The translations under genes and the position numbers were made by a program. From assembly GCF_030254645.1 (NCBI RefSeq), contig NZ_CP116346.1, forward strand, positions 434,001 to 498,000: a stretch of 64,000 bases of DNA, read 5' to 3'. Of this stretch, positions 1 through 64,000 are shown one piece after another; position 1 is the first letter of the stretch; each line of letters opens with the position of its first letter. Origin of the DNA: Paucibacter sediminis. GTDB taxonomy: Bacteria > Pseudomonadota > Gammaproteobacteria > Burkholderiales > Burkholderiaceae_C. The notes beneath the pieces are model-generated. The model saw only the letters and a program-made list of their open reading frames with translations. It made no database searches and was not told the DNA's origin.

Positions 1-22
1 TCTGGATATCGATCATGGCCAT
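1..22 (-). CDS. gltL: glutamate/aspartate ABC transporter ATPase, 5' end only
   Basis: Only the first codons lie in the window. Reading the minus strand from position 22 gives an ATG and the residues MAMIDIQ; a second in-frame ATG at 16 gives MIDIQ, which resembles the usual start of the GltL-type ATPase. It lies 5 bp after the gltK stop, with an AAGG ribosome-binding sequence. The identity rests on position (gltI-gltJ-gltK-gltL is the standard order) and these few residues, so the call is an inference. Confidence 0.6.
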
Positions 23-27
23 CTGCC

Positions 28-693
28 TTAGCGAATGATTTGGATCTTCTGCTGCAGGCGGCGCACCGTCATCGACAGGCTGAAGCAGATCACGAAGTAG
101 ACGACGGTGGCCACCAGATAGGTCTCCACCGGGCGGTTGAAGTTCTTGCCCGCGACCTCGAAGCCCTTGAGCAGGTCGTAGGCGCCGATCGCATAGACCA
201 GCGAGGTGTCCTGGAACAGGATGATGGTCTGGGTCAGCAGCACCGGCAGCATGTTGCGGAAGGCCTGCGGCAGCACCACCAGCTGCATGGTCTGGCCATA
301 GCTCATGCCCACCGCGTAGCCGGCATAGACCTGGCCCTTGGGCACGCTCTGGATGCCCGCGCGCATGATCTCGGAGTAGTAGGCCGCCTCGAACACCGTG
401 AAGGTGATGATGGCCGAGAGCTCGGCGCCCATGGGCCGGCCGATCAGGAGCGGGATCAAGAGGAAGAACCACAGGATCACCATCACCAGCGGGATGGAGC
501 GCAGGGTGTTGACGTAGAAGGCCGCCGGCATGACGAGCCAGCGCTTGCCCGAGAGCCGCATCAGCGCCAGCACCGTGCCCAGCGCGATGCCGCCCAGCAT
601 CGCGATGAGGGTGAGCTGGATCGAGAAGATCAGGCCCTTGGCGATGAAGCTGGACGCCACCGCCCAGCTGAAGAAGGAGAAGTCCAAGTTCAC
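28..693 (-). CDS. gltK: glutamate/aspartate ABC transporter permease GltK
   Basis: Inner-membrane permease of a polar amino acid importer, 221 aa. Hydrophobic segments cover roughly residues 17-45, 62-85 and 92-108, with a last one near 190-205. The EAA loop that contacts the ATPase is at about 102-125 (EAAYYSEIMRAGIQSVPKG). The start codon overlaps the gltJ stop by 4 bp (ATGA), indicating translational coupling. With GltJ it should form the heterodimeric channel for acidic amino acids; the exact substrate is inferred from family and gene order. Confidence 0.93.
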   Translation of the reverse strand: MNLDFSFFSWAVASSFIAKGLIFSIQLTLIAMLGGIALGTVLALMRLSGKRWLVMPAAFYVNTLRSIPLVMVILWFFLLIPLLIGRPMGAELSAIITFTVFEAAYYSEIMRAGIQSVPKGQVYAGYAVGMSYGQTMQLVVLPQAFRNMLPVLLTQTIILFQDTSLVYAIGAYDLLKGFEVAGKNFNRPVETYLVATVVYFVICFSLSMTVRRLQQKIQIIR

Positions 694-1433
694 TTGCTGC
701 CTCCGATCATGCCGGGCACCTGCACGCGCTGCTCGATGAAGAGCGCGATGCGGTTGATGCTGAAGGCGGAGATGAAGTACAGGCCCGAGACCGCCAGGTA
801 GATCTCGATGCCGCGCGAGGTCTCCTCCTGCGCCTGCATCGCGAACATGGTCAGCTCGGCGATGCTCACCGCAAACGCCACCGAGGAGTTCTTGATGATG
901 TTCATGCTCTCGCTGGTGAGCGGCGGGATGACGATGCGAAACGCCATCGGCAGGATCACATAGCGGTAGGTCTGCGGCAGCGTGAAGCCCATCGCCAGGC
1001 CGGCATAGCGCTGGCCCTTGGGCAGGCTCTGGATGCCGGCCTTGACCTGCTCGGCAATGCGCGCCGAGGTGAAGAAGCCCAAGGCGAACACCACCAGCAC
1101 GAAGCTGGGCACGCCCTTGAGCACGGGCACGAGCGCCGGCAGCACGTGGTACCAGAGGAACACCTGCACCAGCAGCGGGATGTTGCGGAACAGCTCGGTC
1201 CAGGCATTGCCCAGGAACACCAGGCCCTTGTGCGGCACGGTGCGCAGAATGCCCATCAGCGAGCCCAGCAGCAGCGCCACGACGAGGGCCAGCAACGCCA
1301 CGCTCAGCGTCCAGCCCCAGGCCGAGAGCATCCAGTCCAGGTAGGTGATGTCACCGCCGCTGCCCAGGCAGCGCGGTATCACCTCGCCATCGATGGTGTT
1401 CTTGCAGAACACCTGCCAGTCCCAGTTCGCCAT
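690..1433 (-). CDS. gltJ: glutamate/aspartate ABC transporter permease GltJ
   Basis: Second permease of the importer, about 247 aa. I chose the ATG at 1433 because an AGGAG lies just upstream of it; the alternative TTG at 1448 would place that sequence inside the gene. Hydrophobic segments are followed by an EAA loop (about residues 125-145, ARIAEQVKAGIQSLPKG). A cysteine-containing periplasmic stretch near the N terminus (CKNTIDGEVIPRCLG) is typical of GltJ. It lies 68 bp downstream of gltI and overlaps gltK by 4 bp. Confidence 0.93.
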   Translation of the reverse strand: MANWDWQVFCKNTIDGEVIPRCLGSGGDITYLDWMLSAWGWTLSVALLALVVALLLGSLMGILRTVPHKGLVFLGNAWTELFRNIPLLVQVFLWYHVLPALVPVLKGVPSFVLVVFALGFFTSARIAEQVKAGIQSLPKGQRYAGLAMGFTLPQTYRYVILPMAFRIVIPPLTSESMNIIKNSSVAFAVSIAELTMFAMQAQEETSRGIEIYLAVSGLYFISAFSINRIALFIEQRVQVPGMIGGSK

Positions 1434-1501
1434 GCCCACTCCTGTCAAAACGCGGGGCCGCGCAAAGGCGGCCCCAATATCCAGTCCAAGCAGGAGCCGA
1501 C

Positions 1502-2398
1502 TTACTTCTTGGCGTAGTCTTCCATCGGCTTGTCGTTGGGGTTGGCCCAGGCCGCCTTGGTGTTGTCATTGGGCGGCATGCCCACCTTGGTATTGGCCGG
1601 CGGGATCGGCTGCTCGAACCACTTGTGCCAGGTCTTGGCGATCTCGCCCGACTTCATCATCGCCTTGATGCTGTCGTCCACCGCCTTCTTGAAGGCCGGA
1701 TCGTCCTTGCGCATCATGATGGCGATCGGCTCCACCGACAGCACCTCGCCCACCAGCTTGTAGTCGGCCGGGCTCTTGCTCTTGGCGATATTGCCGGCCA
1801 GGATGGCGCCGTCCATCACGAAGGCATCGGCACGGCCCGATTCCAGCAGCAGGAAGCTGTCGGCATGGTCCTTGCCGAACACCTCCTTGAAGTCCACGCC
1901 GGTGGCACGCTCATGCTTGCGCAGGGTCTGCACCGAGGTCGTGCCGGTGGTGGTGGCGACGTTCTTGCCGTTGAGCTGGCCGATCGAGGTGATGCCCGAG
2001 TTGGCCTTCACCGCGATGCGCACTTCCTCGACGAAGGTGGTGACGGCAAAGGCCACATCCTTCTGGCGCGTCAGGTTGTTGGTGGTGGAGCCGCACTCGA
2101 TGTCCACGGTGCCGTTCTGCACCAGCGGGATGCGGTTCTGCGAGGTCACCGGCTGGTACTTGATCTCCAGCTTGGCCAGGCCCAGCTGCTTCTGCACATC
2201 GGCCAGCACATGCTGGCAGATCTCAACGTGGTAGCCCACGTACTTGCCGTCACCCAGGGTGTAGGAGAGTGCACCCGAGGACTCGCGCACCCCCATGGTG
2301 ACGCTGCCACTGTCCTTGATCTTCTTCAGCGTGTCTTCCGCGTGCGCCGCGCCGGTGGCGGCTGCGAGGGCCAAGGCCAGCGCAAAAGTCTTGTTCAT
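1502..2398 (-). CDS. gltI: periplasmic glutamate/aspartate-binding protein GltI
   Basis: Solute-binding protein (family 3) of 298 aa that would deliver glutamate or aspartate to the GltJK permease. The first 20 residues form a clear Sec signal peptide (MNKTFALALALAAATGAAHA). The mature protein has the two-lobe family pattern, with CGSTTNN near residue 102 in the ligand-binding region. It is first in the operon, as is usual for the abundant binding protein. A LysR regulator lies 130 bp upstream on the same strand and may control it; that is inferred from position only. Confidence 0.94.
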   Translation of the reverse strand: MNKTFALALALAAATGAAHAEDTLKKIKDSGSVTMGVRESSGALSYTLGDGKYVGYHVEICQHVLADVQKQLGLAKLEIKYQPVTSQNRIPLVQNGTVDIECGSTTNNLTRQKDVAFAVTTFVEEVRIAVKANSGITSIGQLNGKNVATTTGTTSVQTLRKHERATGVDFKEVFGKDHADSFLLLESGRADAFVMDGAILAGNIAKSKSPADYKLVGEVLSVEPIAIMMRKDDPAFKKAVDDSIKAMMKSGEIAKTWHKWFEQPIPPANTKVGMPPNDNTKAAWANPNDKPMEDYAKK

Positions 2399-2528
2399 AA
2401 AAGCTCCTCGTTCAGGGTTCTCGGGGATGGGGCCGGGCAGACCATGGCTGGGTCGCCGGCACAGGGGGGAGTTTTACGCCATTGCGGCCCGCTGCGGCAG
2501 CCGGCTGCCCCCGGGCAAACCCGATCCA

Positions 2529-3446
2529 TCAAGGCTTGCTGGTCAGAAAATCCCAGAGCGCCAGCGCCGCAGGCTTGGCACGGCGCGCGGTGTCGGGGCG
2601 CTCGCGGTAGATGCGCAGCTCCATATTGAGCTCGAACTCACCCTCCGCCGAGGCCAGCATCAGGCGCTTGGACTTGAGCTCCTTCTTGACCGAGCTGGCC
2701 GGCAGAAAGGCCAGGCCATGCCCCTCCAGCGCCATCGCCTTCAGGCCCTCGGCCATGTCGGTCTCGTAGATGGAGTCCAGGTTCAGCGGCGCGGGCGAGG
2801 CCTTCACGATCAACTCCACCAGGCGGCCCAGATAGGCGCCCGAGGCATAGCTGAGGAAGGGGATCTTCTGGCCCGGATGGCCGGGCAGGCGAAACAGCGG
2901 CCGGCCCTGGGCATCGGCCTTGGCATAGGCGGCCAGGGTCTCATGGCCCAGCGAGACCATCTGGTAGCGCTCGGGGTCCAGCTGCAGCGGCTGGCTGGGG
3001 TGGTGGTAGACCAGCAGCAGGTCGCAATTGCCCTCGCTCAACTGCAGGGTCGCGTCGTGCACATTGAGCGCATTCAGCCGGCACTTCACGGCGCCAAAGC
3101 GCTGGCGCAGGTCCATCAGCCAATGCGGGAAGAAGCTGAAGGCAAGCGAGTGCGGCACGGCAAATTCGATCATGTCCTGCCCCACCGACTGGTGGCTGCG
3201 CAGCATATTGCGCGCCGACTGCAAGCCGCCCAGCACCTCCATGGCCTGGGCCAGCAGGGTCTCGCCGGCGGCGGTCAGGCGGGTCGGGTAGGAGGATCGG
3301 TCCACCAGATCCACGCCGGCCCAGGCCTCGAGTGCCTGGATGCGCCGCGAGAATGCCGGTTGCGTCACATGCCTGAGTTGCGCCGAACGCGAAAAGCTGC
3401 GCGTCTCGGCCAGGCTGACGAAGTCTTCAAGCCATTTGGTTTCCAC
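2529..3446 (-). CDS. LysR-family transcriptional regulator
   Basis: DNA-binding regulator with an N-terminal winged helix-turn-helix (about residues 1-60, containing FSRSAQLRHVTQPAFSRRIQ) and a C-terminal effector-binding domain. The open frame runs back to 3590, but the GTG at 3446 (protein starting VETKWLEDFVSLAE) gives 305 aa, the normal LysR length, and starts directly at the helix-turn-helix. It lies upstream of gltI on the same strand and is divergent from a PEP-CTERM gene. The effector is unknown. Confidence 0.9.
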   Translation of the reverse strand: METKWLEDFVSLAETRSFSRSAQLRHVTQPAFSRRIQALEAWAGVDLVDRSSYPTRLTAAGETLLAQAMEVLGGLQSARNMLRSHQSVGQDMIEFAVPHSLAFSFFPHWLMDLRQRFGAVKCRLNALNVHDATLQLSEGNCDLLLVYHHPSQPLQLDPERYQMVSLGHETLAAYAKADAQGRPLFRLPGHPGQKIPFLSYASGAYLGRLVELIVKASPAPLNLDSIYETDMAEGLKAMALEGHGLAFLPASSVKKELKSKRLMLASAEGEFELNMELRIYRERPDTARRAKPAALALWDFLTSKP

Positions 3447-3612
3447 CTGAGCAGTGTAGCCGGCGGCTTTCTCCCCCTTATCTGCGGCAGCCTCCCCCCT
3501 AGATGGAGGGGGCTCGCCACGCGCAACAGCGTTGCCCTTGGTTACATTGAACGCGAGCGAGTAGTTGTCCATGCGTCGCTTGCCCACCAACCATCAAGAA
3601 GCGGAGCTCCCC

Positions 3613-4260
3613 ATGCGGCTCACCAAAACATTGATCGCCAGCGCACTGGCCTTGCTCGCTGCACAGTCGCAAGCCGCCCCTACCCTGACGTTCGAGGTCG
3701 TGGAGCCGGACGCTTCGCAAGTTGACAACTTCTACAGCGGTTTTCAGTTCAGCGGCACGGGCTGGTTTGTCAACAGCCAGGCAGCGGGAGGCTTTGGTGA
3801 TTTCAACGCCCCCGATCCCGATTTGCCCGGCATTGGCATCGGCGCCCTGCTGATTGCCAAGAACCCGCTGGAGCCTTCCACCGGCCAGAGCCAGGTCTTG
3901 GAGATCGCGGTGGATGGGGGCTTCGCGTCGGCGCTGGACTTCTGGTGGACCGGTGGCCGCGCCAGCTTCACGGTGACGCTCTACAAGAACAACGAACTCA
4001 TCAAGTCCTTCGATGGATTCGGCCCGCAGACGACTTGCGACGCCGGCGTCAGCTGCAAATGGGCGCACAGCGATGCGCTGACCTTTGAAGGTACGGCAAA
4101 TCGCGTCGTGTTCACCGCCGCGGGCGACGCCACGACCCTGCTGGACAACATCACCTTCGGCAGCCGCGATCCGGGCGGCAATGTGCCGGAGCCCGCCAGC
4201 CTCGGGCTGACCCTGGCGGCCCTGAGCGCACTGGCGCTGATGCGCCGCCGCAAGGCCTGA
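3613..4260 (+). CDS. PEP-CTERM sorting-domain protein
   Basis: Exported protein of about 215 aa. It has a signal peptide (MRLTKTLIASALALLAAQSQA) and a C-terminal sorting signal: the motif VPEPAS, a hydrophobic helix (LGLTLAALSALALM) and a basic tail (RRRKA). In the known system this tail is processed by exosortase in exopolysaccharide-producing bacteria. The ATG at 3613 follows a GCGGAG ribosome-binding sequence; the open frame extends upstream to 3565. The middle region is not recognised. No exosortase gene is in the window. Confidence 0.88.
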   Translation: MRLTKTLIASALALLAAQSQAAPTLTFEVVEPDASQVDNFYSGFQFSGTGWFVNSQAAGGFGDFNAPDPDLPGIGIGALLIAKNPLEPSTGQSQVLEIAVDGGFASALDFWWTGGRASFTVTLYKNNELIKSFDGFGPQTTCDAGVSCKWAHSDALTFEGTANRVVFTAAGDATTLLDNITFGSRDPGGNVPEPASLGLTLAALSALALMRRRKA

Positions 4261-4269
4261 GACCGGTCG

Positions 4270-6111
4270 TCAAACGGCCGCACCGTGCGGCTCGTCGGCC
4301 GCGGCCCCGCCGCTCTGCTGCACCCGCCACATCTGCGCATACCGGCCACCCTGCTCAATCAGCTGAGCATGGTGGCCGCGCTCCATGATGCGGCCCTTTT
4401 CCATCACCAGGATCTCGTGCGCATCGACGATGGTGGAGAGCCGGTGCGCGATCACCAGCACGGTCTTGTTCTGCGCCGCCGCCTCCAGCTCGGCCTGGAT
4501 GGCGCGCTCATTGCCTGAGTCGAGCGCCGAGGTGGCCTCGTCGAAGATCAGGATGGGCGGGTTCTTCAAGAGCGTGCGGGCAATCGCCACGCGCTGCTTC
4601 TCGCCACCGCTGAGCTTGAGCCCGCGCTCGCCCACCATGGTGGCGTAGCCCTTGGGCGTGCTGGCGATGAAGCTGTGGATATGCGCGGCCCGGGCCGCCG
4701 CCTCCACCTCCTGCTGCGTGGCGCCGGGCTGGCCGTAGGCGATGTTGTAGGCCACGGTGTCGTTGAACAGCACCGTGTCCTGCGGCACGATGCCGATGGC
4801 GCGGCGCACGCTGCCCTGGGTGAGGCCGCGCAGATCCTGGCCATCGATGCTGATGCTGCCGGCGTCCACGTCATAGAAACGGTAGAGCAGGCGCGCCAGA
4901 GTGCTCTTGCCCGAGCCGCTGGGGCCCACCACCGCCACCTTCTTGCCGGCCGGGATCTCGAAGCTGATGTCGTGCAGGATCGGCCGCGCCGCGTCGTAGG
5001 CGAAGCTCACATGCTCGAAGCGCACCGCGGCGCCCTGCACCGCCAGCGGCTTGGCATCGGGCGCATCGGCGATCTCGCGCTCGCGCTCCAGCAGGGTGAA
5101 CATCTTGTCCAGGTCGGTGAGGCTTTGCTTGATCTCGCGGTAGATCACGCCCAGGAAGTTGAGCGGGATGTAGAGCTGGATCATGAAGGCATTGATCATC
5201 ACCAGATCGCCCAGGCTCATATGGCCGGCCACCACGCCCTCGGTGGCACGCCACAGCATCACCACCAGGGCAGCCGCGATGATGAGTTGCTGGCCGGTGT
5301 TGAGCAGCGACAGGGTGGACTGCGATTTCAGCTGGGCGCGGCGCAGCTTCTCCAGGCTTTCGTCGTAGCGCCTGGCCTCGAAGTCCTCGTTGTTGAAGTA
5401 CTTCACCGTCTCGTAGTTCAGGAGCGAATCGATCGCCTTGGTATGCGCCACCGAGTCCAGTTCGTTGAGCAGCTTGCGGAACTTGGTGCGCCATTCGGTC
5501 ACCACCACGGTGAAGCTGATGTAGAACACCAGGGCCGCCAGCGTGATCCAGGCAAACCAGATGTCGAACTTGATCGACAGCAGGCTCAGCACCAGCACCA
5601 CCTCGATCAGGGTGGGCACGATGCTGTAGAGCGAGTAGGAGATCAGCGAATGCACCGCACGCGTGCCGCGCTCGATGTCGCGCGTCATGCCGCCGGTCTG
5701 GCGCTCCAGGTGAAAGCGCAGGCTGAGGTCGTGCAGGTGGCGGAACACCTGCAGCGAGATGCTGCGCGCCGTGCCCTCGGTGGCCTTGGCGAAGATCAGC
5801 TCACGCAGCTCGGTGAACAGTGAGGTGCACAGGCGCAGCGCGCCATAGGCCACCAGCAGGCCCAGCGGCACCACCAGCATGGCCTGGGTGCTGCCCGGCT
5901 TGATGGAGAGGCTGTCGATCAGGGTCTTGAGCAGCAGCGGCACGCCCACATTGGCCAGCTTGGCGCAGACCATGAAGCCCAGCGCCAGGCCGACGCGCCA
6001 GCGGTAGCGCCACAGATAGGGCAGCAGCTTGGCGATGGTGCCCCAGTCGCTGCGCGCGCGTGCGCCGGTGGACGAAGACTGTGCGGGGGCCGGCTCGGGA
6101 CTGCGTCGCAT
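4270..6111 (-). CDS. Atm1-like ABC exporter (fused permease and ATPase)
   Basis: Half-transporter of 613 aa with an N-terminal transmembrane domain (about residues 35-320) and a C-terminal ATPase. Visible motifs are Walker A GPSGSGKST (near 395), signature LSGGEKQRV (near 500), Walker B ILIFDEATSALD (near 522) and the H-loop AHRLST. The layout matches the ABCB7/Atm1 group, which exports glutathione-linked or metal-related compounds; the substrate is inferred. Its stop is 9 bp from the convergent PEP-CTERM gene, and its start is divergent from the thioesterase gene. Confidence 0.9.
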   Translation of the reverse strand: MRRSPEPAPAQSSSTGARARSDWGTIAKLLPYLWRYRWRVGLALGFMVCAKLANVGVPLLLKTLIDSLSIKPGSTQAMLVVPLGLLVAYGALRLCTSLFTELRELIFAKATEGTARSISLQVFRHLHDLSLRFHLERQTGGMTRDIERGTRAVHSLISYSLYSIVPTLIEVVLVLSLLSIKFDIWFAWITLAALVFYISFTVVVTEWRTKFRKLLNELDSVAHTKAIDSLLNYETVKYFNNEDFEARRYDESLEKLRRAQLKSQSTLSLLNTGQQLIIAAALVVMLWRATEGVVAGHMSLGDLVMINAFMIQLYIPLNFLGVIYREIKQSLTDLDKMFTLLEREREIADAPDAKPLAVQGAAVRFEHVSFAYDAARPILHDISFEIPAGKKVAVVGPSGSGKSTLARLLYRFYDVDAGSISIDGQDLRGLTQGSVRRAIGIVPQDTVLFNDTVAYNIAYGQPGATQQEVEAAARAAHIHSFIASTPKGYATMVGERGLKLSGGEKQRVAIARTLLKNPPILIFDEATSALDSGNERAIQAELEAAAQNKTVLVIAHRLSTIVDAHEILVMEKGRIMERGHHAQLIEQGGRYAQMWRVQQSGGAAADEPHGAAV

Positions 6112-6171
6112 GAATGCCTGTGGAGGTGTGACTGGAGGAGAATGCCTCGAAGATTGTCACAGGTATGCCTC

Positions 6172-6582
6172 ATGAGCGAAGTTTCAAGCCCTTCCACCGC
6201 CCCTGACTGGCCTCGCGAGCTGGTGCTGCGCGTCATGCCCATGCCGGCCGACGCCAACCACAACGGCGATGTGTTCGGCGGCTGGATCATGGCCCAGGTG
6301 GACATCGCCGGCTCGGTGCTGCCGGCGCGCCTCTCGCGCGGCCGCGTGGCCACCGTGGCGGTGAAGGAGTTCCTCTTCAAGCAGCCGGTCTCGATCGGCG
6401 ACCTGCTGTCCTTCTACGCCCAGATCACCCGCGTGGGCCGCACCTCCATCACCGTCAATGTGGAAGTGATCGCCGAACGCAACCCGGCCAACCCCCATGT
6501 GGTGAAGGTCACCGAGGCGCAGCTGACCTTTGTGGCGATCGACCACGAGGGCAAGCCCAGGCCTTTCGTGCACCAGCCGTGA
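6172..6582 (+). CDS. YciA-like acyl-CoA thioesterase (hotdog fold)
   Basis: Cytoplasmic thioesterase of about 136 aa that would hydrolyse acyl-CoA to free acid and CoA. The YciA signature is clear: LRVMPMPADANHNGDVFGGW, with the catalytic-type Asn-Asp-Phe-Gly-Gly-Trp, and a later VTEAQLTFVAID strand. Two starts are possible. The ATG at 6142 has a strong GGAGGAG but placed very close; the ATG at 6172 has a weak AGG at good spacing and matches the family N terminus. I chose 6172. It overlaps the next gene by 4 bp. Confidence 0.88.
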   Translation: MSEVSSPSTAPDWPRELVLRVMPMPADANHNGDVFGGWIMAQVDIAGSVLPARLSRGRVATVAVKEFLFKQPVSIGDLLSFYAQITRVGRTSITVNVEVIAERNPANPHVVKVTEAQLTFVAIDHEGKPRPFVHQP

Positions 6583-7715
6583 GCGTGCTCATCATCGGTG
6601 GCGGCGCGATCGGCAGCGCCGTCGCCGCCTACCTCTCGGCCGCGCCGGCGTGGCGGGGACAGATCACGGTGCTGGAGCGCGACCCGAGCTACGCGCGCGC
6701 CTCCTCGGCGCTTTCCGCCGCCTCGATACGCCAGCAGTTCAGCACGCCGCTGAACATTGCTCTCTCCCAGTACGGGCTGGAGGTGATACGCGGCCTGGGC
6801 GCGCAGGCCGGCCTGGTCGAGCAGGGCTATCTATACCTCGCCACCGCGGCGGGGGCAGACTCGCTGCGGCAGCTCAACGCCTTGCAGCGCGGCATGGGCG
6901 CCGACATTGTGCTGATGGAGCCGGCCCAGCTGCAGGCGCGCTGGCCCTGGCTGGCCACGCAAGACCTGACCCTGGGTAGCTGGGGCCGCAGCGGCGAAGG
7001 CTGGTTCGACGGCTGGGGTCTGCTGCAGCACTTCAAGCAGCGCGCCCAGGCGCAGGGCGTGCAATACCTGCGCGACGAGGCCCTGGCCCTGGAGCGCGAT
7101 GCCGGCGGCGCGATGCGCGGCGTGCGCACGGCCAGCGGCCTGCTGCAGGCCGATCGCTATGTGCTCGCCTGCGGCGCCTGGTCGGGCGGGCTCGCCGCCA
7201 GCGCCGGCTTGACGGTACCGGTCAGCGCCAAACGCCGCAGCGTCTATGGTTTCCGCAGCCCCGCGCAAGCGCCGCAATGCCCGCTGGTGATCGACCCCAG
7301 CGGACTCTGGTTCCGCCCCGAGGGCGAGGGGCAGTTCATCTGCGGCGGCACGCCGCTGGACGATGGCGACGACCTGCCCCTGGACCCCGAGGCCGATCTC
7401 TTCGAGGAGCGGCTCTGGCCCGCGCTGGCGCAGCGCGTGCCGGGCTTCGAGTCGCTGCGGCCCGAGCGCGCCTGGGCCGGCTATTACGAGATGAACAGCT
7501 TCGACCACAACGGCCTGGTTGGTGCGCTGGCGGAATGTCCTGATCTGCTGCTCGCCTGCGGCTTCTCGGGCCATGGGCTGCAGCATGCCCCCGGCGTGGG
7601 CCGCGGCGTCGCCGAACTGCTGGCGCATGGTCGCTACGAGAGCCTGGATCTGGGCCCGCTATCGCCCCAGCGCATCGCCGCCGGCCGGCCCTATCTGGAA
7701 CTGAATGTGATCTGA
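6579..7715 (+). CDS. FAD-dependent oxidoreductase (DAO family)
   Basis: Flavoprotein of 378 aa. The N-terminal dinucleotide-binding motif is GGGAIGSAVAAYLS (residues about 6-19). A C-terminal segment (NGLVGALAECPDLLLACGFSGHGLQHAPGVG) matches the D-amino-acid or glycine/sarcosine oxidase-dehydrogenase family. It starts with GTG overlapping the thioesterase stop (GTGA), so the pair is probably translationally coupled. Its 3' end overlaps the convergent SGNH hydrolase by 25 bp. The substrate cannot be told from sequence. Confidence 0.88.
   Translation: MSVLIIGGGAIGSAVAAYLSAAPAWRGQITVLERDPSYARASSALSAASIRQQFSTPLNIALSQYGLEVIRGLGAQAGLVEQGYLYLATAAGADSLRQLNALQRGMGADIVLMEPAQLQARWPWLATQDLTLGSWGRSGEGWFDGWGLLQHFKQRAQAQGVQYLRDEALALERDAGGAMRGVRTASGLLQADRYVLACGAWSGGLAASAGLTVPVSAKRRSVYGFRSPAQAPQCPLVIDPSGLWFRPEGEGQFICGGTPLDDGDDLPLDPEADLFEERLWPALAQRVPGFESLRPERAWAGYYEMNSFDHNGLVGALAECPDLLLACGFSGHGLQHAPGVGRGVAELLAHGRYESLDLGPLSPQRIAAGRPYLELNVI
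6959..6972 (+). repeat. copy of the 14-bp motif GCAAGACCTGRCCC
   Basis: Lies inside the FAD oxidoreductase gene and is read as Gln-Asp-Leu-Thr, with the less favoured CAA codon. It is the only full-length copy outside the B12 cluster. Confidence 0.6.
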
Positions 7716-8437
7716 GACCACTCGCGCACGATGCGCTCGGCCAGCGCATCGGCCCAGAGCTGGTAGCCGGCGGGCCCGGGGTGAAAACCGTCCGGCGCCA
7801 TCAGTTCGGCTGCTGCGGCGCCGTGCAGATGCGGCGGCAGCGCCTGCAGGCCGCGCCGCGCATCGCCAAGCAGGCTGCGCGCCAGCATGCGATTCATGCG
7901 CAGGGCATGGGCGCCCAGCAGCCAGCGCAGCGGCTGCGGCAGCAAGGGAAAGGCATGCATGGGTGGCACGGCGCTGTGCAGGCTGTAGCGCACGCCGGCG
8001 CGTTGCACCGCCAGTTCATGCAGCAGTCGCAGCTGATGCGCCCAGCGGCGCGGCGAGACCTGCGACACCACATCGTTGACGCCCAGCGCCGTCACCAGCA
8101 CATCGGCGGCCTGCGTTGCGCTGGCTTCGAACTCCGCCAGGGCATCGGCGGTGGTATGGCCGGTTTTGGCGATCAGCTGCCAATGCACGCTGCCGCCAAG
8201 CCGCTGCGCCAGCGCGGCGGAGAGCTGCCCGGCCAGGGCCTCGGCCTGCGTGGCGGCACCGACGCCGGCGCCCGAGGAGTCGCCCACGATCAGCAGGCGC
8301 AGTTGGAGCGCGCCGCCGCCCGCCATGCCGCTGCGCGGGCCCACCGCCTCGGGCAGGCGCAGGGCCTTGCGGCGGACCTGCAGGCCCTGCCACAGCAGCA
8401 GCGGCGCCAGCGCGATCTTGGCAAGCAGCAGCTTCAA
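7691..8437 (-). CDS. SGNH/GDSL-type hydrolase
   Basis: Predicted esterase or lipase-like hydrolase, about 248 aa from a TTG at 8437 (MKLLLAKIALAPLLLWQG), which gives a hydrophobic N-terminal anchor or signal. Block I is LLIVGDSSGAG (Ser nucleophile), block III is LGVNDVV (Gly/Asn) and the C-terminal catalytic pair is DGFHPG. The open frame extends to 8536, but that part overlaps the enoyl-CoA hydratase gene; TTG starts 10 bp after that gene's stop, though without a good ribosome-binding site. The substrate is unknown. Confidence 0.82.
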   Translation of the reverse strand: MKLLLAKIALAPLLLWQGLQVRRKALRLPEAVGPRSGMAGGGALQLRLLIVGDSSGAGVGAATQAEALAGQLSAALAQRLGGSVHWQLIAKTGHTTADALAEFEASATQAADVLVTALGVNDVVSQVSPRRWAHQLRLLHELAVQRAGVRYSLHSAVPPMHAFPLLPQPLRWLLGAHALRMNRMLARSLLGDARRGLQALPPHLHGAAAAELMAPDGFHPGPAGYQLWADALAERIVREWSQITFSSR

Positions 8438-8447
8438 GCCGCGGCGC

Positions 8448-9212
8448 TCATTCGAACTTGGAAAAGTCCGGAGCGCGCTTCTGGAAGAAGGCCTGGAAGG
8501 CTTCAGACGCTTCGGGCGAACGCAGGCGCGCGCCAAAGATCTCGGCCTCGACCTTGATGGTCTCGAGCACCTGGGCGCTGCTGTGGCTGCGCATCAGGCG
8601 CTTGCTCTCACGCACCGCGCTGGGTGCCAGATTGTTGAAGCGCTCGGCGACACGGCGCGCCTGGTTCACCACCTCGCCGGCCGGCAGCACGGCGTTGGCA
8701 ATGCAGCATTCCACCGCATCGGCGCCGGTGAAGGGGTCGCCCAGCAACAGCTTCTCGGCCGCCTTCACATGGCCCATCAGGCGCGGCACGACCAGGCTGG
8801 AGGCGAACTCGGGCACCAAGCCCAGGCCCACGAAGGGCATGGCCAGGCGGGCGTCGTCGGCCACGTAGACGAAATCGCAGTGCAAGAGCATGGTCGTGCC
8901 GATGCCGATGGCGGCACCGTTCACCGCCGCGATCACCGGCTTCTCGCAGGCCACCAGCGCACGCATGAACTGGAACACCGGCGCTTCTTCATCGCGCGGC
9001 GGGCTGCCCATGAAGTCTTCGATGTCGTTGCCCGAGGTGAAGATGCCGGGCTGGCCCTGGATCAGCACCGCGCGCACGCTCTTGTCGCCATTCGCCGCCA
9101 CCAGGGCATCGGCCATGGCCTGGTACATGGCGCGGGTCAGTGCGTTCTTCTTCTCGGGACGGGCGATTTCAATCGTCGCCACGCCGTTCACGATGGCGGT
9201 CTTGATGCTCAT
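8448..9212 (-). CDS. enoyl-CoA hydratase/isomerase family protein
   Basis: Crotonase-fold enzyme of 254 aa. Oxyanion-hole segments are visible (TSGNDIEDFM near residue 62 and VNGAAIGIGTTMLLHCDF near 103), with the helix GLGLVPEFASSLVVPRLMG further on, containing the acidic residue usual in hydratases and isomerases. It is the last clear fatty-acid gene of the minus-strand beta-oxidation block and may hydrate or isomerise enoyl-CoA intermediates. Family members also act in aromatic degradation, so the exact substrate is open. Confidence 0.9.
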   Translation of the reverse strand: MSIKTAIVNGVATIEIARPEKKNALTRAMYQAMADALVAANGDKSVRAVLIQGQPGIFTSGNDIEDFMGSPPRDEEAPVFQFMRALVACEKPVIAAVNGAAIGIGTTMLLHCDFVYVADDARLAMPFVGLGLVPEFASSLVVPRLMGHVKAAEKLLLGDPFTGADAVECCIANAVLPAGEVVNQARRVAERFNNLAPSAVRESKRLMRSHSSAQVLETIKVEAEIFGARLRSPEASEAFQAFFQKRAPDFSKFE

Positions 9213-9236
9213 GGGTCTTGTCTCCTGCCTGGAAAA

Positions 9237-9764
9237 TCAGGCGCTCAGTTGCTGCCAGTGGTTGGCCAGGTGCATCAGGTGCGCACGCTGGTACTGGTTT
9301 CGGTCGAGTTTGCCATAGGCGAAATGGGGCTTGAACTCGCCCTTGAAAGCGGCGAAGGCATCCATCGCATCGAGCAGGCGTTGCACCGCGGACTTGAGGC
9401 TGCGCTCGGCGTCCAGCGCCGGCGCGCCGGGGATGGGCTCGTCCAGCGTATGGCTCATCTGGCCGCGCGCATCGAAGAAGGCGAACGCCGTGCTGCCCAG
9501 CGTGGCCTGGAACCAGGCCGGCTTGGGCTCGGGGAAGCCCTGCATCGAGTACTCGATGCTCTGCGCCGCGTGCTGCAGCATCTGCGCCAGATTCCAGTGG
9601 CTGCCTTGCAGCCTCGGCTCCTTGAAGCGCAGCTCCAGCACCGCTTCCTGGGCAGCACGCCAGCTTTCGAACTGCTTGGGCAGCTCGCCCTGGCAGGCGG
9701 TCAATGACAGGCTGGCGGGCGCCGCCAGCAGCGTTCCGGATCGGAGAAGCTGACGGCGGCGCAT
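9237..9764 (-). CDS. DUF1569 protein with N-terminal export signal
   Basis: Protein of 175 aa with a Tat-like or lipoprotein-like start (MRRRQLLRSGTLLAAPASLSLTACQG), containing an arginine run and a lipobox-like LTAC. The rest matches the DUF1569 pattern (HWNLAQMLQHAAQSIEYSM, later QRAHLMHLANHWQQL), a DinB-like helical fold with histidines that could bind metal. It is 10 bp from the thiolase gene and 24 bp from the hydratase gene. Its function in this operon is unknown. Confidence 0.8.
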   Translation of the reverse strand: MRRRQLLRSGTLLAAPASLSLTACQGELPKQFESWRAAQEAVLELRFKEPRLQGSHWNLAQMLQHAAQSIEYSMQGFPEPKPAWFQATLGSTAFAFFDARGQMSHTLDEPIPGAPALDAERSLKSAVQRLLDAMDAFAAFKGEFKPHFAYGKLDRNQYQRAHLMHLANHWQQLSA

Positions 9765-9774
9765 GGCACTCGCC

Positions 9775-10989
9775 TCAGAGGCGTTCGATGATGCCGGCGG
9801 CGCCTTGGCCGGCGCCCACGCACATCGTCACCATGCCGTACTTGCCGCCGGTGCGGCGCAGGCCATGGATCACCGAGGCCGCACGGATCGCGCCGGTGGC
9901 GCCCAGCGGGTGGCCGAGTGCGATCGCGCCGCCGTTGGGGTTGACCTTGCTGCGGTCCAGCACGATGCCCTTGCTGTCGAGGTCGTTCAGCACCGCCAGC
10001 GATTGCGCGGCGAAGGCTTCGTTCAGCTCCACCCAGTCCAGGTCGGCGGCGGTGATGCCGGCCAGCTTCAGGGCCGCGGGGATGGCTTCGATCGGGCCGA
10101 TGCCCATGATCTCGGGCGGCACGCCGCGCACGGCGAAGGAAACGAAGCGGGCCAGCGGCGTGAGGCCGAAACGCTTCACCGCGGCTTCCGAGGCCACGAT
10201 CAGGGCACCGGCGCCGTCCGAGGTCTGCGAGCTGTTGCCGGCGGTGACGCTGCCCTTGGCGGCGAACACCGGCTTGAGCTTGCCCAGGCCTTCGATCGAG
10301 GTGTCCTTGCGCGGGCCCTCGTCCAGGCTCACCACGCGGCGGCGTTCACTGATCGAGCCGTCCGCCAGATTGGGCGAGCGCTCGATGATCTCGAAGGGCG
10401 TCATCTCGGCGGCGAAATGGCCGGCTTCCATGGCGGCCAGGGCGCGGCGATGCGATTCCAGCGCGAAGGCGTCCTGCGCCTCGCGGCTGACCTTCCATTG
10501 CTGGGCCACCTTCTCGGCCGTCAGGCCCATGCCGTAGGCGATGCCGATGTTCTCGTCACGCTCGAAGATCAGCGGCGAGAGCGAGGGCTTGTTGCCGCCC
10601 ATCGGCACCATGCTCATCGATTCGACGCCACCGGCGATCATGACCTCGGCCTCGCCGACGCGGATGCGGTCGGCCGCCATCTGCAGCGCGGTGATGCCGG
10701 ACGCGCAGTAACGGTTCACCGTCACGCCGCCCACGGTATTGGGCAGGCCCGAGAGCACCGCCGCCACGCGGGCGATGTTCATGCCCTGTTCGCCTTCGGG
10801 GAAGGAGCAGCCGACGATGGCGTCTTCGATGGCGGCGGGGTCAAGACCTGGCACCTGGGCCAGCGCGGCCTGGATGGCACGCACCAGCATCTCGTCGGGG
10901 CGGGTGTTCTTGTAGTAACCGCGGCCCGACTTGCCGATGGGCAAACGGGTGGCGGCGCAGATATAGGCTTCTTGCACTTGCTTTGCCAT
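9775..10989 (-). CDS. acetyl-CoA C-acyltransferase (thiolase, FadA-like)
   Basis: Thiolase of 404 aa that cleaves 3-ketoacyl-CoA to acetyl-CoA and a shortened acyl-CoA. The nucleophilic cysteine is in NRYCASGITALQMAA (about residue 93), the histidine in NGGAIALGHPLGATGA and the second cysteine in CVGAGQGAAGII. I chose the ATG at 10989 (MAKQVQEAYICAATRLPIG), which fits the family; the open frame extends to 11040. It follows the fadB-like and DUF4442 genes, completing the beta-oxidation set. Confidence 0.93.
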   Translation of the reverse strand: MAKQVQEAYICAATRLPIGKSGRGYYKNTRPDEMLVRAIQAALAQVPGLDPAAIEDAIVGCSFPEGEQGMNIARVAAVLSGLPNTVGGVTVNRYCASGITALQMAADRIRVGEAEVMIAGGVESMSMVPMGGNKPSLSPLIFERDENIGIAYGMGLTAEKVAQQWKVSREAQDAFALESHRRALAAMEAGHFAAEMTPFEIIERSPNLADGSISERRRVVSLDEGPRKDTSIEGLGKLKPVFAAKGSVTAGNSSQTSDGAGALIVASEAAVKRFGLTPLARFVSFAVRGVPPEIMGIGPIEAIPAALKLAGITAADLDWVELNEAFAAQSLAVLNDLDSKGIVLDRSKVNPNGGAIALGHPLGATGAIRAASVIHGLRRTGGKYGMVTMCVGAGQGAAGIIERL

Positions 10990-11006
10990 GATGTTCAACC
11001 AACCTT

Positions 11007-11507
11007 TCAGTTCTTGGGGGTCTTGGGTATCCAAGCCCAAACAAATTCACATTCGACCGGATTCACGCCGGCCTCATCGGTCACCACCACCGTCACCGTG
11101 ACCTCGCCCTTGGGCTCGGCCCGCATGCTGGCGCGCTGCTGCTCGCTGAGGCTGGCCTCGGCGCGCATCGCGCCGGTGGCCCGCTTCTTGAAGTCCACAT
11201 GCATGGACTTGCACAGCGGCAGGCAGTCGTCGCGCACATTCATGCCCACCACCATGCCGGTGGCCGTCTCGGCCAGCAGCGCCATGGCGGCGGCATGCAC
11301 GCCCTGGATGTGGTTCTGCACCGGGCGGCGGTTGCGCACCGCGATCTCGGTGCGCGCGGGCGTCAGCGCCACGAAGTCCAGGCCGGCAGTGCCGGTAAAG
11401 GGCACGGCGCGGCGCAGGGCCAGGTTGCGCGCCGGCTGGCGCAGCAGGGCCGGCAGCGCCTCGATGCGCTGCAGGGTGCGGGCCAGTCGGTTCGGGGTGG
11501 CGCTCAT
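11007..11507 (-). CDS. DUF4442 hotdog-fold thioesterase-like protein
   Basis: Protein of 166 aa resembling PaaI/DUF4442 hotdog enzymes. HIQGVHAAAMALLAETATGM (about residues 85-105) is the central helix that carries the active-site acid in this fold. It sits between the fadB-like gene (16 bp) and the thiolase gene (17 bp), so it is probably co-transcribed and may hydrolyse acyl-CoA intermediates to free CoA; that role is inferred from context. Confidence 0.8.
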   Translation of the reverse strand: MSATPNRLARTLQRIEALPALLRQPARNLALRRAVPFTGTAGLDFVALTPARTEIAVRNRRPVQNHIQGVHAAAMALLAETATGMVVGMNVRDDCLPLCKSMHVDFKKRATGAMRAEASLSEQQRASMRAEPKGEVTVTVVVTDEAGVNPVECEFVWAWIPKTPKN

Positions 11508-11523
11508 GAGGCTCTTGCCGATC

Positions 11524-13920
11524 TCAGTTGCGCACCGGCTTGCCGGTCTGCAGCATGCCCATGATGCGCTCCTGCGTCTTGGGATGCTCCAGCAGCGCGC
11601 AGAAGTGCTGGCGTTCCAGCGACATCAGGTACTCCTCGCTGACCAGCGAGCCCGCCTCCACCGCACCGCCGCACACCACATCGGCGATCAGGCTGGCGAG
11701 ATGGAAGTCGTGCTGGCTGATGAAGCCGCCGTCGCGCATATTGGCCAGCTGGCCCTTGATGGTGGCGATGCCCGAACGGCCGGCCACCGGGAACAGCGCC
11801 TTGAGCGGCGGGCGGTAGCCCGACTCGAACATGGCCTTGGCCTGGGCCGAGGCCACGTGCAGCAGCTCGTCCTTGTTGGGCACGATCACGTCGCTGTCCA
11901 GCAGGAAGCCGTTCTTCCTGGCTTCCAGTGCCGAGGTGGCGACCTTGGCGGTGGCCGCCGTGGTGAAGCCATCCTTGAGGAACATGAAGATGTCGGCGTT
12001 GGCATTGCCGGCGGCGGCCATCTCGGCGGCGCGGCGTGCGATATAGGTCAGGCCGCCACCGCCGGGGATCAGGCCGACGCCCACTTCCACCAGGCCGACA
12101 TAGCTTTCCATGTGCGCGACACGGCGTGCGCAATGCACCGCCAGCTCGGCGCCACCGCCCAGGGCCAGGCCGCGCATCGCGGCGATCACCGGCACATTGG
12201 CGTAACGCAGGCGCAGCATCATGTCCTGCAGCTTCTTCTCTTCCGGCGCGATGCCCTTGGCGCCCTTGGTCATGAAGACCGGCATCAGCGCTTCCAGGTT
12301 GGCGCCGGCCGAGAACACGTCATCGGGCGACCAGATCACCAGGCCCTTGTACTGGGCTTCGGCAATCTCCACAGCCTTCAGCAGGCCTTCGGTGACGGTC
12401 GGGCTGATGAGGTGCAGCTTGGCGGTGATCGACGCGATCACGACCTCGTTGTCCAGCGTCCAGACGCGCACTTCCTCGTTCTTGAAGAGCTCGGTGCCGG
12501 CCTTCAGCGGCTCGGCCGCGCCCTCGCCCACCAGGGCCTCGGGGAAGGCCTGGCGCTCGTACACCGGCAGCTTGGCGCGCGGCTTGAACTTGCCCTCCGC
12601 GGCGCTCCAGGAACCGTTCACGCTGTGCACGCCGCCGTTCTCGGCCACCGGGCCTTCGCTCACCCAGGCGGGCAGCGGGGCGTTGCTGAGGGTCTTGCCC
12701 TCGGCGATGTCGGCGGAGATCCACTCGGCCACCTGCTTCCAGCCGGCCGCCTGCCAGAGCTCGAACGGACCCTGTTGCGAGCCAAAGCCCCAGCGCATCG
12801 CGAAGTCGATCTCGCGCGCGGTGTCGGCCACGCTGGCCAGATGCACGGCCACGTAGTGGAAGCTGTCGCGCAGGATGGACCAGAGGAACTGGGCCTGCGG
12901 ATTGCTCGATTCACGCAGCAGCTTGATGCGATCGGCCGCCGGCTTCTTCAGCATGCGGGCCACGATCTCGTCGGCCTTCTTGCCGCCGGCCACGTATTCG
13001 CCGGTGGCGAAGTCCAGGCGCTGGATGTCCTTGCCCACCTTCTTGTAGAAACCGCCGCCGGCCTTCTGGCCCAGCGCGCCCTTCTCGATCAGGCCGGCCA
13101 GCACCTTGGGCGTGGCGTAGATCGAGTAGAAGGGATCGTCCTGCAGGTTGTCCTGCATGGTCTTCACCACATGAGCCATGGTGTCCAGGCCCACCACGTC
13201 GGCGGTGCGGAAGGTGCCGCTGGAGGCGCGACCCAGCTTCTTGCCCGTCAGGTCGTCCACCACGTCCACCGAGAGACCGAACTTCTCGGCCTCGATCATG
13301 GTGGCCATCATGCCGGCGATGCCGACGCGGTTGGCGACGAAGTTGGGCGTGTCGTTGGCACGCACCACGCCCTTGCCGACCGCGGTGGTGACAAAGCTTT
13401 CCAGCTGGTCAATCACTTCCGGACGCGTGGTCGGGGTGTTGATCAGCTCCACCAGGTACATATAGCGCGGCGGGTTGAAGAAGTGGATGCCGCAGAAGCG
13501 CGGCTTGATTTCTTCCGGCAGCACTTCGCTGAGCTTGGTGATCGAGAGACCCGAGGTGTTCGAGGCCACGATCGCGTGCGGGGCGATGAAGGGGGCGATC
13601 TTCTTGTAGAGATCCAGCTTCCAGTCCATGCGCTCGGCGATGGCCTCGATGATGAGGTCGCAATCGCGCAGCTGCTCGAGGTGTTCCTCGTAATTGGCCT
13701 GGCCGATCAGGGCCGCGTCGGCCGCGTCACCCAGGGGTGAGGGCTTGAGCTTCTTCAGGCCGTCCACCGCCTTGCTGACGATGCCGTTCTTGGGGCCTTC
13801 CTTGGCCGGCAGATCGAACAGCACCACGGGCACCTTGACGTTGACCAGGTGTGCAGCGATCTGCGCACCCATCACGCCAGCGCCGAGCACGGCGACTTTG
13901 CGAACTTGGAATCGACTCAC
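11524..13920 (-). CDS. 3-hydroxyacyl-CoA dehydrogenase / enoyl-CoA hydratase
   Basis: Bifunctional beta-oxidation enzyme of 798 aa. The dehydrogenase half comes first: NAD-binding GAGVMGAQIAAHLVN near residue 14, then HFFNPPRYMYLVELI near 145. A crotonase domain is at the C terminus (GLALGGGAELAVHCARRV and GVGLIPGGGGLTYI, about 585-635). This order is the reverse of E. coli FadB and matches the FadN-like group. It oxidises 3-hydroxyacyl-CoA and hydrates enoyl-CoA. It lies downstream of the acyl-CoA dehydrogenase and DUF2147 genes. Confidence 0.92.
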   Translation of the reverse strand: MSRFQVRKVAVLGAGVMGAQIAAHLVNVKVPVVLFDLPAKEGPKNGIVSKAVDGLKKLKPSPLGDAADAALIGQANYEEHLEQLRDCDLIIEAIAERMDWKLDLYKKIAPFIAPHAIVASNTSGLSITKLSEVLPEEIKPRFCGIHFFNPPRYMYLVELINTPTTRPEVIDQLESFVTTAVGKGVVRANDTPNFVANRVGIAGMMATMIEAEKFGLSVDVVDDLTGKKLGRASSGTFRTADVVGLDTMAHVVKTMQDNLQDDPFYSIYATPKVLAGLIEKGALGQKAGGGFYKKVGKDIQRLDFATGEYVAGGKKADEIVARMLKKPAADRIKLLRESSNPQAQFLWSILRDSFHYVAVHLASVADTAREIDFAMRWGFGSQQGPFELWQAAGWKQVAEWISADIAEGKTLSNAPLPAWVSEGPVAENGGVHSVNGSWSAAEGKFKPRAKLPVYERQAFPEALVGEGAAEPLKAGTELFKNEEVRVWTLDNEVVIASITAKLHLISPTVTEGLLKAVEIAEAQYKGLVIWSPDDVFSAGANLEALMPVFMTKGAKGIAPEEKKLQDMMLRLRYANVPVIAAMRGLALGGGAELAVHCARRVAHMESYVGLVEVGVGLIPGGGGLTYIARRAAEMAAAGNANADIFMFLKDGFTTAATAKVATSALEARKNGFLLDSDVIVPNKDELLHVASAQAKAMFESGYRPPLKALFPVAGRSGIATIKGQLANMRDGGFISQHDFHLASLIADVVCGGAVEAGSLVSEEYLMSLERQHFCALLEHPKTQERIMGMLQTGKPVRN

Positions 13921-13969
13921 GGACTTCTCCTAAAAATCTGTACGGATTGGTGGCGGCTACGCCTAACGC

Positions 13970-14416
13970 TTACTCGACGCGCACCCAGGTCTGGGTGCGG
14001 TAGAAGAAGCCGATATAGCCGCGCATCTCCAGCTTCTTGCCACCATCGATGGGCTTGAGCCGGGTCTTGTAGGACTTGCCGTTGTTGGGGTCGAGGATCT
14101 CGCCCCCCACCCAATGCAGCTTGTCGTCGTTGTCTTGCTTGACCCCACGGATGATCTGCAGGCCCACCACGGGCTTGTCCTTGCGGTCATCGCTGCACTT
14201 GTCGCACTTCGAATCGGCCTTGCTGGCATCGAAGATCTTCTCGATGGTGCCGGTCAGCACGCCGCCGGTCTCGCTGATGCGCACCAGCGACTTCTCGGTC
14301 TTGCCATCGTCGTCGATGGTCTTCCACAGGCCCACCGGGCTGGACTGCTGTGCCTGCGCCAGGCCGGCGGCAAGACTCAGGGCGGCGGCAGCGACGGTCA
14401 ACAAGGCTTTCTTCAT
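13970..14416 (-). CDS. DUF2147 secreted protein
   Basis: Protein of 148 aa with a Sec signal peptide (MKKALLTVAAAALSLAAGLAQA). The mature part matches DUF2147: PVGLWKTIDDDGKTEKSLVRI, then a CDKC motif, then WVGGEILDPNNGKSYKTRL and a C-terminal beta strand. A periplasmic beta-barrel of unknown function is expected. It sits inside the beta-oxidation operon between the acyl-CoA dehydrogenase and the fadB-like gene, a context common in Burkholderiales but unexplained. Confidence 0.85.
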   Translation of the reverse strand: MKKALLTVAAAALSLAAGLAQAQQSSPVGLWKTIDDDGKTEKSLVRISETGGVLTGTIEKIFDASKADSKCDKCSDDRKDKPVVGLQIIRGVKQDNDDKLHWVGGEILDPNNGKSYKTRLKPIDGGKKLEMRGYIGFFYRTQTWVRVE

Positions 14417-14478
14417 GGGGTCGGTCTCCTGAATGTTGTGAGGCCCGCCTCTGACGGGCGGGCCTGGGGGCGGGATGC

Positions 14479-16269
14479 TTAGAACAGCGCTTCTTCCATC
14501 TCCATCAGCGGCTGCAGACCGGCACGCGCGGTACGGATCAGCGAGGCGGTCTCAGGCAGCAGCTTCGCAAAATAGAAGCGCGCCGTCGAGAGCTTGGCGG
14601 TGTAGAAGGGATCGCCGCCGTCCTTCTTCTCCAGCGCCAGCTTGGCCATGCGGGCCCAGAAGTAGGCAAAGGTCAGGTGACCCACCACGCGCAGGTAGTC
14701 CACCGCGGCGGCGCCCACCTCGTCGGGGTTCTGGAAGGCCTTAATGCCGATCTCGGTGGTCAGCTTGGTGACCTTGTCGCCGATGTCGGCCAGCGGATTG
14801 ATGAACTCCTGCATCGCCTCGTTGGTGCCCTCTTCCTCGACGAAGGCGGCGATCTTCTTGCCGAAGGCCTTGAGCTTCTTGCCGTTGTCGCCCAGCACCT
14901 TGCGGCCCAGCAGATCCAGCGACTGGATGGTGTTGGTGCCCTCGTAAATCATGTTGATGCGGGCATCGCGCACGAACTGCTCCATGCCCCACTCATGGAT
15001 GAAGCCATGGCCGCCGAAGACCTGCATGCAATGCGAGGTGGCGATCCAGCCGTTGTCGGTCAGGAAGGCCTTGATGATGGGCGTCAGCAGCGCCACTTCG
15101 TCTTCGCATTCCTTGCGCTCGTCCTCGTCGTCCGAGGACAGCGCCTTGTCCAGCTGCAGCGCCACATAGGTGGCGAGCGCACGGCCGCCCTCGGCATAGG
15201 CGCGGGCCGTCAGCAGCATCTTGCGCACGTCGGGGTGCACGATGATGGGGTCGGCGGCCTTGTCGAGCGCCTTGGGGCCGGACAGGGCGCGCATCTGGAT
15301 GCGGTCCTTGGCATAGGCCACGGCGTTCTGGTAGGCCACCTCGGTCAGGCCCAGGGACTGGTTGCCCACGCCCAGGCGCGCCGCATTCATCATCACGAAC
15401 ATCGCGGCCAGGCCCTTGTTGGGCTGGCCCACCATGGTGCCCACGGCGCCGTCCAGCACGATCTGCGCGGTGGCATTGCCATGGATGCCCATCTTGTGCT
15501 CCAGGCCGCCGCAGTACACGCCGTTGCGCGAGCCCAGCGAGCCGTCGGCGTTCACATTGAACTTGGGCACGATGAAGAGCGAGATGCCCTTGGAGCCCTG
15601 CGGTGCGTCCGGCAGACGGGCCAGCACCAGGTGCACGATGTTGGCGGCCAGGTCATGCTCGCCGGCCGAGATGAAGATCTTCTGGCCGGTGATCTTGTAC
15701 GTGCCGTCGGCCTGCGGTTCGGCCTTGGAGCGCAGCAGGCCCAGGTCGGTGCCGCAATGCGGCTCGGTCAGGCACATGGTGCCGGTCCACTCGCCGCTGG
15801 TCAGCTTGGGCAGGTAGATGCTCTTCTGCTCGGGCGTGCCATGGGCGTGCAGGGCCTCGTAGGCGCCGTGGCTCAGGCCGGGATACATGGTCCAGGCCTG
15901 GTTGGCCGAGTTCATCATCTCGTACATGCACTGGTTGATCATCACCGGCAGGCCCTGACCGCCGTACTCGGGGTCGCAAGAGAGAGCCGGCCAGCCGCCT
16001 TCCACGTACTTGGCGTAGGCTTCCTTGAAGCCCTTGGGTGCGGTGACCTCGTGGGTGGTCTTGTCGAGCACACAGCCCTCGGCGTCGCCGCTCAGGTTGA
16101 TCGGCGTGATGACCTCGGAGCAGAACTTGCCGCCCTCTTCCAGCACCGCGTTGATGGTGTCTTCGTCGATGTCGGCATGCTTGGGGCAAAGCTTCAACTC
16201 GTCGACGACGTGCAGCAGTTCGTGCATCACGAACTTCATGTCGCGCAGGGGCGGGTTGTACTGAGGCAT
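14479..16269 (-). CDS. acyl-CoA dehydrogenase (long, C-terminal extended)
   Basis: FAD enzyme of 596 aa for the first beta-oxidation step. Substrate and FAD motifs are visible (TGTMCLTEPHCGTDLGLLRS near residue 155; ITGQKIFISAGEHD near 193), as is the catalytic glutamate segment MIYEGTNTIQSLDLLGRKVL near 430. It has the extra C-terminal domain of the AcdB/DmdC-like group. It is the first enzyme gene downstream of the TetR regulator (36 bp gap) and probably part of its regulon. Chain-length preference is not visible. Confidence 0.92.
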   Translation of the reverse strand: MPQYNPPLRDMKFVMHELLHVVDELKLCPKHADIDEDTINAVLEEGGKFCSEVITPINLSGDAEGCVLDKTTHEVTAPKGFKEAYAKYVEGGWPALSCDPEYGGQGLPVMINQCMYEMMNSANQAWTMYPGLSHGAYEALHAHGTPEQKSIYLPKLTSGEWTGTMCLTEPHCGTDLGLLRSKAEPQADGTYKITGQKIFISAGEHDLAANIVHLVLARLPDAPQGSKGISLFIVPKFNVNADGSLGSRNGVYCGGLEHKMGIHGNATAQIVLDGAVGTMVGQPNKGLAAMFVMMNAARLGVGNQSLGLTEVAYQNAVAYAKDRIQMRALSGPKALDKAADPIIVHPDVRKMLLTARAYAEGGRALATYVALQLDKALSSDDEDERKECEDEVALLTPIIKAFLTDNGWIATSHCMQVFGGHGFIHEWGMEQFVRDARINMIYEGTNTIQSLDLLGRKVLGDNGKKLKAFGKKIAAFVEEEGTNEAMQEFINPLADIGDKVTKLTTEIGIKAFQNPDEVGAAAVDYLRVVGHLTFAYFWARMAKLALEKKDGGDPFYTAKLSTARFYFAKLLPETASLIRTARAGLQPLMEMEEALF

Positions 16270-16305
16270 GTGGAGCTCCTGAGGTGGGCTTGTAGTAATG
16301 AGAGA

Positions 16306-17034
16306 TCAGGGCCGCTTCTTGATGGCTGCGGCGGCTGACTTGGGGCTGTGCTCGCGATCGGCCTTGAGGCCGGCCGGCGTGGCATAGGACTGGATGGCGC
16401 GCTCGAAGCCCGCCTCGGCGCGCCCGATGGCGCCCGGGCTGCGCATGAAGCGCGCGTCGTGATGCAGGGAGAGGATCAGGCCGTGCAACTCGAACAGGAT
16501 CTGCTCGACATCGGCATCCGGCTTCAGGTGGCCGACCTCCTTGGCCAGCACGATGGCGCGGTGCAGGGCGGCATGCCAGGCCTTCACCATCGAGACCAGG
16601 GCGTCGCGCACCGGGCCAGGCCGGTCGTCGAACTCGACCGCGCCGCTGATATAGATGCAGCCCGAATCGATCTCCACCGACACGCGCCGCACCCAGCGCT
16701 CGTAGAGCGCGCGCAGGCGCGGCAGGCCGCGGGCCTCGCGGATCGCGGTGAAGAAGACCTCTTCCTCGAACTTGGCGTGATACTCGCGCACCACCGCGAT
16801 CTGCAGTTCCTCGCGCGAGCCGAAATGGGCGAACACGCCCGACTTGCTCATCTTGGTGACGTCGGCCAAGGCGCCGATCGACAGGCCTTCCAGGCCCATG
16901 TGCGAGGCCAGGCCTAATGCGGCTTCAAGAATCGCGGCGCGCGTCTGCTGGCCTTTTTGCAGCGAACGCACGGCACGGCGCGGCGCCACTGCTTTCGCAG
17001 CGGTCCGGGCGCTGGGGTCTGGCGTAGCGGTCAA
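16306..17034 (-). CDS. TetR-family regulator of the beta-oxidation operon
   Basis: Repressor of 242 aa. A basic N-terminal tail is followed by a TetR helix-turn-helix (about residues 30-75: TRAAILEAALGLASHMGLEGL, then SKSGVFAHFGSREELQ). The C-terminal ligand domain holds the segment DSGCIYISGAVEFDDRPGP. It is the first gene of the block, and its upstream region contains a perfect palindrome at 17075-17086. By analogy with FadR/PsrA-type repressors it may respond to acyl-CoA; that is inference. Confidence 0.88.
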   Translation of the reverse strand: MTATPDPSARTAAKAVAPRRAVRSLQKGQQTRAAILEAALGLASHMGLEGLSIGALADVTKMSKSGVFAHFGSREELQIAVVREYHAKFEEEVFFTAIREARGLPRLRALYERWVRRVSVEIDSGCIYISGAVEFDDRPGPVRDALVSMVKAWHAALHRAIVLAKEVGHLKPDADVEQILFELHGLILSLHHDARFMRSPGAIGRAEAGFERAIQSYATPAGLKADREHSPKSAAAAIKKRP

Positions 17035-17074
17035 GGCAGGTCCTGGGAGTTTTGGGGCGTCCGCATAATAAAAC

Positions 17075-17086
17075 GAACGATCGTTC
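17075..17086. promoter_or_regulatory. probable TetR operator upstream of the beta-oxidation operon
   Basis: Perfect 12-bp palindrome GAACGATCGTTC, 41 bp upstream of the TetR start, in an A/T-rich patch that contrasts with the surrounding GC-rich DNA. TetR genes often repress themselves through palindromes of this type. Confidence 0.6.
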
Positions 17087-17133
17087 TATTTTTGCCCAAA
17101 AGCCAAGTCTGACAAGCCGGGTTTTGCCGCAAC

Positions 17134-17155
17134 TTCTAGGGGAAGCCGCCTAGAA
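17134..17155. repeat. short hairpin next to the 273-bp element
   Basis: Seven-bp perfect stem (TTCTAGG / CCTAGAA) with an 8-base loop. It lies 11 bp before the left end of the nested-palindrome element and shares its CTAGG end sequence. It could be a solo terminal fragment or an unrelated regulatory hairpin. Confidence 0.5.
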
Positions 17156-17166
17156 CCGCACGCTTG

Positions 17167-17439
17167 CCTAGGACCTGTTAACACTACGCCGATGGGCCGC
17201 GAAGGCTCGCCTCAGCGGGCCAAGCTAGGCGCAGCGCTGGCCCGCACTCGCGTGCGGGCCAGCGTTGCAACGACGCGTGGCCCGCCGAGACGAGCCTTCC
17301 CGCAGGGTTGGGGCCAGAAAGGCCGCAGGCCGCGTTGCAAATCCTCGCCGGGTGTCCAACCCGGCTGCGGTTTGCGCCTTGCCTGAGGCCTTTCTGGCCG
17401 ACAACGCGACCCATTGGCGTAGTGTTAACAGGCCCTAGG
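17167..17439. mobile_element. 273-bp nested-palindrome element (MITE-like)
   Basis: Non-coding element bounded by 35-bp inverted repeats, 17167-17201 and 17405-17439, with three mismatches; both ends are CCTAGG and share CCTGTTAACACTACGCC. Inside are two further structures. Left: a 21-bp inverted repeat (17202-17222 / 17278-17298, two mismatches that would be G-U pairs in RNA) enclosing a perfect 13-bp stem (17235-17247 / 17252-17264). Right: a 19-bp inverted repeat (17312-17330 / 17381-17399, one mismatch) enclosing a 7-bp GCCGGGT hairpin. No transposase is inside. A non-autonomous transposable element is the best guess; a structured RNA gene is the alternative. Confidence 0.7.
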
Positions 17440-17543
17440 CCGCCATGGCGCGTCGCGGCCCGGGCACAAAGCGCCCACCCCCGCGCGCCAGGCTTGAGTT
17501 AGCGCGCACTAATGCAGTACGCTGCGGGCAGGAGGTCAACGCT

Positions 17544-18101
17544 GTGGATGTTCTGCAACTTGATATCTCGGGCAGACCGCAAGCCTGGATCACGACCAAG
17601 GAAGCCGCCGTGATCTATGCCAGCGACGGTGTGGCCTGGACGCTTGGCGACCCCTGCCATGTCTTGCGCGGCGGCCTGCAGCGCCGCACCGGCATGCAAT
17701 CGCGCATCGAAGTGCACCCCATCATCGCGGTACGCGGTGCCGTGCCCTCGCGGGCCTGGCGCCAGGCGCCGGCCCTCTCCAACCCCAAGCTGTTCGCGCG
17801 CGACCGCTATGTCTGCGCCTACTGCGGCCACAGCCACCATCCCGACGACCTGACCCGCGAGCACATCATCCCCAGTTCGCGCGGCGGGCACGACACCTGG
17901 ATGAATTGCATCACCGCCTGCAAGAGCTGCAACGGCCGCAAGGGCAACCGCATGCCCGAAGAGGCCCACATGAGCCTGCTATACCTGCCCTATGTGCCGA
18001 GCCTGCACGAGGACATGATTCTGCGCGGGCGCCGCATCCTGGCCGACCAGATGGAGTTCCTGCTCGCCAGCGTGCCCAGGTCCAGCCGCCTGCATGCCTG
18101 A
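17544..18101 (+). CDS. HNH endonuclease
   Basis: Nuclease-family protein of 185 aa. The C-terminal half has the full HNH zinc-finger pattern: CAYCG (about residue 92), then the core HIIPSSRGGHDTWMNCITAC, then CNGRKGNR. The GTG at 17544 has an AGGAGG eight bases upstream and gives MDVLQLDISGRPQAWIT; the open frame extends back to 17445. It stands alone beside the nested-palindrome element, with no methylase or phage terminase nearby, so a role in restriction or mobility is not supported. Related stand-alone HNH proteins are common in Burkholderiales. Confidence 0.87.
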   Translation: MDVLQLDISGRPQAWITTKEAAVIYASDGVAWTLGDPCHVLRGGLQRRTGMQSRIEVHPIIAVRGAVPSRAWRQAPALSNPKLFARDRYVCAYCGHSHHPDDLTREHIIPSSRGGHDTWMNCITACKSCNGRKGNRMPEEAHMSLLYLPYVPSLHEDMILRGRRILADQMEFLLASVPRSSRLHA

Positions 18102-18113
18102 GCTCAGTTCGGG

Positions 18114-18129
18114 CATGACCGAGGTCATG
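18114..18129. promoter_or_regulatory. inverted repeat upstream of the glycine-zipper lipoprotein gene
   Basis: Perfect 7-bp inverted repeat CATGACC-GA-GGTCATG, 81 bp before the lipoprotein start. A possible -10 (TTGTAAT) follows about 15 bp downstream. The placement suits an operator or activator site; the regulator is unknown. Confidence 0.45.
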
Positions 18130-18209
18130 GCCGCCGGTAAAGACTTGTAATCCGGTCAACGCCGAAGCCCACGGCGACGTTGGTCTTCCACGACTTATCC
18201 GGAGGAACC

Positions 18210-18683
18210 ATGCCCATCAAGAAACTGATCGTCGCCGCCACCGTGGCAGCCCTGGCCGCCTGCTCGACCACCAGCCCCGACGTGGTGCAACGCGGCGACG
18301 CCCAGCGCATGTCCCAGGTGCAGGACGCGACCATTCTCTCGATCCGCCCGGTCACCGTGGACGGCAGCCAGAGCGGCGCCGGTGCCGTCACCGGCGGTGT
18401 GATCGGTGCCGTGGCCGGCTCCAGCGTCGGCGGCCGCCGCGAGGGCCAGATCGTCGGCGTGCTGGGCGCCGTGGCCGGTGCCGTGATCGGCAACGCCGTG
18501 GAACGCAACGCCACCCGCGAAGAAGCGGTGGAGATCCTGCTGCAGCTGCGCAATGGCGAGCGCCGCTCGGTGGTGCAAGCCAAGGCCGGCGAAACCCTGC
18601 TGCCCGGCGACGCCGTGGTACTGGTGACCACCGGCGGCAAGACGCGCGTGACGCGGGCGCCGGCACCGGCGCCAGCGCGCTGA
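18210..18683 (+). CDS. glycine-zipper 2TM outer-membrane lipoprotein
   Basis: Lipoprotein of 157 aa. The lipobox LAAC places the acylated cysteine at about residue 18. The region GAVTGGVIGAVAGSSVGGRR through EGQIVGVLGAVAGAVIG (about 58-97) is a glycine-zipper segment like those in SlyB/Rick17kDa proteins, which insert in the outer membrane. A GGAGG ribosome-binding sequence precedes the ATG. It is a single-gene transcript, closed by a strong terminator 31 bp downstream. A cell-envelope stress role is known for relatives and is only inferred here. Confidence 0.87.
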   Translation: MPIKKLIVAATVAALAACSTTSPDVVQRGDAQRMSQVQDATILSIRPVTVDGSQSGAGAVTGGVIGAVAGSSVGGRREGQIVGVLGAVAGAVIGNAVERNATREEAVEILLQLRNGERRSVVQAKAGETLLPGDAVVLVTTGGKTRVTRAPAPAPAR

Positions 18684-18714
18684 TCGCCCGATTGATCGAT
18701 CGCTCTCAAGCAAG

Positions 18715-18748
18715 AAGGGCTTGGCAAATTCGCCAAGCCCTTTTTTTT
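18715..18748 (+). terminator. rho-independent terminator
   Basis: Stem AAGGGCTTGGC / GCCAAGCCCTT around a 6-base loop, followed by a run of eight T. It ends the lipoprotein transcript. Confidence 0.9.
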
Positions 18749-18771
18749 GGTCCTGTGCAAATCGCTCGCGC

Positions 18772-18792
18772 ATGGCTCACCTGGTGAGCCAT
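18772..18792. repeat. perfect 21-bp inverted repeat
   Basis: ATGGCTCACC-T-GGTGAGCCAT is a perfect 10-bp inverted repeat around one base. It lies between the lipoprotein terminator and the small TTG-start ORF. There is no T-run, so it is more likely an operator or part of an RNA than a terminator. Confidence 0.5.
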
Positions 18793-18862
18793 CTGCTGGC
18801 GATATTGGCTGGCATGGCCTCGACGACTGGGGCGTGAATGTCCAACTCGTGGAGCAAAAAAG

Positions 18863-19105
18863 TTGAATGACTCAGCTACGCCGAAGCAAATCGGCAGATA
18901 CGAAGACCTTTGTGAAACCTTGTTGCGGCATACCGATGCGGTCGCCTGCATCGTCATCGTGACCGACGGCAACAAGGGCAGCGGCACGTCGTTCTCTATG
19001 CGAGACGGCGCTGACAGGAGAGCCCTGCTCTTGAATCACGCGGATCAAATGGAATTCATTGCGGCCGAGATGCGCAGACGGGCTGGCACGATTCTTGTGA
19101 ACTAA
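18863..19105 (+). CDS. small hypothetical protein, 80 aa
   Basis: Possible small cytoplasmic protein of 80 aa starting with TTG at 18863; a GGAG sits 8 bases upstream, which supports this start. The sequence has an alternating hydrophobic core (DAVACIVIVTDGNKGSGTSF) and a helical C terminus (QMEFIAAEMRRRAGTILV). The TDGNKGSG segment looks compact and ordered, but I recognise no family. GC is lower than in neighbouring genes. It could be real or a remnant. Confidence 0.55.
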   Translation: MNDSATPKQIGRYEDLCETLLRHTDAVACIVIVTDGNKGSGTSFSMRDGADRRALLLNHADQMEFIAAEMRRRAGTILVN

Positions 19106-19269
19106 GGCGGCGGCTGTGGTCATGCCAGCTCCTTCGCGTTGCGGTTGCCGGTGAGGCAATTGCAACTTCGTCGACAGGCCGCCGTCTATCCAAAGCCCTC
19201 GGCGTTCGCGGGACTCTGAACCCACACACCCGCCAGCCTGACAACCCACGCCGCTTCGCATGTATCAAG

Positions 19270-19550
19270 TGGTAGGCCGTGCAGGACTTGAACCTGCGAC
19301 CAAAGGATTCCGGTTTGTGCCCATTTCTGGACTCCCTGGACTATGCCTTCGCCATGAGCCTTGCAGCCTGTAGGCGGGCGCCGTCTAGTCTCTACACCTT
19401 CCCCTTTCAGGGCTTGGCTCGGCATTGCCTTGCACCCTTGCGGGCCGTCAGGTTTCACCGACTTTGACGCCATTCACTCGGGCGCTTTCGCCTCCCGGTG
19501 CACAACTTTCGCTATGAGTCCTCTGCTCTAACCAACTGAGCTAACGGCCC
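19270..19550 (-). tRNA. tRNA-Ile (CAU anticodon, Ile2-type), interrupted by a group I intron
   Basis: Two exons make a complete 77-nt tRNA. The 5' exon (19550-19514) starts GGGCCGTTAGCTCAGTTGG and ends at anticodon base U36 (CAT). The 3' exon (19309-19270) starts AATCCTTTGGTCGCAGG and ends with encoded CCA. Joining them gives the anticodon loop CTCATAA between a perfect 5-bp stem GAGGA / TCCTT (one G-U). The TTGGTCGC and TTCAAGTCC segments resemble tRNA-Ile2 (CAU, decoding AUA after lysidine modification) more than elongator tRNA-Met. The 204-nt intron lies directly after the anticodon. Confidence 0.9.
19310..19513 (-). ncRNA. group I self-splicing intron (IC3-like) in tRNA-Ile(CAU)
   Basis: 204-nt insertion after anticodon U36. 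P1 is visible: exon CAU plus intron AGC pairs with GUUGUG across a GAAA loop, giving the U-G wobble at the 5' splice site. The intron ends in G before AAUCC, as group I introns do. Core elements are present: R-type GUGUAGAGACUAGACGGC (19380-19397) and S-type AAGGCAUAGUCC (19338-19349), plus GCCGAGCCAAGC and a final ACAAACCGG. These closely resemble the Azoarcus tRNA-Ile intron as I remember it. No homing endonuclease is encoded. Confidence 0.92.
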
Positions 19551-19573
19551 ACTGATACAACATCTTCTGTTTC

Positions 19574-19611
19574 CACTCAGGGCGCCCTCTCACCAACTGA
19601 GTTGACTGCCC
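19574..19611 (-). pseudogene. possible tRNA 5'-half remnant
   Basis: Reads GGGCAGTCAACTCAGTTGGT then GAGAGGGCGCCCTGAG on the minus strand. It resembles the acceptor and D-arm half of a tRNA, including the CTCAGTTGGT D-loop shared with the intact tRNA 24 bp downstream, but no anticodon stem or T-arm follows. It may be a duplicated and decayed 5' exon, or chance similarity. Confidence 0.4.
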
Positions 19612-19666
19612 TGCGCATCCCGGCCGGCGCCAGGAGCGCGGATTGTATAGGGCAGTTGGCTGCGCC

Positions 19667-20686
19667 CTACTTCTGCGACAGCGCGTTGCTGACCATGCGC
19701 GAGGTGATGTCGACGATCTGGATCATGCGGTCGTAGGCCATGCGGGTGGGGCCGATCACGCCCAGGGTGCCCACCACCTGGCCATCCACCTCGTAGGGCG
19801 CGGAGACGATGGAGAGCTCCTCGAAGGGCACGACCTGGCTCTCGCCGCCGATATAGATGCGCACGCCCTCGGCGCGGCTGGAGACGTCGAGCAGGCGCAT
19901 CAGCTGGGTCTTCTGCTCGAACATCTCGAACAGGCGCCGCAGGCTGCCCATGTCGTTGTTGAAGTCCTGCACGGTGAGCAGATTGCGCTCGCCGGAGATC
20001 ACCACGCGCTCTTCCTCATGCTCCAGCGCCTCGGTGCCGACCTGCACGGCGGTATTCATCAGCAGGCCGATCTCGCCCTTCAGCGCATCCACTTCGCTCC
20101 TCAGGCGCTCGCGCACCGCCTCCAGGGTGAGGCCGGCGTAATGGGCGTTGAGGCGGTTGCTGGCCTCGGCCAGCTCGGCCTGGCTGAGGTCCTGCGCGGT
20201 GAAGATCACGCGGTTCTGCACATCGCCGTCGGGCGAGACCATGATCACCAGCACGCGCCGCTCGCCCAGGCGCAGGAACTCGATGTGGTGGAACACGCTG
20301 GGCTTGCGCGGCGCGGTGACCACGCCGACAAAGCTCGACAGGCTGGACAGCAGATGCGCGGCGCTGGCGATCACGCGCTGCGGCTGGTCGGGCTGCAACT
20401 GCGTCTCGATGGGCCGCGCGTCCGCGCCCAGCAGGGCCGGCTGCGCCGTCAGCATGGTGTCGACGAAGAGGCGATAGCCGCGCGCGGTGGGAATGCGGCC
20501 GGCACTGGTGTGCGGGCTGGCGATCAGGCCCAGTTCCTCCAGATCAGCCATCACATTGCGTATGGTCGCGGGCGAGAGCTCCAGGCCCGAGGCCTTGGAC
20601 AGCGTGCGCGAACCCACGGGCTGACCGTCCGCGATATAGCGTTCGACCAGGGTTTTCAGCAGTGATTTGGAGCGCTCGTCGAGCAT
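19667..20686 (-). CDS. hrcA: heat-inducible transcription repressor HrcA
   Basis: Repressor of class I heat-shock genes that binds CIRCE inverted repeats, 339 aa. An N-terminal winged helix-turn-helix covers about residues 1-70 ([33 protein letters not shown]), followed by [20 protein letters not shown], a family hallmark. I chose the ATG at 20686 ([13 protein letters not shown]), which fits relatives; an ATG 9 bases earlier and a longer frame to 20776 also exist. It is divergent from nadK. No CIRCE element was seen in the window, so its targets lie elsewhere. Confidence 0.92.
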
Positions 20687-20755
20687 GGTTTTCATTGTAC
20701 GGACAGGCCCGCCATGTTCCGCAAGTCGTCGCAACCCTGTGGTGTAATTCTGCGC

Positions 20756-21631
20756 ATGGCCAAGCGATTCCGTCATGTGGCGTTAGTGGGCAAGCACCAG
20801 GCCAGGGGCATACGCCCTGTGCTTGAGGAGATTGCCGAGTTCGTGGCCGGCCTCGGCCTGGAAGTCTCGCTGGAGCGCGAGACCGCCCTGAACACCGGCA
20901 TCACCGCCTTCGATGCCCTCTCCAACGACGAATTAGGCCGCGAGTGCGATCTGGCCATCGTCGTCGGTGGCGACGGCACCATGCTGGGCTTTGCCCGCGA
21001 GATGGCAAGACATGGCACCCCGCTGGTGGGCATCAACCAGGGCCGGCTCGGGTTCATCACCGACATCTCGATCGAGCGCTTTCGCGAGGCGCTCGAGCCC
21101 ATCCTGGCCGGCACCTACGAAAAAGAGCAGCGCGCCATGCTGGAGGGCGCGGTCTGGCGCGATGAGCGCATCATCTTCGAGGGCCTGGCCCTCAACGACG
21201 TGGTGGTGAGCCGCGGCGCCACCGCCTCGATGGTGGAACTGCGCGTGGACGTGGGCGACGAGTTCGTGGCCAATCTGCGCGCCGACGGCGTGATCGTCGC
21301 CTCGCCCACCGGCTCCACCGCCTATTCGCTGTCGGCCGGCGGGCCCATCCTGCACCCCAGCATCGGCGGCTGGGTGCTGGTGCCGATCGCCTCGCACACG
21401 CTCTCCAACCGCCCCATCGTGCTGCCCGACCTGGGCGAGATCCGGCTGGAGATCGTGGCCGGCCGCGATGCCAGCGTGAATTTCGACATGCAGAGCCTGG
21501 CCAGCCTGTTGCACGGCGACCGCATCACCGTGCGGCGCTCCAAGCACAAGGTCTGCTTCCTGCATCCGACCGGCTGGAGTTATTACGCCACGCTGCGCCG
21601 CAAGCTGCGCTGGTACGAAGGGGTGAGTTGA
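20756..21631 (+). CDS. nadK: NAD kinase
   Basis: Phosphorylates NAD to NADP, 291 aa, cytoplasmic. The catalytic motif [13 protein letters not shown] (about residues 65-77) contains the GGDGT signature, and [16 protein letters not shown] (near 183) is the second conserved block. The ATG at 20756 ([15 protein letters not shown]) fits the family; the open frame extends to 20714. It is directly adjacent to recN (stop followed at once by the recN ATG), so the two are probably co-transcribed. Confidence 0.95.
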
Positions 21632-23323
21632 ATGCTGCGGCGCCTGAACCTGCGCGATTTCGTGATCGTGCCCGAACTTGAACTCGACTTCAGCAACGGC
21701 TTTGCGGTGCTCACCGGCGAGACCGGCGCCGGCAAGTCCATCCTGATCGACGCCCTGCAGCTCGCGCTGGGCAGCCGCGGCGATGCCGGCGTGGTGCGCG
21801 AGGGCGCGGCGCGGGCCGAGATCACGGCCGAGTTCGACCGCCCCGCCTCGCTGCACGACTGGCTCACCGAGGCCGGCTTTGACGGCGACGACGATTGCCT
21901 GCTGCTGCGCCGCGTCATCGACGCGCAGGGCAAGAGCCGCGCCTGGATCAATGGCAGCGCCGCCACGGTGGCGCAGCTGCGCGAGCTGGCCGACAGCCTG
22001 CTCGACATCCATGGCCAGCATGCCTGGCAAGGCCTGACCCGCGCGCCCGCGGTGCGCGCCCTGCTGGACGGTTATGCCGGCATAGAAACCGCGCTGGTCA
22101 CCAAGACATACGCCGACTGGAAGCAGGCGAGCGAAGGCCTGGAGGCGGCGCAGGCGCGCCAGGGCGAGCTGGCGCGCGAGCATGAACGCCTGAGCTGGCA
22201 GATCGGCGAGCTCGATCGCCTGGCGCCCGGCGCCGATGAATGGGATGAGCTGAACGGTGAACACCAGCGGCTCTCGCATGCGCAGTCGCTGATGGATGCC
22301 GCGCGCAAGGCGCTCGAAGCCCTCAGCGAGGCCGAGCTCAATGCCGAGGGCCTGACGCAGCGCGCGCTGGACGATCTGCAGGACGTGCTGGCCTACGACG
22401 CCCGCCTGCAACCCGCCGTCGAGGCCTTGCAGGGCGTGCAGACGCAGCTGCAGGATGCCACGCACACGCTCAGCGCCTATCTGCACGGTGCCGACATGGA
22501 GCCCGAGCGCTTGCAGGAGCTGGACGAACGCCTCTCCGCCTGGGTGGCGCTGGCGCGCCGCTACCGGCGCCAGCCGGCCGAGCTGCCGGCCCTGCTGCGG
22601 GAATGGAAGCAGGAGCTTGCGGCGCTGGACGCTGCCAGCGATCTGGCCGCCCTGCAGGCCGCGCTGGAGCGGACGCGCCAGGCCTATGAACAGGAAGCGC
22701 GGCGCCTCAGCACCGCACGCGCCAAGGCGGCGCCGCAGCTCGCGGCCGCCGTCACCCAGGCCATGCAGCTGCTGGGCATGGCCGGCGGCAGTTTCGAGAT
22801 CGCCCTGCTCAAGCAGGAACAACCGCAGAGCTTCGGCCTGGAGTCGGCCGAATTCCTGGTGGCCGGACACGCCGGCAGCACGCCGCGGCCGCTGGCCAAG
22901 GTGGCCTCGGGCGGCGAACTCTCGCGCATCGCGCTGGCGATCGCCGTCACCACCTGCCAGCAGCAGGACAGCGGCGCCGGCACCCTGATCTTTGATGAGA
23001 TCGATGCCGGCGTGGGCGGCGCCGTGGCCGAGACCGTGGGCCGGCTGATGAAGCAGCTGGGGCGCGAGCGCCAGGTGCTGGCCGTCACCCACCTGCCCCA
23101 GGTGGCCGCCTGCGCCGACCAGCATTTCGTCGTCTCCAAGGCCCTGCGCGCCGGCGTCACCTGCAGCGATGTGCAGCCGGTGCATGGTGAAGCGCGCGTG
23201 GCGGAGATCGCCCGCATGCTGGGCGGCGAGCGCCTCTCGTCCACCAGCATTGCCCATGCGCAGGAGATGCTGGATCTCTCCAACTCCGGCGCGGCAGCGC
23301 GCAGCAAAAAGGCCAGGTCATGA
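21632..23323 (+). CDS. recN: DNA repair protein RecN
   Basis: SMC-like ATPase for double-strand break repair, 563 aa. The Walker A motif [18 protein letters not shown] is near residue 30 and the Walker B motif [13 protein letters not shown] near 455, separated by long helical coiled-coil arms rich in Ala, Glu, Leu and Arg (about 160-370). The signature segment [15 protein letters not shown] is near 425. It lies between nadK (adjacent) and rapZ (4-bp ATGA overlap). I saw no LexA-type box upstream. Confidence 0.95.
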
Positions 23324-24231
23324 GCAGCAATAGCAAGCGGGGGGCCGAGGCCAAGCCAGCGCCGCAAAGCGATGTGGTGCTGGTCACGGGCGTGTCGGGC
23401 GGCGGCAAGTCCATCGCCATGCATGCGCTGGAGGACGCCGGTTTCTTCTGCGTGGACAACCTGCCGCCCGAGCTGCTGCTGGAATTCCTGACGCTGGAAA
23501 AGCAGCGCGGCAAGCGCCGCGTCGCGATCGCGGTGGACGTGCGCAGCGCCGGCTCGCTGCCGCATCTGCTGCCTCTCATCAAGCAGCTGCGCACCGAGGG
23601 CGTGGGCCTGCGCTCGATCTTCCTGGACGCCAATACCGACACCCTGATGCGGCGCTTCTCCGAAACGCGCCGCCCGCATCCGCTGCGCCAGGCCCAGCAG
23701 GACGGCGAGGATGCGCACCGCATCCTGCTGGACGCGATCGAGCTGGAGCGCGAGCTGCTGGCGGCGCTGCGCGTGGAGTCAACGGTGATCGACACCAGCC
23801 AGCTGCGGCCCGCGCAATTGCGCGCCTGGGTGCGCGATCTGGTGGTGGTGAGCGGCACCTCGCTGACCCTGGTGTTCGAATCCTTCGCCTTCAAGCATGG
23901 CGTGCCCAGCGATGCCGATTTCGTCTTCGACGTGCGCGTGCTGCCCAACCCCTATTACGACCGCGAGCTGCGTCCGCTGACCGGCCGCGATGCGCCGGTG
24001 GCCGAGTATCTGGAGGCCCAGCCCGAGGTGCGCCTGATGCTGGGCCAGATCGGCGCCTTCATCTCGCAATGGCTGCCCAATTTCGCGGCCGACCAGCGCA
24101 GCTACCTGACCGTGGCGATCGGCTGCACCGGCGGCCAGCACCGCTCGGTCTATCTGGTGGAGACGCTGTCCAAGCAGTTCGCCTATCACGGCCAGGTGCT
24201 CAAGCGGCACCGCGAGCTGGACGCGAAGTAA
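23320..24231 (+). CDS. rapZ: RNase adapter / nucleotide-binding protein RapZ
   Basis: P-loop protein of 303 aa. Walker [19 protein letters not shown] is near residue 24, followed by [13 protein letters not shown], and the C-terminal block has [15 protein letters not shown], the RapZ (YvcJ) hallmark. In enterobacteria RapZ guides RNase E to the sRNA GlmZ and so controls amino-sugar synthesis; the role in betaproteobacteria is less certain. It overlaps recN by 4 bp and ends immediately next to a convergent small membrane-protein gene. Confidence 0.93.
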
Positions 24232-24591
24232 TCAGCCCGCCTGCTCGTCCTGCAGCAGCAGGACCATGGCCACCACCGAGACCACCGGAAACAGGATCAC
24301 CATGCCCAGCAGCCAGGGCAGCACGCGGCGGCCGGCATGCTTGAGGGCCACGCCCACGAAGCTGATATGGGCGATCACGCAAACCGCCAGACCCAGGCCC
24401 CACAGGGTAGCCTTGGCACCGTCGACCTCGTCCATATTGGCCGCCGAGATCAGAAACCACAGGCAGGTGGCGCCCGCGAGGGCCGCCACCACGGCCGATT
24501 CGATCGCGCTCTTGACGGCGGGCTTGGCAGTGCTGTGCATGGTGTGGGGTCGGCTGTCGAGGGGGGCAAGCATACGCCATCCATCCGCCAT
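24232..24591 (-). CDS. small membrane protein, three predicted TM segments
   Basis: Hypothetical inner-membrane protein of about 119 aa with three hydrophobic segments (SAVVAALAGATCLWFLISAA; LWGLGLAVCVIAHISFVGVA; VLPWLLGMVILFPVVSVVAM). The ATG at 24591 overlaps the mutY stop (TGATG), suggesting coupling; an internal ATG at 24540 is possible and would remove an odd polar leader. It is the last gene of the mutM-mutY strand. No family recognised. Confidence 0.65.
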   Translation of the reverse strand: MADGWRMLAPLDSRPHTMHSTAKPAVKSAIESAVVAALAGATCLWFLISAANMDEVDGAKATLWGLGLAVCVIAHISFVGVALKHAGRRVLPWLLGMVILFPVVSVVAMVLLLQDEQAG

Positions 24592-25643
24592 CAATCCAGC
24601 AGGCGCTTGAGCGGCGCCGGCAACGCATAACTGGCCAGGCGCTCGCGCGCCACCCAGACGCCGCCGCTCAACTCGGGCGCAGGCCCCGCCACCTCAGCGC
24701 GGCGCGGATGCAGCACCCAATCCAGATGCGTCAGCGCGTGCTGGATCACCGGCAGCACCTCGGCGCTGGCGCCCAGGCCGGCAAGTCCGTCCAACTGCCG
24801 CTGCAGCGCGGCCTCGTCGTCGAACAGCGGCAGGGTCCACAGCCCCGCCCAGACACCCGTGGCCGGGCGCTGCTCGAGCCAGATGCGGCCCTCATGCTCC
24901 AGCCACAACCACCAGTTCTCGCGCCGGCTGCGCTTGAGCTTGCGCGTCTTGATGGGCAGGCGCTGCGGCTCGCCCTGGGCGCGCGCCAGGCACAGCTCGC
25001 TCACCGGGCACAGCAGGCATTGCGGCGTGCGCACGCTGCACAGGCTGGCGCCCAGATCCATCAGGCCCTGGGTATAGCTGGGCATGTCGGCACTGGCGGG
25101 CAGCAGCTCGCCGGCCCGCTGCCACAGCAGCTTTTCCTGCGCCGCGCTGGCCAGGTCGCCGTCGAAGGCCAGCAGCCTGGACAGCACGCGCTTGACGTTG
25201 CCGTCCAGGATGGCGACGCGCTCGCCAAAGCAGAACGAGGCCACCGCGGCGGCGGTGGAGCGGCCGATGCCGGGCAGGGTCTGCAGGAGTTCGGCGCTGC
25301 GCGGAAACTCGCCGCCATGCATCTCGCAGACGGCCTGGGCGCAGCGGTGCAGATTGCGTGCGCGGCTGTAATAGCCCAGGCCCGCCCACAAGGTCAGCAC
25401 CTCGTCCAGCGGCGCCGCGGCCAGCTCGCGCACGCTCGGGAAGCTGGCGAGAAAGCGCTGGTAATAGCCCAGCACCGTGCCCACCTGGGTCTGCTGCAAC
25501 ATGATCTCGGACAGCCAGACGCGGTAGGGATCGCGTGTGTTCTGCCAGGGCAGCGCGTTGCGCCCATGGCTGCGCTGCCAGGCCACCAGGGTGGGGGCGA
25601 ACAGGGCTTGGATCTCGGCGGGGCTGGGCTCTTCTTCTCTCAT
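24591..25643 (-). CDS. mutY: A/G-specific adenine DNA glycosylase MutY
   Basis: Base-excision enzyme that removes A mispaired with 8-oxoG, 350 aa. The helix-hairpin-helix segment LLQTLPGIGRSTAAAVASF (near residue 108) and catalytic D in AILDGNVKR (near 137) are present. The [4Fe-4S] cluster cysteines are in CSVRTPQCLLCPVSELC (near 195-215). The C-terminal Nudix-like domain that reads 8-oxoG follows. It lies 36 bp downstream of mutM, its functional partner, on the same strand. Confidence 0.96.
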   Translation of the reverse strand: MREEEPSPAEIQALFAPTLVAWQRSHGRNALPWQNTRDPYRVWLSEIMLQQTQVGTVLGYYQRFLASFPSVRELAAAPLDEVLTLWAGLGYYSRARNLHRCAQAVCEMHGGEFPRSAELLQTLPGIGRSTAAAVASFCFGERVAILDGNVKRVLSRLLAFDGDLASAAQEKLLWQRAGELLPASADMPSYTQGLMDLGASLCSVRTPQCLLCPVSELCLARAQGEPQRLPIKTRKLKRSRRENWWLWLEHEGRIWLEQRPATGVWAGLWTLPLFDDEAALQRQLDGLAGLGASAEVLPVIQHALTHLDWVLHPRRAEVAGPAPELSGGVWVARERLASYALPAPLKRLLD

Positions 25644-25679
25644 GCGCGGCGCATGCTAACGCGTGAATCAGCGGTTGAA

Positions 25680-26495
25680 TCAGCGTTTTTGGCAGGACGG
25701 GCAGTAATAGGTCGAGCGCTGCCCCTGCACGATGCGGCGTATCGGCGTGCCGCAGACCAGGCAGGGCTCGCCCTCGCGGCCGTAGACCTGGGCCTGCATC
25801 TGGAAGCTGCCGGCCACGCCATGCGCGTCCTTGAAGTCGCGCAACGTCGTGCCCCCGGCCTCCACCGCCTGCGCCAGGATCTCGCGCACCGCCAGGGCCA
25901 GGCGGCCGGCACGCGGCCGGCTCAGGCGCTGCGCCTGCAGGCGCGGATCGATACCGGCGCGGAACAGGGCCTCGCAGGCGTAGATATTGCCGGCGCCCAC
26001 CACGATGTCGCCCGCCAGCAGGGCCTGCTTGATGGCCACGCGCCGGCCGCTCAGGCCGGCATGCAGATGCGCGCCATCGAAGCGCGCGTCGAAGGGCTCC
26101 AGCCCCAGGCCGGCAAGCAGCTTGGCGGCCGGGTCGGCATCCAGGGCATCCGACCAGACCACCGCACCGAAGCGGCGCGGATCCGTCAGGCGCAGGCTGC
26201 CGCGGTCGGTGAGCAATTCAAAATGGTCATGCGGCCCGGCCGGCGGCGCATGCTCCCGGAAGGCCAGCGAGCCCGACATGCCCAGATGCAGCAGCAAGCC
26301 GCCCGGCTCCAGCGGCAGCCAGAGGTATTTGCCGCGCCGCCGCACCTCGCCCACGCGGCGCCCCACCAGACTTTGCGGCGTAACGCCCAGCGGCCAGCGC
26401 AGCGGCTTGCCCAGCCTGAGTTCGAGCACGCGGGCTCCGGCAATGGCGTCGGCAAAGCTGCGGCGCGTGACTTCGACTTCGGGCAATTCAGGCAT
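25680..26495 (-). CDS. mutM: formamidopyrimidine-DNA glycosylase MutM (Fpg)
   Basis: Removes 8-oxoG and formamidopyrimidines from DNA, 271 aa. The essential N-terminal [12 protein letters not shown] with Pro2 as nucleophile is intact, as is [14 protein letters not shown] near 170. The C-terminal zinc finger is [20 protein letters not shown] followed by CPSC. It pairs with the adjacent mutY in the 8-oxoG defence system. It is divergent from the TPR gene, with an 86-bp gap between them. Confidence 0.97.
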
Positions 26496-26522
26496 GACTC
26501 ATGATACGAGCGACGCCTTGCC

Positions 26523-26528
26523 TAGAAT
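26523..26528 (+). promoter_or_regulatory. possible -10 element for the TPR-lolB-ispE operon
   Basis: TAGAAT, five of six matches to the sigma-70 -10, lies 54 bp before the TPR gene start. No good -35 is seen at the expected spacing. Confidence 0.35.
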
Positions 26529-26581
26529 GACTGCAGGGCCAGCTCGCACGGGCTGGCCCATTCGTTCTCCAGGAGCCCCGC

Positions 26582-28357
26582 ATGCCCGCCTCGAATCGCC
26601 GCCCGCCCGCCAAACCGCTGTGGGCGCCGGCCATCCTGTCCGTCCTGATGGGCTGCGCCGCTCCGGCCTGGGCCGCCAGCGAGGCCGACTCCGCACCGGC
26701 CGTGATCAGCAATTCGGCGATGGATGCGCCGCTGTTCTACCAGCTGCTGATCGGCGAGCTGGAGCTCAATGCCGGACAGGCCGGCACCGCCTACCAGGTG
26801 CTGCTGGACGCGGCGCGCCGCACCCAGGACCAGGCCCTGTTCAAGCGCGTGGTGAGCATTGCCCTGCAGGCACGCGCCGGCGAACAGGCACTGATCGCCG
26901 CCAAGGCATGGCGCGATGCCTCGCCCGATTCCATCGACGCCCATCAATCGCTGCTGCAGCTGCTGGCCCTGCTCAACAAGCCGGCGGAGGCTGCCGCGCC
27001 GCTGAAATCGCTGCTGGCCCTGACGCCGGCCGCGCAGCGCGGCGCGGTGCTGGCATCGCTGCCCCAGCTGTTCCAGCGCGCGCCCGAGCCCAAGCAGGTG
27101 CTGGCAGGCCTCAAGCCGACGCTGCAGGAGGCGGCCCAACAGCCCGACACCCGCATGATGGGCATGCTGGTGCTGGCCAAGCTGGAGCAGGTGGCCGATG
27201 AGGTCGACGGTGCGATGGCGCTGACCCGCAGCGCCGCCAGTGAATTCCCCGACGCCGAGGAGCCGCTGATCCTGGCCCTGGACCTGATGGGGCAGCGCGC
27301 CGAGGCCGAGACGCTGATCAGGTCGGCCCTGCAGGCCAAGCCCGACAACCACGGCCTGCGCCAGGCCTACGGCCGCGCCCTGGCGCGCGCCCAGCGCCCG
27401 GCCGATGCCGCACGCGAGTTCCGCCTGCTGACCGAGCAGATGCCCGACAACCCCTCGTCCTGGCTGGCGCTGGGTTCGCTGGAGCTGGAGCTGGGCCATG
27501 CCGAGGCGGCCGACGGCGCGCTGCGCAGCTTTCTGAAACGGCTGGAGGGCGACAAGGCGGCCGAGCCCGAGCTCAGCGATGCCGGCAAGGATGCGCGCCA
27601 GCAGGCCTGGCTGCTGCTGGCCCACGCGGCCGAGATGCGTGGCGAGCTGAAGGCGGCCGAGGCCTGGCTGCTGCGCGTGGATGCGCCGCAGCGCCAGATG
27701 GAAACCCAGCTGCGCCGCGCCTCGCTGCTGGCGCGGCAGGGCAAGCTGGCGCAGGCGCGCCAGCTCATCCAGGCCCTGCCCGGCGAACGCGAACAAGATC
27801 TGCGCGCCAAGCTGCTGGCCGAGGCCCAACTGCTGCGCGATGCGCGTGAATGGGCGCCGGCGCTGGACGTGCTGAGCAAGGCCAGCGAGCGCTTCCCGGA
27901 CGATGCCGATCTGATCTACGAGCGCTCGATGATGGCCGAGAAGCTGGGGCGCACCGCGGAGATGGAAGCGCTGCTGCGCAAGGTGATCGAACTGCGCCCC
28001 AGCCACTACCACGCCTACAACGCGCTGGGCTATTCGCTCGCCGATCGCAAGGAGCGCCTGCCCGAGGCACGCGAGCTGATCGCCAAGGCGCTCAGCTTCG
28101 CGCCGCAGGAGCCCTTCATCGTCGACAGCATGGGCTGGGTGGAGTACCGCATGGGCAAGCTCGACGAGGCCGAGCGTCTGCTGCGCCAGGCCTATGGCTC
28201 GCGCCCCGACGCCGAGATTGCCGCCCACCTGGGTGAGGTGCTGTGGGCGGCAGGCCAGCGCGACGAAGCCAAGCGCATCTGGGCCGAGGGCAGCAAGCGC
28301 GACCCCAAGAACGAAGCCCTGCGCGAGACCATGCAGCGCCTCAAAGCCAAGCCATGA
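26582..28357 (+). CDS. TPR-repeat envelope protein
   Basis: Protein of 591 aa with an N-terminal signal (hydrophobic stretch to about residue 25; LMGC could be a lipobox, so it may be a lipoprotein). The rest consists of tetratricopeptide-like helical repeats, for example RQAYGRALARAQRPADAARE and YHAYNALGYSLADRKERLPE; the last is typical of this family beside lolB. An AGGAG ribosome-binding sequence precedes the ATG. It overlaps lolB by 4 bp (ATGA), so a role in outer-membrane or lipoprotein biogenesis is plausible; this is inferred from context. Confidence 0.85.
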   Translation: MPASNRRPPAKPLWAPAILSVLMGCAAPAWAASEADSAPAVISNSAMDAPLFYQLLIGELELNAGQAGTAYQVLLDAARRTQDQALFKRVVSIALQARAGEQALIAAKAWRDASPDSIDAHQSLLQLLALLNKPAEAAAPLKSLLALTPAAQRGAVLASLPQLFQRAPEPKQVLAGLKPTLQEAAQQPDTRMMGMLVLAKLEQVADEVDGAMALTRSAASEFPDAEEPLILALDLMGQRAEAETLIRSALQAKPDNHGLRQAYGRALARAQRPADAAREFRLLTEQMPDNPSSWLALGSLELELGHAEAADGALRSFLKRLEGDKAAEPELSDAGKDARQQAWLLLAHAAEMRGELKAAEAWLLRVDAPQRQMETQLRRASLLARQGKLAQARQLIQALPGEREQDLRAKLLAEAQLLRDAREWAPALDVLSKASERFPDDADLIYERSMMAEKLGRTAEMEALLRKVIELRPSHYHAYNALGYSLADRKERLPEARELIAKALSFAPQEPFIVDSMGWVEYRMGKLDEAERLLRQAYGSRPDAEIAAHLGEVLWAAGQRDEAKRIWAEGSKRDPKNEALRETMQRLKAKP

Positions 28358-28899
28358 GGCGTGCACTCGCGCTTTGCGCCTGCATGGCCCTGGCGGCCTG
28401 CGTCAGCGTGCCGCCGCAACCGCAGCCCTATCAGGCCCAGGCCGAGGATCTGCGCCTGAGCGGCCGCCTGAGCGTGCAGGTGGCGGCACTCAACGGCGCC
28501 CGCGCCCAGGGCGGTAATGCCGGCTTCGAGCTGCAGGGCTCGGCCAAGGCCGGGCAACTGGAACTCAGCACCCCGCTGGGCAGCCTGCTGGCGCGCGCGC
28601 GCTGGAGCGGCAGCGAGGTGCTGCTGCAGACCCCCAGCGATGAACGCCGCTTCGACGATCTCGACGCCCTCACCCGCGAGCTGCTGGGCGAGGCCATTCC
28701 CATCGCCGCCATGTTCGACTGGCTGATGGGCCGCCCCTGGCCGCAGGCCGCGCACCTGCGCAGGCCCGGCGACGAGGCCGGCTTTCGGCAACTGGGCTGG
28801 GAGGTGGACCTGAGCCGCTACGAGGAGGGCCTGATCCTGGCCAGGCGCAGCACCGAACCCGAGGCCACGCTGCGCGTGCGCCTCGACCCCAAACCCTGA
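28354..28899 (+). CDS. lolB: outer-membrane lipoprotein receptor LolB
   Basis: Accepts lipoproteins from LolA and inserts them in the outer membrane, 181 aa. The signal peptide ends in a lipobox (MALAAC, acylated Cys at about residue 17). The mature part has the LolB pattern of beta strands: DLRLSGRLSVQVAA, then GNAGFELQGSAKAGQLELSTP, then SDERRFDDLDALTRELLGEA. It is linked by overlap to the TPR gene and lies 9 bp before ispE. Confidence 0.93.
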   Translation: MRRALALCACMALAACVSVPPQPQPYQAQAEDLRLSGRLSVQVAALNGARAQGGNAGFELQGSAKAGQLELSTPLGSLLARARWSGSEVLLQTPSDERRFDDLDALTRELLGEAIPIAAMFDWLMGRPWPQAAHLRRPGDEAGFRQLGWEVDLSRYEEGLILARRSTEPEATLRVRLDPKP

Positions 28900-28908
28900 C
28901 ACGCTGCC

Positions 28909-29835
28909 ATGCAAGCGCTCTACGACGTCCCGGCCCCGGCCAAGCTCAATCTCTTTCTGCATGTGGTGGGCAAGCGGCCCGACGGCTATCACCTGCTCGA
29001 ATCGGTCTTCGCGCTGATCGACTGGGCCGACACCCTGCACTTCGAGAAGCGCAGCGATGGCCAGCTGCTGCGCCATGACCGGGGCGACGCCCTGCCCGCC
29101 GACGACCTCTGCCTGCGCGCCGCGCGCGCCCTGCAGCGCGAGAGCGGCTGCGCGCTGGGCGCCGACATCCATATCGAGAAGCGCCTACCCGCCGGTGCCG
29201 GCATGGGCGGCGGCTCCTCGGATGCCGCCTCCACCCTGCTGGCGCTGAACCGGCTCTGGGGCCTGCACTGGCCGCGCGCGCGCCTGCTTCCGCTCGGTCT
29301 CAGCCTGGGTGCCGATGTGCCCTTCTTCCTGGGCGGCAGCAACGCCTTTGTCGAGGGCGTGGGCGAAATCCTGCACCCCATCGCACTGCCCGCCCAGACC
29401 CTGGCGGTGCTGAAACCGGCCACGAGCATAGGCACCAAGGAAATATTTTCGTCGCCGCTCTTGCAGAGATCAAAAAGCGTGGCTATAGTAGCGGGCTTTC
29501 CTGCACACAATAGCAGCGAAGACAAAACGAGGTCCGACTGGCTTGCCAGCGTGATTCAAGGTTGGGGTCGCAACGATTTGCAAGCCGCCGCCGAGCATCA
29601 CAGTACCGAAGTGAGTCAGGCGCTGCGACTGCTGCAAGACCGCTTCGGCAACAGCCGGATGACGGGCTCGGGCAGTGCGGTGTTTGCCAGAGTGTCAGGG
29701 GAGAAAGCATCACAAGATGCAGGCATGTCGAACCAGGCCATGGCGACAAATCTGGAGGATCTTCCTCCGGGATGGCTCGGAAAAATATGCCGCAGTTTGG
29801 ATGTTCATCCGCTTCGCGAATGGACTGAAGACTGA
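28909..29835 (+). CDS. ispE: 4-diphosphocytidyl-2-C-methyl-D-erythritol kinase IspE
   Basis: GHMP kinase of the MEP isoprenoid pathway, 308 aa. Motif PAPAKLNLFLHVVGKRPDGYH is at the N terminus, the ATP loop PAGAGMGGGSSDAASTLL near residue 95, and MTGSGSAVFARV near 250. A stretch near residues 180-210 (SKSVAIVAGFPAHNSSEDK) is encoded by visibly AT-richer DNA than the rest and contains a promoter-like sequence. tRNA-Gln and prs follow. Confidence 0.94.
   Translation: MQALYDVPAPAKLNLFLHVVGKRPDGYHLLESVFALIDWADTLHFEKRSDGQLLRHDRGDALPADDLCLRAARALQRESGCALGADIHIEKRLPAGAGMGGGSSDAASTLLALNRLWGLHWPRARLLPLGLSLGADVPFFLGGSNAFVEGVGEILHPIALPAQTLAVLKPATSIGTKEIFSSPLLQRSKSVAIVAGFPAHNSSEDKTRSDWLASVIQGWGRNDLQAAAEHHSTEVSQALRLLQDRFGNSRMTGSGSAVFARVSGEKASQDAGMSNQAMATNLEDLPPGWLGKICRSLDVHPLREWTED
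29461..29489 (+). promoter_or_regulatory. possible internal promoter within ispE
   Basis: TTGCAG (-35-like) and TATAGT (-10, five of six) are separated by exactly 17 bp in an AT-rich island of the coding sequence. It could drive tRNA-Gln and prs. Confidence 0.45.
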
Positions 29836-29875
29836 GTAAAGTTATGGGGTGCTGCAGCTCTGCAGTGTCCTGTGT

Positions 29876-29952
29876 AGGGGAGTCGCCAAGTTGGTTAAGG
29901 CATCGGATTTTGATTCCGACATGCGAAGGTTCGAATCCTTCTTCCCCTGCCA
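29876..29952 (+). tRNA. tRNA-Gln (TTG anticodon)
   Basis: A 77-nt cloverleaf: acceptor AGGGGAG pairs with TTCCCCT (one G-U), D-arm GCCAAGTTGGTTAAGGC, anticodon arm TCGGATTTTGATTCCGA with TTG, T-arm AAGGTTCGAATCCTT and encoded CCA. It lies between ispE and prs, a conserved arrangement in Burkholderiales. Confidence 0.97.
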
Positions 29953-30025
29953 AATTTCTTTTCCACCTCCGGGGCCTTGGCGCCCCGCTCGGCTGGCCAA
30001 AGGCCACTGACTCAAAGGATGGCCT

Positions 30026-30988
30026 GTGCTGCTCAATACCGTCCTCTTCACCGGTAACGCGAACCCGGTCCTCTCCCAAGAAATTGCCACCCATCTGGGC
30101 GTGGACCTCGGCAAGGCCGTGGTCGGTCGCTTCTCCGATGGCGAGGTGACGGTCGAGATCCAGCAGAACGTGCGTGCCCGCGACGTGTTCGTGATCCAGC
30201 CGACCTGCGCGCCGACCAACGAGAACCTGATGGAACTGCTCATCATGGTCGATGCCTTGAAGCGTGCCAGCGCACGCCGCATCACCGCGGTGATCCCCTA
30301 CTTCGGCTACGCCCGCCAAGACCGCCGCCCGCGCTCCACGCGCGTGCCGATCTCGGCCAAGGTGGTGGCCAATCTGCTGGAGACCGTGGGCGTCGAGCGC
30401 GTGCTCACCATGGACCTGCACGCCGACCAGATCCAGGGCTTCTTCGACATCCCGGTCGACAACATCTACGCCTCGCCGGTGCTGCTGTCGGACCTGAAGG
30501 CCCGCAACTATTCCAACCTGGTGGTGGTGAGCCCCGACGTCGGCGGCGTGGTGCGCGCCCGCGCCCTGGCCAAGCAGCTGGGCTGCGACCTGGCCATCAT
30601 CGACAAGCGCCGCCCCGCGGCCAATGTCTCCGAAGTGATGCATGTGATCGGCGAAATCGACGGCCGCAACTGCGTCATCATGGACGACATGATCGACACC
30701 GCCGGCACGCTGGTGAAGGCTGCCGAGGTGCTGAAGGACCGCGGCGCCAAGAGCGTGTTTGCCTATTGCACCCACCCCATCCTGTCCGGCCCGGCGATCG
30801 AGCGCATTTCCGGTTCGCACCTGGACGAGGTGGTGATCAGCAACACCATTCCCCTATCCGACGCGGCCAAGGCCTGCGGCAAGATCCGCCAGCTGTCGGT
30901 GGCCTTCCTGTTCGCCGAGACCATCCGCCGCATTTCGGACGGTGAGTCGGTGACCTCCTTGTTCTCGGAGCAGAACAACAACTTCTAA
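30026..30988 (+). CDS. prs: ribose-phosphate pyrophosphokinase
   Basis: Makes PRPP from ribose-5-phosphate and ATP, 320 aa. Conserved blocks: [20 protein letters not shown] (near residue 37), [10 protein letters not shown]-like [32 protein letters not shown] (near 92), [15 protein letters not shown], and the PRPP loop [17 protein letters not shown] (near 217). The start is GTG at 30026 preceded by AAAGGA; an ATG at 30019 is out of frame. PRPP feeds the his pathway encoded further on, as well as purine and pyrimidine synthesis. Confidence 0.97.
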
Positions 30989-31029
30989 GACATTGGCGCC
31001 AGGCCCTCACGGGCGCGGCGTGATGAGCC

Positions 31030-31074
31030 GTGATCGCAAGATCACATTCCTTGAGCACCTGGTCGCGGGTGCTC
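31030..31074 (+). promoter_or_regulatory. two leader hairpins before rplY
   Basis: The prs-rplY gap holds two stems: GTGATC-GCAA-GATCAC (31030-31045) and GAGCACC / GGTGCTC (31053-31059 / 31068-31074). The second ends 20 bp before the rplY start, next to its ribosome-binding site. They could modulate rplY translation or attenuate read-through from prs. No T-run follows. Confidence 0.45.
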
Positions 31075-31094
31075 TATCCATTTTGGAGAACCAT

Positions 31095-31721
31095 ATGAAA
31101 TTCACCGCTTTCGAGCGCAAGCTGCAGGGGACCGGAGCGAGCCGCCGCCTGCGTATCTCGGGCAAGGTGCCTGCCATTGTGTACGGCGCTGGCGAACCCG
31201 CCACCATCGAGCTGGACCACAACGCGCTGTTCCACGCCATGAAGAAGGAAGCCTTCCACAGCTCCATCCTCGAGATGGAACTGAACGGCGCCGTCTCGCA
31301 AGTGCTGCTGCGTGATTACCAGATGCACCCCTACAAGCCGCAAGTCCTGCACGTGGACTTCCAGCGCGTGGACAGCACCACCAAGATCACCAAGAAGGTG
31401 CCCCTGCACTTCGTGGGCGAAGAGAACTCGCCGGCCGTCAAGCTGGACCACTGCACCGTCAACCACGTTGTGACGCAGCTGGAAATCACCTGCCTGGCCC
31501 AGCAGCTGCCCGAGTTCATCGAAGTGGACCTGAGCGGCCTGACCAAGGGTCATTCGGTGCACGTGAACGACATCAAGCTGGCCGACCACATCAAGGTCAA
31601 GGTCCACGGCAAGCCCAACCCCGTGATCGCCACGCCGGTTGAGCCGGTAGCCGAAGAGGTCATCGTGGTCGCCGCCGCTCCTGCCGACGACGGCAAGGGC
31701 AAGAAGAAGGGCAAGAAGTAA
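31095..31721 (+). CDS. rplY: 50S ribosomal protein L25 (long, Ctc-type)
   Basis: Binds 5S rRNA in the large subunit, 208 aa. The N-terminal L25 domain covers about residues 1-95 ([34 protein letters not shown]) and the C-terminal TL5/Ctc domain about 96-190, ending in a basic tail (GKGKKKGKK). The ATG at 31095 has GGAG upstream; the open frame starts at 30993. It is followed by a terminator. Confidence 0.96.
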
Positions 31722-31750
31722 TTCCTGCTTCAGCCTCATCCAAAGGCACG

Positions 31751-31777
31751 AAGGCCCTGCTCTGCAGGGCCTTTTTT
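31751..31777 (+). terminator. rho-independent terminator after rplY
   Basis: Ten-bp stem AAGGCCCTGC / GCAGGGCCTT with a TCT loop, followed by T residues. Confidence 0.9.
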
Positions 31778-31806
31778 CTTGGCCTCTGCCATCGATAATC
31801 CCCGCC

Positions 31807-32442
31807 ATGATTCGACTCTTTGTGGGCCTGGGCAATCCCGGGCCAGAATACGAGGACACGCGCCACAACGCCGGCTTCTGGTGGATAGACGGCCTGGCGC
31901 GCGGCCTGGGTGCCCACCTGCAGGTGGAGCGCAGCTATTACGGCCTGGTGGCGCGCGTCAACAACGCGCCCGGCGCACCCGGCCCGATCTGGCTGCTGCA
32001 GCCCATGACCTTCATGAACCTCAGCGGCAAATCGGTGGCGGCGCTGGCGCGCTTCTTCAAGATCGCGCCCGAGGAGATCCTCGCCATCCATGACGAACTC
32101 GACATCGCGCCCGGCGAGATGAAGATGAAGCTGGGCGGCGGCAATGGCGGCCACAACGGGCTCAAGGACATGCAGGCCCAGCTCGGCTCGGCCAATTTCT
32201 GGCGCCTGCGCCTGGGTATCGGCCATCCCGGCATCAAGGCCGAGGTGGCCAACTATGTGCTGCGCAAGCCGCCGTTGGCGGAGCGCCAGGCGGTGGAGGA
32301 TTGCATTGGCAAGTCCTACCAGGCGGTGGAGCTGATGCTCAAGGGCGAGATGGACAAGGCGCTGGCCAAGATCCACGCCAAGCCGCCAAGGCCCAAGCCA
32401 CCCAAGCCGCCAGCGCCGGTGGGCACCGAAGTCGCATCATGA
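31807..32442 (+). CDS. pth: peptidyl-tRNA hydrolase
   Basis: Recycles peptidyl-tRNA released from ribosomes, 211 aa. Key blocks: [20 protein letters not shown], with catalytic His and Asn near residue 20; [12 protein letters not shown]; and [18 protein letters not shown] followed by [10 protein letters not shown], with catalytic Asp and His near 95-115. A proline/lysine-rich C-terminal tail ([16 protein letters not shown]) is longer than in E. coli. It overlaps the next gene by 4 bp (ATGA). Confidence 0.96.
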
Positions 32443-32888
32443 GCAAGGCGATCCGCCTGTTTAGCACCGCGCTGCTGCTGGCAGCCTGCGGCAGTGACGG
32501 ATCGTCGGCGCAGACCCAGCCGCAGAGCGCCACGATTTACCGCTGCGGCCCCGATGGACGCGAGCTGCGCGGCAGCCCCTGCCCGCTGGATGCCAAGGCC
32601 AGCGCGCAGACCCTGCAATACGACCAGCCCAGTAGTGCCCAGAGCGCCGAGGCCAGGCAGCGCGCCGCGCAGGAGGCCAAACAGGCCAACGCGATGGAGC
32701 AGGCCCGCCTCAAGCAGGAGGCCGAACAGCAGCGCCACGCGGCGCCGGCCACCGGCATCCATGGCCATCGCGGCGAAGCGTCGGCACGCGCCGCCAGCGC
32801 CGCCGCAGCGCAGCAGCCGTCCAAGCCCAAGCCGCCCAAGAAACCCAAAGCACCCAAGCTGCCCAAGGCGCCCGAGCCGAGCAACTGA
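32439..32888 (+). CDS. DUF4124-like lipoprotein, hypothetical
   Basis: Protein of 149 aa with a short lipoprotein signal ([17 protein letters not shown]). The mature N terminus ([19 protein letters not shown]) resembles the DUF4124 motif with two cysteines. A long Ala/Gln/Glu helix follows (about residues 65-105), then a Lys/Pro repeat tail ([17 protein letters not shown]). Coupled to pth by overlap. The function is unknown; the tail may bind peptidoglycan or be low-complexity. Confidence 0.72.
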
Positions 32889-32921
32889 GTTGGCTCAAAT
32901 GCCGCGCTGCACAAGCCCGGC

Positions 32922-32927
32922 TAGAAT
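32922..32927 (+). promoter_or_regulatory. -10 element for the cobalamin riboswitch transcript
   Basis: TAGAAT ends 7 bp before the first riboswitch base, so transcription would start at the edge of P1. No convincing -35 is seen 17 bp upstream. Confidence 0.45.
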
Positions 32928-32934
32928 GCCGCTC

Positions 32935-33168
32935 GTTGGTGCTCGCCCAGCCATTCATGTCTGGGCAGTTAAACGGGAATCAGAAGGGCGCGTCTCGCCG
33001 AGGCAAACCCAACCTGAGCTGTCCCCGCAACGGTAAGTGGATGGAGCCCTCAGTGCTCCAAGGCCCGTACAGCAATCCACTGGCGCAATCGCGCTGGGAA
33101 GGATGCGGCGCTTGAATCCACCAGCCCGGATACCGGCCAACAGGTGATGCATCGCGACGCGATGCGTC
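32935..33168 (+). ncRNA. cobalamin riboswitch with downstream hairpin
   Basis: AdoCbl-type leader RNA ahead of btuB. The B12 box is AGCCCGGATACCGGCC (near 33123-33138), with GGGAATCAG and CTGTCCCCGCAACGGTAA typical of the core. P1 pairs GTTGG (32935-32939) with CCAAC (33137-33141). A 10-bp hairpin (33146-33155 / 33159-33168) follows and is probably the expression platform. There is no T-run, so control of translation or Rho-dependent termination fits better than intrinsic termination. B12 should repress the downstream uptake and synthesis genes. Confidence 0.94.
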
Positions 33169-33223
33169 GATTCACAGGGGCCTGCGGGGAAGCTGGCACC
33201 TGGCTGTTTGCTGTCTGGATTCC

Positions 33224-35146
33224 ATGAGCTTTTCCTTCGCACGCGCGGCTTCCCTGCCTGCGCCTACCCACGCCCGTACCCTGCTGGCCCTGGCCGCTGC
33301 CACGCTGGCCATCCTCCCCCACGCCGCGCTCGCCCAAGGCGGCGCCGGCCCCAACAAGCTGGGCACCGTGGTGGTCACCGCCACCCGCTCGCCGATGAAG
33401 CTCAGCGAGGTGCTGGCCGATTTCACCGTCATCACGCGTGAAGACATCGAGCGCCAGGCCTTTGGCGGCATCGGCGACCTGCTGCGCAACGCCGGTTGCG
33501 TGGAGATGGTGCGCAACGGCGGCCCGGCGCTGAACACCTCGCTGTTCCTGCGCGGCGCCGATACCCGCCACACCGTGGTGCTGATCGACGGCGTGCGCGT
33601 CGACTCGCAGGCCAGCAGCGGCACCAGCTGGCTGGCGATCCCGATCTCGCAGGTCGAGCGCGTGGAAGTCCTGAAGGGCCCGGCCAGCGCGATCTACGGC
33701 TCCGATGCCGTCGGCGGCGTGGTGCAGATCATCACCCGCAAGGGCGGAAGCAAGACCCAGGCCGATCTGGGTCTGGGCTTCGGCAGCCTCGGCACGCGCA
33801 AGGCCGATGCCGGCATCACCGGCACGGCCGGCATCATCGACTACGCGCTCAGCGGTGCCGTCGAGCGCAGCGATGGCTTCAACGCCACCCTGGATCTGCC
33901 CGGCAGCTTCAGCTATGTGCCCGACCGCGACGGCTGGCGCAGCCACAACGTGAAGTTCCGCGTCGGCGCGCAGCTGAACGCCGAGCATCGCCTCGAAGCC
34001 ATCGCCCTGAAGAGTCATGCCGATGCGCAGTACGACAGCTCCAAGTCCAAGCCCCTCAACGACGACCACAGCATCCAGGACACCGAGGCCAAGCAGCTGA
34101 GCTGGAGCGCGCAATGGCTGCCGGCTCTGCAGACCCAGACCAGCCTGGGCGAATCGAGCGAGCGCTACGAGACCAAGCCCTCGCCCTACCTGACCAAGAC
34201 GCGCATCCGCAATCTGGCGCTGAACGGCAGCTACGAGTTCGCCAAGAACCGCCAGCTCAACTTCATCCTCGAGCGTCGCGAAGACCGGCTTGAAAACACC
34301 GGCCTGGTGGCCAGCCTGCACGGCGAGGATCAGCGTCATCAGAACGCCGCGGCGCTGGGCTGGCTGATGAGCGAAGGCGCGTTCAGCCTGCAAGCCCATG
34401 CCCGCCACGACCAGGACAGCCAGTTCGGCGGCGTCAACACCGGCACGCTGGCGCTGGGCTGGCTGCTCGCGCCCACGCTGCGCGTCGTCGGCTCGGCCGG
34501 CACGGCCTTCCGCGCGCCCTCGCTGTACCAGCGCGGCAGCGTCTACGGCCCCGACCTCGGCAAGCCCGGCGTCAAGCCGCTGGAGGCCGAGCATGGCCGC
34601 AATATCGAGTTCGGCCTCAAGTACAACGAAAGCCTGAACGAGGCCTCGATCACCGCCTACCGCAACCACGTCAAGGACCTGATCGTGTTCGGCGCCGCCG
34701 GCAGCTGCCAGAGCGCCTTCGGCTGCTATGCCAACGTCAGCAAGGCGCGCCTGCAGGGCGTCAGCCTGGCGGCGGGCACGCAGCTGGGGCCAGTGCGCCT
34801 CTCCGGCACGCTGGACCTCCAGGCGCCCAAGGACAAGAGCACCGACAAGCTGCTGGCACGCCGGGCCCGCGAATACGGCACCCTGCGCGCCGATACGACG
34901 CTGGGCGCCTGGGCGCTGGGCGCGGCCCTGCAAGCCTCGGGCAAGCGTTACGACGACGCCGCCAACACCAAGCCGCTGGCGGGCTATGGCCTGATCAATC
35001 TGGACGCGCAATACAAGCTCAGCAACGAGCTGCGCCTGCAGCTGAATCTGGACAACGCCTTCAACCGCGCCTACCAGACCGCGGGTGGCTTTGCCCAGGC
35101 GCCGCGCACCCTGTTCGTGGGCCTGCGCTACAGCCCCACGCTGTAA
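33224..35146 (+). CDS. btuB: TonB-dependent cobalamin receptor BtuB
   Basis: Outer-membrane B12 receptor of 640 aa. After the signal peptide (to about residue 38, ending ALAQ) comes a TonB box (GTVVVTATRSP), the plug domain (FTVITREDIERQAFGGIGDL; LKGPASAIYGSDAVGGVVQI) and a beta barrel ending in an aromatic-rich strand (TLFVGLRYSPTL). It is the first gene under the riboswitch. Cobinamide or other corrinoids may also be taken up. Confidence 0.94.
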   Translation: MSFSFARAASLPAPTHARTLLALAAATLAILPHAALAQGGAGPNKLGTVVVTATRSPMKLSEVLADFTVITREDIERQAFGGIGDLLRNAGCVEMVRNGGPALNTSLFLRGADTRHTVVLIDGVRVDSQASSGTSWLAIPISQVERVEVLKGPASAIYGSDAVGGVVQIITRKGGSKTQADLGLGFGSLGTRKADAGITGTAGIIDYALSGAVERSDGFNATLDLPGSFSYVPDRDGWRSHNVKFRVGAQLNAEHRLEAIALKSHADAQYDSSKSKPLNDDHSIQDTEAKQLSWSAQWLPALQTQTSLGESSERYETKPSPYLTKTRIRNLALNGSYEFAKNRQLNFILERREDRLENTGLVASLHGEDQRHQNAAALGWLMSEGAFSLQAHARHDQDSQFGGVNTGTLALGWLLAPTLRVVGSAGTAFRAPSLYQRGSVYGPDLGKPGVKPLEAEHGRNIEFGLKYNESLNEASITAYRNHVKDLIVFGAAGSCQSAFGCYANVSKARLQGVSLAAGTQLGPVRLSGTLDLQAPKDKSTDKLLARRAREYGTLRADTTLGAWALGAALQASGKRYDDAANTKPLAGYGLINLDAQYKLSNELRLQLNLDNAFNRAYQTAGGFAQAPRTLFVGLRYSPTL

Positions 35147-35155
35147 GCAGCGACG

Positions 35156-35716
35156 ATGGCCGCGCACCAGCTCATCGTCGGCGGCCAGCGCAGTGGCAAA
35201 TCGCGCCACGCCGAGGCCCTGGCGCTGCGCTGGCTGCGCGCCGCGGCCACGCACCGCGTCAGCGTGCTCGCCACCGCCGCCGCGCATGACGAGGAGATGC
35301 GCTCACGCATCGCCCGCCACCGCGCGGATCGGCCGGCCGGCTTCGCCACGCTGGAGGAGCAGCGCCACCTCAGCCGGGCGCTGGCCGCGGCCGACGCGCC
35401 CGGCCATCTGGTGGTGGTGGACTGCCTGACGCTGTGGCTCACCAACTGGCTGATGCCCTTCGAGGCCGAGCCCGACCTGCCGGGCTGGCAGCGCGAGCAG
35501 GCCGCCCTGCTGGCCCTGCTGCCGCGCCTGCAGGGGCCGGTGCTGTTCGTCTCCAACGAGGTCGGCTGGGGCGTCAGCCCGCTGTCCAGCGCGGTGCGCC
35601 ACTATGTGGACGAGCTGGGGCGGCTGAACCAGGCCATTGCCGCGCGCTGCGCGGACCTCACCCTGATGGTGGCCGGCCAGGCCTGGAGCCGGCCGGTCGA
35701 AGCGGAGTTGCCCTGA
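35156..35716 (+). CDS. cobU: adenosylcobinamide kinase / guanylyltransferase
   Basis: Phosphorylates adenosylcobinamide and converts it to AdoCbi-GDP, 186 aa (named cobP in the aerobic pathway). P-loop VGGQRSGKSRHAEAL at about residue 8, guanylyl-accepting region VLATAAAHDEEM, then VVVDCLTLWLTNWLM and VSNEVGWGVSPLS. It follows btuB by 9 bp and overlaps the btuF start by one base (TGATG). Confidence 0.95.
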   Translation: MAAHQLIVGGQRSGKSRHAEALALRWLRAAATHRVSVLATAAAHDEEMRSRIARHRADRPAGFATLEEQRHLSRALAAADAPGHLVVVDCLTLWLTNWLMPFEAEPDLPGWQREQAALLALLPRLQGPVLFVSNEVGWGVSPLSSAVRHYVDELGRLNQAIAARCADLTLMVAGQAWSRPVEAELP

Positions 35717-36588
35717 TGATCAAGAAGATGAAGCCCTGGCTCCATGTCTGGCTGTTCGCGCTGGCCGCCCAGGCCGGCGCCGCACCGGTGAGCGTGAAGG
35801 ACGATCGCGGCCTGCTGCAGCAATGGCCCGCGCCGCCGCAGCGCATCGTCAGCCTGCTGCCCTCGCTGACCGAGACCGTCTGCGCGCTGGGTGCCTGTGA
35901 GCGCCTGGTGGGCGTGGACCGCTATTCCAACTACCCCGCCGCGGTGGACAAGCTGCCCAAGCTCGGCGGCCTGGACGACACCCAGGTGGAGAGCATCGTG
36001 GCGCTGCGGCCCGATGTGGTGCTGGTGGCGCCCAGCTCGCGCGTGCAGGACCGCCTGGCCGCGCTGGGCCTCAAGGTGGTGGTGCTGGAAACGCGCAGCC
36101 ATGCCGACGTGAAGCGCGTGCTGCAAAGCGTCGGGCAGCTGCTCGCGGTACCCGAGCCCCTGAAGGTCTGGCAGCAGATCGAGGCCCAGATGGCCGAGGC
36201 AGCCGCCGGCGTGCCGGCCAGCGCGCGCGGCCTGACGGTTTACTACGAGGTCGACAGCTCGCCCTTTGCCGCCGGCGAGAGCTCCTTCATCGGCGAGACC
36301 CTGGCGCGCCTGGGGCCGCGCAACATCGTCGGCAAGGAGCTCGGGCCCTTCCCCAAGCTCAACCCCGAATTCGTAGTGCGCGCCGATCCGCAGCTCATCA
36401 TGGTGGCGCAGCGCAATGCGGTGAAGCTGGCTGAGCGCCCGGGCTGGAACCAGATCCGCGCGCTGAAGGACAAGCGCCTGTGCGTGTTCCCGCCGCAGGA
36501 GTCCGAGCTGATGGCAAGACCTGGCCCCCGGATGGGCGAGGCCGCCAAGTTCATGGCGCGCTGCCTACGCGAGGTCGCGCCGAAATGA
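35716..36588 (+). CDS. btuF: periplasmic cobalamin-binding protein BtuF
   Basis: B12-binding protein of the BtuCDF importer, 290 aa. A signal peptide (to about residue 25, ending AGAA) precedes the family pattern RIVSLLPSLTETVCALGACE, then YSNYPAAVDKLPKLGGLDDT and VESIVALRPDVVLV. C-terminal block GWNQIRALKDKRLCVFPPQ. It is coupled to cobU and to btuC (ATGA). Confidence 0.92.
   Translation: MIKKMKPWLHVWLFALAAQAGAAPVSVKDDRGLLQQWPAPPQRIVSLLPSLTETVCALGACERLVGVDRYSNYPAAVDKLPKLGGLDDTQVESIVALRPDVVLVAPSSRVQDRLAALGLKVVVLETRSHADVKRVLQSVGQLLAVPEPLKVWQQIEAQMAEAAAGVPASARGLTVYYEVDSSPFAAGESSFIGETLARLGPRNIVGKELGPFPKLNPEFVVRADPQLIMVAQRNAVKLAERPGWNQIRALKDKRLCVFPPQESELMARPGPRMGEAAKFMARCLREVAPK
36514..36527 (+). 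repeat. copy of the 14-bp motif GCAAGACCTGRCCC
   Basis: In btuF, read as Ala-Arg-Pro-Gly-Pro using GCA, AGA and CCT, codons seldom used by neighbouring genes. This reading frame differs from the other plus-strand copies. Confidence 0.6.
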
Positions 36589-37583
36589 ACGCCACCAAGC
36601 CGCTGCACCTGCTGCTGGGCCTGCTGCTGCTGAGCTGCGCACTGAGCCTGCTGGGCGTGGCGGTGGGCAGCACGGGTTTTTCGCTGGAGATGCTGCAGGG
36701 CGGCGACGCGGTGCAGCAGCAGATACTCTGGCAGATCCGCTTTCCGCGCTCGGCCGGCGCCTGGGCCGCGGGCGCCCTGCTGGGCCTGGCCGGCGCGGTG
36801 GCGCAGGGCCTGTTCCGCAACCCGCTGGCCGACCCCTATCTGCTCGGCGCCTCCGCGGGCGCCGGACTGGGCGTGGCGGTGCTGCTGGTGCTGCTGGGCC
36901 TCTCGCCGGCGACGGCGGCCTGGTCGATGAAGCTGGGCCTCACCGGCGCGGCCTTTCTGGGCGCCGTGGCCGCCGTGCTGCTGACGCTGACGCTGGCGCG
37001 CGGCGTGCAGCAGACCATGCGCCTGTTGCTGGCCGGCGTGATCGTCGGCGTGGTGCTGGGCTCGGCCACCGCCCTGCTCACCATCATGACGCCCGACATC
37101 ATGCGGCCCATGCAGGCCTTCATGCTGGGCACCACCGGCTTCCTCAGCTGGGCCTCGGTGTGGATCCTGCTGCCGGTGCTGCTCGGCTGCCTGCTGGTGG
37201 CGCTGGGCGCCAGCCGCGCGCTCGACGCACTGACCCTGGGCGAGGCCACCGCGCGCTCGCTGGGCGTGCGCCTGCCGTTGGTGCGACTGAGCCTGATCGC
37301 CACCCTGGCGCTGGCCACCGGCGCAGCCGTGGCGCAGGCCGGGCTGATCGCCTTCGTGGGCCTAGTGGCGCCGCACCTGGTGCGCAGCCGCACCCACAGC
37401 ACGCATGGCTGGCTGCTGCTGCTGTCGGCCCTCACCGGCGGCGCCCTGCTGCTGGCCGCCGACATCGCCGCGCGCTGGCTGATCGCGCCGCAGGAGTTGC
37501 CGGTGGGCGTGGTCACCTCCATGCTGGGCGGTGCCTATCTGCTGCTGCTGATGCATCGCGGCAAGGTCGGGGAGCTGAAATGA
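36585..37583 (+). CDS. btuC: vitamin B12 ABC transporter permease BtuC
   Basis: FecCD-type permease of 332 aa with about ten transmembrane helices. Diagnostic stretches: RFPRSAGAWAAGALLGLAGA (about 47-66), VAQGLFRNPLADPYLLGASA, and IAFVGLVAPHLVRSRTHSTH (near 255), the L-loop region that couples to the ATPase. It overlaps btuF and btuD by 4 bp each. Confidence 0.94.
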   Translation: MNATKPLHLLLGLLLLSCALSLLGVAVGSTGFSLEMLQGGDAVQQQILWQIRFPRSAGAWAAGALLGLAGAVAQGLFRNPLADPYLLGASAGAGLGVAVLLVLLGLSPATAAWSMKLGLTGAAFLGAVAAVLLTLTLARGVQQTMRLLLAGVIVGVVLGSATALLTIMTPDIMRPMQAFMLGTTGFLSWASVWILLPVLLGCLLVALGASRALDALTLGEATARSLGVRLPLVRLSLIATLALATGAAVAQAGLIAFVGLVAPHLVRSRTHSTHGWLLLLSALTGGALLLAADIAARWLIAPQELPVGVVTSMLGGAYLLLLMHRGKVGELK

Positions 37584-38422
37584 CAACGAATATGGCCCTG
37601 AGCGCCGCCTTGCAGAGCCTGCGCCTGCAGGACGCCGAGATCCTGCGCGACATCGAGCTGGCCCTGCCCGCGGCCTGCTGGATGGCCGTGGTGGGGCCCA
37701 ACGGCGCCGGCAAGTCGACCCTGCTGCGCGCGCTCGCCGGCCTGCTGCCGGCCCGTGCCCGCATCGATCTGCTGGGCCGCGAACTGCAGCGCTGGGAGCC
37801 CCGGGCGAGCGCGCGCGCGCTCGCCTGGCTGGGCCAGAACGAGGCCAGCGCCGACGAACTCAGCGCCTACGAGGTGGTGATGCTGGGCCGCCTGCCGCAC
37901 CAGGCCTGGCTGGCCCCGCCCAGCGCGCAGGATCACGAGGCCGTGGCCCGCGCCATGCACCGCACGCAGTGCTGGGATTGGCGCGAGCGCCCGCTGGCGC
38001 GCCTCTCGGGCGGCGAGCGCCAGCGCGTGCTGCTGGCGCGCGCGCTCGCCGTCGAGGCCCAGGTGCTGCTGATGGACGAGCCGCTGGCGCATCTGGACCC
38101 GCCGCACCAGGCCGACTGGCTGCAGATCGTGCGCGAGCTGGCGCGCCAGGGCGTGGCGGTGCTGAGTGTGCTGCACGAGCTCAATATGGCGCTGCAGGCC
38201 GATCAACTGGCGGTGATGCAGGGCGGGCGCCTGCGCCACCTGGGCCCGCCCGGCACGCCCGCCTGCCACCAGGCCCTGCAGGCCGCCTTCGAGCAACGCC
38301 TGCACCTGGTGCAGCTGGACGGCCATTGGCTGGCCCTGCCCTTCGATCCCGCGCCCAGGCCGCCGGCCGAGGGCGGCGCGCAGATCCTGCCGCTGCGCGG
38401 GTCTCAGAGGGCAACGCGATGA
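37580..38422 (+). CDS. btuD: vitamin B12 ABC transporter ATPase BtuD
   Basis: ATPase of 280 aa. Walker A VGPNGAGKSTLLRALAGL (near residue 35), Q-loop GQNEAS, signature LSGGERQRVLLARAL (near 140), Walker B VLLMDEPLAHLDP, H-loop VLHELNMAL. It energises BtuC. The overlap with cobB (ATGA) ties transport and biosynthesis into one transcript. Confidence 0.94.
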   Translation: MTTNMALSAALQSLRLQDAEILRDIELALPAACWMAVVGPNGAGKSTLLRALAGLLPARARIDLLGRELQRWEPRASARALAWLGQNEASADELSAYEVVMLGRLPHQAWLAPPSAQDHEAVARAMHRTQCWDWRERPLARLSGGERQRVLLARALAVEAQVLLMDEPLAHLDPPHQADWLQIVRELARQGVAVLSVLHELNMALQADQLAVMQGGRLRHLGPPGTPACHQALQAAFEQRLHLVQLDGHWLALPFDPAPRPPAEGGAQILPLRGSQRATR

Positions 38423-39729
38423 GCCGCAGCTGCGCCGCGCTGATGGTCAGCGCCCCGGCCTCGGGATCAGGCAAGACCAGCGTCAGCGCCGCGATCGCGC
38501 GCGCCCATGCCCGGCGCGGCCTCAAGGTGCGCGTCTTCAAGACCGGCCCCGACTACCTGGACCCGATGGTGCTGGCGCGCGCCAGCGGCCATGCCGTCTA
38601 CCAGCTCGATCTCTTCATGGGCGGGCTGGCGCATTGCCGGCAGCTGCTGGCCGAGGCCGCCGAGGAGGCCGACCTGATCCTGGTCGAGGGCGTGATGGGC
38701 CTGTTCGACGGCAAGCCCAGCAGCGCCGACCTGGCGGCCGCCTTCGGCCTGCCGGTGCTGGCGGTGCTGGATGCCAGCGCCATGGCCCAGACCTTCGCGG
38801 CCCTGGCGCTGGGCCTGCAGGGCTTTCGCAGCGATATCCGGCTCTGCGGCGTGGTGGCCAACCGCGTCGGCAGCGCCGCCCATGGCGCCATGGTGGCCGA
38901 GGGCCTGCCGCCCACCCTGCCCCTGGTGGCCGCGATCGCGCGCCAGCAAGACCTGACCCTGCCGGAACGCCATCTGGGCCTGGTGCAGGCGCTGGAGCTG
39001 CCCGGGCTGGATGCGCAGCTCGATGCCTGGGCCGACGCCTGGGAGGCCGGCCTGGTGGGCGGTTTCGAGTTCCCTCGCGTCGAGTTTGCGGGTCGGTCCG
39101 CTGAGCCATTGCCGCCCCTGCTGGCCGGCCGCCGCATCGCGCTGGCACAGGACGCCTGCTTCTCCTTCATCTACCCGGCCAACCTCGATTGCCTGCGCGC
39201 GCTCGGCGCCGAGCTCCGGCCCTTCTCGCCGCTGGCCGGCGAGGCCCTGCCGGATTGCGATGCGCTCTGGCTGCCGGGCGGCTACCCCGAGCTGCACGCC
39301 GCCGCGCTGCGCGCCCAACCCGGTTTCTTTGCCAGCCTGGCGCAACACCTGACCCTCGGCAAGCCGCTGCTGGCCGAATGCGGCGGCATGCTGTGCCTGC
39401 TGGACGAGCTGTGCGATGCCGAGGGCCGGGCCCAGCCCATGGCCGGCCTGCTGCCGGGCCGGGCGCAGATGCAGACCCGCCTGGCCGCACTGGGCCTGCA
39501 GACGCTGGACTGGCCCGAAGGCACGCTGCGCGGCCACAGCTTCCATTACTCGACGCTGGACACGCCGCTGCTGCCGCTGGCGCGCGCCAGCAATCCCAAT
39601 GGCGGCCGCACGGCCGAGGCGCTGTATGCCCAAGGCAGCCTGCGCGCCAGCTATGTGCACCATTACTTCCCATCCAACCCGGAGGCGCTCGCGCGCTTCT
39701 TTATCTCCGCCGGCCATCATGCAGATTGA
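38419..39729 (+). CDS. cobB: cobyrinate a,c-diamide synthase CobB
   Basis: Amidates the a and c side chains of (hydrogeno)cobyrinate using glutamine and ATP, 436 aa. P-loop APASGSGKTSVSAAIARA near residue 12, VKTGPDYLDP-type FKTGPDYLDPMVLA, then a C-terminal glutamine amidotransferase domain with nucleophile LLAECGGMLCLLDEL (near 320) and a final His segment (GHSFHYS). It acts before the salvage entry point, so its presence without ring-forming genes here is notable. It overlaps cobO by 11 bp. Confidence 0.93.
   Translation: MSRSCAALMVSAPASGSGKTSVSAAIARAHARRGLKVRVFKTGPDYLDPMVLARASGHAVYQLDLFMGGLAHCRQLLAEAAEEADLILVEGVMGLFDGKPSSADLAAAFGLPVLAVLDASAMAQTFAALALGLQGFRSDIRLCGVVANRVGSAAHGAMVAEGLPPTLPLVAAIARQQDLTLPERHLGLVQALELPGLDAQLDAWADAWEAGLVGGFEFPRVEFAGRSAEPLPPLLAGRRIALAQDACFSFIYPANLDCLRALGAELRPFSPLAGEALPDCDALWLPGGYPELHAAALRAQPGFFASLAQHLTLGKPLLAECGGMLCLLDELCDAEGRAQPMAGLLPGRAQMQTRLAALGLQTLDWPEGTLRGHSFHYSTLDTPLLPLARASNPNGGRTAEALYAQGSLRASYVHHYFPSNPEALARFFISAGHHAD
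38946..38959 (+). repeat. copy of the 14-bp motif GCAAGACCTGRCCC
   Basis: In cobB, read as Gln-Gln-Asp-Leu-Thr-Leu; identical in all 14 bases to the copies at 6959 and 41156. Confidence 0.6.
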
Positions 39730-40288
39730 AACCCCACCCGTCGATTACCAGCGCGTCCAGCCCAGCGCGGAGCGCCGCGGCCTCGTCATCGTCCACACCG
39801 GCGACGGCAAGGGCAAGAGCACGGCCGCCTTCGGCCTGGCGCTGCGCGCCCATGGCCGCGGCAAGGCGGTGAAGATCTACCAGTTCATGAAGGTGCCCAG
39901 CGCGCGCTTCGGCGAGCACCGCATGTTCGAGCAACTGGGCCTGCCCATCGAGGGCCTGGGCGACGGCTTCAGCTGGAAGAGCAAGGATCTCGAGCATTCG
40001 GCCCAACTCGCGCGCGACGGCTGGACGCGCGCCGAAAGCACGATACGCGCGGGCGAGCATTTCCTCGTCGTGCTGGACGAGATCATGTACCCGCTGCGCT
40101 ATGGCTGGCTGCCGCTGGAGCCGGTGCTGCAAGCCCTGCGCGAGCGCCCCGCCCATGTGCATGTGCTGCTGACCGGGCGCAACGCACCCGAGGAACTGAT
40201 CGCCCTGGCCGACACCGTCACCGAGATGGCCCTGGTCAAGCATCACTTCAAGGCCGGCGTGCCGGCGCAGCGCGGCATCGAAGACTGA
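39719..40288 (+). CDS. cobO: cob(I)alamin adenosyltransferase (CobA/CobO type)
   Basis: Transfers the 5'-deoxyadenosyl group from ATP to cob(I)alamin or corrinoid precursors, 189 aa. P-loop HTGDGKGKSTAAFGLALRA near residue 26, then KIYQFMKVPSARFGEH, and VVLDEIMYPLRYGWL near 117, all typical of the BtuR/CobO family. The ATG at 39719 lies inside the end of cobB. Confidence 0.95.
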   Translation: MQIETPPVDYQRVQPSAERRGLVIVHTGDGKGKSTAAFGLALRAHGRGKAVKIYQFMKVPSARFGEHRMFEQLGLPIEGLGDGFSWKSKDLEHSAQLARDGWTRAESTIRAGEHFLVVLDEIMYPLRYGWLPLEPVLQALRERPAHVHVLLTGRNAPEELIALADTVTEMALVKHHFKAGVPAQRGIED

Positions 40289-40295
40289 TTGTTCG

Positions 40296-41243
40296 ATGCA
40301 GATGGCCCTGCTCCTGCCGCTCGCGATGCTGCTCGCCCTGCTGGTCGATCGCCTGTTCGGCGAGCCGCCCGCCTGGGCCCATCCGGTGGTCGGCATGGGC
40401 CGTTATCTGGGCCTCTTTTCGCAGCACCTGCCGGCCCTGCGGCCCGCGCCCGCCTTCATCGGGGCTGCGCTGGCCTGGTGCCTGGGCGCGCTGGTGGTCG
40501 GCCTGCTGGCGGCCGCGCTGGAGGGCTGGCTGATCGGCCTGCTGCAGCCCTGGCGCTCGCCGCTGGCCCTGCTGGGCTGCGCCGGCGCGCTGGCGCTGCT
40601 GCTCAAGCCCCTGCTGGCCTGGTCCATGCTGAGCCAGGAGGTCGACGCGGTGGAGGCGGCGCTGCAGCGCTCGCTGCCCGAGGGGCGCGCGCGCCTGGCC
40701 CGGCTGGTGAGCCGCGACACGCTAGCACTCAGCGCCGCCGAGGTTCGTGAAGCGGCCCTTGAATCCCTGGCCGAGAACCTCAACGACTCGGTGGTCGCGC
40801 CGCTGTTCTGGTTTGCCATCGCCGGCCTGCCGGGCGCCGCGGTCTACCGCTTCGCCAATACCGCCGATGCCATGTGGGGCTATCGCGGCCGCTGGGAATG
40901 GGCCGGCAAATGGGCGGCACGCGCCGACGACGCGCTCTCCTGGCTGCCGGCCCGCCTCAGCGCGCTGGCCATGCTGGCCTGGCACTGGCGCCTGCTGCCC
41001 AGGCTGACGCGCGAGGCCGCGCGCACGCCCTCGCCCAACAGCGGCTGGCCGATGGCGGCGCTGGCGCTGCGATTGAACCTGCGCCTGGCCAAGCCGGGTG
41101 TCTATGCCCTGAACGCAGGCGGTGCCACGCCCGTGGCCGCCGACATGGCGCGCGGGCAAGACCTGACCCTGCGCGGCATGCTGCGATCCGCCCTGCTGTT
41201 GATGCTGGGCGCCGCCGCCCTGCGCGGAGGTCTTATCCACTGA
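40296..41243 (+). CDS. cobD: adenosylcobinamide-phosphate synthase CobD/CbiB
   Basis: Inner-membrane enzyme of 315 aa that attaches the aminopropanol arm to adenosylcobyrate. Motifs: LLVDRLFGEPPAWAHPVVGM at the N terminus, ESLAENLNDSVVAPLFW near residue 155, AVYRFANTADAMWGYRGRW and a C-terminal hydrophobic helix. Six or so hydrophobic stretches are visible. It joins cobC by a 1-bp stop/start overlap (TGATG). Confidence 0.94.
   Translation: MQMALLLPLAMLLALLVDRLFGEPPAWAHPVVGMGRYLGLFSQHLPALRPAPAFIGAALAWCLGALVVGLLAAALEGWLIGLLQPWRSPLALLGCAGALALLLKPLLAWSMLSQEVDAVEAALQRSLPEGRARLARLVSRDTLALSAAEVREAALESLAENLNDSVVAPLFWFAIAGLPGAAVYRFANTADAMWGYRGRWEWAGKWAARADDALSWLPARLSALAMLAWHWRLLPRLTREAARTPSPNSGWPMAALALRLNLRLAKPGVYALNAGGATPVAADMARGQDLTLRGMLRSALLLMLGAAALRGGLIH
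41156..41169 (+). repeat. copy of the 14-bp motif GCAAGACCTGRCCC
   Basis: In cobD, read as Gly-Gln-Asp-Leu-Thr-Leu. It lies about 85 bp before the cobC start. Confidence 0.6.
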
Positions 41244-42259
41244 TGCAAGAAAAAACCATGCATGGCGGCAGCGACTCCGGCCCGCCCATCCCGCACGATT
41301 TCTCCAGCAATGCCAGCCCGCTGGGCCCGCCGCCGGCCCTGCTGGACGCGCTGCTGGGCGCCGAGCGCGGCCGCTATCCCGACCCGCATTACCTGGCGCT
41401 GCGCGAGACCCTGGCGGCCGCCCATGGCCTCGCGCCCGAGCGCGTGCTGCCCAGCGCCGGCGGCAGCGAGGCGATACGCCGGCTCAGCCTGGCGGCGCAG
41501 CTGGCCGGCCTGCGCCAGGTCTGGGTGCCGCAGCCCGGCTATGGCGACTATGCCGCCGCCGCCCTGGCCCTGGGCCTGCAGGTGCGCGGCTATGCCTCGG
41601 TGGCCGAGCTGGCGGCGGGCCTGAGCGGGCCGGCGCTGGTCTGGGTCTGCGAGCCCTGCAACCCCACCGGCGCCAGCCTGGACACGCATGACTGGACCCA
41701 GCTGGGCGCCGCCCTGCGGGCCTCGGCCGCGCAGCTGGCCGTCGACCAGGCCTACGAGCCGCTGCGCCTGGAGGGGCAGACGAGCCTGCCGCCGGCGCTG
41801 GCCGAGCAGGCCTGGCGCCTGCAGGGCCCCAACAAGGCCCTGGGCCTGACGGGGGTGCGCGCGGGCTATCTGCTGGCACCGGCCAGCGGCCGCTGGTTAT
41901 CAGCGATGCAAGACCTGGCCCCCAGCTGGGTGCTCTCCGGCGAGGGCTGCGCCCTCCTGAGCCATTGGCACAGCCCCGCCACGCAGGCCTATCTGCGCGA
42001 CGCCAGGGCGCACCTGCTGGCATGGCGGGCCGTGCAGCGCGAGCTGCTGGCCGAGCTGGGCTGGCGGCAACGCCCCAGCTGCAGCAATTTCTGGCTCACC
42101 CTGCCACCCACCGAGCTGCCCCTGCCAGCGCTGCGCGCGCGCGGCATCAAGCTGCGCGATGCCGGCAGCTTCGGCCTGACCGGCTGGCTGCGCGTCTCCA
42201 CCCAATCCCCCGCGGCGCAGCAGGCGCTGCGCCTCGCCCTGAAGGAGTTGATGCCATGA
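41243..42259 (+). CDS. cobC: threonine-phosphate decarboxylase / aminotransferase-like CobC
   Basis: PLP fold-type I enzyme of 338 aa in the HisC-like family; supplies (R)-1-amino-2-propanol phosphate or acts with CobD in arm attachment. Blocks: DFSSNASPLGPPPALLDALL near residue 19, WVCEPCNPTGASLDTHDWTQ near 134, and the PLP lysine in RLQGPNKALGLTGVRAGYL near 197. A second ATG at 41258 is possible. Coupled to cobQ by 4 bp. Confidence 0.9.
   Translation: MQEKTMHGGSDSGPPIPHDFSSNASPLGPPPALLDALLGAERGRYPDPHYLALRETLAAAHGLAPERVLPSAGGSEAIRRLSLAAQLAGLRQVWVPQPGYGDYAAAALALGLQVRGYASVAELAAGLSGPALVWVCEPCNPTGASLDTHDWTQLGAALRASAAQLAVDQAYEPLRLEGQTSLPPALAEQAWRLQGPNKALGLTGVRAGYLLAPASGRWLSAMQDLAPSWVLSGEGCALLSHWHSPATQAYLRDARAHLLAWRAVQRELLAELGWRQRPSCSNFWLTLPPTELPLPALRARGIKLRDAGSFGLTGWLRVSTQSPAAQQALRLALKELMP
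41908..41921 (+). repeat. copy of the 14-bp motif GCAAGACCTGRCCC
   Basis: In cobC, read as Met-Gln-Asp-Leu-Ala-Pro; the R position is G, as in the btuF copy. Confidence 0.6.
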
Positions 42260-43719
42260 CCGCCAAGGCCGTGATGGTGCTGGGCACCACCAGCAATGCC
42301 GGCAAGAGCTGGCTCGCCACCGCGCTATGCCGCTGGTATGCGCGCCAGGGGCTCAGGGTCGCGCCCTACAAGGCGCAGAACATGAGCAACAACGCCCGCG
42401 TCGTGCCCGGCCTGAACGGGGCGATGGGCGAGATCGGCAGCGCCCAGTACTTCCAGGCCCTGGCCGCGCGCTGCCTGCCCGAGGTGCGCATGAACCCGGT
42501 GCTGCTGAAGCCCGAGAAGGACACCGCCTCGCAGGTGATCGTGCTGGGCGAGGTGGACCGGCAGCTCACCGACATGCCCTGGCGCGAACGCAGCGAGCAA
42601 CTCTGGCTGCGCGCCCGACCGCCCCTGCACGAGCTGATGGCCGAGAACGATGTGGTGGTGATCGAGGGCGCGGGTTCGCCGGCCGAGATCAATCTGCACA
42701 GCAGCGATTACGTCAATATGCGCACCGCGCTGGAGGTGAACGCCGCCTGCCTGCTGGTGACCGACATCGACCGCGGCGGCGCCTTTGCCCATCTCTACGG
42801 CACGCACCAGCTGCTGCCCGCGCATGAACGCGCGCTGATACGCGGCTTTGTGCTGAACCGTTTCCGCGGCGATGCCAGCCTGCTGGCGCCCGGCCCGGCG
42901 CAGCTGCAGGCCCTCACCGGCGTGCCCACGGTGGCGGTGCTGCCGATGTGGCGCGGCCATGGTCTGCCCGAGGAAGACGGCGTGTTCGATGACGTCGCCA
43001 GCGGCAGCGGGCTGAAGATCGCCGTGGTGGCCTATCCGCGCCTGTCCAACCTCGACGAGTTCCAGCCCCTGCGCAGCCTGCCCGGCGTGCGCCTGAGCTG
43101 GGCGCGCGAGCCGGCGCAGCTGGAGGCGGCGGACTGGATCATCCTGCCCGGCTCCAAGGCGGTGGCGGCCGACCTGGCTTGGTTGCGCGCGCAACAGCTC
43201 GACCAGGCGATCGCCCGCCATGCCGCCGCCGGCAAACCCCTGCTGGGCATTTGCGGCGGCCTGCAGATGCTGGGCGAAAGCCTCTTGGACCCCTACCAGA
43301 TCGACGGCAACGCGCCCGGCCTGGGCCTCTTGCCCCTGGTGACCCAGTTCGAGCGCGAGAAGCTGCTGCGCCCGGCCCAGCTGCAGTTCGCCGCCGATCT
43401 GCAGGGCCCCTGGGCGGCGCTGCACGGCGTGGCGGTGCAAGGCTACGAGATCCACCATGGCCGCACCGCGCAGCACCCCAGCATGGCGCCGGCCCAGGTG
43501 GCGCTACGCGATGACGCTGGCGCGGCGGTGGGCTGGCAGCAGGGCAGCGTGCTGGGCCTGTACGCCCATGGCCTGTTCGAGCAGCCGGCCCTGCTGCGCG
43601 CGCTGTTCGGCACCGAGGTGCAGACGCTGGACGCGGTGTTCGAGGGCCTGGCCGATTTCATCGACCGGCATTTCCAGCCCGACTATCTGATGCAGCTGCT
43701 GCAGCCCCCACCCGCATGA
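42256..43719 (+). CDS. cobQ: cobyric acid synthase CobQ
   Basis: Glutamine-dependent amidase of 487 aa that amidates side chains b, d, e and g. P-loop-like GTTSNAGKSWLATALCRW at about residue 10, then PYKAQNMSNNARVV, MNPVLLKPEKDTASQVIVLG and VIEGAGSPAEINL. The C-terminal amidotransferase domain has nucleophile LLGICGGLQMLGESL (near 333) and the histidine in GYEIHHGRT. It overlaps its neighbours on both sides by 4 bp. Confidence 0.95.
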   Translation: MTAKAVMVLGTTSNAGKSWLATALCRWYARQGLRVAPYKAQNMSNNARVVPGLNGAMGEIGSAQYFQALAARCLPEVRMNPVLLKPEKDTASQVIVLGEVDRQLTDMPWRERSEQLWLRARPPLHELMAENDVVVIEGAGSPAEINLHSSDYVNMRTALEVNAACLLVTDIDRGGAFAHLYGTHQLLPAHERALIRGFVLNRFRGDASLLAPGPAQLQALTGVPTVAVLPMWRGHGLPEEDGVFDDVASGSGLKIAVVAYPRLSNLDEFQPLRSLPGVRLSWAREPAQLEAADWIILPGSKAVAADLAWLRAQQLDQAIARHAAAGKPLLGICGGLQMLGESLLDPYQIDGNAPGLGLLPLVTQFEREKLLRPAQLQFAADLQGPWAALHGVAVQGYEIHHGRTAQHPSMAPAQVALRDDAGAAVGWQQGSVLGLYAHGLFEQPALLRALFGTEVQTLDAVFEGLADFIDRHFQPDYLMQLLQPPPA

Positions 43720-44501
43720 CCATCCCCCAACGCATCGCCTGCCTCTCCACCGAAGCGGTGGACACGCTTTACCGCCTGGGCGCGCAGGACCACATCGCCG
43801 GCATCTCGGGCTATACCGTCTACCCGCCCGAGGCGCGCGCGCAAAAGCCCAAGATCAGCGGCTTTTCCAGCATGAAGATCGAGAAGATCCTGGCGGTGCG
43901 GCCCGATCTGGTGATCGGCTTCTCGGACCTGCAGAAACCCCTGCTGGATGAATGCGCGGCGGCCGGCCTGGCCACGCTGTGCTTCGACCAGCGCGACCTG
44001 GCCGGCATCCACGCCATGGTGCTTAGCCTGGGCGCGCTGGTGCGGCGCGAGGCGCAGGCCGAGCAGCTGGTGGCGGCGCTGCAGCAGGCGCAGGCGCGCA
44101 TCGCCGCGGCCGCCGCCGCCCTGCCCTGGCAGCCACGCGTGTTCTTCGAGGAATGGGACGAGCCGCTCATCTGCGGCATTGGCTGGGTGAGCGAGATCAT
44201 CCAGCTGGCCGGCGGCGTCGACGTGTTTGCCGAGCGCGCCAAGGCCGGTTTCGCCCGGCAGCGCATCGTCACGCACGCGGAGGTGCTGGCGCAAGCGCCT
44301 CAGCTCATCCTCGGTTCCTGGTGCGGCAAGCGCTTCGCGCCCGACCGCGTGCTGGCCCGCCCCGGCTTTGCCGCGCTCAACGCGCGGCTCATCGAAATCA
44401 AATCGGCCGACATCCTCAGCCCCGGGCCCACCGCCATCGAGCGCGGCGCGGCCCAGCTGCTGGCGGCTATTCAAACCACTGTTGGAGTCCCATCCGCATG
44501 A
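43716..44501 (+). CDS. BtuF-like cobalamin-binding protein without signal peptide
   Basis: Periplasmic-binding-protein-fold protein of 261 aa related to BtuF (RIACLSTEAVDTLYRLGAQD; then KISGFSSMKIEKILAVRPDL). It has no hydrophobic N-terminal signal: it begins MTIPQRIACLS directly in the fold. Conserved FFEEWDEPLICGIGWVSEII near residue 145. The 4-bp overlaps with cobQ and cobT place it inside the B12 operon. It could bind corrinoid in the cytoplasm, or use an unrecognised export route. It is clearly distinct from btuF at 35716. Confidence 0.82.
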   Translation: MTIPQRIACLSTEAVDTLYRLGAQDHIAGISGYTVYPPEARAQKPKISGFSSMKIEKILAVRPDLVIGFSDLQKPLLDECAAAGLATLCFDQRDLAGIHAMVLSLGALVRREAQAEQLVAALQQAQARIAAAAAALPWQPRVFFEEWDEPLICGIGWVSEIIQLAGGVDVFAERAKAGFARQRIVTHAEVLAQAPQLILGSWCGKRFAPDRVLARPGFAALNARLIEIKSADILSPGPTAIERGAAQLLAAIQTTVGVPSA

Positions 44502-45532
44502 GCGACCTGATCCCGCAACTTCCCAGCCTCGCCGACGCCGCGCTGGCCCTGCGCCTGCAGATCCGCATCGATCAAAAGACCAAGCCGCTGGGCGCTCTGG
44601 GCCGGCTGGAAGCGCTAATGCTGAGGCTGGGCCTGATCCTGGGCAGCGAGACGCCCGCGCTGCTGGAGCCGCAGCTGATGGTGTTCGCCGCCGACCATGG
44701 CCTGGCGGCGCGCGGGGTCTCGGCCTATCCCTCCGACGTGACCTGGCAGATGGTGGAGAACTTCCTCGCCGGCGGCGCGGCGGTGAGCGTGCTGGCGCGC
44801 CAGCACGGCCTGGCGCTGACGGTGGTGGACGCCGGCGTGCGCCATGAGTTCGCGCCCCGCCCGGGCCTGGTGGTCGCCAAGATCGCCGCCGGCACGGCCG
44901 ATGCGCTGGTGGGGCCGGCGATGAGCGCGGACCAATGCGCCACCGCCATCGCCGCCGGCAAGAACCTCTTGCGTCAGCGCCCCGGCAATGCGCTGCTGCT
45001 GGGCGAGATGGGCATCGGCAACACCTCGGCCGCGGCCCTGCTGCTGGCGCGCCTGGCCGGCCAGCCGATCGGCGCCTGCGTGGGCCGGGGGACAGGTCTT
45101 GACGATGGCCAGCTGGCGCACAAGACCGCCCTGCTGGGCCAGGTGCTGGAGCGCCACGCGCAGGCCAGCGAGCCACTCGCCGCCCTCGCCGCCTTCGGCG
45201 GCTTCGAGATCGCCATGATGGTGGGCGCGGTGCTGCAGGCGGCACTGGAGCGCCGCGTCATCGTCGTGGATGGCTTCATCGCCAGCGCCGCGGTGCTGGT
45301 GGCGGCGCGCCTGGCGCCCGCCGTGCTGGAGCGCTGCGTGTTCTCGCACTGCTCCAACGAGAGCGGCCATCGGCTGATGCTGCAGGCCCTGCAGGCCGAA
45401 CCGCTGCTGGACCTGGGCCTGCGCCTGGGCGAGGGCTCCGGCGCCGCGCTGGCCTGGCCCCTGCTGGTGTCGGCCTGTCAGCTGCTGGCCAAGATGGCCA
45501 GCTTTGCCTCGGCCGGGGTCAGCCAGGCCTGA
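44498..45532 (+). CDS. cobT: nicotinate-nucleotide-dimethylbenzimidazole phosphoribosyltransferase
   Basis: Activates the lower-ligand base as alpha-ribazole phosphate, 344 aa. Motifs: IDQKTKPLGALGRLEALMLR near residue 24, VFAADHGLAARGVSAYPSDV near 62, GEMGIGNTSAAALLLARL near 168, and the catalytic glutamate in LLDLGLRLGEGSGAALAWPL near 307. It closes the first run of overlapping B12 genes; a two-component pair follows. Confidence 0.95.
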   Translation: MSDLIPQLPSLADAALALRLQIRIDQKTKPLGALGRLEALMLRLGLILGSETPALLEPQLMVFAADHGLAARGVSAYPSDVTWQMVENFLAGGAAVSVLARQHGLALTVVDAGVRHEFAPRPGLVVAKIAAGTADALVGPAMSADQCATAIAAGKNLLRQRPGNALLLGEMGIGNTSAAALLLARLAGQPIGACVGRGTGLDDGQLAHKTALLGQVLERHAQASEPLAALAAFGGFEIAMMVGAVLQAALERRVIVVDGFIASAAVLVAARLAPAVLERCVFSHCSNESGHRLMLQALQAEPLLDLGLRLGEGSGAALAWPLLVSACQLLAKMASFASAGVSQA

Positions 45533-45588
45533 AAACCGGGCCGGCGCGAGCGCCAAACTGGGCCGCGCCTACCTGTCAGTTCTTGCTG

Positions 45589-45616
45589 TTTACTTCGGCC
45601 GGTCCCTGGCCATAAT
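45589..45616 (+). promoter_or_regulatory. sigma-70-like promoter before the two-component genes
   Basis: TTTACT (four of six) and CATAAT (five of six) are 16 bp apart, 31 bp upstream of the response-regulator start. This suggests the HD-GYP/kinase pair has its own transcript despite lying in the B12 cluster. Confidence 0.5.
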
Positions 45617-45646
45617 CGGGCCTGGCTCTGCAAAGTGAGGCACGTA

Positions 45647-47194
45647 ATGACCGACTTGGTGTTTGCCGATGAACTGCCCGAAGAGGCGACCACCGGCAGA
45701 GTCAAGCCCATCGATCCCTGGGTGGTGATGATCGTCGACGACGATCCCGCCGTGCACCAGGTCACGCAGCTGGTGATGGCGGATTTCGAGTTCTCGGGCC
45801 GCCGCCTGCAGTTCCTCGATGCCTACAGCGCCGCCGAGGGCCGCGAGATCCTGCAGTCGCGCGGCGACATCGCGCTGATCCTGCTGGATGTGGTGATGGA
45901 GTCCGAGCATGCCGGCCTGGACCTGGCGCGCTATATCCGCGAAGAGCTGGGCAACAGCTTTGTGCGCATCGTCCTGCGCACCGGCCAGCCCGGCCAGGCG
46001 CCGGAAGAGCATGTCATCAAGACCTATGACATCAACGACTACAAGGAAAAGACCGAGCTCACCAAGCGCAAGCTGATCACCGTCTTCTATTCGGCGCTGC
46101 GCTCCTACCGCGACATCATGATCATCGAGCAGTCGCGCCAGTCGCTGCGCCGCTCCATCGATGCGATCACGCGCGTCTACGATTCGCACAATCTGCGCCG
46201 CTTCGCCTCGGCCGTGCTGGAGCAGGTGGCGCATCTGCTGGGCTACGAGGCCCAGGGCCTGTGCGCCAGCCGCATCTCGGCCTATGCGGCCTCGCACATG
46301 GACGGCCGCCTCAAGGTGCTGGCCGCCACCTCCGAGTATTCGCGCCTGCTGGTGGACCAGGAGGTCGAGAGCCTGCCGGCCCAGGTGCGCGAGGCGCTCG
46401 ACAAGGCCTTGATCGAGCAGCAGAGCTACTTCGAGGAGCTTTGCTACGTCGGCTACTACCGCACCAGCTCGGGCAACGAGAGCCTGCTCTATATGGTGTT
46501 CTCCGAGCCGGTGGACGAGCAGGCGCGCGAGTTGCTGGAGATCTTCTGCGCCAATGTGGCGATCACCTACGAAAGCCTGCTGCTGCGCGAGGAGATCCAG
46601 GACACCCAGCGCTCCACCGTCTACATCATCGGCGAGGCGGTGGAAAAGCGCTCCAAGGAAACCGGCGCCCATGTGCGGCGCGTCGGCGAGCTCTCGGCCC
46701 TGCTGGCCGAGGCGGTTGGCATGACGGCGGGCGATGTCGAATTCATGCGCCAGGCCTCGCCGCTGCACGACGTGGGCAAGATCGGCATCCCCGACCGCGT
46801 GCTCAACAAGCCCGGCAAGCTCGACGCCGAGGAATGGGAGGTCATGCAGACCCATGCCCGCATCGGCTTCGAGCTGCTCAGCAAGTCCGACAAGCGCATC
46901 CTGCAGCTGGGCGCCACCATCGCTTACGAGCACCACGAGCGCTGGGACGGCCTGGGCTATCCGCGCGGCCTGGCGGGCGAACAGATCAATGTGGCGGGCC
47001 GCATCGTCGCGCTGGCGGATGTGCTGGACGCGCTGGTCAGCAAGCGCTGCTACAAGGAGGCCTGGAATTTCGACGAGGCCCTGGCCTATGTGCGCGAGCA
47101 GGCCGGCAAGCAGTTCGATCCCAAGCTGGTGCAGATGCTGCTGGACCGGCTGGATCTGGTGCGCAGCATCTACGAGCGCTACCCCGACAACTGA
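45647..47194 (+). CDS. response regulator with DUF3369 and HD-GYP domains
   Basis: Probable cyclic-di-GMP phosphodiesterase of 515 aa. The receiver domain (about residues 25-140) has acidic residues MIVDDDP and phosphoacceptor ILLDVVME. A DUF3369 sensor-like region follows (about 165-305). The HD-GYP domain has HDVGKIGIPDRVLNKPGKL near 380 and HHERWDGLGYPRGLAGEQI near 430, the complete catalytic signature. I chose the ATG at 45647 because GTGAGG lies at good spacing. It is followed 8 bp later by its likely kinase. Confidence 0.92.
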   Translation: MTDLVFADELPEEATTGRVKPIDPWVVMIVDDDPAVHQVTQLVMADFEFSGRRLQFLDAYSAAEGREILQSRGDIALILLDVVMESEHAGLDLARYIREELGNSFVRIVLRTGQPGQAPEEHVIKTYDINDYKEKTELTKRKLITVFYSALRSYRDIMIIEQSRQSLRRSIDAITRVYDSHNLRRFASAVLEQVAHLLGYEAQGLCASRISAYAASHMDGRLKVLAATSEYSRLLVDQEVESLPAQVREALDKALIEQQSYFEELCYVGYYRTSSGNESLLYMVFSEPVDEQARELLEIFCANVAITYESLLLREEIQDTQRSTVYIIGEAVEKRSKETGAHVRRVGELSALLAEAVGMTAGDVEFMRQASPLHDVGKIGIPDRVLNKPGKLDAEEWEVMQTHARIGFELLSKSDKRILQLGATIAYEHHERWDGLGYPRGLAGEQINVAGRIVALADVLDALVSKRCYKEAWNFDEALAYVREQAGKQFDPKLVQMLLDRLDLVRSIYERYPDN

Positions 47195-47202
47195 GTGGCC
47201 CC

Positions 47203-48039
47203 ATGAGCGCAGCGCAAGCCGACCGCCCCGAACTTGCACGCATGCTGCAGGAGCGCGGCGAGGAGGTATTGCTGCTGCAGGCGCGCCTGATCGAGCAGGA
47301 GCGCCTGGCCCGTCTGGGCGGCCTGGTGGCGGGCTTTGCCCATGAAGTCAGCACGCCGGTGGGCGTGGCGGTGACGGCGGCCTCCGGCCTGGAGGAATTC
47401 GCGCGGGAATTGCAGGGCAAGCTGAACAGCGAGCGGCCGACGCGCCAGGAACTGCAGGCCCTGGCCGGCAAGCTGCTGCAGGCGGCGCAGTTCGCCAACA
47501 CCCATCTGCAGCGCGCCTCGGATCTGCTTTGCAACTTCCGCACCCTGGCCGAAGACTGCAGCCATCTGCAGGTGCAGGCGGTGGACCTGCCGGATTACCT
47601 GCGCAGGTTGGTGCGCGCCCATGCGCCCGCGCTCAAGAACGCGCAGGTGCAGGTCGACATCAGCGGCCCGGAGCATGTGCCCGCGGTGATGGCGGTGGGC
47701 CTGCTGGCGCAGCTGGTCTCGATCCTGCTGCTGAACGCGGTCAGCCATGCCTTCGAGGGTCGGCGCGAGCGCCGCATCGCGATCCATCTGCAGGCCGAGG
47801 GCGAGCGTCTGTGCCTGCAGCTGCGCGACAACGGGCGCGGCCTTGCGCCGGCGCAGCGCGCGCATGTGTTCGAGCCCTTCTACACCGGCCAGCGCGGCTC
47901 GGGCGGGCGCGGCCTGGGCCTCAACATCGTGATGAATCTGTGCCAGCGCCTGGGCGGTTCGGTGCGGCTGGACGAGGCGCCCGGGCCCGGCCTGGGCTTT
48001 ATCATCGACCTCCCTCTGAACTCCCCCGCGCTGAGCTGA
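47203..48039 (+). CDS. soluble sensor histidine kinase
   Basis: Kinase of 278 aa without transmembrane segments. An N-terminal coiled coil (LARMLQERGEEVLLLQARLI) precedes the H-box AGFAHEVSTPVGVAV (His near residue 47), a dimerisation helix, and an ATPase domain with N-box LLLNAVSHAFE, G1 DNGRGLAP and G2 GSGGRGLGLNIV. It is probably the partner of the upstream HD-GYP regulator (8-bp gap). The input signal is unknown; lack of membrane segments suggests a cytoplasmic signal or partner. Confidence 0.9.
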   Translation: MSAAQADRPELARMLQERGEEVLLLQARLIEQERLARLGGLVAGFAHEVSTPVGVAVTAASGLEEFARELQGKLNSERPTRQELQALAGKLLQAAQFANTHLQRASDLLCNFRTLAEDCSHLQVQAVDLPDYLRRLVRAHAPALKNAQVQVDISGPEHVPAVMAVGLLAQLVSILLLNAVSHAFEGRRERRIAIHLQAEGERLCLQLRDNGRGLAPAQRAHVFEPFYTGQRGSGGRGLGLNIVMNLCQRLGGSVRLDEAPGPGLGFIIDLPLNSPALS

Positions 48040-48063
48040 ACAAGGCCTTTGCAGCGCCCGACG

Positions 48064-48852
48064 ATGCCGCATCAATTGCGCCTGTTCCTGATCGCCCTGC
48101 AGTTCTTCACACGCGTGCCGATCCCGCGCTGGGTGGGCTTCGAGCCCCAGTGGCTGCAGCAATGCGCACGCTACTTCCCCCTCGTCGGCCTGGTGGTGGG
48201 CGGCTTTGCCGCGCTGGTGCTCTACGCCGCGCAATGGATCTGGCCCAGCAGCGTGGCCGTGGGCCTGAGCATGGCCGCGAGCGTCTGGCTGACCGGCGGT
48301 TTCCACGAGGACGGCTGGGCCGATAGCTGCGACGGCCTGGGCGGTGCGGTGAGCCGCGAGCGCGCGCTGCAAATCATGAAGGACTCGCGCATCGGCAGCT
48401 ACGGCGCGCTCGGGCTGATCCTGATGCTGGGCCTGAAGGCGGCCTGCCTGATCGCGCTGGCCGATGCCTCGCCCGACGGCGTGCTGATCGTGCTGGTGTG
48501 GGCGCATATCGCCTCGCGCGCCGCGCCGGTGTGGCTGATGCATGCCCTGCCCTATGCCGGCGACGCCGAGCATGCCAAGGCCAAGCCCCTGGCCACCCAG
48601 ATCACCGGGCCGGGTCTTGCCACCTGCCTGGCCTGGGTGCTGCTGGCCAGCCTGGGCGCGGCCTGGCTCAGCCCCGAGCTGGTGCCGGTGCTGGCCGGGG
48701 TCTGCCTGGCAGCGGTGGCCGCCTGCCTGTGGATGCAGAGCTGGCTGGAGCGGCGCCTGGGCGGCTACACCGGCGACAACCTCGGCGCCACCCAGCAGCT
48801 GGTGGAGCTGGTGAGCCTGCTGGCCTTCCTGGCGCTCTGGAATGTGTTCTAA
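48064..48852 (+). CDS. cobS: adenosylcobinamide-GDP ribazoletransferase (cobalamin synthase)
   Basis: Inner-membrane enzyme of 262 aa that joins AdoCbi-GDP with alpha-ribazole (phosphate). N-terminal ALQFFTRVPIPRWVGFEPQW, the hallmark HEDGWADSCDGLGGAVSRER near residue 80, and several hydrophobic helices. An in-frame TTG at 48049 is an alternative start with five extra residues. It continues the B12 pathway after the two-component insertion. Confidence 0.94.
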   Translation: MPHQLRLFLIALQFFTRVPIPRWVGFEPQWLQQCARYFPLVGLVVGGFAALVLYAAQWIWPSSVAVGLSMAASVWLTGGFHEDGWADSCDGLGGAVSRERALQIMKDSRIGSYGALGLILMLGLKAACLIALADASPDGVLIVLVWAHIASRAAPVWLMHALPYAGDAEHAKAKPLATQITGPGLATCLAWVLLASLGAAWLSPELVPVLAGVCLAAVAACLWMQSWLERRLGGYTGDNLGATQQLVELVSLLAFLALWNVF

Positions 48853-48866
48853 GCGCCCCCAGGCCG

Positions 48867-48896
48867 ACGACGTACGTCGTTCGCCCCCCGAGGGGG
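48867..48896. repeat. intergenic palindrome plus C/G hairpin
   Basis: A perfect 14-bp palindrome ACGACGTACGTCGT is followed at once by CCCCCCGAGGGGG, in the 82-bp gap between cobS and the phosphatase gene. It resembles dispersed intergenic repeats of Burkholderiales genomes; only one copy is in this window. Confidence 0.5.
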
Positions 48897-48934
48897 TCAA
48901 GGAAGCTTGGGGCGGCCCGGCGCTTCCTTGTGAC

Positions 48935-49456
48935 ATGCACGTCTGGCGCCATCCCAGGCCGGAGGGCGCGGCCGGCCTGTGCGTGGGCGCGGGCAGCGAT
49001 CTGCCGGTGCATTGGCGCCGCAGCAAACGCCTGGCGCGCCGCATCCAGGCGCTCGCCAGACGCGAGCGCCTGCCGCATCGGGTCTGGACCTCGCCGCTGC
49101 AGCGCTGCGCCGACGTGGGGCGCTGGTTGCGCCGCTGGGGCTGGCAGCACCGGCTCGACACCGCCCTGCTGGAGCTGGACTTCGGCAGCTGGGAGGGGCG
49201 GCGCTGGGACGAGATCGGCGCCGCGGCGCTGGATGCCTGGATCGCCGACTTCGCCGCGCACGCGCCGGGCGGCGGCGAAGCGCTGCAGGCCCTGCTGACG
49301 CGCGCCGCCGGCTGGCAGCCCGCCGAGGCCCGCCTGGTGGTGAGCCATGGTGGCTGGATGCTGGCGCGGCGCTGGCGGCAGCAGCGGGGTCAGGTCTTGC
49401 CCGAGGCCGCCACATGGCCGGCGGCGCCCGGCTATGGCCGCTGCTGGCGGCTCTAG
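48935..49456 (+). CDS. histidine phosphatase, probable alpha-ribazole phosphatase
   Basis: Branch-1 histidine phosphatase of about 173 aa that would dephosphorylate alpha-ribazole phosphate or adenosylcobalamin phosphate (CobC of enterobacteria). The usual RHG is replaced by RHP (MHVWRHPRPEG), but both catalytic residues Arg and His are kept; TSPLQRC, LELDFGSWEG and VVSHGGWML supply the remaining conserved Arg, Glu and His. The ATG at 48935 fits the domain; the open frame starts at 48842. It overlaps the convergent ankyrin gene by 4 bp. Confidence 0.85.
   Translation: MHVWRHPRPEGAAGLCVGAGSDLPVHWRRSKRLARRIQALARRERLPHRVWTSPLQRCADVGRWLRRWGWQHRLDTALLELDFGSWEGRRWDEIGAAALDAWIADFAAHAPGGGEALQALLTRAAGWQPAEARLVVSHGGWMLARRWRQQRGQVLPEAATWPAAPGYGRCWRL
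49387..49400 (-). repeat. copy of the 14-bp motif GCAAGACCTGRCCC
   Basis: Inverted copy in the phosphatase gene, read as Gly-Gln-Val-Leu-Pro on the coding strand, using TTG for Leu. It is the only full copy in this orientation. Confidence 0.6.
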
Positions 49457-50508
49457 CCAGCGGCCGGCAAGGGCTTGGCGCCCAGGCTCAGCAGCAGCTC
49501 GAACGCGGCCTTGTTGGCATCGCCGCGGCTCCAGGCCAGCGGCGTGGCGCCCTCGCTGTCCTTGGCCTCCAGCGGCGCGCCCTGCGCGGCCAGCCAACGG
49601 ATCAGCTCCAGATGGCCGCCGGCGGCCGCCAGGTGCAGGGCGCTCATCGCCAGGCCGCGCGGCTTGGCCTGGTGGTCGAGCCTGGCACCGCGCGCATGCA
49701 GGGCCTGGGCGATCGCGAGATGGCCCTCGCGCGTGGCTTCCATCAGCGCCGAGAAGCCGATGCCGTCCAGCGCCTCCACCGCGGCGCCGGCATCCAGCAG
49801 GGCCGCCAGCGCCCGCCCACGCCCTTCGCGCGCAGCGCGCGCCAGCACGGGCCGGCGGGTCTCGTCCAGGCCGTTCGCGTCCGCCCCCGCGGCCAGCGCC
49901 TTGCGCACCGCCGCGGCATCGTCGTCCTGCAGCGCGCGCAGCAGGGCCTGCATGGCCGGGCTTGGGGCCAGGCGCTCGCCGCGATGCTCCAGCAGGCGCA
50001 GCAGCACGGCCTGGTGGCCGCGCCGCATCGCCACCTCGACGGCATTGCCATGCCCCACCAGATCGGTGCGCGCGCCATGTGCCAGCAGCAGGTTCACCAG
50101 CGGCAGATCGCCGTAGAAGATCGCCCAGTTCAGCGCCGGGTCGCCAAAGCTGTCGAGCAGATTGACCTCGGCACCGCCCTTGAGCAGCAGCTCGGCCATG
50201 CGCAGGTCGCGGTTGTTGACGGCCAGCATCAGCGCGCTGGCGTTGTAGTAGGCCGCATAACGCGGATCGGGCGCGGCACCATGCGCGAGCAGCTGTGCGG
50301 CAATCTCATGCTTGCCGCGCGAGGCCGCGATCAGCAGCGGCGCCGACTGGGCCGGCTGGTCGGTGGCCTGGGCCGAGACCCCGCTGGCCAGCAGCTCGGC
50401 CACCCGGCCCGCTTCGCCGGCGCGGATCGCGGCCGTGAGTTCCTCGTAAGGGCTGGCATGGCTGGCCGCGGCGGCGGTCAGGGCAAGGGCAAGCAGCAGG
50501 GCACGCAT
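49453..50508 (-). CDS. ankyrin-repeat protein, exported
   Basis: Protein of 351 aa: signal peptide (MRALLLALALTAAAASHA) followed by about nine ankyrin repeats, for example GRVAELLASGVSAQATDQPA, NASALMLAVNNRDLRMAELL and GFSALMEATREGHLAIAQAL, nearly to the C terminus. A periplasmic protein-binding role is likely. I chose the ATG at 50508, which has GGAG upstream and starts the signal peptide; the open frame extends to 50553. Partner unknown. Confidence 0.9.
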   Translation of the reverse strand: MRALLLALALTAAAASHASPYEELTAAIRAGEAGRVAELLASGVSAQATDQPAQSAPLLIAASRGKHEIAAQLLAHGAAPDPRYAAYYNASALMLAVNNRDLRMAELLLKGGAEVNLLDSFGDPALNWAIFYGDLPLVNLLLAHGARTDLVGHGNAVEVAMRRGHQAVLLRLLEHRGERLAPSPAMQALLRALQDDDAAAVRKALAAGADANGLDETRRPVLARAAREGRGRALAALLDAGAAVEALDGIGFSALMEATREGHLAIAQALHARGARLDHQAKPRGLAMSALHLAAAGGHLELIRWLAAQGAPLEAKDSEGATPLAWSRGDANKAAFELLLSLGAKPLPAAG

Positions 50509-50588
50509 CGGGGCACTCCAGGAAGCCGGCCAGGGCGGCCGGCCTGCCATCATGCCGAGGCGCCCGCGGCGCGCGCAGTGCCGGAAGT

Positions 50589-52298
<1,710 letters not shown>

Positions 52299-52306
52299 GG
52301 CGCCGA

Positions 52307-52950
52307 TTATCCCTTGCGACGCCAGAGCGCGTAGTGCACCGCGCCGGCACGCCCCTCGCGCCAGGGCTCCAGCTCCAGCTCGGGCGGCGCGACGACGGCC
52401 TCGGCCGACTCGACATAGACAAAACCGCCTGCCACCAGCAGCGGTGCGGCAGCGCGCAGCGCCGGCTCGCCAAGGCCCTGCTGGAAGGGCGGGTCCAGCA
52501 GCACCAGCTCGAAGCGGCCGGGGGCCGAGCGCCCCATCCAGCTCAGCGCATCGCTGCATTCCACGCGCAGGCGCGCCTCGGCCTTGAGGCGGGCGCGGCT
52601 GGCGTTGAGGCTCTTGGCCAGCTCGGCATCGCGCTCCAGCAGCAGCACATCGGCGGCGCCGCGCGAGGCGGCCTCGAAGCCCAAGGCGCCGCTGCCGGCA
52701 AAGGCATCCAGCACGCGCCAGCCACTCATGTCCTGGCCCAGCCAGTTGAACAGGGTCTCGCGCACGCGGTCGGGCGTGGGGCGCAGGCCGGGCTTGTCGG
52801 CCACCGGCAGCTTGGAGCGCTTCCAGTCGCCGCCGATGATGCGCACCTCACGTGGGGCATTGCGCGGCGCGCCGGGTGTGATGGGCTTGGCCGGCTTGCG
52901 GCGGGGCTCTTCGGCGTGGGGGGAATCAAAAATGCGTTGGTGCTTGGCTC

Positions 52951-52954
<4 letters not shown>
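52307..52954 (-). CDS. rsmD: 16S rRNA (guanine(966)-N2)-methyltransferase RsmD
   Basis: SAM-dependent methyltransferase of 215 aa. Motif [20 protein letters not shown] (near 82) and catalytic motif [13 protein letters not shown] (near 156) are present. The GTG start at 52954 overlaps the hisF stop (GTGA). An N-terminal basic extension ([12 protein letters not shown]) precedes the core [15 protein letters not shown]. It joins coaD to the his operon transcript. Confidence 0.92.
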
Positions 52955-53729
<775 letters not shown>

Positions 53730-53730
<1 letters not shown>

Positions 53731-54473
53731 CACTGTGCGGCCAGCGCGTCGGCACGAGCCTGGGCGGCCGCAAGGTCCAGATCGCCGGTGTAGATGGCGC
53801 GTCCGCAGATCACGCCCTCGACGCCGAAGCTCTCCACCGCGCAGAGCGCCTCGATGTCCTGCATATTGGAGAGCCCGCCCGAGGCGATCACCGGGATGCT
53901 GAGCGCCTGCGCGAGCTTCACGGTGGCGTCGATATTGATGCCGCTGAGCATGCCGTCGCGGCCGATGTCGGTATAGATCACGCCCTCGACACCGTAGTCC
54001 TCGAACTTCTTGGCCAGGTCCACCACCTCGTGGCCGGTCAGCTTGCTCCAGCCATCGGTGGCCACCTTGCCGTCCTTGGCGTCCAGGCCCACGATGATGT
54101 GGCCGCCGAAGGCCGAGCAGGCGTCCTTCAGAAAGCCCGGGCTCTTCACCGCGGCGGTGCCGATGATGATGTAGGAGATGCCCGCGTCCAGGTAGCGCTC
54201 GATGGTGTCGAGGTCGCGGATGCCGCCACCCAGCTGCACGGGGATCTCGTCGCCCACCTCGCGCAGGATGGACTTGATGGCCGCTTCATTGACCGGTTTG
54301 CCCGCGAAGGCCCCGTTCAGGTCCACCAGATGCAGGCGGCGGGCGCCGGCGTCCAGCCAGCGGCGCGCCATCGCGGCGGGGTCTTCACCAAAGGTGGTGG
54401 AGGCATTCATGTCGCCCTGTTGGAGGCGGACACAGCGACCGTCTTTCAGGTCAATCGCAGGAATCAGCAGCAT
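53730..54473 (-). CDS. hisA: ProFAR isomerase HisA
   Basis: Amadori isomerase of histidine synthesis, 247 aa. [20 protein letters not shown] contains the catalytic Asp8-type residue; later [13 protein letters not shown] supplies the second Asp, and [13 protein letters not shown] the phosphate loop. Same fold as the adjacent HisF. It lies 69 bp downstream of hisH, the widest gap in this part of the operon. Confidence 0.97.
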
Positions 54474-54542
54474 GGCCGAGTTGCAGGTGGTGGTGGGAGA
54501 TTGGGGAGAAGAGAAAACGGGCCGCCGAGGACGAGGCTGTCC

Positions 54543-55190
54543 TCAAGGCTTCCAGTGCAGGAAGTTGCGATACAGGGCGAGCCCCAGCGCGGCACTTTTC
54601 TCGGGATGGAATTGGGTGGCAAAAATATTATCCCGGGCCACCGCGCAGGTAAAGCGCAAGCCGTAATCGGTCTCGCCGGCGCTGTGGCGGGCATCCGACG
54701 GTTGCGCGTAGTAGCTGTGCACGAAGTAGTACCAGGACTCGTCGGGCACACCGGCCCAGATCGGATGCGGCAGGCTCTGGCGCACGCGGTTCCAGCCCAT
54801 CTGCGGCACCTTGTAGCGGCTGCCGTCGGGCTGCAGGCGGCCCTCCAGCTGGAAGCGCTTCACCTGCCCCGGGATCAGGCCCAGGCCCGGCGTGTCCTGC
54901 TCCTCGCTGTGGTCCAGCAGCATCTGCATGCCCACGCACACGCCCATCAGCGGCTTGTTGGCGGCGGCATGCAGCACCGCCTCCTTGAGGCCGGAGTCCT
55001 GCAGCTCGCGCATGCAGTCGCGCATCGCGCCCTGGCCCGGCAGCACCACGCGCTCGGCGGCATAGACCTCGTCGGGATTGGCGGTGATCAGCACGGCCAG
55101 GCCGGAGTCCTGCGCCACATGCTGCACGGCCTGCGAGACCGAGCGCAGATTGCCCATGCCGTAATCGACGACGGCCACAGTGCGTGTCAT
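54543..55190 (-). CDS. hisH: imidazole glycerol phosphate synthase, glutaminase subunit
   Basis: Class I glutamine amidotransferase of 215 aa that feeds ammonia to HisF. Nucleophile in [15 protein letters not shown] (near residue 85), catalytic His and Glu in [13 protein letters not shown] near the C terminus, and oxyanion region [10 protein letters not shown]. The start lies 1 bp beyond the hisB stop. Confidence 0.96.
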
Positions 55191-55191
55191 C

Positions 55192-55782
55192 TCAGAGGCT
55201 TCCCTTGGTGGACGGAATCACGCCGGCCGAACGGGAGTCCAGCGTGGCGGCCATGCGCAGCGCGCGGCCGAAGGCCTTGAACATGGTTTCGCATTGGTGA
55301 TGCGCATTGTGGCCCTTGAGGTTGTCCACATGCAGGCTCACCAGCGCGTGATTCACAAAGCCCTGGAAGAATTCATGGGTCAGCTGGGTGTCGAAGGCGC
55401 CGATCGCGCCGGCCGTGAACTTGACGTCCATCACCAGGCCGGGCCGGCCGGAGAAATCGATCACCACGCGCGAGAGTGCCTCGTCCAGCGGCACATAGCT
55501 GTGGCCGTAGCGGGTGATGCCCGTCTTGTCGCCGATCGCCTGGGCGACGGCCAGGCCCAGGGTGATACCCACGTCTTCCACCGTGTGGTGGCCGTCGATG
55601 TGCAGATCGCCCTTGGCGTCGACCTCCAGATCGATGAGGCCGTGGCGGGCGATCTGGTCCAGCATATGGTCGAAGAAGCCGATGCCGGTGGAGAGCTTGG
55701 CCTCGCCCGTGCCGTCCAGGTTGACGCGCACGCGGATCTGGGTTTCCTTGGTGTTGCGGGTGACTTCAGCGACGCGAGTCAT
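55192..55782 (-). CDS. hisB: imidazoleglycerol-phosphate dehydratase
   Basis: Monofunctional dehydratase of 196 aa, without the fused phosphatase domain of E. coli HisB. Metal-binding motifs: [20 protein letters not shown] near residue 36, [11 protein letters not shown] near 68, and [14 protein letters not shown] near the C terminus. It overlaps hisC by 4 bp. Confidence 0.97.
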
Positions 55783-56855
55783 GACAGGCTCTCTTTCAGG
55801 GCGGCCAGCATGGCCGCATTTTCATCCGGGGTACCGATGGTGATGCGCAGGCAGTTGGCCAGCAAGGGGTGCATGGCCGAAACGTTCTTGATCAGCACGC
55901 CGCGCGCCTTCATGGCCTCGAAGGTCTTGGCCGCATCGGCCACGCGCGCCAGCACCATATTGCCCTGGCTGGGAAAGGGCTGCACGCCCGGCAGCGCCTG
56001 CAGGGCCGCCAGCACGCGCTCGCGCTCGGCGCGCAAGGCCCGCGCCTGCTCGGCATAGACCTCGGCATGCTCCAGCGCGAACAGCCCGGCCTCGGCGTTA
56101 AGCACGCTCACATTGAAGGGCGGGCGCAGCTTCTCGATCTCGTTCACCAGCGCCGCGGCGCCGATCAGGTAGCCGATGCGCACGCCGGCCAGGCCGAACT
56201 TGCTCATGGTGCGCATCACCAGCACCTTTGGACATTCGCGCAGCAGGGCCATGCCGTCGCGCTGGGCGAAGGGCTGGTAGGCCTCGTCCAGCACCACCAG
56301 GCCGGGCGCGGCGGCGATGATGCGGCGGATCGCGCCCTCGTCCCATTGGTTGCCGGTGGGGTTGTTGGGATAGGCCAGGTAGATCAGCGCCGGCCGGTGC
56401 TCGGCAATGGCGGCCAGCATCGCGGCCTCGTCGAGTTCGAAGTCGGCGTGCAGCGGCACGCCGACGAACTTCAGGCCCTGATAGCGCGCCGAGATCTCGT
56501 ACATCACGAAGCTGGGCAGGGGCGCGAGCACCACCGCGCCGGGGCGGCTCACCGCCATGCTGAGCAGGCCGATCAGCTCGTCAGAGCCATTGCCCAGCGT
56601 GATGGCGCAGCCCGCGGGCATGCCGGCATGGGCCGCCAGCGCGGCGGCCAGGTCGCGCGTGCGCTCGGCAGGGTAGCGGTTGATGGCCACCGCGCCCAGG
56701 CGCCGGCCCAGCTCGGCCTGCAAGGCCTCGGACAGGCGGTAGGGGTTCTCCATCACGTCCAGCTTCACCAGGCCGGCGGCGCTCTGCACCGGGTAGGCCT
56801 TGGTGGCGCGCAGGTCCTCGCGCAGGCAGTTCAGGGCAGTGTCGAGTTCGTCCAT
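55779..56855 (-). CDS. hisC: histidinol-phosphate aminotransferase
   Basis: PLP enzyme of 358 aa. Substrate region [17 protein letters not shown] near 33, [14 protein letters not shown] near 160, PLP lysine in [20 protein letters not shown] near 215. The ATG at 56855 lies only 5 bp after the stop of the PIN toxin gene, so hisC is downstream of the toxin-antitoxin pair in the same transcript. Confidence 0.96.
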
Positions 56856-56860
56856 GGGGT

Positions 56861-57301
56861 TCAGGCCGTGAGCAGCTCGGGGCCGCATTGCAGGGGGTTG
56901 ATGACGCGCACGCTGTCGAACTGCGCCTCGTGCGGCAGCTCCAGGCTCAGCAGCCACTCGCAGCCCTGGGCCTTGGCGGCGGCCACGACCAGGGCGTCCA
57001 GATAGGCCAGGCCGAAGCGGCTTTCGATCGACCAGGCGCTTTCCACCGTCGCATGGTCCACCGCCCAGGGATGCCAGCGCTGGTAGCGGCGCACCTCGGC
57101 ACGCGCGTCGCCGTTGGGCATGGGCGGCTCGATGCGGGTGGTGACGAGGCGGTAGAAATCGTTCAACACCTGGGTCGACACACGCCCCAGGCGCTGCTGC
57201 CACAGCAGCTTGAGCCAGGCCATGACCTGCTCGCGCTTGGCCTCGTGGGCGCCGTCCTCGCTCAGGATCAGCACCGAGGTGTCCACGAATACCGGGCTCA
57301 C
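56861..57301 (-). CDS. PIN-domain toxin (VapC-like)
   Basis: Predicted ribonuclease toxin of 146 aa. PIN acidic residues are visible: VDTSVLILSED (Asp7), STQVLNDFYRLV (Asp near 48, where many PIN proteins have Glu), and FGLAYLDALVVAAAKAQGC (Asp near 100). The start overlaps the antitoxin stop by 4 bp (ATGA). It is inserted between hisD and hisC. The specific RNA target is unknown. Confidence 0.88.
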   Translation of the reverse strand: MSPVFVDTSVLILSEDGAHEAKREQVMAWLKLLWQQRLGRVSTQVLNDFYRLVTTRIEPPMPNGDARAEVRRYQRWHPWAVDHATVESAWSIESRFGLAYLDALVVAAAKAQGCEWLLSLELPHEAQFDSVRVINPLQCGPELLTA

Positions 57302-57516
57302 TTCGCGCCCCGCTTGGGATAGGCCTTGCCCGCCGAGGTCCAGCTGCGCTCGCGGTGCAGCCAGTCCTGCATGGCGCGCTCGTAGGCGTCGTCGTGCCGC
57401 ATCTTCTCGGCCAGCAGCTCACCCACCAGGCGCGACACGCTGGTATTGCGCCGCGCGGCTTCGAGCCGGGCCCATTCGGCCACGCTGTCTTCCATGGTGA
57501 CGGTGACGTTCTTCAT
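57298..57516 (-). CDS. ribbon-helix-helix antitoxin
   Basis: Protein of 72 aa. The N-terminal strand MKNVTVTMEDSVAEWAR and helices RRNTSVSRLVGELLAEKM form a CopG-like ribbon-helix-helix DNA-binding domain; the C-terminal half (AMQDWLHRERSW to AYPKRGAK) is the expected toxin-binding tail. I chose the ATG at 57516; an upstream frame to 57567 crosses the operator palindromes. Two palindromes in the 53-bp gap to hisD are the probable autoregulatory sites. Confidence 0.87.
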   Translation of the reverse strand: MKNVTVTMEDSVAEWARLEAARRNTSVSRLVGELLAEKMRHDDAYERAMQDWLHRERSWTSAGKAYPKRGAK

Positions 57517-57528
57517 GAGCGCGATGGT

Positions 57529-57558
57529 ACACGAAGTTCGTGTAGCACGAACTTCGTG
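57529..57558. promoter_or_regulatory. tandem palindromic operators of the toxin-antitoxin module
   Basis: Two perfect palindromes, ACACGAAGTTCGTGT (57529-57543) and CACGAACTTCGTG (57546-57558), are centred 16 bp apart and are inverted copies of each other. They lie directly upstream of the ribbon-helix-helix gene, as expected for cooperative autorepression. Confidence 0.8.
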
Positions 57559-57569
57559 TGATTTCATGC

Positions 57570-58883
57570 TTAGCGCTTCAATCGCATTTCAGCGGCCCGG
57601 GCATGGCCTTGCAGACCCTCGCCATAGGCCAGCTCGGCCGCGATGGGCCCAAGCTTCTGCGCCCCGGCCTCACTCACCTCGATCAGGCTCGAACGTTTTT
57701 GGAAGTCGTAGACGCCCAGCGGCGAGGAGAAGCGCGCCGTGCCCGAGGTGGGCAGCACGTGATTCGGGCCGGCGCAGTAGTCGCCCAGGCTTTCGCTGGT
57801 GTAGGCACCCAGGAAGATCGCGCCGGCGTGGCGCAGCAGCGGCTCCCAGCGATGCGGCTCGGCGCTGCTGACCTCCAAGTGTTCGGGTGCGATGCGGTTT
57901 GATAAAGAGCAGGCCTCGTCCATCGAGCGGGTCTGTATCAGCGCGCCGCGGCCTTCCAGCGAGGCGCGGATCACGGCCGCGCGCGGCATGGTCGGCAGGA
58001 GTCGTTCGATCGATGCCCTCACCTGCTCGATATAAGCCGCGTCGGGGCAGAGCAGGATGCTCTGCGCCAGCTCGTCATGCTCGGCCTGGCTGAACAGGTC
58101 CATCGCCACCCAGTCGGGCGGGGTCGTGCCGTCGGCCAGCACCAGGATCTCGCTGGGGCCGGCGATCATGTCGATACCGACCTGGCCGAACACATGCTTC
58201 TTGGCGCTGGCCACATAGGCGTTGCCGGGGCCGGTGATCTTGTCCACGCGCGGCACCGTGGCCGTGCCATAGGCCAGCGCCGCCACCGCCTGCGCGCCGC
58301 CGATGGTGAAGGCGCGGTGCACGCCGGCCACATAGGCGGCGGCCAGCACCAGCGGGTTCTTCTCGCCCCTGGGCGTGGGCACCACCATGACGATCTCGGG
58401 CACGCCCGCCACCTGGGCGGGGATGGCATTCATCAGCACGCTGCTCGGGTAGGCGGCCTTGCCGCCGGGCACATAGATGCCCACGCGATCCAGCGGGGTC
58501 ACTTTTTGCCCCAGCAGGGTGCCGTCCTCATCGCGGTAGCTCCAGCTGCGGCCACAGGCCTCCAGCTGGCGCTCGTGGTAGCTGCGCACCCGGGCGGCGG
58601 CGGCCGTCAGGGCCGCGCGCTGGGCCGGGCTGATGGCATCAAAGGCGGCCTTCAGTTCTTCGCGTGTGAGCTCCAGCGCGTTCAGGCTGTCGGCGCTCAG
58701 CTGGTCGAAGCGGGCGGTGTAGTCCAGCACCGCGGCATCGCCACGGCCACGCACATCGGCCAGGATCTCGGCCACGCGGGTCTCGATGGCGGCATCGGTC
58801 TCGGCCGACCAGTGCAGCACGCGCTGGAACTCGGCCTCGAAGTCGGCGGCCGCGGTGTTGAGTTGGCGAAGCTTGAGCGTCAT
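57570..58883 (-). CDS. hisD: histidinol dehydrogenase
   Basis: Zn/NAD-dependent enzyme of 437 aa for the last two steps of histidine synthesis. Motifs: [20 protein letters not shown] near 130, [20 protein letters not shown] near 230, [13 protein letters not shown], and the metal/catalytic region [14 protein letters not shown] near 280. It lies 5 bp downstream of hisG; the toxin-antitoxin module follows. Confidence 0.97.
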
Positions 58884-58888
58884 GATGA

Positions 58889-59527
58889 TCAGGCCGGGAT
58901 GGCGGAGGCAAAGGCGTCGATCATCTGGCGCAGCGGCTCGCGCTTGAGCTTGAGCGCCGCCTGGTTCACCACCAGGCGCGAGGAGATGTCCATGATGTGC
59001 TCGACCTCCACCAGGCGGTTCGCCTTCAGGGTGTTGCCGGTGGAGACCAGGTCGACGATGGCATCGGCCAGGCCGGTCAGCGGTGCCAGCTCCATCGAAC
59101 CATAGAGCTTGATCAGGTCCACGTGCACGCCCTTGTCGGCGAAGTGCTGGCGCGCGATCTCGGTGTACTTGGTGGCCACGCGGATGCGCGAGCCCTGCTT
59201 CACCGCGGCGGCGTAGTCGAAATCGTCACGCGTGGCCACGCTCATGCGGCAGCGCGCGATGTTCAGGTCCAGCGGCTGGTACATGCCCGCGCCGCCATGC
59301 TCGATCAGCACGTCGCGCCCGGCCACGCCGATATCGGCGCCGCCGTACTGCACATAGGTGGGCACGTCGGTGGCACGCACCAGCACCACGCGCACGTCGG
59401 GGCGGTTGGTGCTGAGGATGAGCTTGCGCGAGGTTTCCGGGTCTTCCAGCACCTCGATACCGGCCGCCTTCAGCAGCGGCAAGGTCTCTTCGAAGATGCG
59501 GCCCTTGGAGAGTGCCAGCGTGATCAT
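58889..59527 (-). CDS. hisG: ATP phosphoribosyltransferase, short form
   Basis: First enzyme of histidine synthesis, 212 aa. [20 protein letters not shown] at the N terminus and [20 protein letters not shown] (PRPP loop) near 155. The C-terminal regulatory domain of long HisG is absent, so activity should require a HisZ partner, not encoded in this window. First gene of the his operon; bolA lies 99 bp upstream, where murA often sits in relatives. Confidence 0.96.
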
Positions 59528-59626
59528 GATGCGTCGTCCTTTGAATCTGAATTCGGTTCAGCGGACGGCAGCGGGTTCACAGACGTGGCACCAACAGCCA
59601 CCCGCCCTCAACAGCGGATGGGGTGT

Positions 59627-59896
59627 TCAGTGATGGTGATGCTGCGGCTCGGCGGCCGCAGCCGCATGCTCGGCGGGCGTGAGCGTCTTCATCGACAGCG
59701 CATGGATCTGCTCGCGCATGCGCTCGCCCAGCGCCTGGTAGACGCGCTGGTGGCGGCGCACCCGGTTCAGCCCCTCGAACTCGGTGGAGACGATGGTGGC
59801 AAAGAAATGGCGGCCATCGCCCTCGACTTGCAGCACTTGGCAGTCAAGTCCGTTGGCGATGTATTGCTGAACTTCGGCGGGGGTGGGATCGGCCAT
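59627..59896 (-). CDS. BolA/IbaG-family protein
   Basis: Small protein of 89 aa with the BolA fold. IANGLDCQVLQVEGDGRHFF, the region RVRRHQRVYQALGERM and IHALSMKTLTPAEH carry the conserved His residues used with monothiol glutaredoxins in Fe-S handling. An unusual alanine-rich tail ends in four histidines (EPQHHHH). It is linked to the upstream ABC-2 exporter genes (26-bp gap). Confidence 0.93.
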   Translation of the reverse strand: MADPTPAEVQQYIANGLDCQVLQVEGDGRHFFATIVSTEFEGLNRVRRHQRVYQALGERMREQIHALSMKTLTPAEHAAAAAEPQHHHH

Positions 59897-59922
59897 GGTG
59901 GGAGGATTCTAAGGGCCCTGGG

Positions 59923-60693
59923 TTAACCCCTGATTTTGTAGCCCCGGCGCAGCAGCTCCAGGGCAATACCTGACACCACCACAAAGCTGGTGGCCACGAT
60001 GGCCAGCGAGATCCAGGGCGAGACATCGCTGACGCCGAAAAAGCCGCGCCGGAAGCCGTCGATCATGTAGAAGAAGGGATTCAGGTGGCTGATGCCCTGC
60101 CAGAAGGCCGGCAGGCTGTGCACCGAATAGAACACGCCCGAGAGAAAGGTCATGGGCATGATGATGAAGTTCTGGAAGCCCGCCATCTGGTCGAACTTCT
60201 CGGCCCAGAGCCCGGCGATCAGGCCCAGCGCGCCCAGCATGCCCGCGCCCAGCGCCGCGAACACCAGGATCCACCAGGGTTCGGCAAAGCTGGGCGGGCC
60301 GAACCACACCGTCACCATGAACACGCCCGTGCCCACCGTCAGGCCGCGCACCACCGAGGCACCGACATAGGCCACGAACCAAGCCCAGTGCGACAGCGGC
60401 GTGACCAGGAGGAACACCAGATTGCCGGTGATCTTGCTCTGTATCAGGCTGGAGCTGCTGTTGGCAAAGCTGTTCTGCAACACGCTCATCATCACCAGGC
60501 CGGGGATCAGAAAGCTGGTGTAGCCCACCGAGCCGTAGACCTTGACATGGTTCTCCAGCACATGGCCGAAGATCAGCAGGTACAGCACGGCGGTGAGCAC
60601 CGGCGCCGCCACGGTCTGGAAGCTGACCTTCCAGAAGCGCAGGATCTCCTTGTAGAACAGCGTGCGAGCGCCTTGCAGTCGAATCGCGCTCAT
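59923..60693 (-). CDS. ABC-2 type transporter permease (YadH-like)
   Basis: Inner-membrane permease of 256 aa with about six helices. Family features: FYKEILRFWKVSFQTVAAPV near the N terminus, SFLIPGLVMMSVLQNSFANS near 75, and PMTFLSGVFYSVHSLPAFWQ near 180. The ATG at 60693 overlaps the ATPase stop by 4 bp. Substrate unknown; relatives export lipid- or polysaccharide-type compounds or drugs. Confidence 0.9.
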   Translation of the reverse strand: MSAIRLQGARTLFYKEILRFWKVSFQTVAAPVLTAVLYLLIFGHVLENHVKVYGSVGYTSFLIPGLVMMSVLQNSFANSSSSLIQSKITGNLVFLLVTPLSHWAWFVAYVGASVVRGLTVGTGVFMVTVWFGPPSFAEPWWILVFAALGAGMLGALGLIAGLWAEKFDQMAGFQNFIIMPMTFLSGVFYSVHSLPAFWQGISHLNPFFYMIDGFRRGFFGVSDVSPWISLAIVATSFVVVSGIALELLRRGYKIRG

Positions 60694-61625
60694 GCCTGAG
60701 CTCCTTGCATGATTTCCAGGAACACGTCTTCCAGATCGGCCCGGCCGATCTCCAGGTCTTCCACCGGGCAGTTCGCGGCGCGCAGGGTGGCCAGGATGGT
60801 CTCGACCTCGGCCGCGTCGTGCGCCTTGATCTGGGCGATGCGCCCGGTCACACGCGCCTGGGCAGCCAGTTGCGGCGGCAGGGCCGCGTCGGTCTTGAAG
60901 CGCAACATGGTGGAGGCGCGGCCGGCCAGCAGGTCGGAGGTGCGGTCCAGCGCCACGATGCGGCCCAGCTTGAGCATGGCGATGCGCTGGCACAGCGCCT
61001 CGGCCTCTTCCAGATAGTGGGTGGTGAGCAGCACCGTATGGCCCTCGCGGTTCAGGCGCGCGATGAACTGCCAGAGGGTCTGGCGCAGTTCCACGTCCAC
61101 GCCGGCGGTGGGCTCGTCCAGCACGATCACCGGCGGGCGGTGCACCAGGGCCTGGGCCACCAGCACGCGGCGCTTCATGCCGCCCGAGAGCTGGCGCATA
61201 TTGGCTTTTGCCTTGTCGGCCAGGCCCAGGCACTCCAGCAGTTCGGTGATCCAGGCGCCGTTGTTGCGCACGCCGAAGTAGCCGCTCTGGATCTCGAGCG
61301 CCTCGCGCACCGAGAAGAAGGGGTCGAACACCAGCTCCTGCGGCACGATGCCCAGCGACATGCGCGCCTCGGCGTAGTTGCGCACCACGTCGTGGCCATG
61401 CACCGAGACGCTGCCGCCGCTGGCCTGCGAGAGCCCGGCCAGGATGCTGATCAGGCTGGTCTTGCCGGCGCCGTTCGGGCCCAGCAGGCCGAAGAACTCG
61501 CCCTGCTGGATGTCGAAGGAGACGCTGTCCAGGGCGCGGACCTGGCCCCCTCGGTAGGTCTTGCTGACCTGGTCAAAACGGATCGCGGGAATGCCCGCGG
61601 GCAGGGCTGGGGGGCTGGCATGCAT
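60690..61625 (-). CDS. ABC transporter ATPase (YadG-like)
   Basis: ATPase of 311 aa. Walker A GLLGPNGAGKTSLISILAGL near residue 47, signature LSGGMKRRVLVAQALVHRP near 145, Walker B VIVLDEPTAGVD, H-loop LLTTHYLEEAEALC. A C-terminal domain of about 80 aa follows. It pairs with the overlapping ABC-2 permease gene. Divergent from the TetR gene 106 bp away, which may regulate it; this is inferred. Confidence 0.92.
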   Translation of the reverse strand: MHASPPALPAGIPAIRFDQVSKTYRGGQVRALDSVSFDIQQGEFFGLLGPNGAGKTSLISILAGLSQASGGSVSVHGHDVVRNYAEARMSLGIVPQELVFDPFFSVREALEIQSGYFGVRNNGAWITELLECLGLADKAKANMRQLSGGMKRRVLVAQALVHRPPVIVLDEPTAGVDVELRQTLWQFIARLNREGHTVLLTTHYLEEAEALCQRIAMLKLGRIVALDRTSDLLAGRASTMLRFKTDAALPPQLAAQARVTGRIAQIKAHDAAEVETILATLRAANCPVEDLEIGRADLEDVFLEIMQGAQA

Positions 61626-61731
61626 GGGCGGCGATTGTAGGGAGGCCGCTCTTTTCCTGCTGGGCCTTGGCCAAATCCCTGGAGAGCGCGGCTGAACTGA
61701 TGCCAGAATCGGCGCAGGAGATCACCCGCCC

Positions 61732-62388
61732 ATGGCCACCAAGAAGCCGCGCCGCACCGCGGAACGCATCCTCGAAGTCACGCTGGACCTGTTCAACCGC
61801 TTCGGTGAACCCAATGTATCCACCACGCTGATCTCGGCCGAGCTCAACATCAGCCCGGGCAATCTCTACTACCACTACCCGGCAAAGGACGAGCTCATCA
61901 ATGCGCTCTTCATGCGCTACGAGCGCGAACTGGAGGAGTTGCTGAGCGCCGCCGACAACGTGCGCAATGTGGAAGACGCCTGGCTGTTCTTCCACATGTT
62001 GATCGAGCTGATCTGGAAGCACCGCTTCCTCTACCGCGACCTCAACGACCTGCTCTCCAAGAACCGCAAGCTGGAGACGCATTTCCAGAGCGTGCTGCAG
62101 CACAAGGGTCAGGCCATGCGCACCGTGCTGGCCGGCCTGCAGCATGGCGGCGCGCTGCGCATGGATGCGCGCGAGGCCGGCCCCGCCGCCAACTCCATGG
62201 TGGTGCTGCTGAGCTACTGGCTCAGCTACGAATATGTGCGCGACCCGCGCCATGCGCTGGAACCCGAACGTGCCGGCGCGGCGCTGATGCGCGGCGCCTT
62301 CCATGTGCTGAGCCTGCTGCTGCCCTATCTGGAGCCGGCCTCACGCGAGCATCTGTTTGCACTCGCCGACTCATACCAACAATCCTGA
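61732..62388 (+). CDS. TetR-family transcriptional regulator
   Basis: Regulator of 218 aa. Helix-turn-helix at residues about 8-55: TAERILEVTLDLFNRFGEPN, then LISAELNISPGNLYYHYPAK. The C-terminal domain is mostly helical and hydrophobic. Divergent from the ABC-2 exporter genes and 12 bp upstream of the TPR-like gene, so it may control either. Relatives sometimes sense lipids; the ligand here is unknown. Confidence 0.9.
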   Translation: MATKKPRRTAERILEVTLDLFNRFGEPNVSTTLISAELNISPGNLYYHYPAKDELINALFMRYERELEELLSAADNVRNVEDAWLFFHMLIELIWKHRFLYRDLNDLLSKNRKLETHFQSVLQHKGQAMRTVLAGLQHGGALRMDAREAGPAANSMVVLLSYWLSYEYVRDPRHALEPERAGAALMRGAFHVLSLLLPYLEPASREHLFALADSYQQS

Positions 62389-62400
62389 AGGAGACGACCC

Positions 62401-63174
62401 ATGGCCAAGTGGACTGCATTTCCCTACGACAACGCCGCCTTCATCTACGACGCGGCGTCGCTGAAGAAGCATTGGGCACGCCTGCATGCCGGCGATGCCG
62501 AGCCCTGGCCCAAGGACGCGGCCGTGGTGCAGGCCTGGATCCACTTCCACGCGGGCGAGTTCCAGAAGGCCTATGAGGCCGGCATTGCTGCGGAAGGTGC
62601 CGGCATCACCGTGGCCAACAAGGCCCAGGCCATCTATGCCAACTATCTGGAGAAGAAGGAAAAGACCAAGCTCGAGATGTTCCTGGAAGTGGCCGAGCGC
62701 GCCGACATCCAGCAGGGCACCGAGCCCAAGAACCCGAATGCCTATTACTGGCAGGCCTATGCCATCGGCCGCTATGGCCAGGGCATCAGCGTGGCCAAGG
62801 CGCTGGCGCAGGGCCTGGGCAGCAAGGTCAAGAACGCGCTGGAGAAGGCCATCGAGCTGCAACCCAAGCACGCCGACGCGCACATCGCCCTCGGCGCCTT
62901 CCATGCCGAGGTGATCGACAAGGTGGGCAAGCTGCTGGGTAGGACCCAGGGCGCCGATACCGCCACCGGCCTGAAGATGTTCGAGCAGGCCCTCAAGCTC
63001 AACCCGAGCAGCGCGATTGCGATGATCGAGCGCGCCAACGGCCTCATCATGCTGGAGGGCGACAAGCGCATGAAGCAGGCCGAGGCCCTCTATGCCGACG
63101 CCGCCGCCTGCACCCCCATGGATGCGATGGAATGCCTGGATGTGGAACTGGCGCGCGAGGAACTGGAGGACTGA
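62401..63174 (+). CDS. TPR-like hypothetical protein
   Basis: Cytoplasmic protein of 257 aa with no signal peptide. Helical repeats are visible (AAVVQAWIHFHAGEFQKAYEAG; ALEKAIELQPKHADAHIALG; MFEQALKLNPSSAIAMIERA). A strong GGAG precedes the ATG, and the gene closely follows the TetR gene. A scaffold role is likely; no specific function is known to me. Confidence 0.85.
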   Translation: MAKWTAFPYDNAAFIYDAASLKKHWARLHAGDAEPWPKDAAVVQAWIHFHAGEFQKAYEAGIAAEGAGITVANKAQAIYANYLEKKEKTKLEMFLEVAERADIQQGTEPKNPNAYYWQAYAIGRYGQGISVAKALAQGLGSKVKNALEKAIELQPKHADAHIALGAFHAEVIDKVGKLLGRTQGADTATGLKMFEQALKLNPSSAIAMIERANGLIMLEGDKRMKQAEALYADAAACTPMDAMECLDVELAREELED

Positions 63175-63421
63175 GCGAGGGCCAGTCCCTAGTCTGAAGA
63201 CCTCGGACGAGGGCAGCCCCGTAGCAATTGGCCGGGCGCGGCGCTAACCTTGATCACCCTCAAGCGCTTGTAACGCCATGCGACCCCTACCCGGGGCTGC
63301 TGGCCCACAGGGCACGCACAGCTCGATCGAGCCAGGCAGCAATCCCTGAGCCCCCTCGCTCTTTGCCGGCGCCCTGAGCGGCGCTTGCGGACCCACCCTC
63401 CAGCAGTATGGGGAGCCGCAA

Positions 63422-63841
63422 ATGAAGCCCATCGTTCTCATGATCTTGCTGGCCGGCAGCGCCATGGCACAGACCGGCACAGGCAGCAGCACCAGTTCCG
63501 ACGCCGCCATCGAGGCCAGGCAACGAGTCGATTGCGCGATCAGCAAGCACGCCGGCACCCGGCCCGATGCCCCCAGGCCGCGCGGCTATATGAATACCGA
63601 AGCCACCGACTACGACAACCCGAACTACGAATACTCGCCCTGCAGCGATGCCGAGTACAGCGAGTACAAGAGCATGTTCGACCCGGCCCGCATGTTGCGC
63701 GAAGCGCCGTCGGCCGCGGGCCGCAGCAGCCCCGCCCAGGAGCGCGCCCTGGTGATCCGCGAACTGCAGCGCGCGCGCCAGGCCGGCGAACTGAATTGGG
63801 CGGACCTGGAAATGGGCCTGCCCATGAAGACGCCGCTCTGA
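63422..63841 (+). CDS. secreted hypothetical protein
   Basis: Protein of 139 aa with a signal peptide (MKPIVLMILLAGSAMA). The mature part has two cysteines (VDCAISK and SPCSDAEY), an acidic/tyrosine-rich middle (YMNTEATDYDNPNYEYSPC) and a helical C terminus (AQERALVIRELQRARQAGEL). GGGGAG lies upstream of the ATG. The 247-bp gap before it holds no gene I can support. No family recognised. Confidence 0.7.
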   Translation: MKPIVLMILLAGSAMAQTGTGSSTSSDAAIEARQRVDCAISKHAGTRPDAPRPRGYMNTEATDYDNPNYEYSPCSDAEYSEYKSMFDPARMLREAPSAAGRSSPAQERALVIRELQRARQAGELNWADLEMGLPMKTPL

Positions 63842-64000
63842 ACTGCCGCAAGCAGGCGTTTGACGCAAGCGCATTAATTCACGTTTTCACCAGACTGATC
63901 TCGCGATCCACCCCCGCAGTCACGGATGGCAATCCGCTGGCTGCGGGGCTAAGCTACGCGCCATGTGCCGGGCCTCAATGCAACGGCATCCCGTTCACTC

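Follow-up and report, generated by a model that had tools for sequence, protein, structure and literature searches.

In the lysidine pathway, TilS converts C34 of tRNA-Ile2(CAU) into lysidine, and the tRNA then reads AUA. The pre-tRNA-Ile(CAU) of Azoarcus sp. BH72 contains a group IC3 intron, reportedly described by Reinhold-Hurek and Shub in 1992 and by Tanner and Cech in 1996. In the part of the tRNAscan-SE 2.0 paper that deals with tRNA-Ile2, group I introns in this tRNA of Acidovorax and Burkholderia are stated to cause missing gene predictions (PMC8450103). tRNA genes also serve as integration targets, and a classical genomic island, as catalogued by Islander, carries a tRNA-gene fragment that rebuilds its target (PMC4383910). 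According to the relevant passage of a review, Randau and Soll (2008) proposed that archaeal tRNA introns block virus integration (PMC4090602).

Here, we analysed a 64,000-nt stretch of the Paucibacter sediminis genome (the window), which contains a tRNA-Ile(CAU) gene split by an intron (Table 1). Direct reading of the sequence, together with ARAGORN run with introns permitted, placed a 204-nt insertion right after the anticodon, as the original prediction had claimed. The joined exons (37 + 40 nt) fold into a 77-nt cloverleaf with an encoded CCA. The spliced tRNA is identical at 77/77 positions to the uninterrupted tRNA-Ile of a related species (G013, locus L036), in line with the clean tRNA that had been anticipated. 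In the acceptor stem, the first pair alone is a wobble (G1-U72, window positions 19550 and 19274); as G1-U72 is common in the mature tRNA-Ile of many intronless relatives, it represents a lineage trait. With default settings, ARAGORN called no tRNA gene at 19270-19550. When introns were permitted, it called the gene and its 204-nt intron but labelled it tRNA-Met, so the suspicion that tRNA finders miss or mis-call this gene holds for ARAGORN. A promoter and terminator scan found neither.

Table 1. Features of the tRNA-Ile(CAU) locus and two further features of the window.
Feature	Position	Strand	Basis or remark
tRNA-Ile(CAU), whole gene	19550..19270	minus	limits read from sequence
5' exon of tRNA-Ile(CAU), 37 nt, CAT/CAU anticodon at its end	19514..19550	minus	direct reading; intron-permitting ARAGORN
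Group I intron, IC3/Azoarcus type, 204 nt, between tRNA positions 36 and 37, end ..CAAACCGG	19310..19513	minus	RF00028, covariation, Azoarcus homology
3' exon of tRNA-Ile(CAU), 40 nt, AATCC..ACCA, position 37 to encoded CCA	19270..19309	minus	direct reading
P1 internal guide sequence GUG	19501..19503	minus	pairs with CAU 19514-19516, U-G at 5' splice site; invariant in 37/37
P7, 19386-19392 with 19338-19343 (guanosine-binding site), enclosing P3 3' strand 19377-19382 and P8	19338..19392	minus	covariation
Upstream flank GGAAACAGAAGATGTTGTATCAGT, 24 nt	19551..19574	minus	alignment: common to intron-bearing loci of G034 and G404, absent from intronless loci
Decayed 5' part of what is probably another tRNA-Ile gene, GGGCAGTCAACTCAGTTGGTGAGAG, 25 nt	19587..19611	minus	21/25 to tRNA start; between hrcA and the intron-bearing gene
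hrcA	19667..20776	minus	ORF list; many relatives encode the HrcA C-terminus ahead of tRNA-Ile, whether or not the intron is present
HNH endonuclease gene	17445..18101	plus	PF14279, 4.8e-16
Cobalamin riboswitch	32920..33155	plus	80.7 bits

The host genome is complete and consists of a single contig of 5.32 Mb. Its CAT tRNAs are two initiators, one elongator Met, and the intron-bearing tRNA-Ile gene. A search of the genome with the mature tRNA found no second tRNA-Ile(CAU), which settles the question, raised with the original prediction, of an intact second copy. The gene was identified as tRNA-Ile2(CAU) by its match to the tRNA-Ile orthologues of relatives, by the other CAT tRNAs being initiator or elongator Met, and by the presence of tilS (151 bits). 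Because the gene is the sole tRNA-Ile(CAU) in a genome that has tilS, and AUA reading proceeds through lysidine, it is very likely essential for reading AUA.

The covariance search matched the insertion to the group I intron model RF00028 (cmscan; E 8.9e-9 local, 2.0e-8 genome-wide). The predicted family match was thus obtained, but the score of 39.9 bits lies below the gathering threshold of 50 bits, which is a curation cut-off and not a defining property. Clear homologous introns of relatives, at 40.3 and 47.2 bits, likewise score below 50, indicating that this threshold misses members of the Azoarcus-type subgroup. Thermodynamic folding of the 204-nt stretch alone was not better than that of shuffled sequences (z -0.98) and gave no signal. 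The structural evidence is comparative. For an alignment of 37 same-site introns with their exon edges, we drew on the family of the window and on further Burkholderiales; a structure of 44 pairs, modelled on the established Azoarcus layout (P1-P9, the P3/P7 pseudoknot, and P9.0), was then scored. Standard pairs occupied 97.2% of the 1628 cells (44 pairs in 37 homologues), a level reached by 0/500 shuffles, and sliding the partners by 1-3 columns lowered pairing to 28-40%. Compensatory changes on both sides occurred at 18/44 pairs and were distributed over P2, P3, P5, P6, P7, P8, P9, and P9.0. P3 and P7 are 100% paired across the 37 sequences, with U-A replaced by C-G in P3 in 12 and A-U replaced by U-A in P7 in 9 of them. 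P1 comprises C-G, A-U, and then a U-G wobble at the splice site, and is lengthened by a GAAA-capped hairpin. The splice-site U-G and the terminal G of the intron had both been predicted; the former is invariant in the 37 homologues and the latter is present in every row of the alignment. Comparative sequence analysis thus confirms the assignment of the insertion to group I introns of the IC3 Azoarcus type, with a core supported by covariation. The intron is too short to fit an endonuclease gene, and the claim that it lacks one was correct.

The sequence that we take to be the Azoarcus intron matches genome G777 exactly at 198 of 202 nt, inside tRNA-Ile(CAU) and at the same site. Compared over its full length with the G777 sequence, the window intron shows ~71.5% identity. 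Together with the shared site after U36 and the covariation-supported core, this upholds the proposed closeness to the Azoarcus class. The nearest introns are those of G034 (93.6%), G404 (90%), G170, G129, beta proteobacterium AAP51, and Leptothrix discophora. The window intron and these six form a 7-row clade with support of 100/99.

To survey the family of the host, 399 genomes were searched with an exact pattern spanning the 3' junction. Matches were obtained in 38, two of which were ordinary tRNAs by eye, and 36 genomes were kept. Among them, the short Azoarcus type is found in 15, a longer type (~250-280 nt) inserted at the same position in 14, and an intron at 33/34 in 7. G404 and G030 belong to one genus and have identical HrcA rows; G404 carries the intron, whereas the tRNA of G030 is intact and intronless. 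The intron between positions 33 and 34 is a distinct group I intron (~230-260 nt), three bases off the Azoarcus site. It was observed at L052, L086, L088, L090, L104, L112, L118, L129, L148, L169, and L211; the hosts are several Burkholderiales, Halotalea, and a Roseimaritima MAG. A cut tRNA half was also present upstream at L052 and L211. In gammaproteobacteria, the group I introns found at the Azoarcus site of tRNA-Ile(CAU) are long, with 228-334 nt (L100, L111, L121, L126, L145, and ~28 more). Patescibacteria and Phycisphaerae MAGs (L130, L133, L136, L139, L152, and L153) have insertions resembling introns at CAT or neighbouring anticodons.

In many relatives, the intron-bearing tRNA-Ile is part of an integrated island and sits close to one of its ends. 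In several of them, what follows hrcA is only the 5' half of an intronless tRNA-Ile, severed within the anticodon loop; a complete intron-bearing tRNA-Ile comes 144-446 nt further on. The cut halves end ..GACTCATAATC, or ..GACTCATAA in Polynucleobacter, and vary by host. Beyond the cut, each element type has its own conserved sequence, TCAAGAGGCC..GCGATTA for the long class and GAAAGAAGCCC for Polynucleobacter. The replacement tRNA is often unlike the host half in sequence. Variable host halves, conserved sequence after the cut, and a differing replacement tRNA constitute the signature of site-specific integration. A whole-genome tRNA search located the 3' halves, starting at position 33, in G392 (19 kb off), G133 (21 kb), G272 (26 kb), G783 (21 kb), and G431 (33 kb), each of which thus holds both host halves and the intron-bearing tRNA. 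The rejoined halves of G133 give exactly the intact tRNA-Ile gene of L087. The halves share a crossover core of 7-9 bp, CTCATAA to CTCATAATC, covering positions 32 to 38 or 40, and the intron site 36/37 lies inside this core.

At the right end of the islands in G392 and G133, we found a 449-aa tyrosine integrase (PF00589, E 2.6e-21 and 3e-23), and a near-identical protein occupies the same place in G272. A second, integrase-like type of ~450 aa lies 3' of the tRNA at L162 (112 nt away), L135, L101, L211, and in G431. Pfam barely detects it and NCBIfam does not; it was assigned to integrases from SLRHT..HYSHL motifs read by eye. No integrase was recognised in the G783 island. By eye, this Polynucleobacter island, between the halves at G783:C1 1634500-1657200, holds a catabolic cluster with dioxygenase-, CoA-transferase-, and thiolase-like ORFs. 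Integrase relatives were found beside only 7/85 intron-bearing loci with enough flank, suggesting that the integrases are usually farther away, belong to other families, or have been lost. In the long-type islands (G392:C2, G272:C7, and G133:C1), the first ORF after the replacement tRNA encodes ~370-410 aa and is a possible element regulator; the G392 version has a weak match to PF20109 (Trans_reg_dom). Tandem cases were also seen (L101 upstream of 2724; L158 at 3158 and 4877; L120 at 369 and 3218), with two cut tRNA-Ile halves in succession, or with two intron-bearing 3' junctions separated by 1.7-2.8 kb, suggesting repeated integration at one site.

All loci were submitted to one scoring, in which a strong upstream 5' half is one that scores at least 18 of 41. 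Strong halves were present at 16/36 short Azoarcus-type loci, 7/14 long-type loci, and 3/27 loci with the 33/34 intron, and at 0/33 gammaproteobacterial and 0/21 intronless loci; these tallies are counts and not independent events, as many loci are related. No strong relic was found at 20/36 loci of the short class, Azoarcus included. The value of 0/33 for the gammaproteobacterial intron loci indicates that an element account does not apply to every intron at this position. A comparable arrangement was observed at a different tRNA gene. In G005, a tRNA-Leu(CAA) gene (L039, 1486-1807) has a 237-nt group I intron at its anticodon and is preceded, at 191 nt, by a host tRNA-Leu 5' half cut after the anticodon. 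A downstream ORF resembles the conjugation protein TrbI by eye, and the locus is probably a conjugative element carrying an intron-bearing replacement tRNA-Leu. We found no description of the island arrangement in the open-access literature, the scope of our search. As far as that literature shows, the arrangement is new; its novelty is not proven.

We then turn to the window's own locus. The 25-nt sequence between hrcA and the intron-bearing gene, judged by its similarity to the start of the tRNA, is probably a remnant of the resident tRNA-Ile gene. Its local score is 17, compared with 12 for the best of 500 shuffles, and a score of at least 16 was reached at 0/21 intronless and 0/33 gammaproteobacterial control loci, the maximum over all 54 being 12. 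Within the window's intron clade, L142 and L162 keep the 5' half and G170 keeps the 3' half, 2.5 kb downstream. In G404, a 16-nt decayed tRNA start (13/16) sits exactly at the position of the intact gene of the congeneric G030 and is followed by the intron-bearing gene. In the host genome of the window, neither a tRNA-Ile 3' half nor an L162-type integrase was found; within 19 kb downstream of the gene, the best candidate 3' half scored 13 against 10 for shuffled sequence, which is unconvincing. The window also contains an HNH endonuclease gene, 1.2 kb from the tRNA, and a cobalamin riboswitch. In relatives, genes of this type are borne by mobile elements and serve as replacements; the window gene was therefore more likely imported than generated by a resident gene gaining an intron in place, and the locus is most likely a replacement gene left by an element that is otherwise gone.

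We propose the following course of events. An element would integrate at the anticodon loop of a resident intronless tRNA-Ile(CAU), using the core described above, and would split the resident gene into two dead halves. It would bring a complete intron-bearing tRNA-Ile ~150-450 nt inside one end. Since the single-copy tRNA lost on integration is essential, the element has to supply a functional copy that is not itself a target. The intron interrupts the crossover core, and the replacement gene, its core being split, should therefore be hidden from the integrase and not act as its target. Two guanosine-initiated transesterifications would release the P1-P9 ribozyme from the pre-tRNA and ligate the exons, and we infer that this splicing occurs in vivo. 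The spliced product would be the only tRNA-Ile2(CAU) of the cell, with C34 converted to lysidine by TilS and AUA read. In the window, the element would since have vanished or eroded, so that only the replacement gene and the decayed 5' fragment of the old gene remain. To the whole of this reading, comprising intron fold and splicing, arrival on an integrative element, protection, and later loss of the element, we assign a probability of roughly 0.77.

Several observations could be explained otherwise. A plain Azoarcus-type intron might have entered, or been inherited in, the resident tRNA-Ile with no mobile-element link in this lineage, the relic being due to chance or an unrelated duplication. 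The order of hrcA and tRNA-Ile is unchanged with and without the intron, the genome has no L162-type integrase and no 3' half, and the lack of relics at gammaproteobacterial same-site introns (0/33) indicates that an intron in this position can be maintained in the absence of an element. These points fit such a history, but we consider it unlikely. The relic outscores all 54 controls and the 500 shuffles, a short flank of the gene is common to intron-bearing and not intronless loci, and close kin retain element halves. In addition, the HrcA tree places the window beside the intronless G036 (97/94), whereas its intron groups with those of G129 and G034, a mismatch for which differential loss could also be sufficient. 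That the tRNA gene is decayed and non-functional is highly improbable. Several wobbles in P4 and P8, and a G:G at the P4 end, the window's sole non-standard counted pair, could be taken as signs of decay, but 6 other sequences also have no standard pair there (7/37 homologues, window included). Moreover, the exons are identical to orthologues, and a complete genome having tilS has no other tRNA-Ile(CAU).

From its position, the intron may shield the replacement gene from the integrase. It could also be pictured as a mere hitchhiker without a protective role, with a full replacement tRNA being needed since the att core is short. Group I introns are, in the established view, often neutral passengers, and a replacement gene by itself accounts for viability after integration. 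We regard a hitchhiking intron as a serious possibility, at somewhat below even odds. Set against it are the intron site 36/37 inside the crossover core and the tRNA-Leu(CAA) gene, which has the same arrangement with the intron at its own anticodon. Islands with an intronless full replacement gene were not seen either, a weak point because intron-bearing genes were what the search started from. The protective reading is, in our estimate, slightly favoured: the ribozyme would keep the replacement gene working yet hidden from the integrase, the introns would have been disseminated within an integration module, and the window would be the fossil of such an event. If true, this would account for the patchiness of Azoarcus-type introns, their anticodon site, and their having no need of a homing endonuclease, and the island context would give the first concrete role that we have found for bacterial tRNA group I introns. 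The idea that introns shield tRNA genes from integration, put forward by Randau and Soll, would become directly testable in bacteria. There are also consequences for annotation: when intron-bearing genes are missed or mislabelled, AUA-decoding tRNAs seem absent, and islands of this kind may elude finders that expect a regenerated tRNA.

Considered alone, the intron is a further member of a known, textbook ribozyme family, and Burkholderiales tRNA-Ile2 introns have already been published. Like the Azoarcus sp. BH72 intron, it occupies the same tRNA at the same site after the anticodon (204 versus 205 nt), has the same P3-P9 core and ACAAACCGG end, and contains no ORF. It differs in the P1 loop, P2, P5a, P6a, and the P8 loops; moreover, Azoarcus belongs to another family, and the Azoarcus locus itself has no tRNA relic. 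The Acidovorax and Burkholderia introns share with it the tRNA, the order, and the annotation trouble, whereas the passage of the tRNAscan-SE 2.0 paper on such introns gives no element context (PMC8450103). The Paracidovorax cattleyae intron is different, as it sits between positions 33 and 34. As in the anticodon-loop subclass of Islander, the islands of relatives combine a tyrosine integrase, an anticodon-loop crossover, and a tRNA fragment at the island end (PMC4383910). Classical islands, however, restore their target by an attP fragment, whereas in the present islands both host halves are dead and a complete, intron-interrupted tRNA is carried. In the case considered by Randau and Soll, as the review presents it, an intron in the anticodon loop likewise destroys an attB (PMC4090602). 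In their case, protein-spliced introns protect the host, whereas the present intron is a self-splicing ribozyme and belongs to a gene that the element itself brings.
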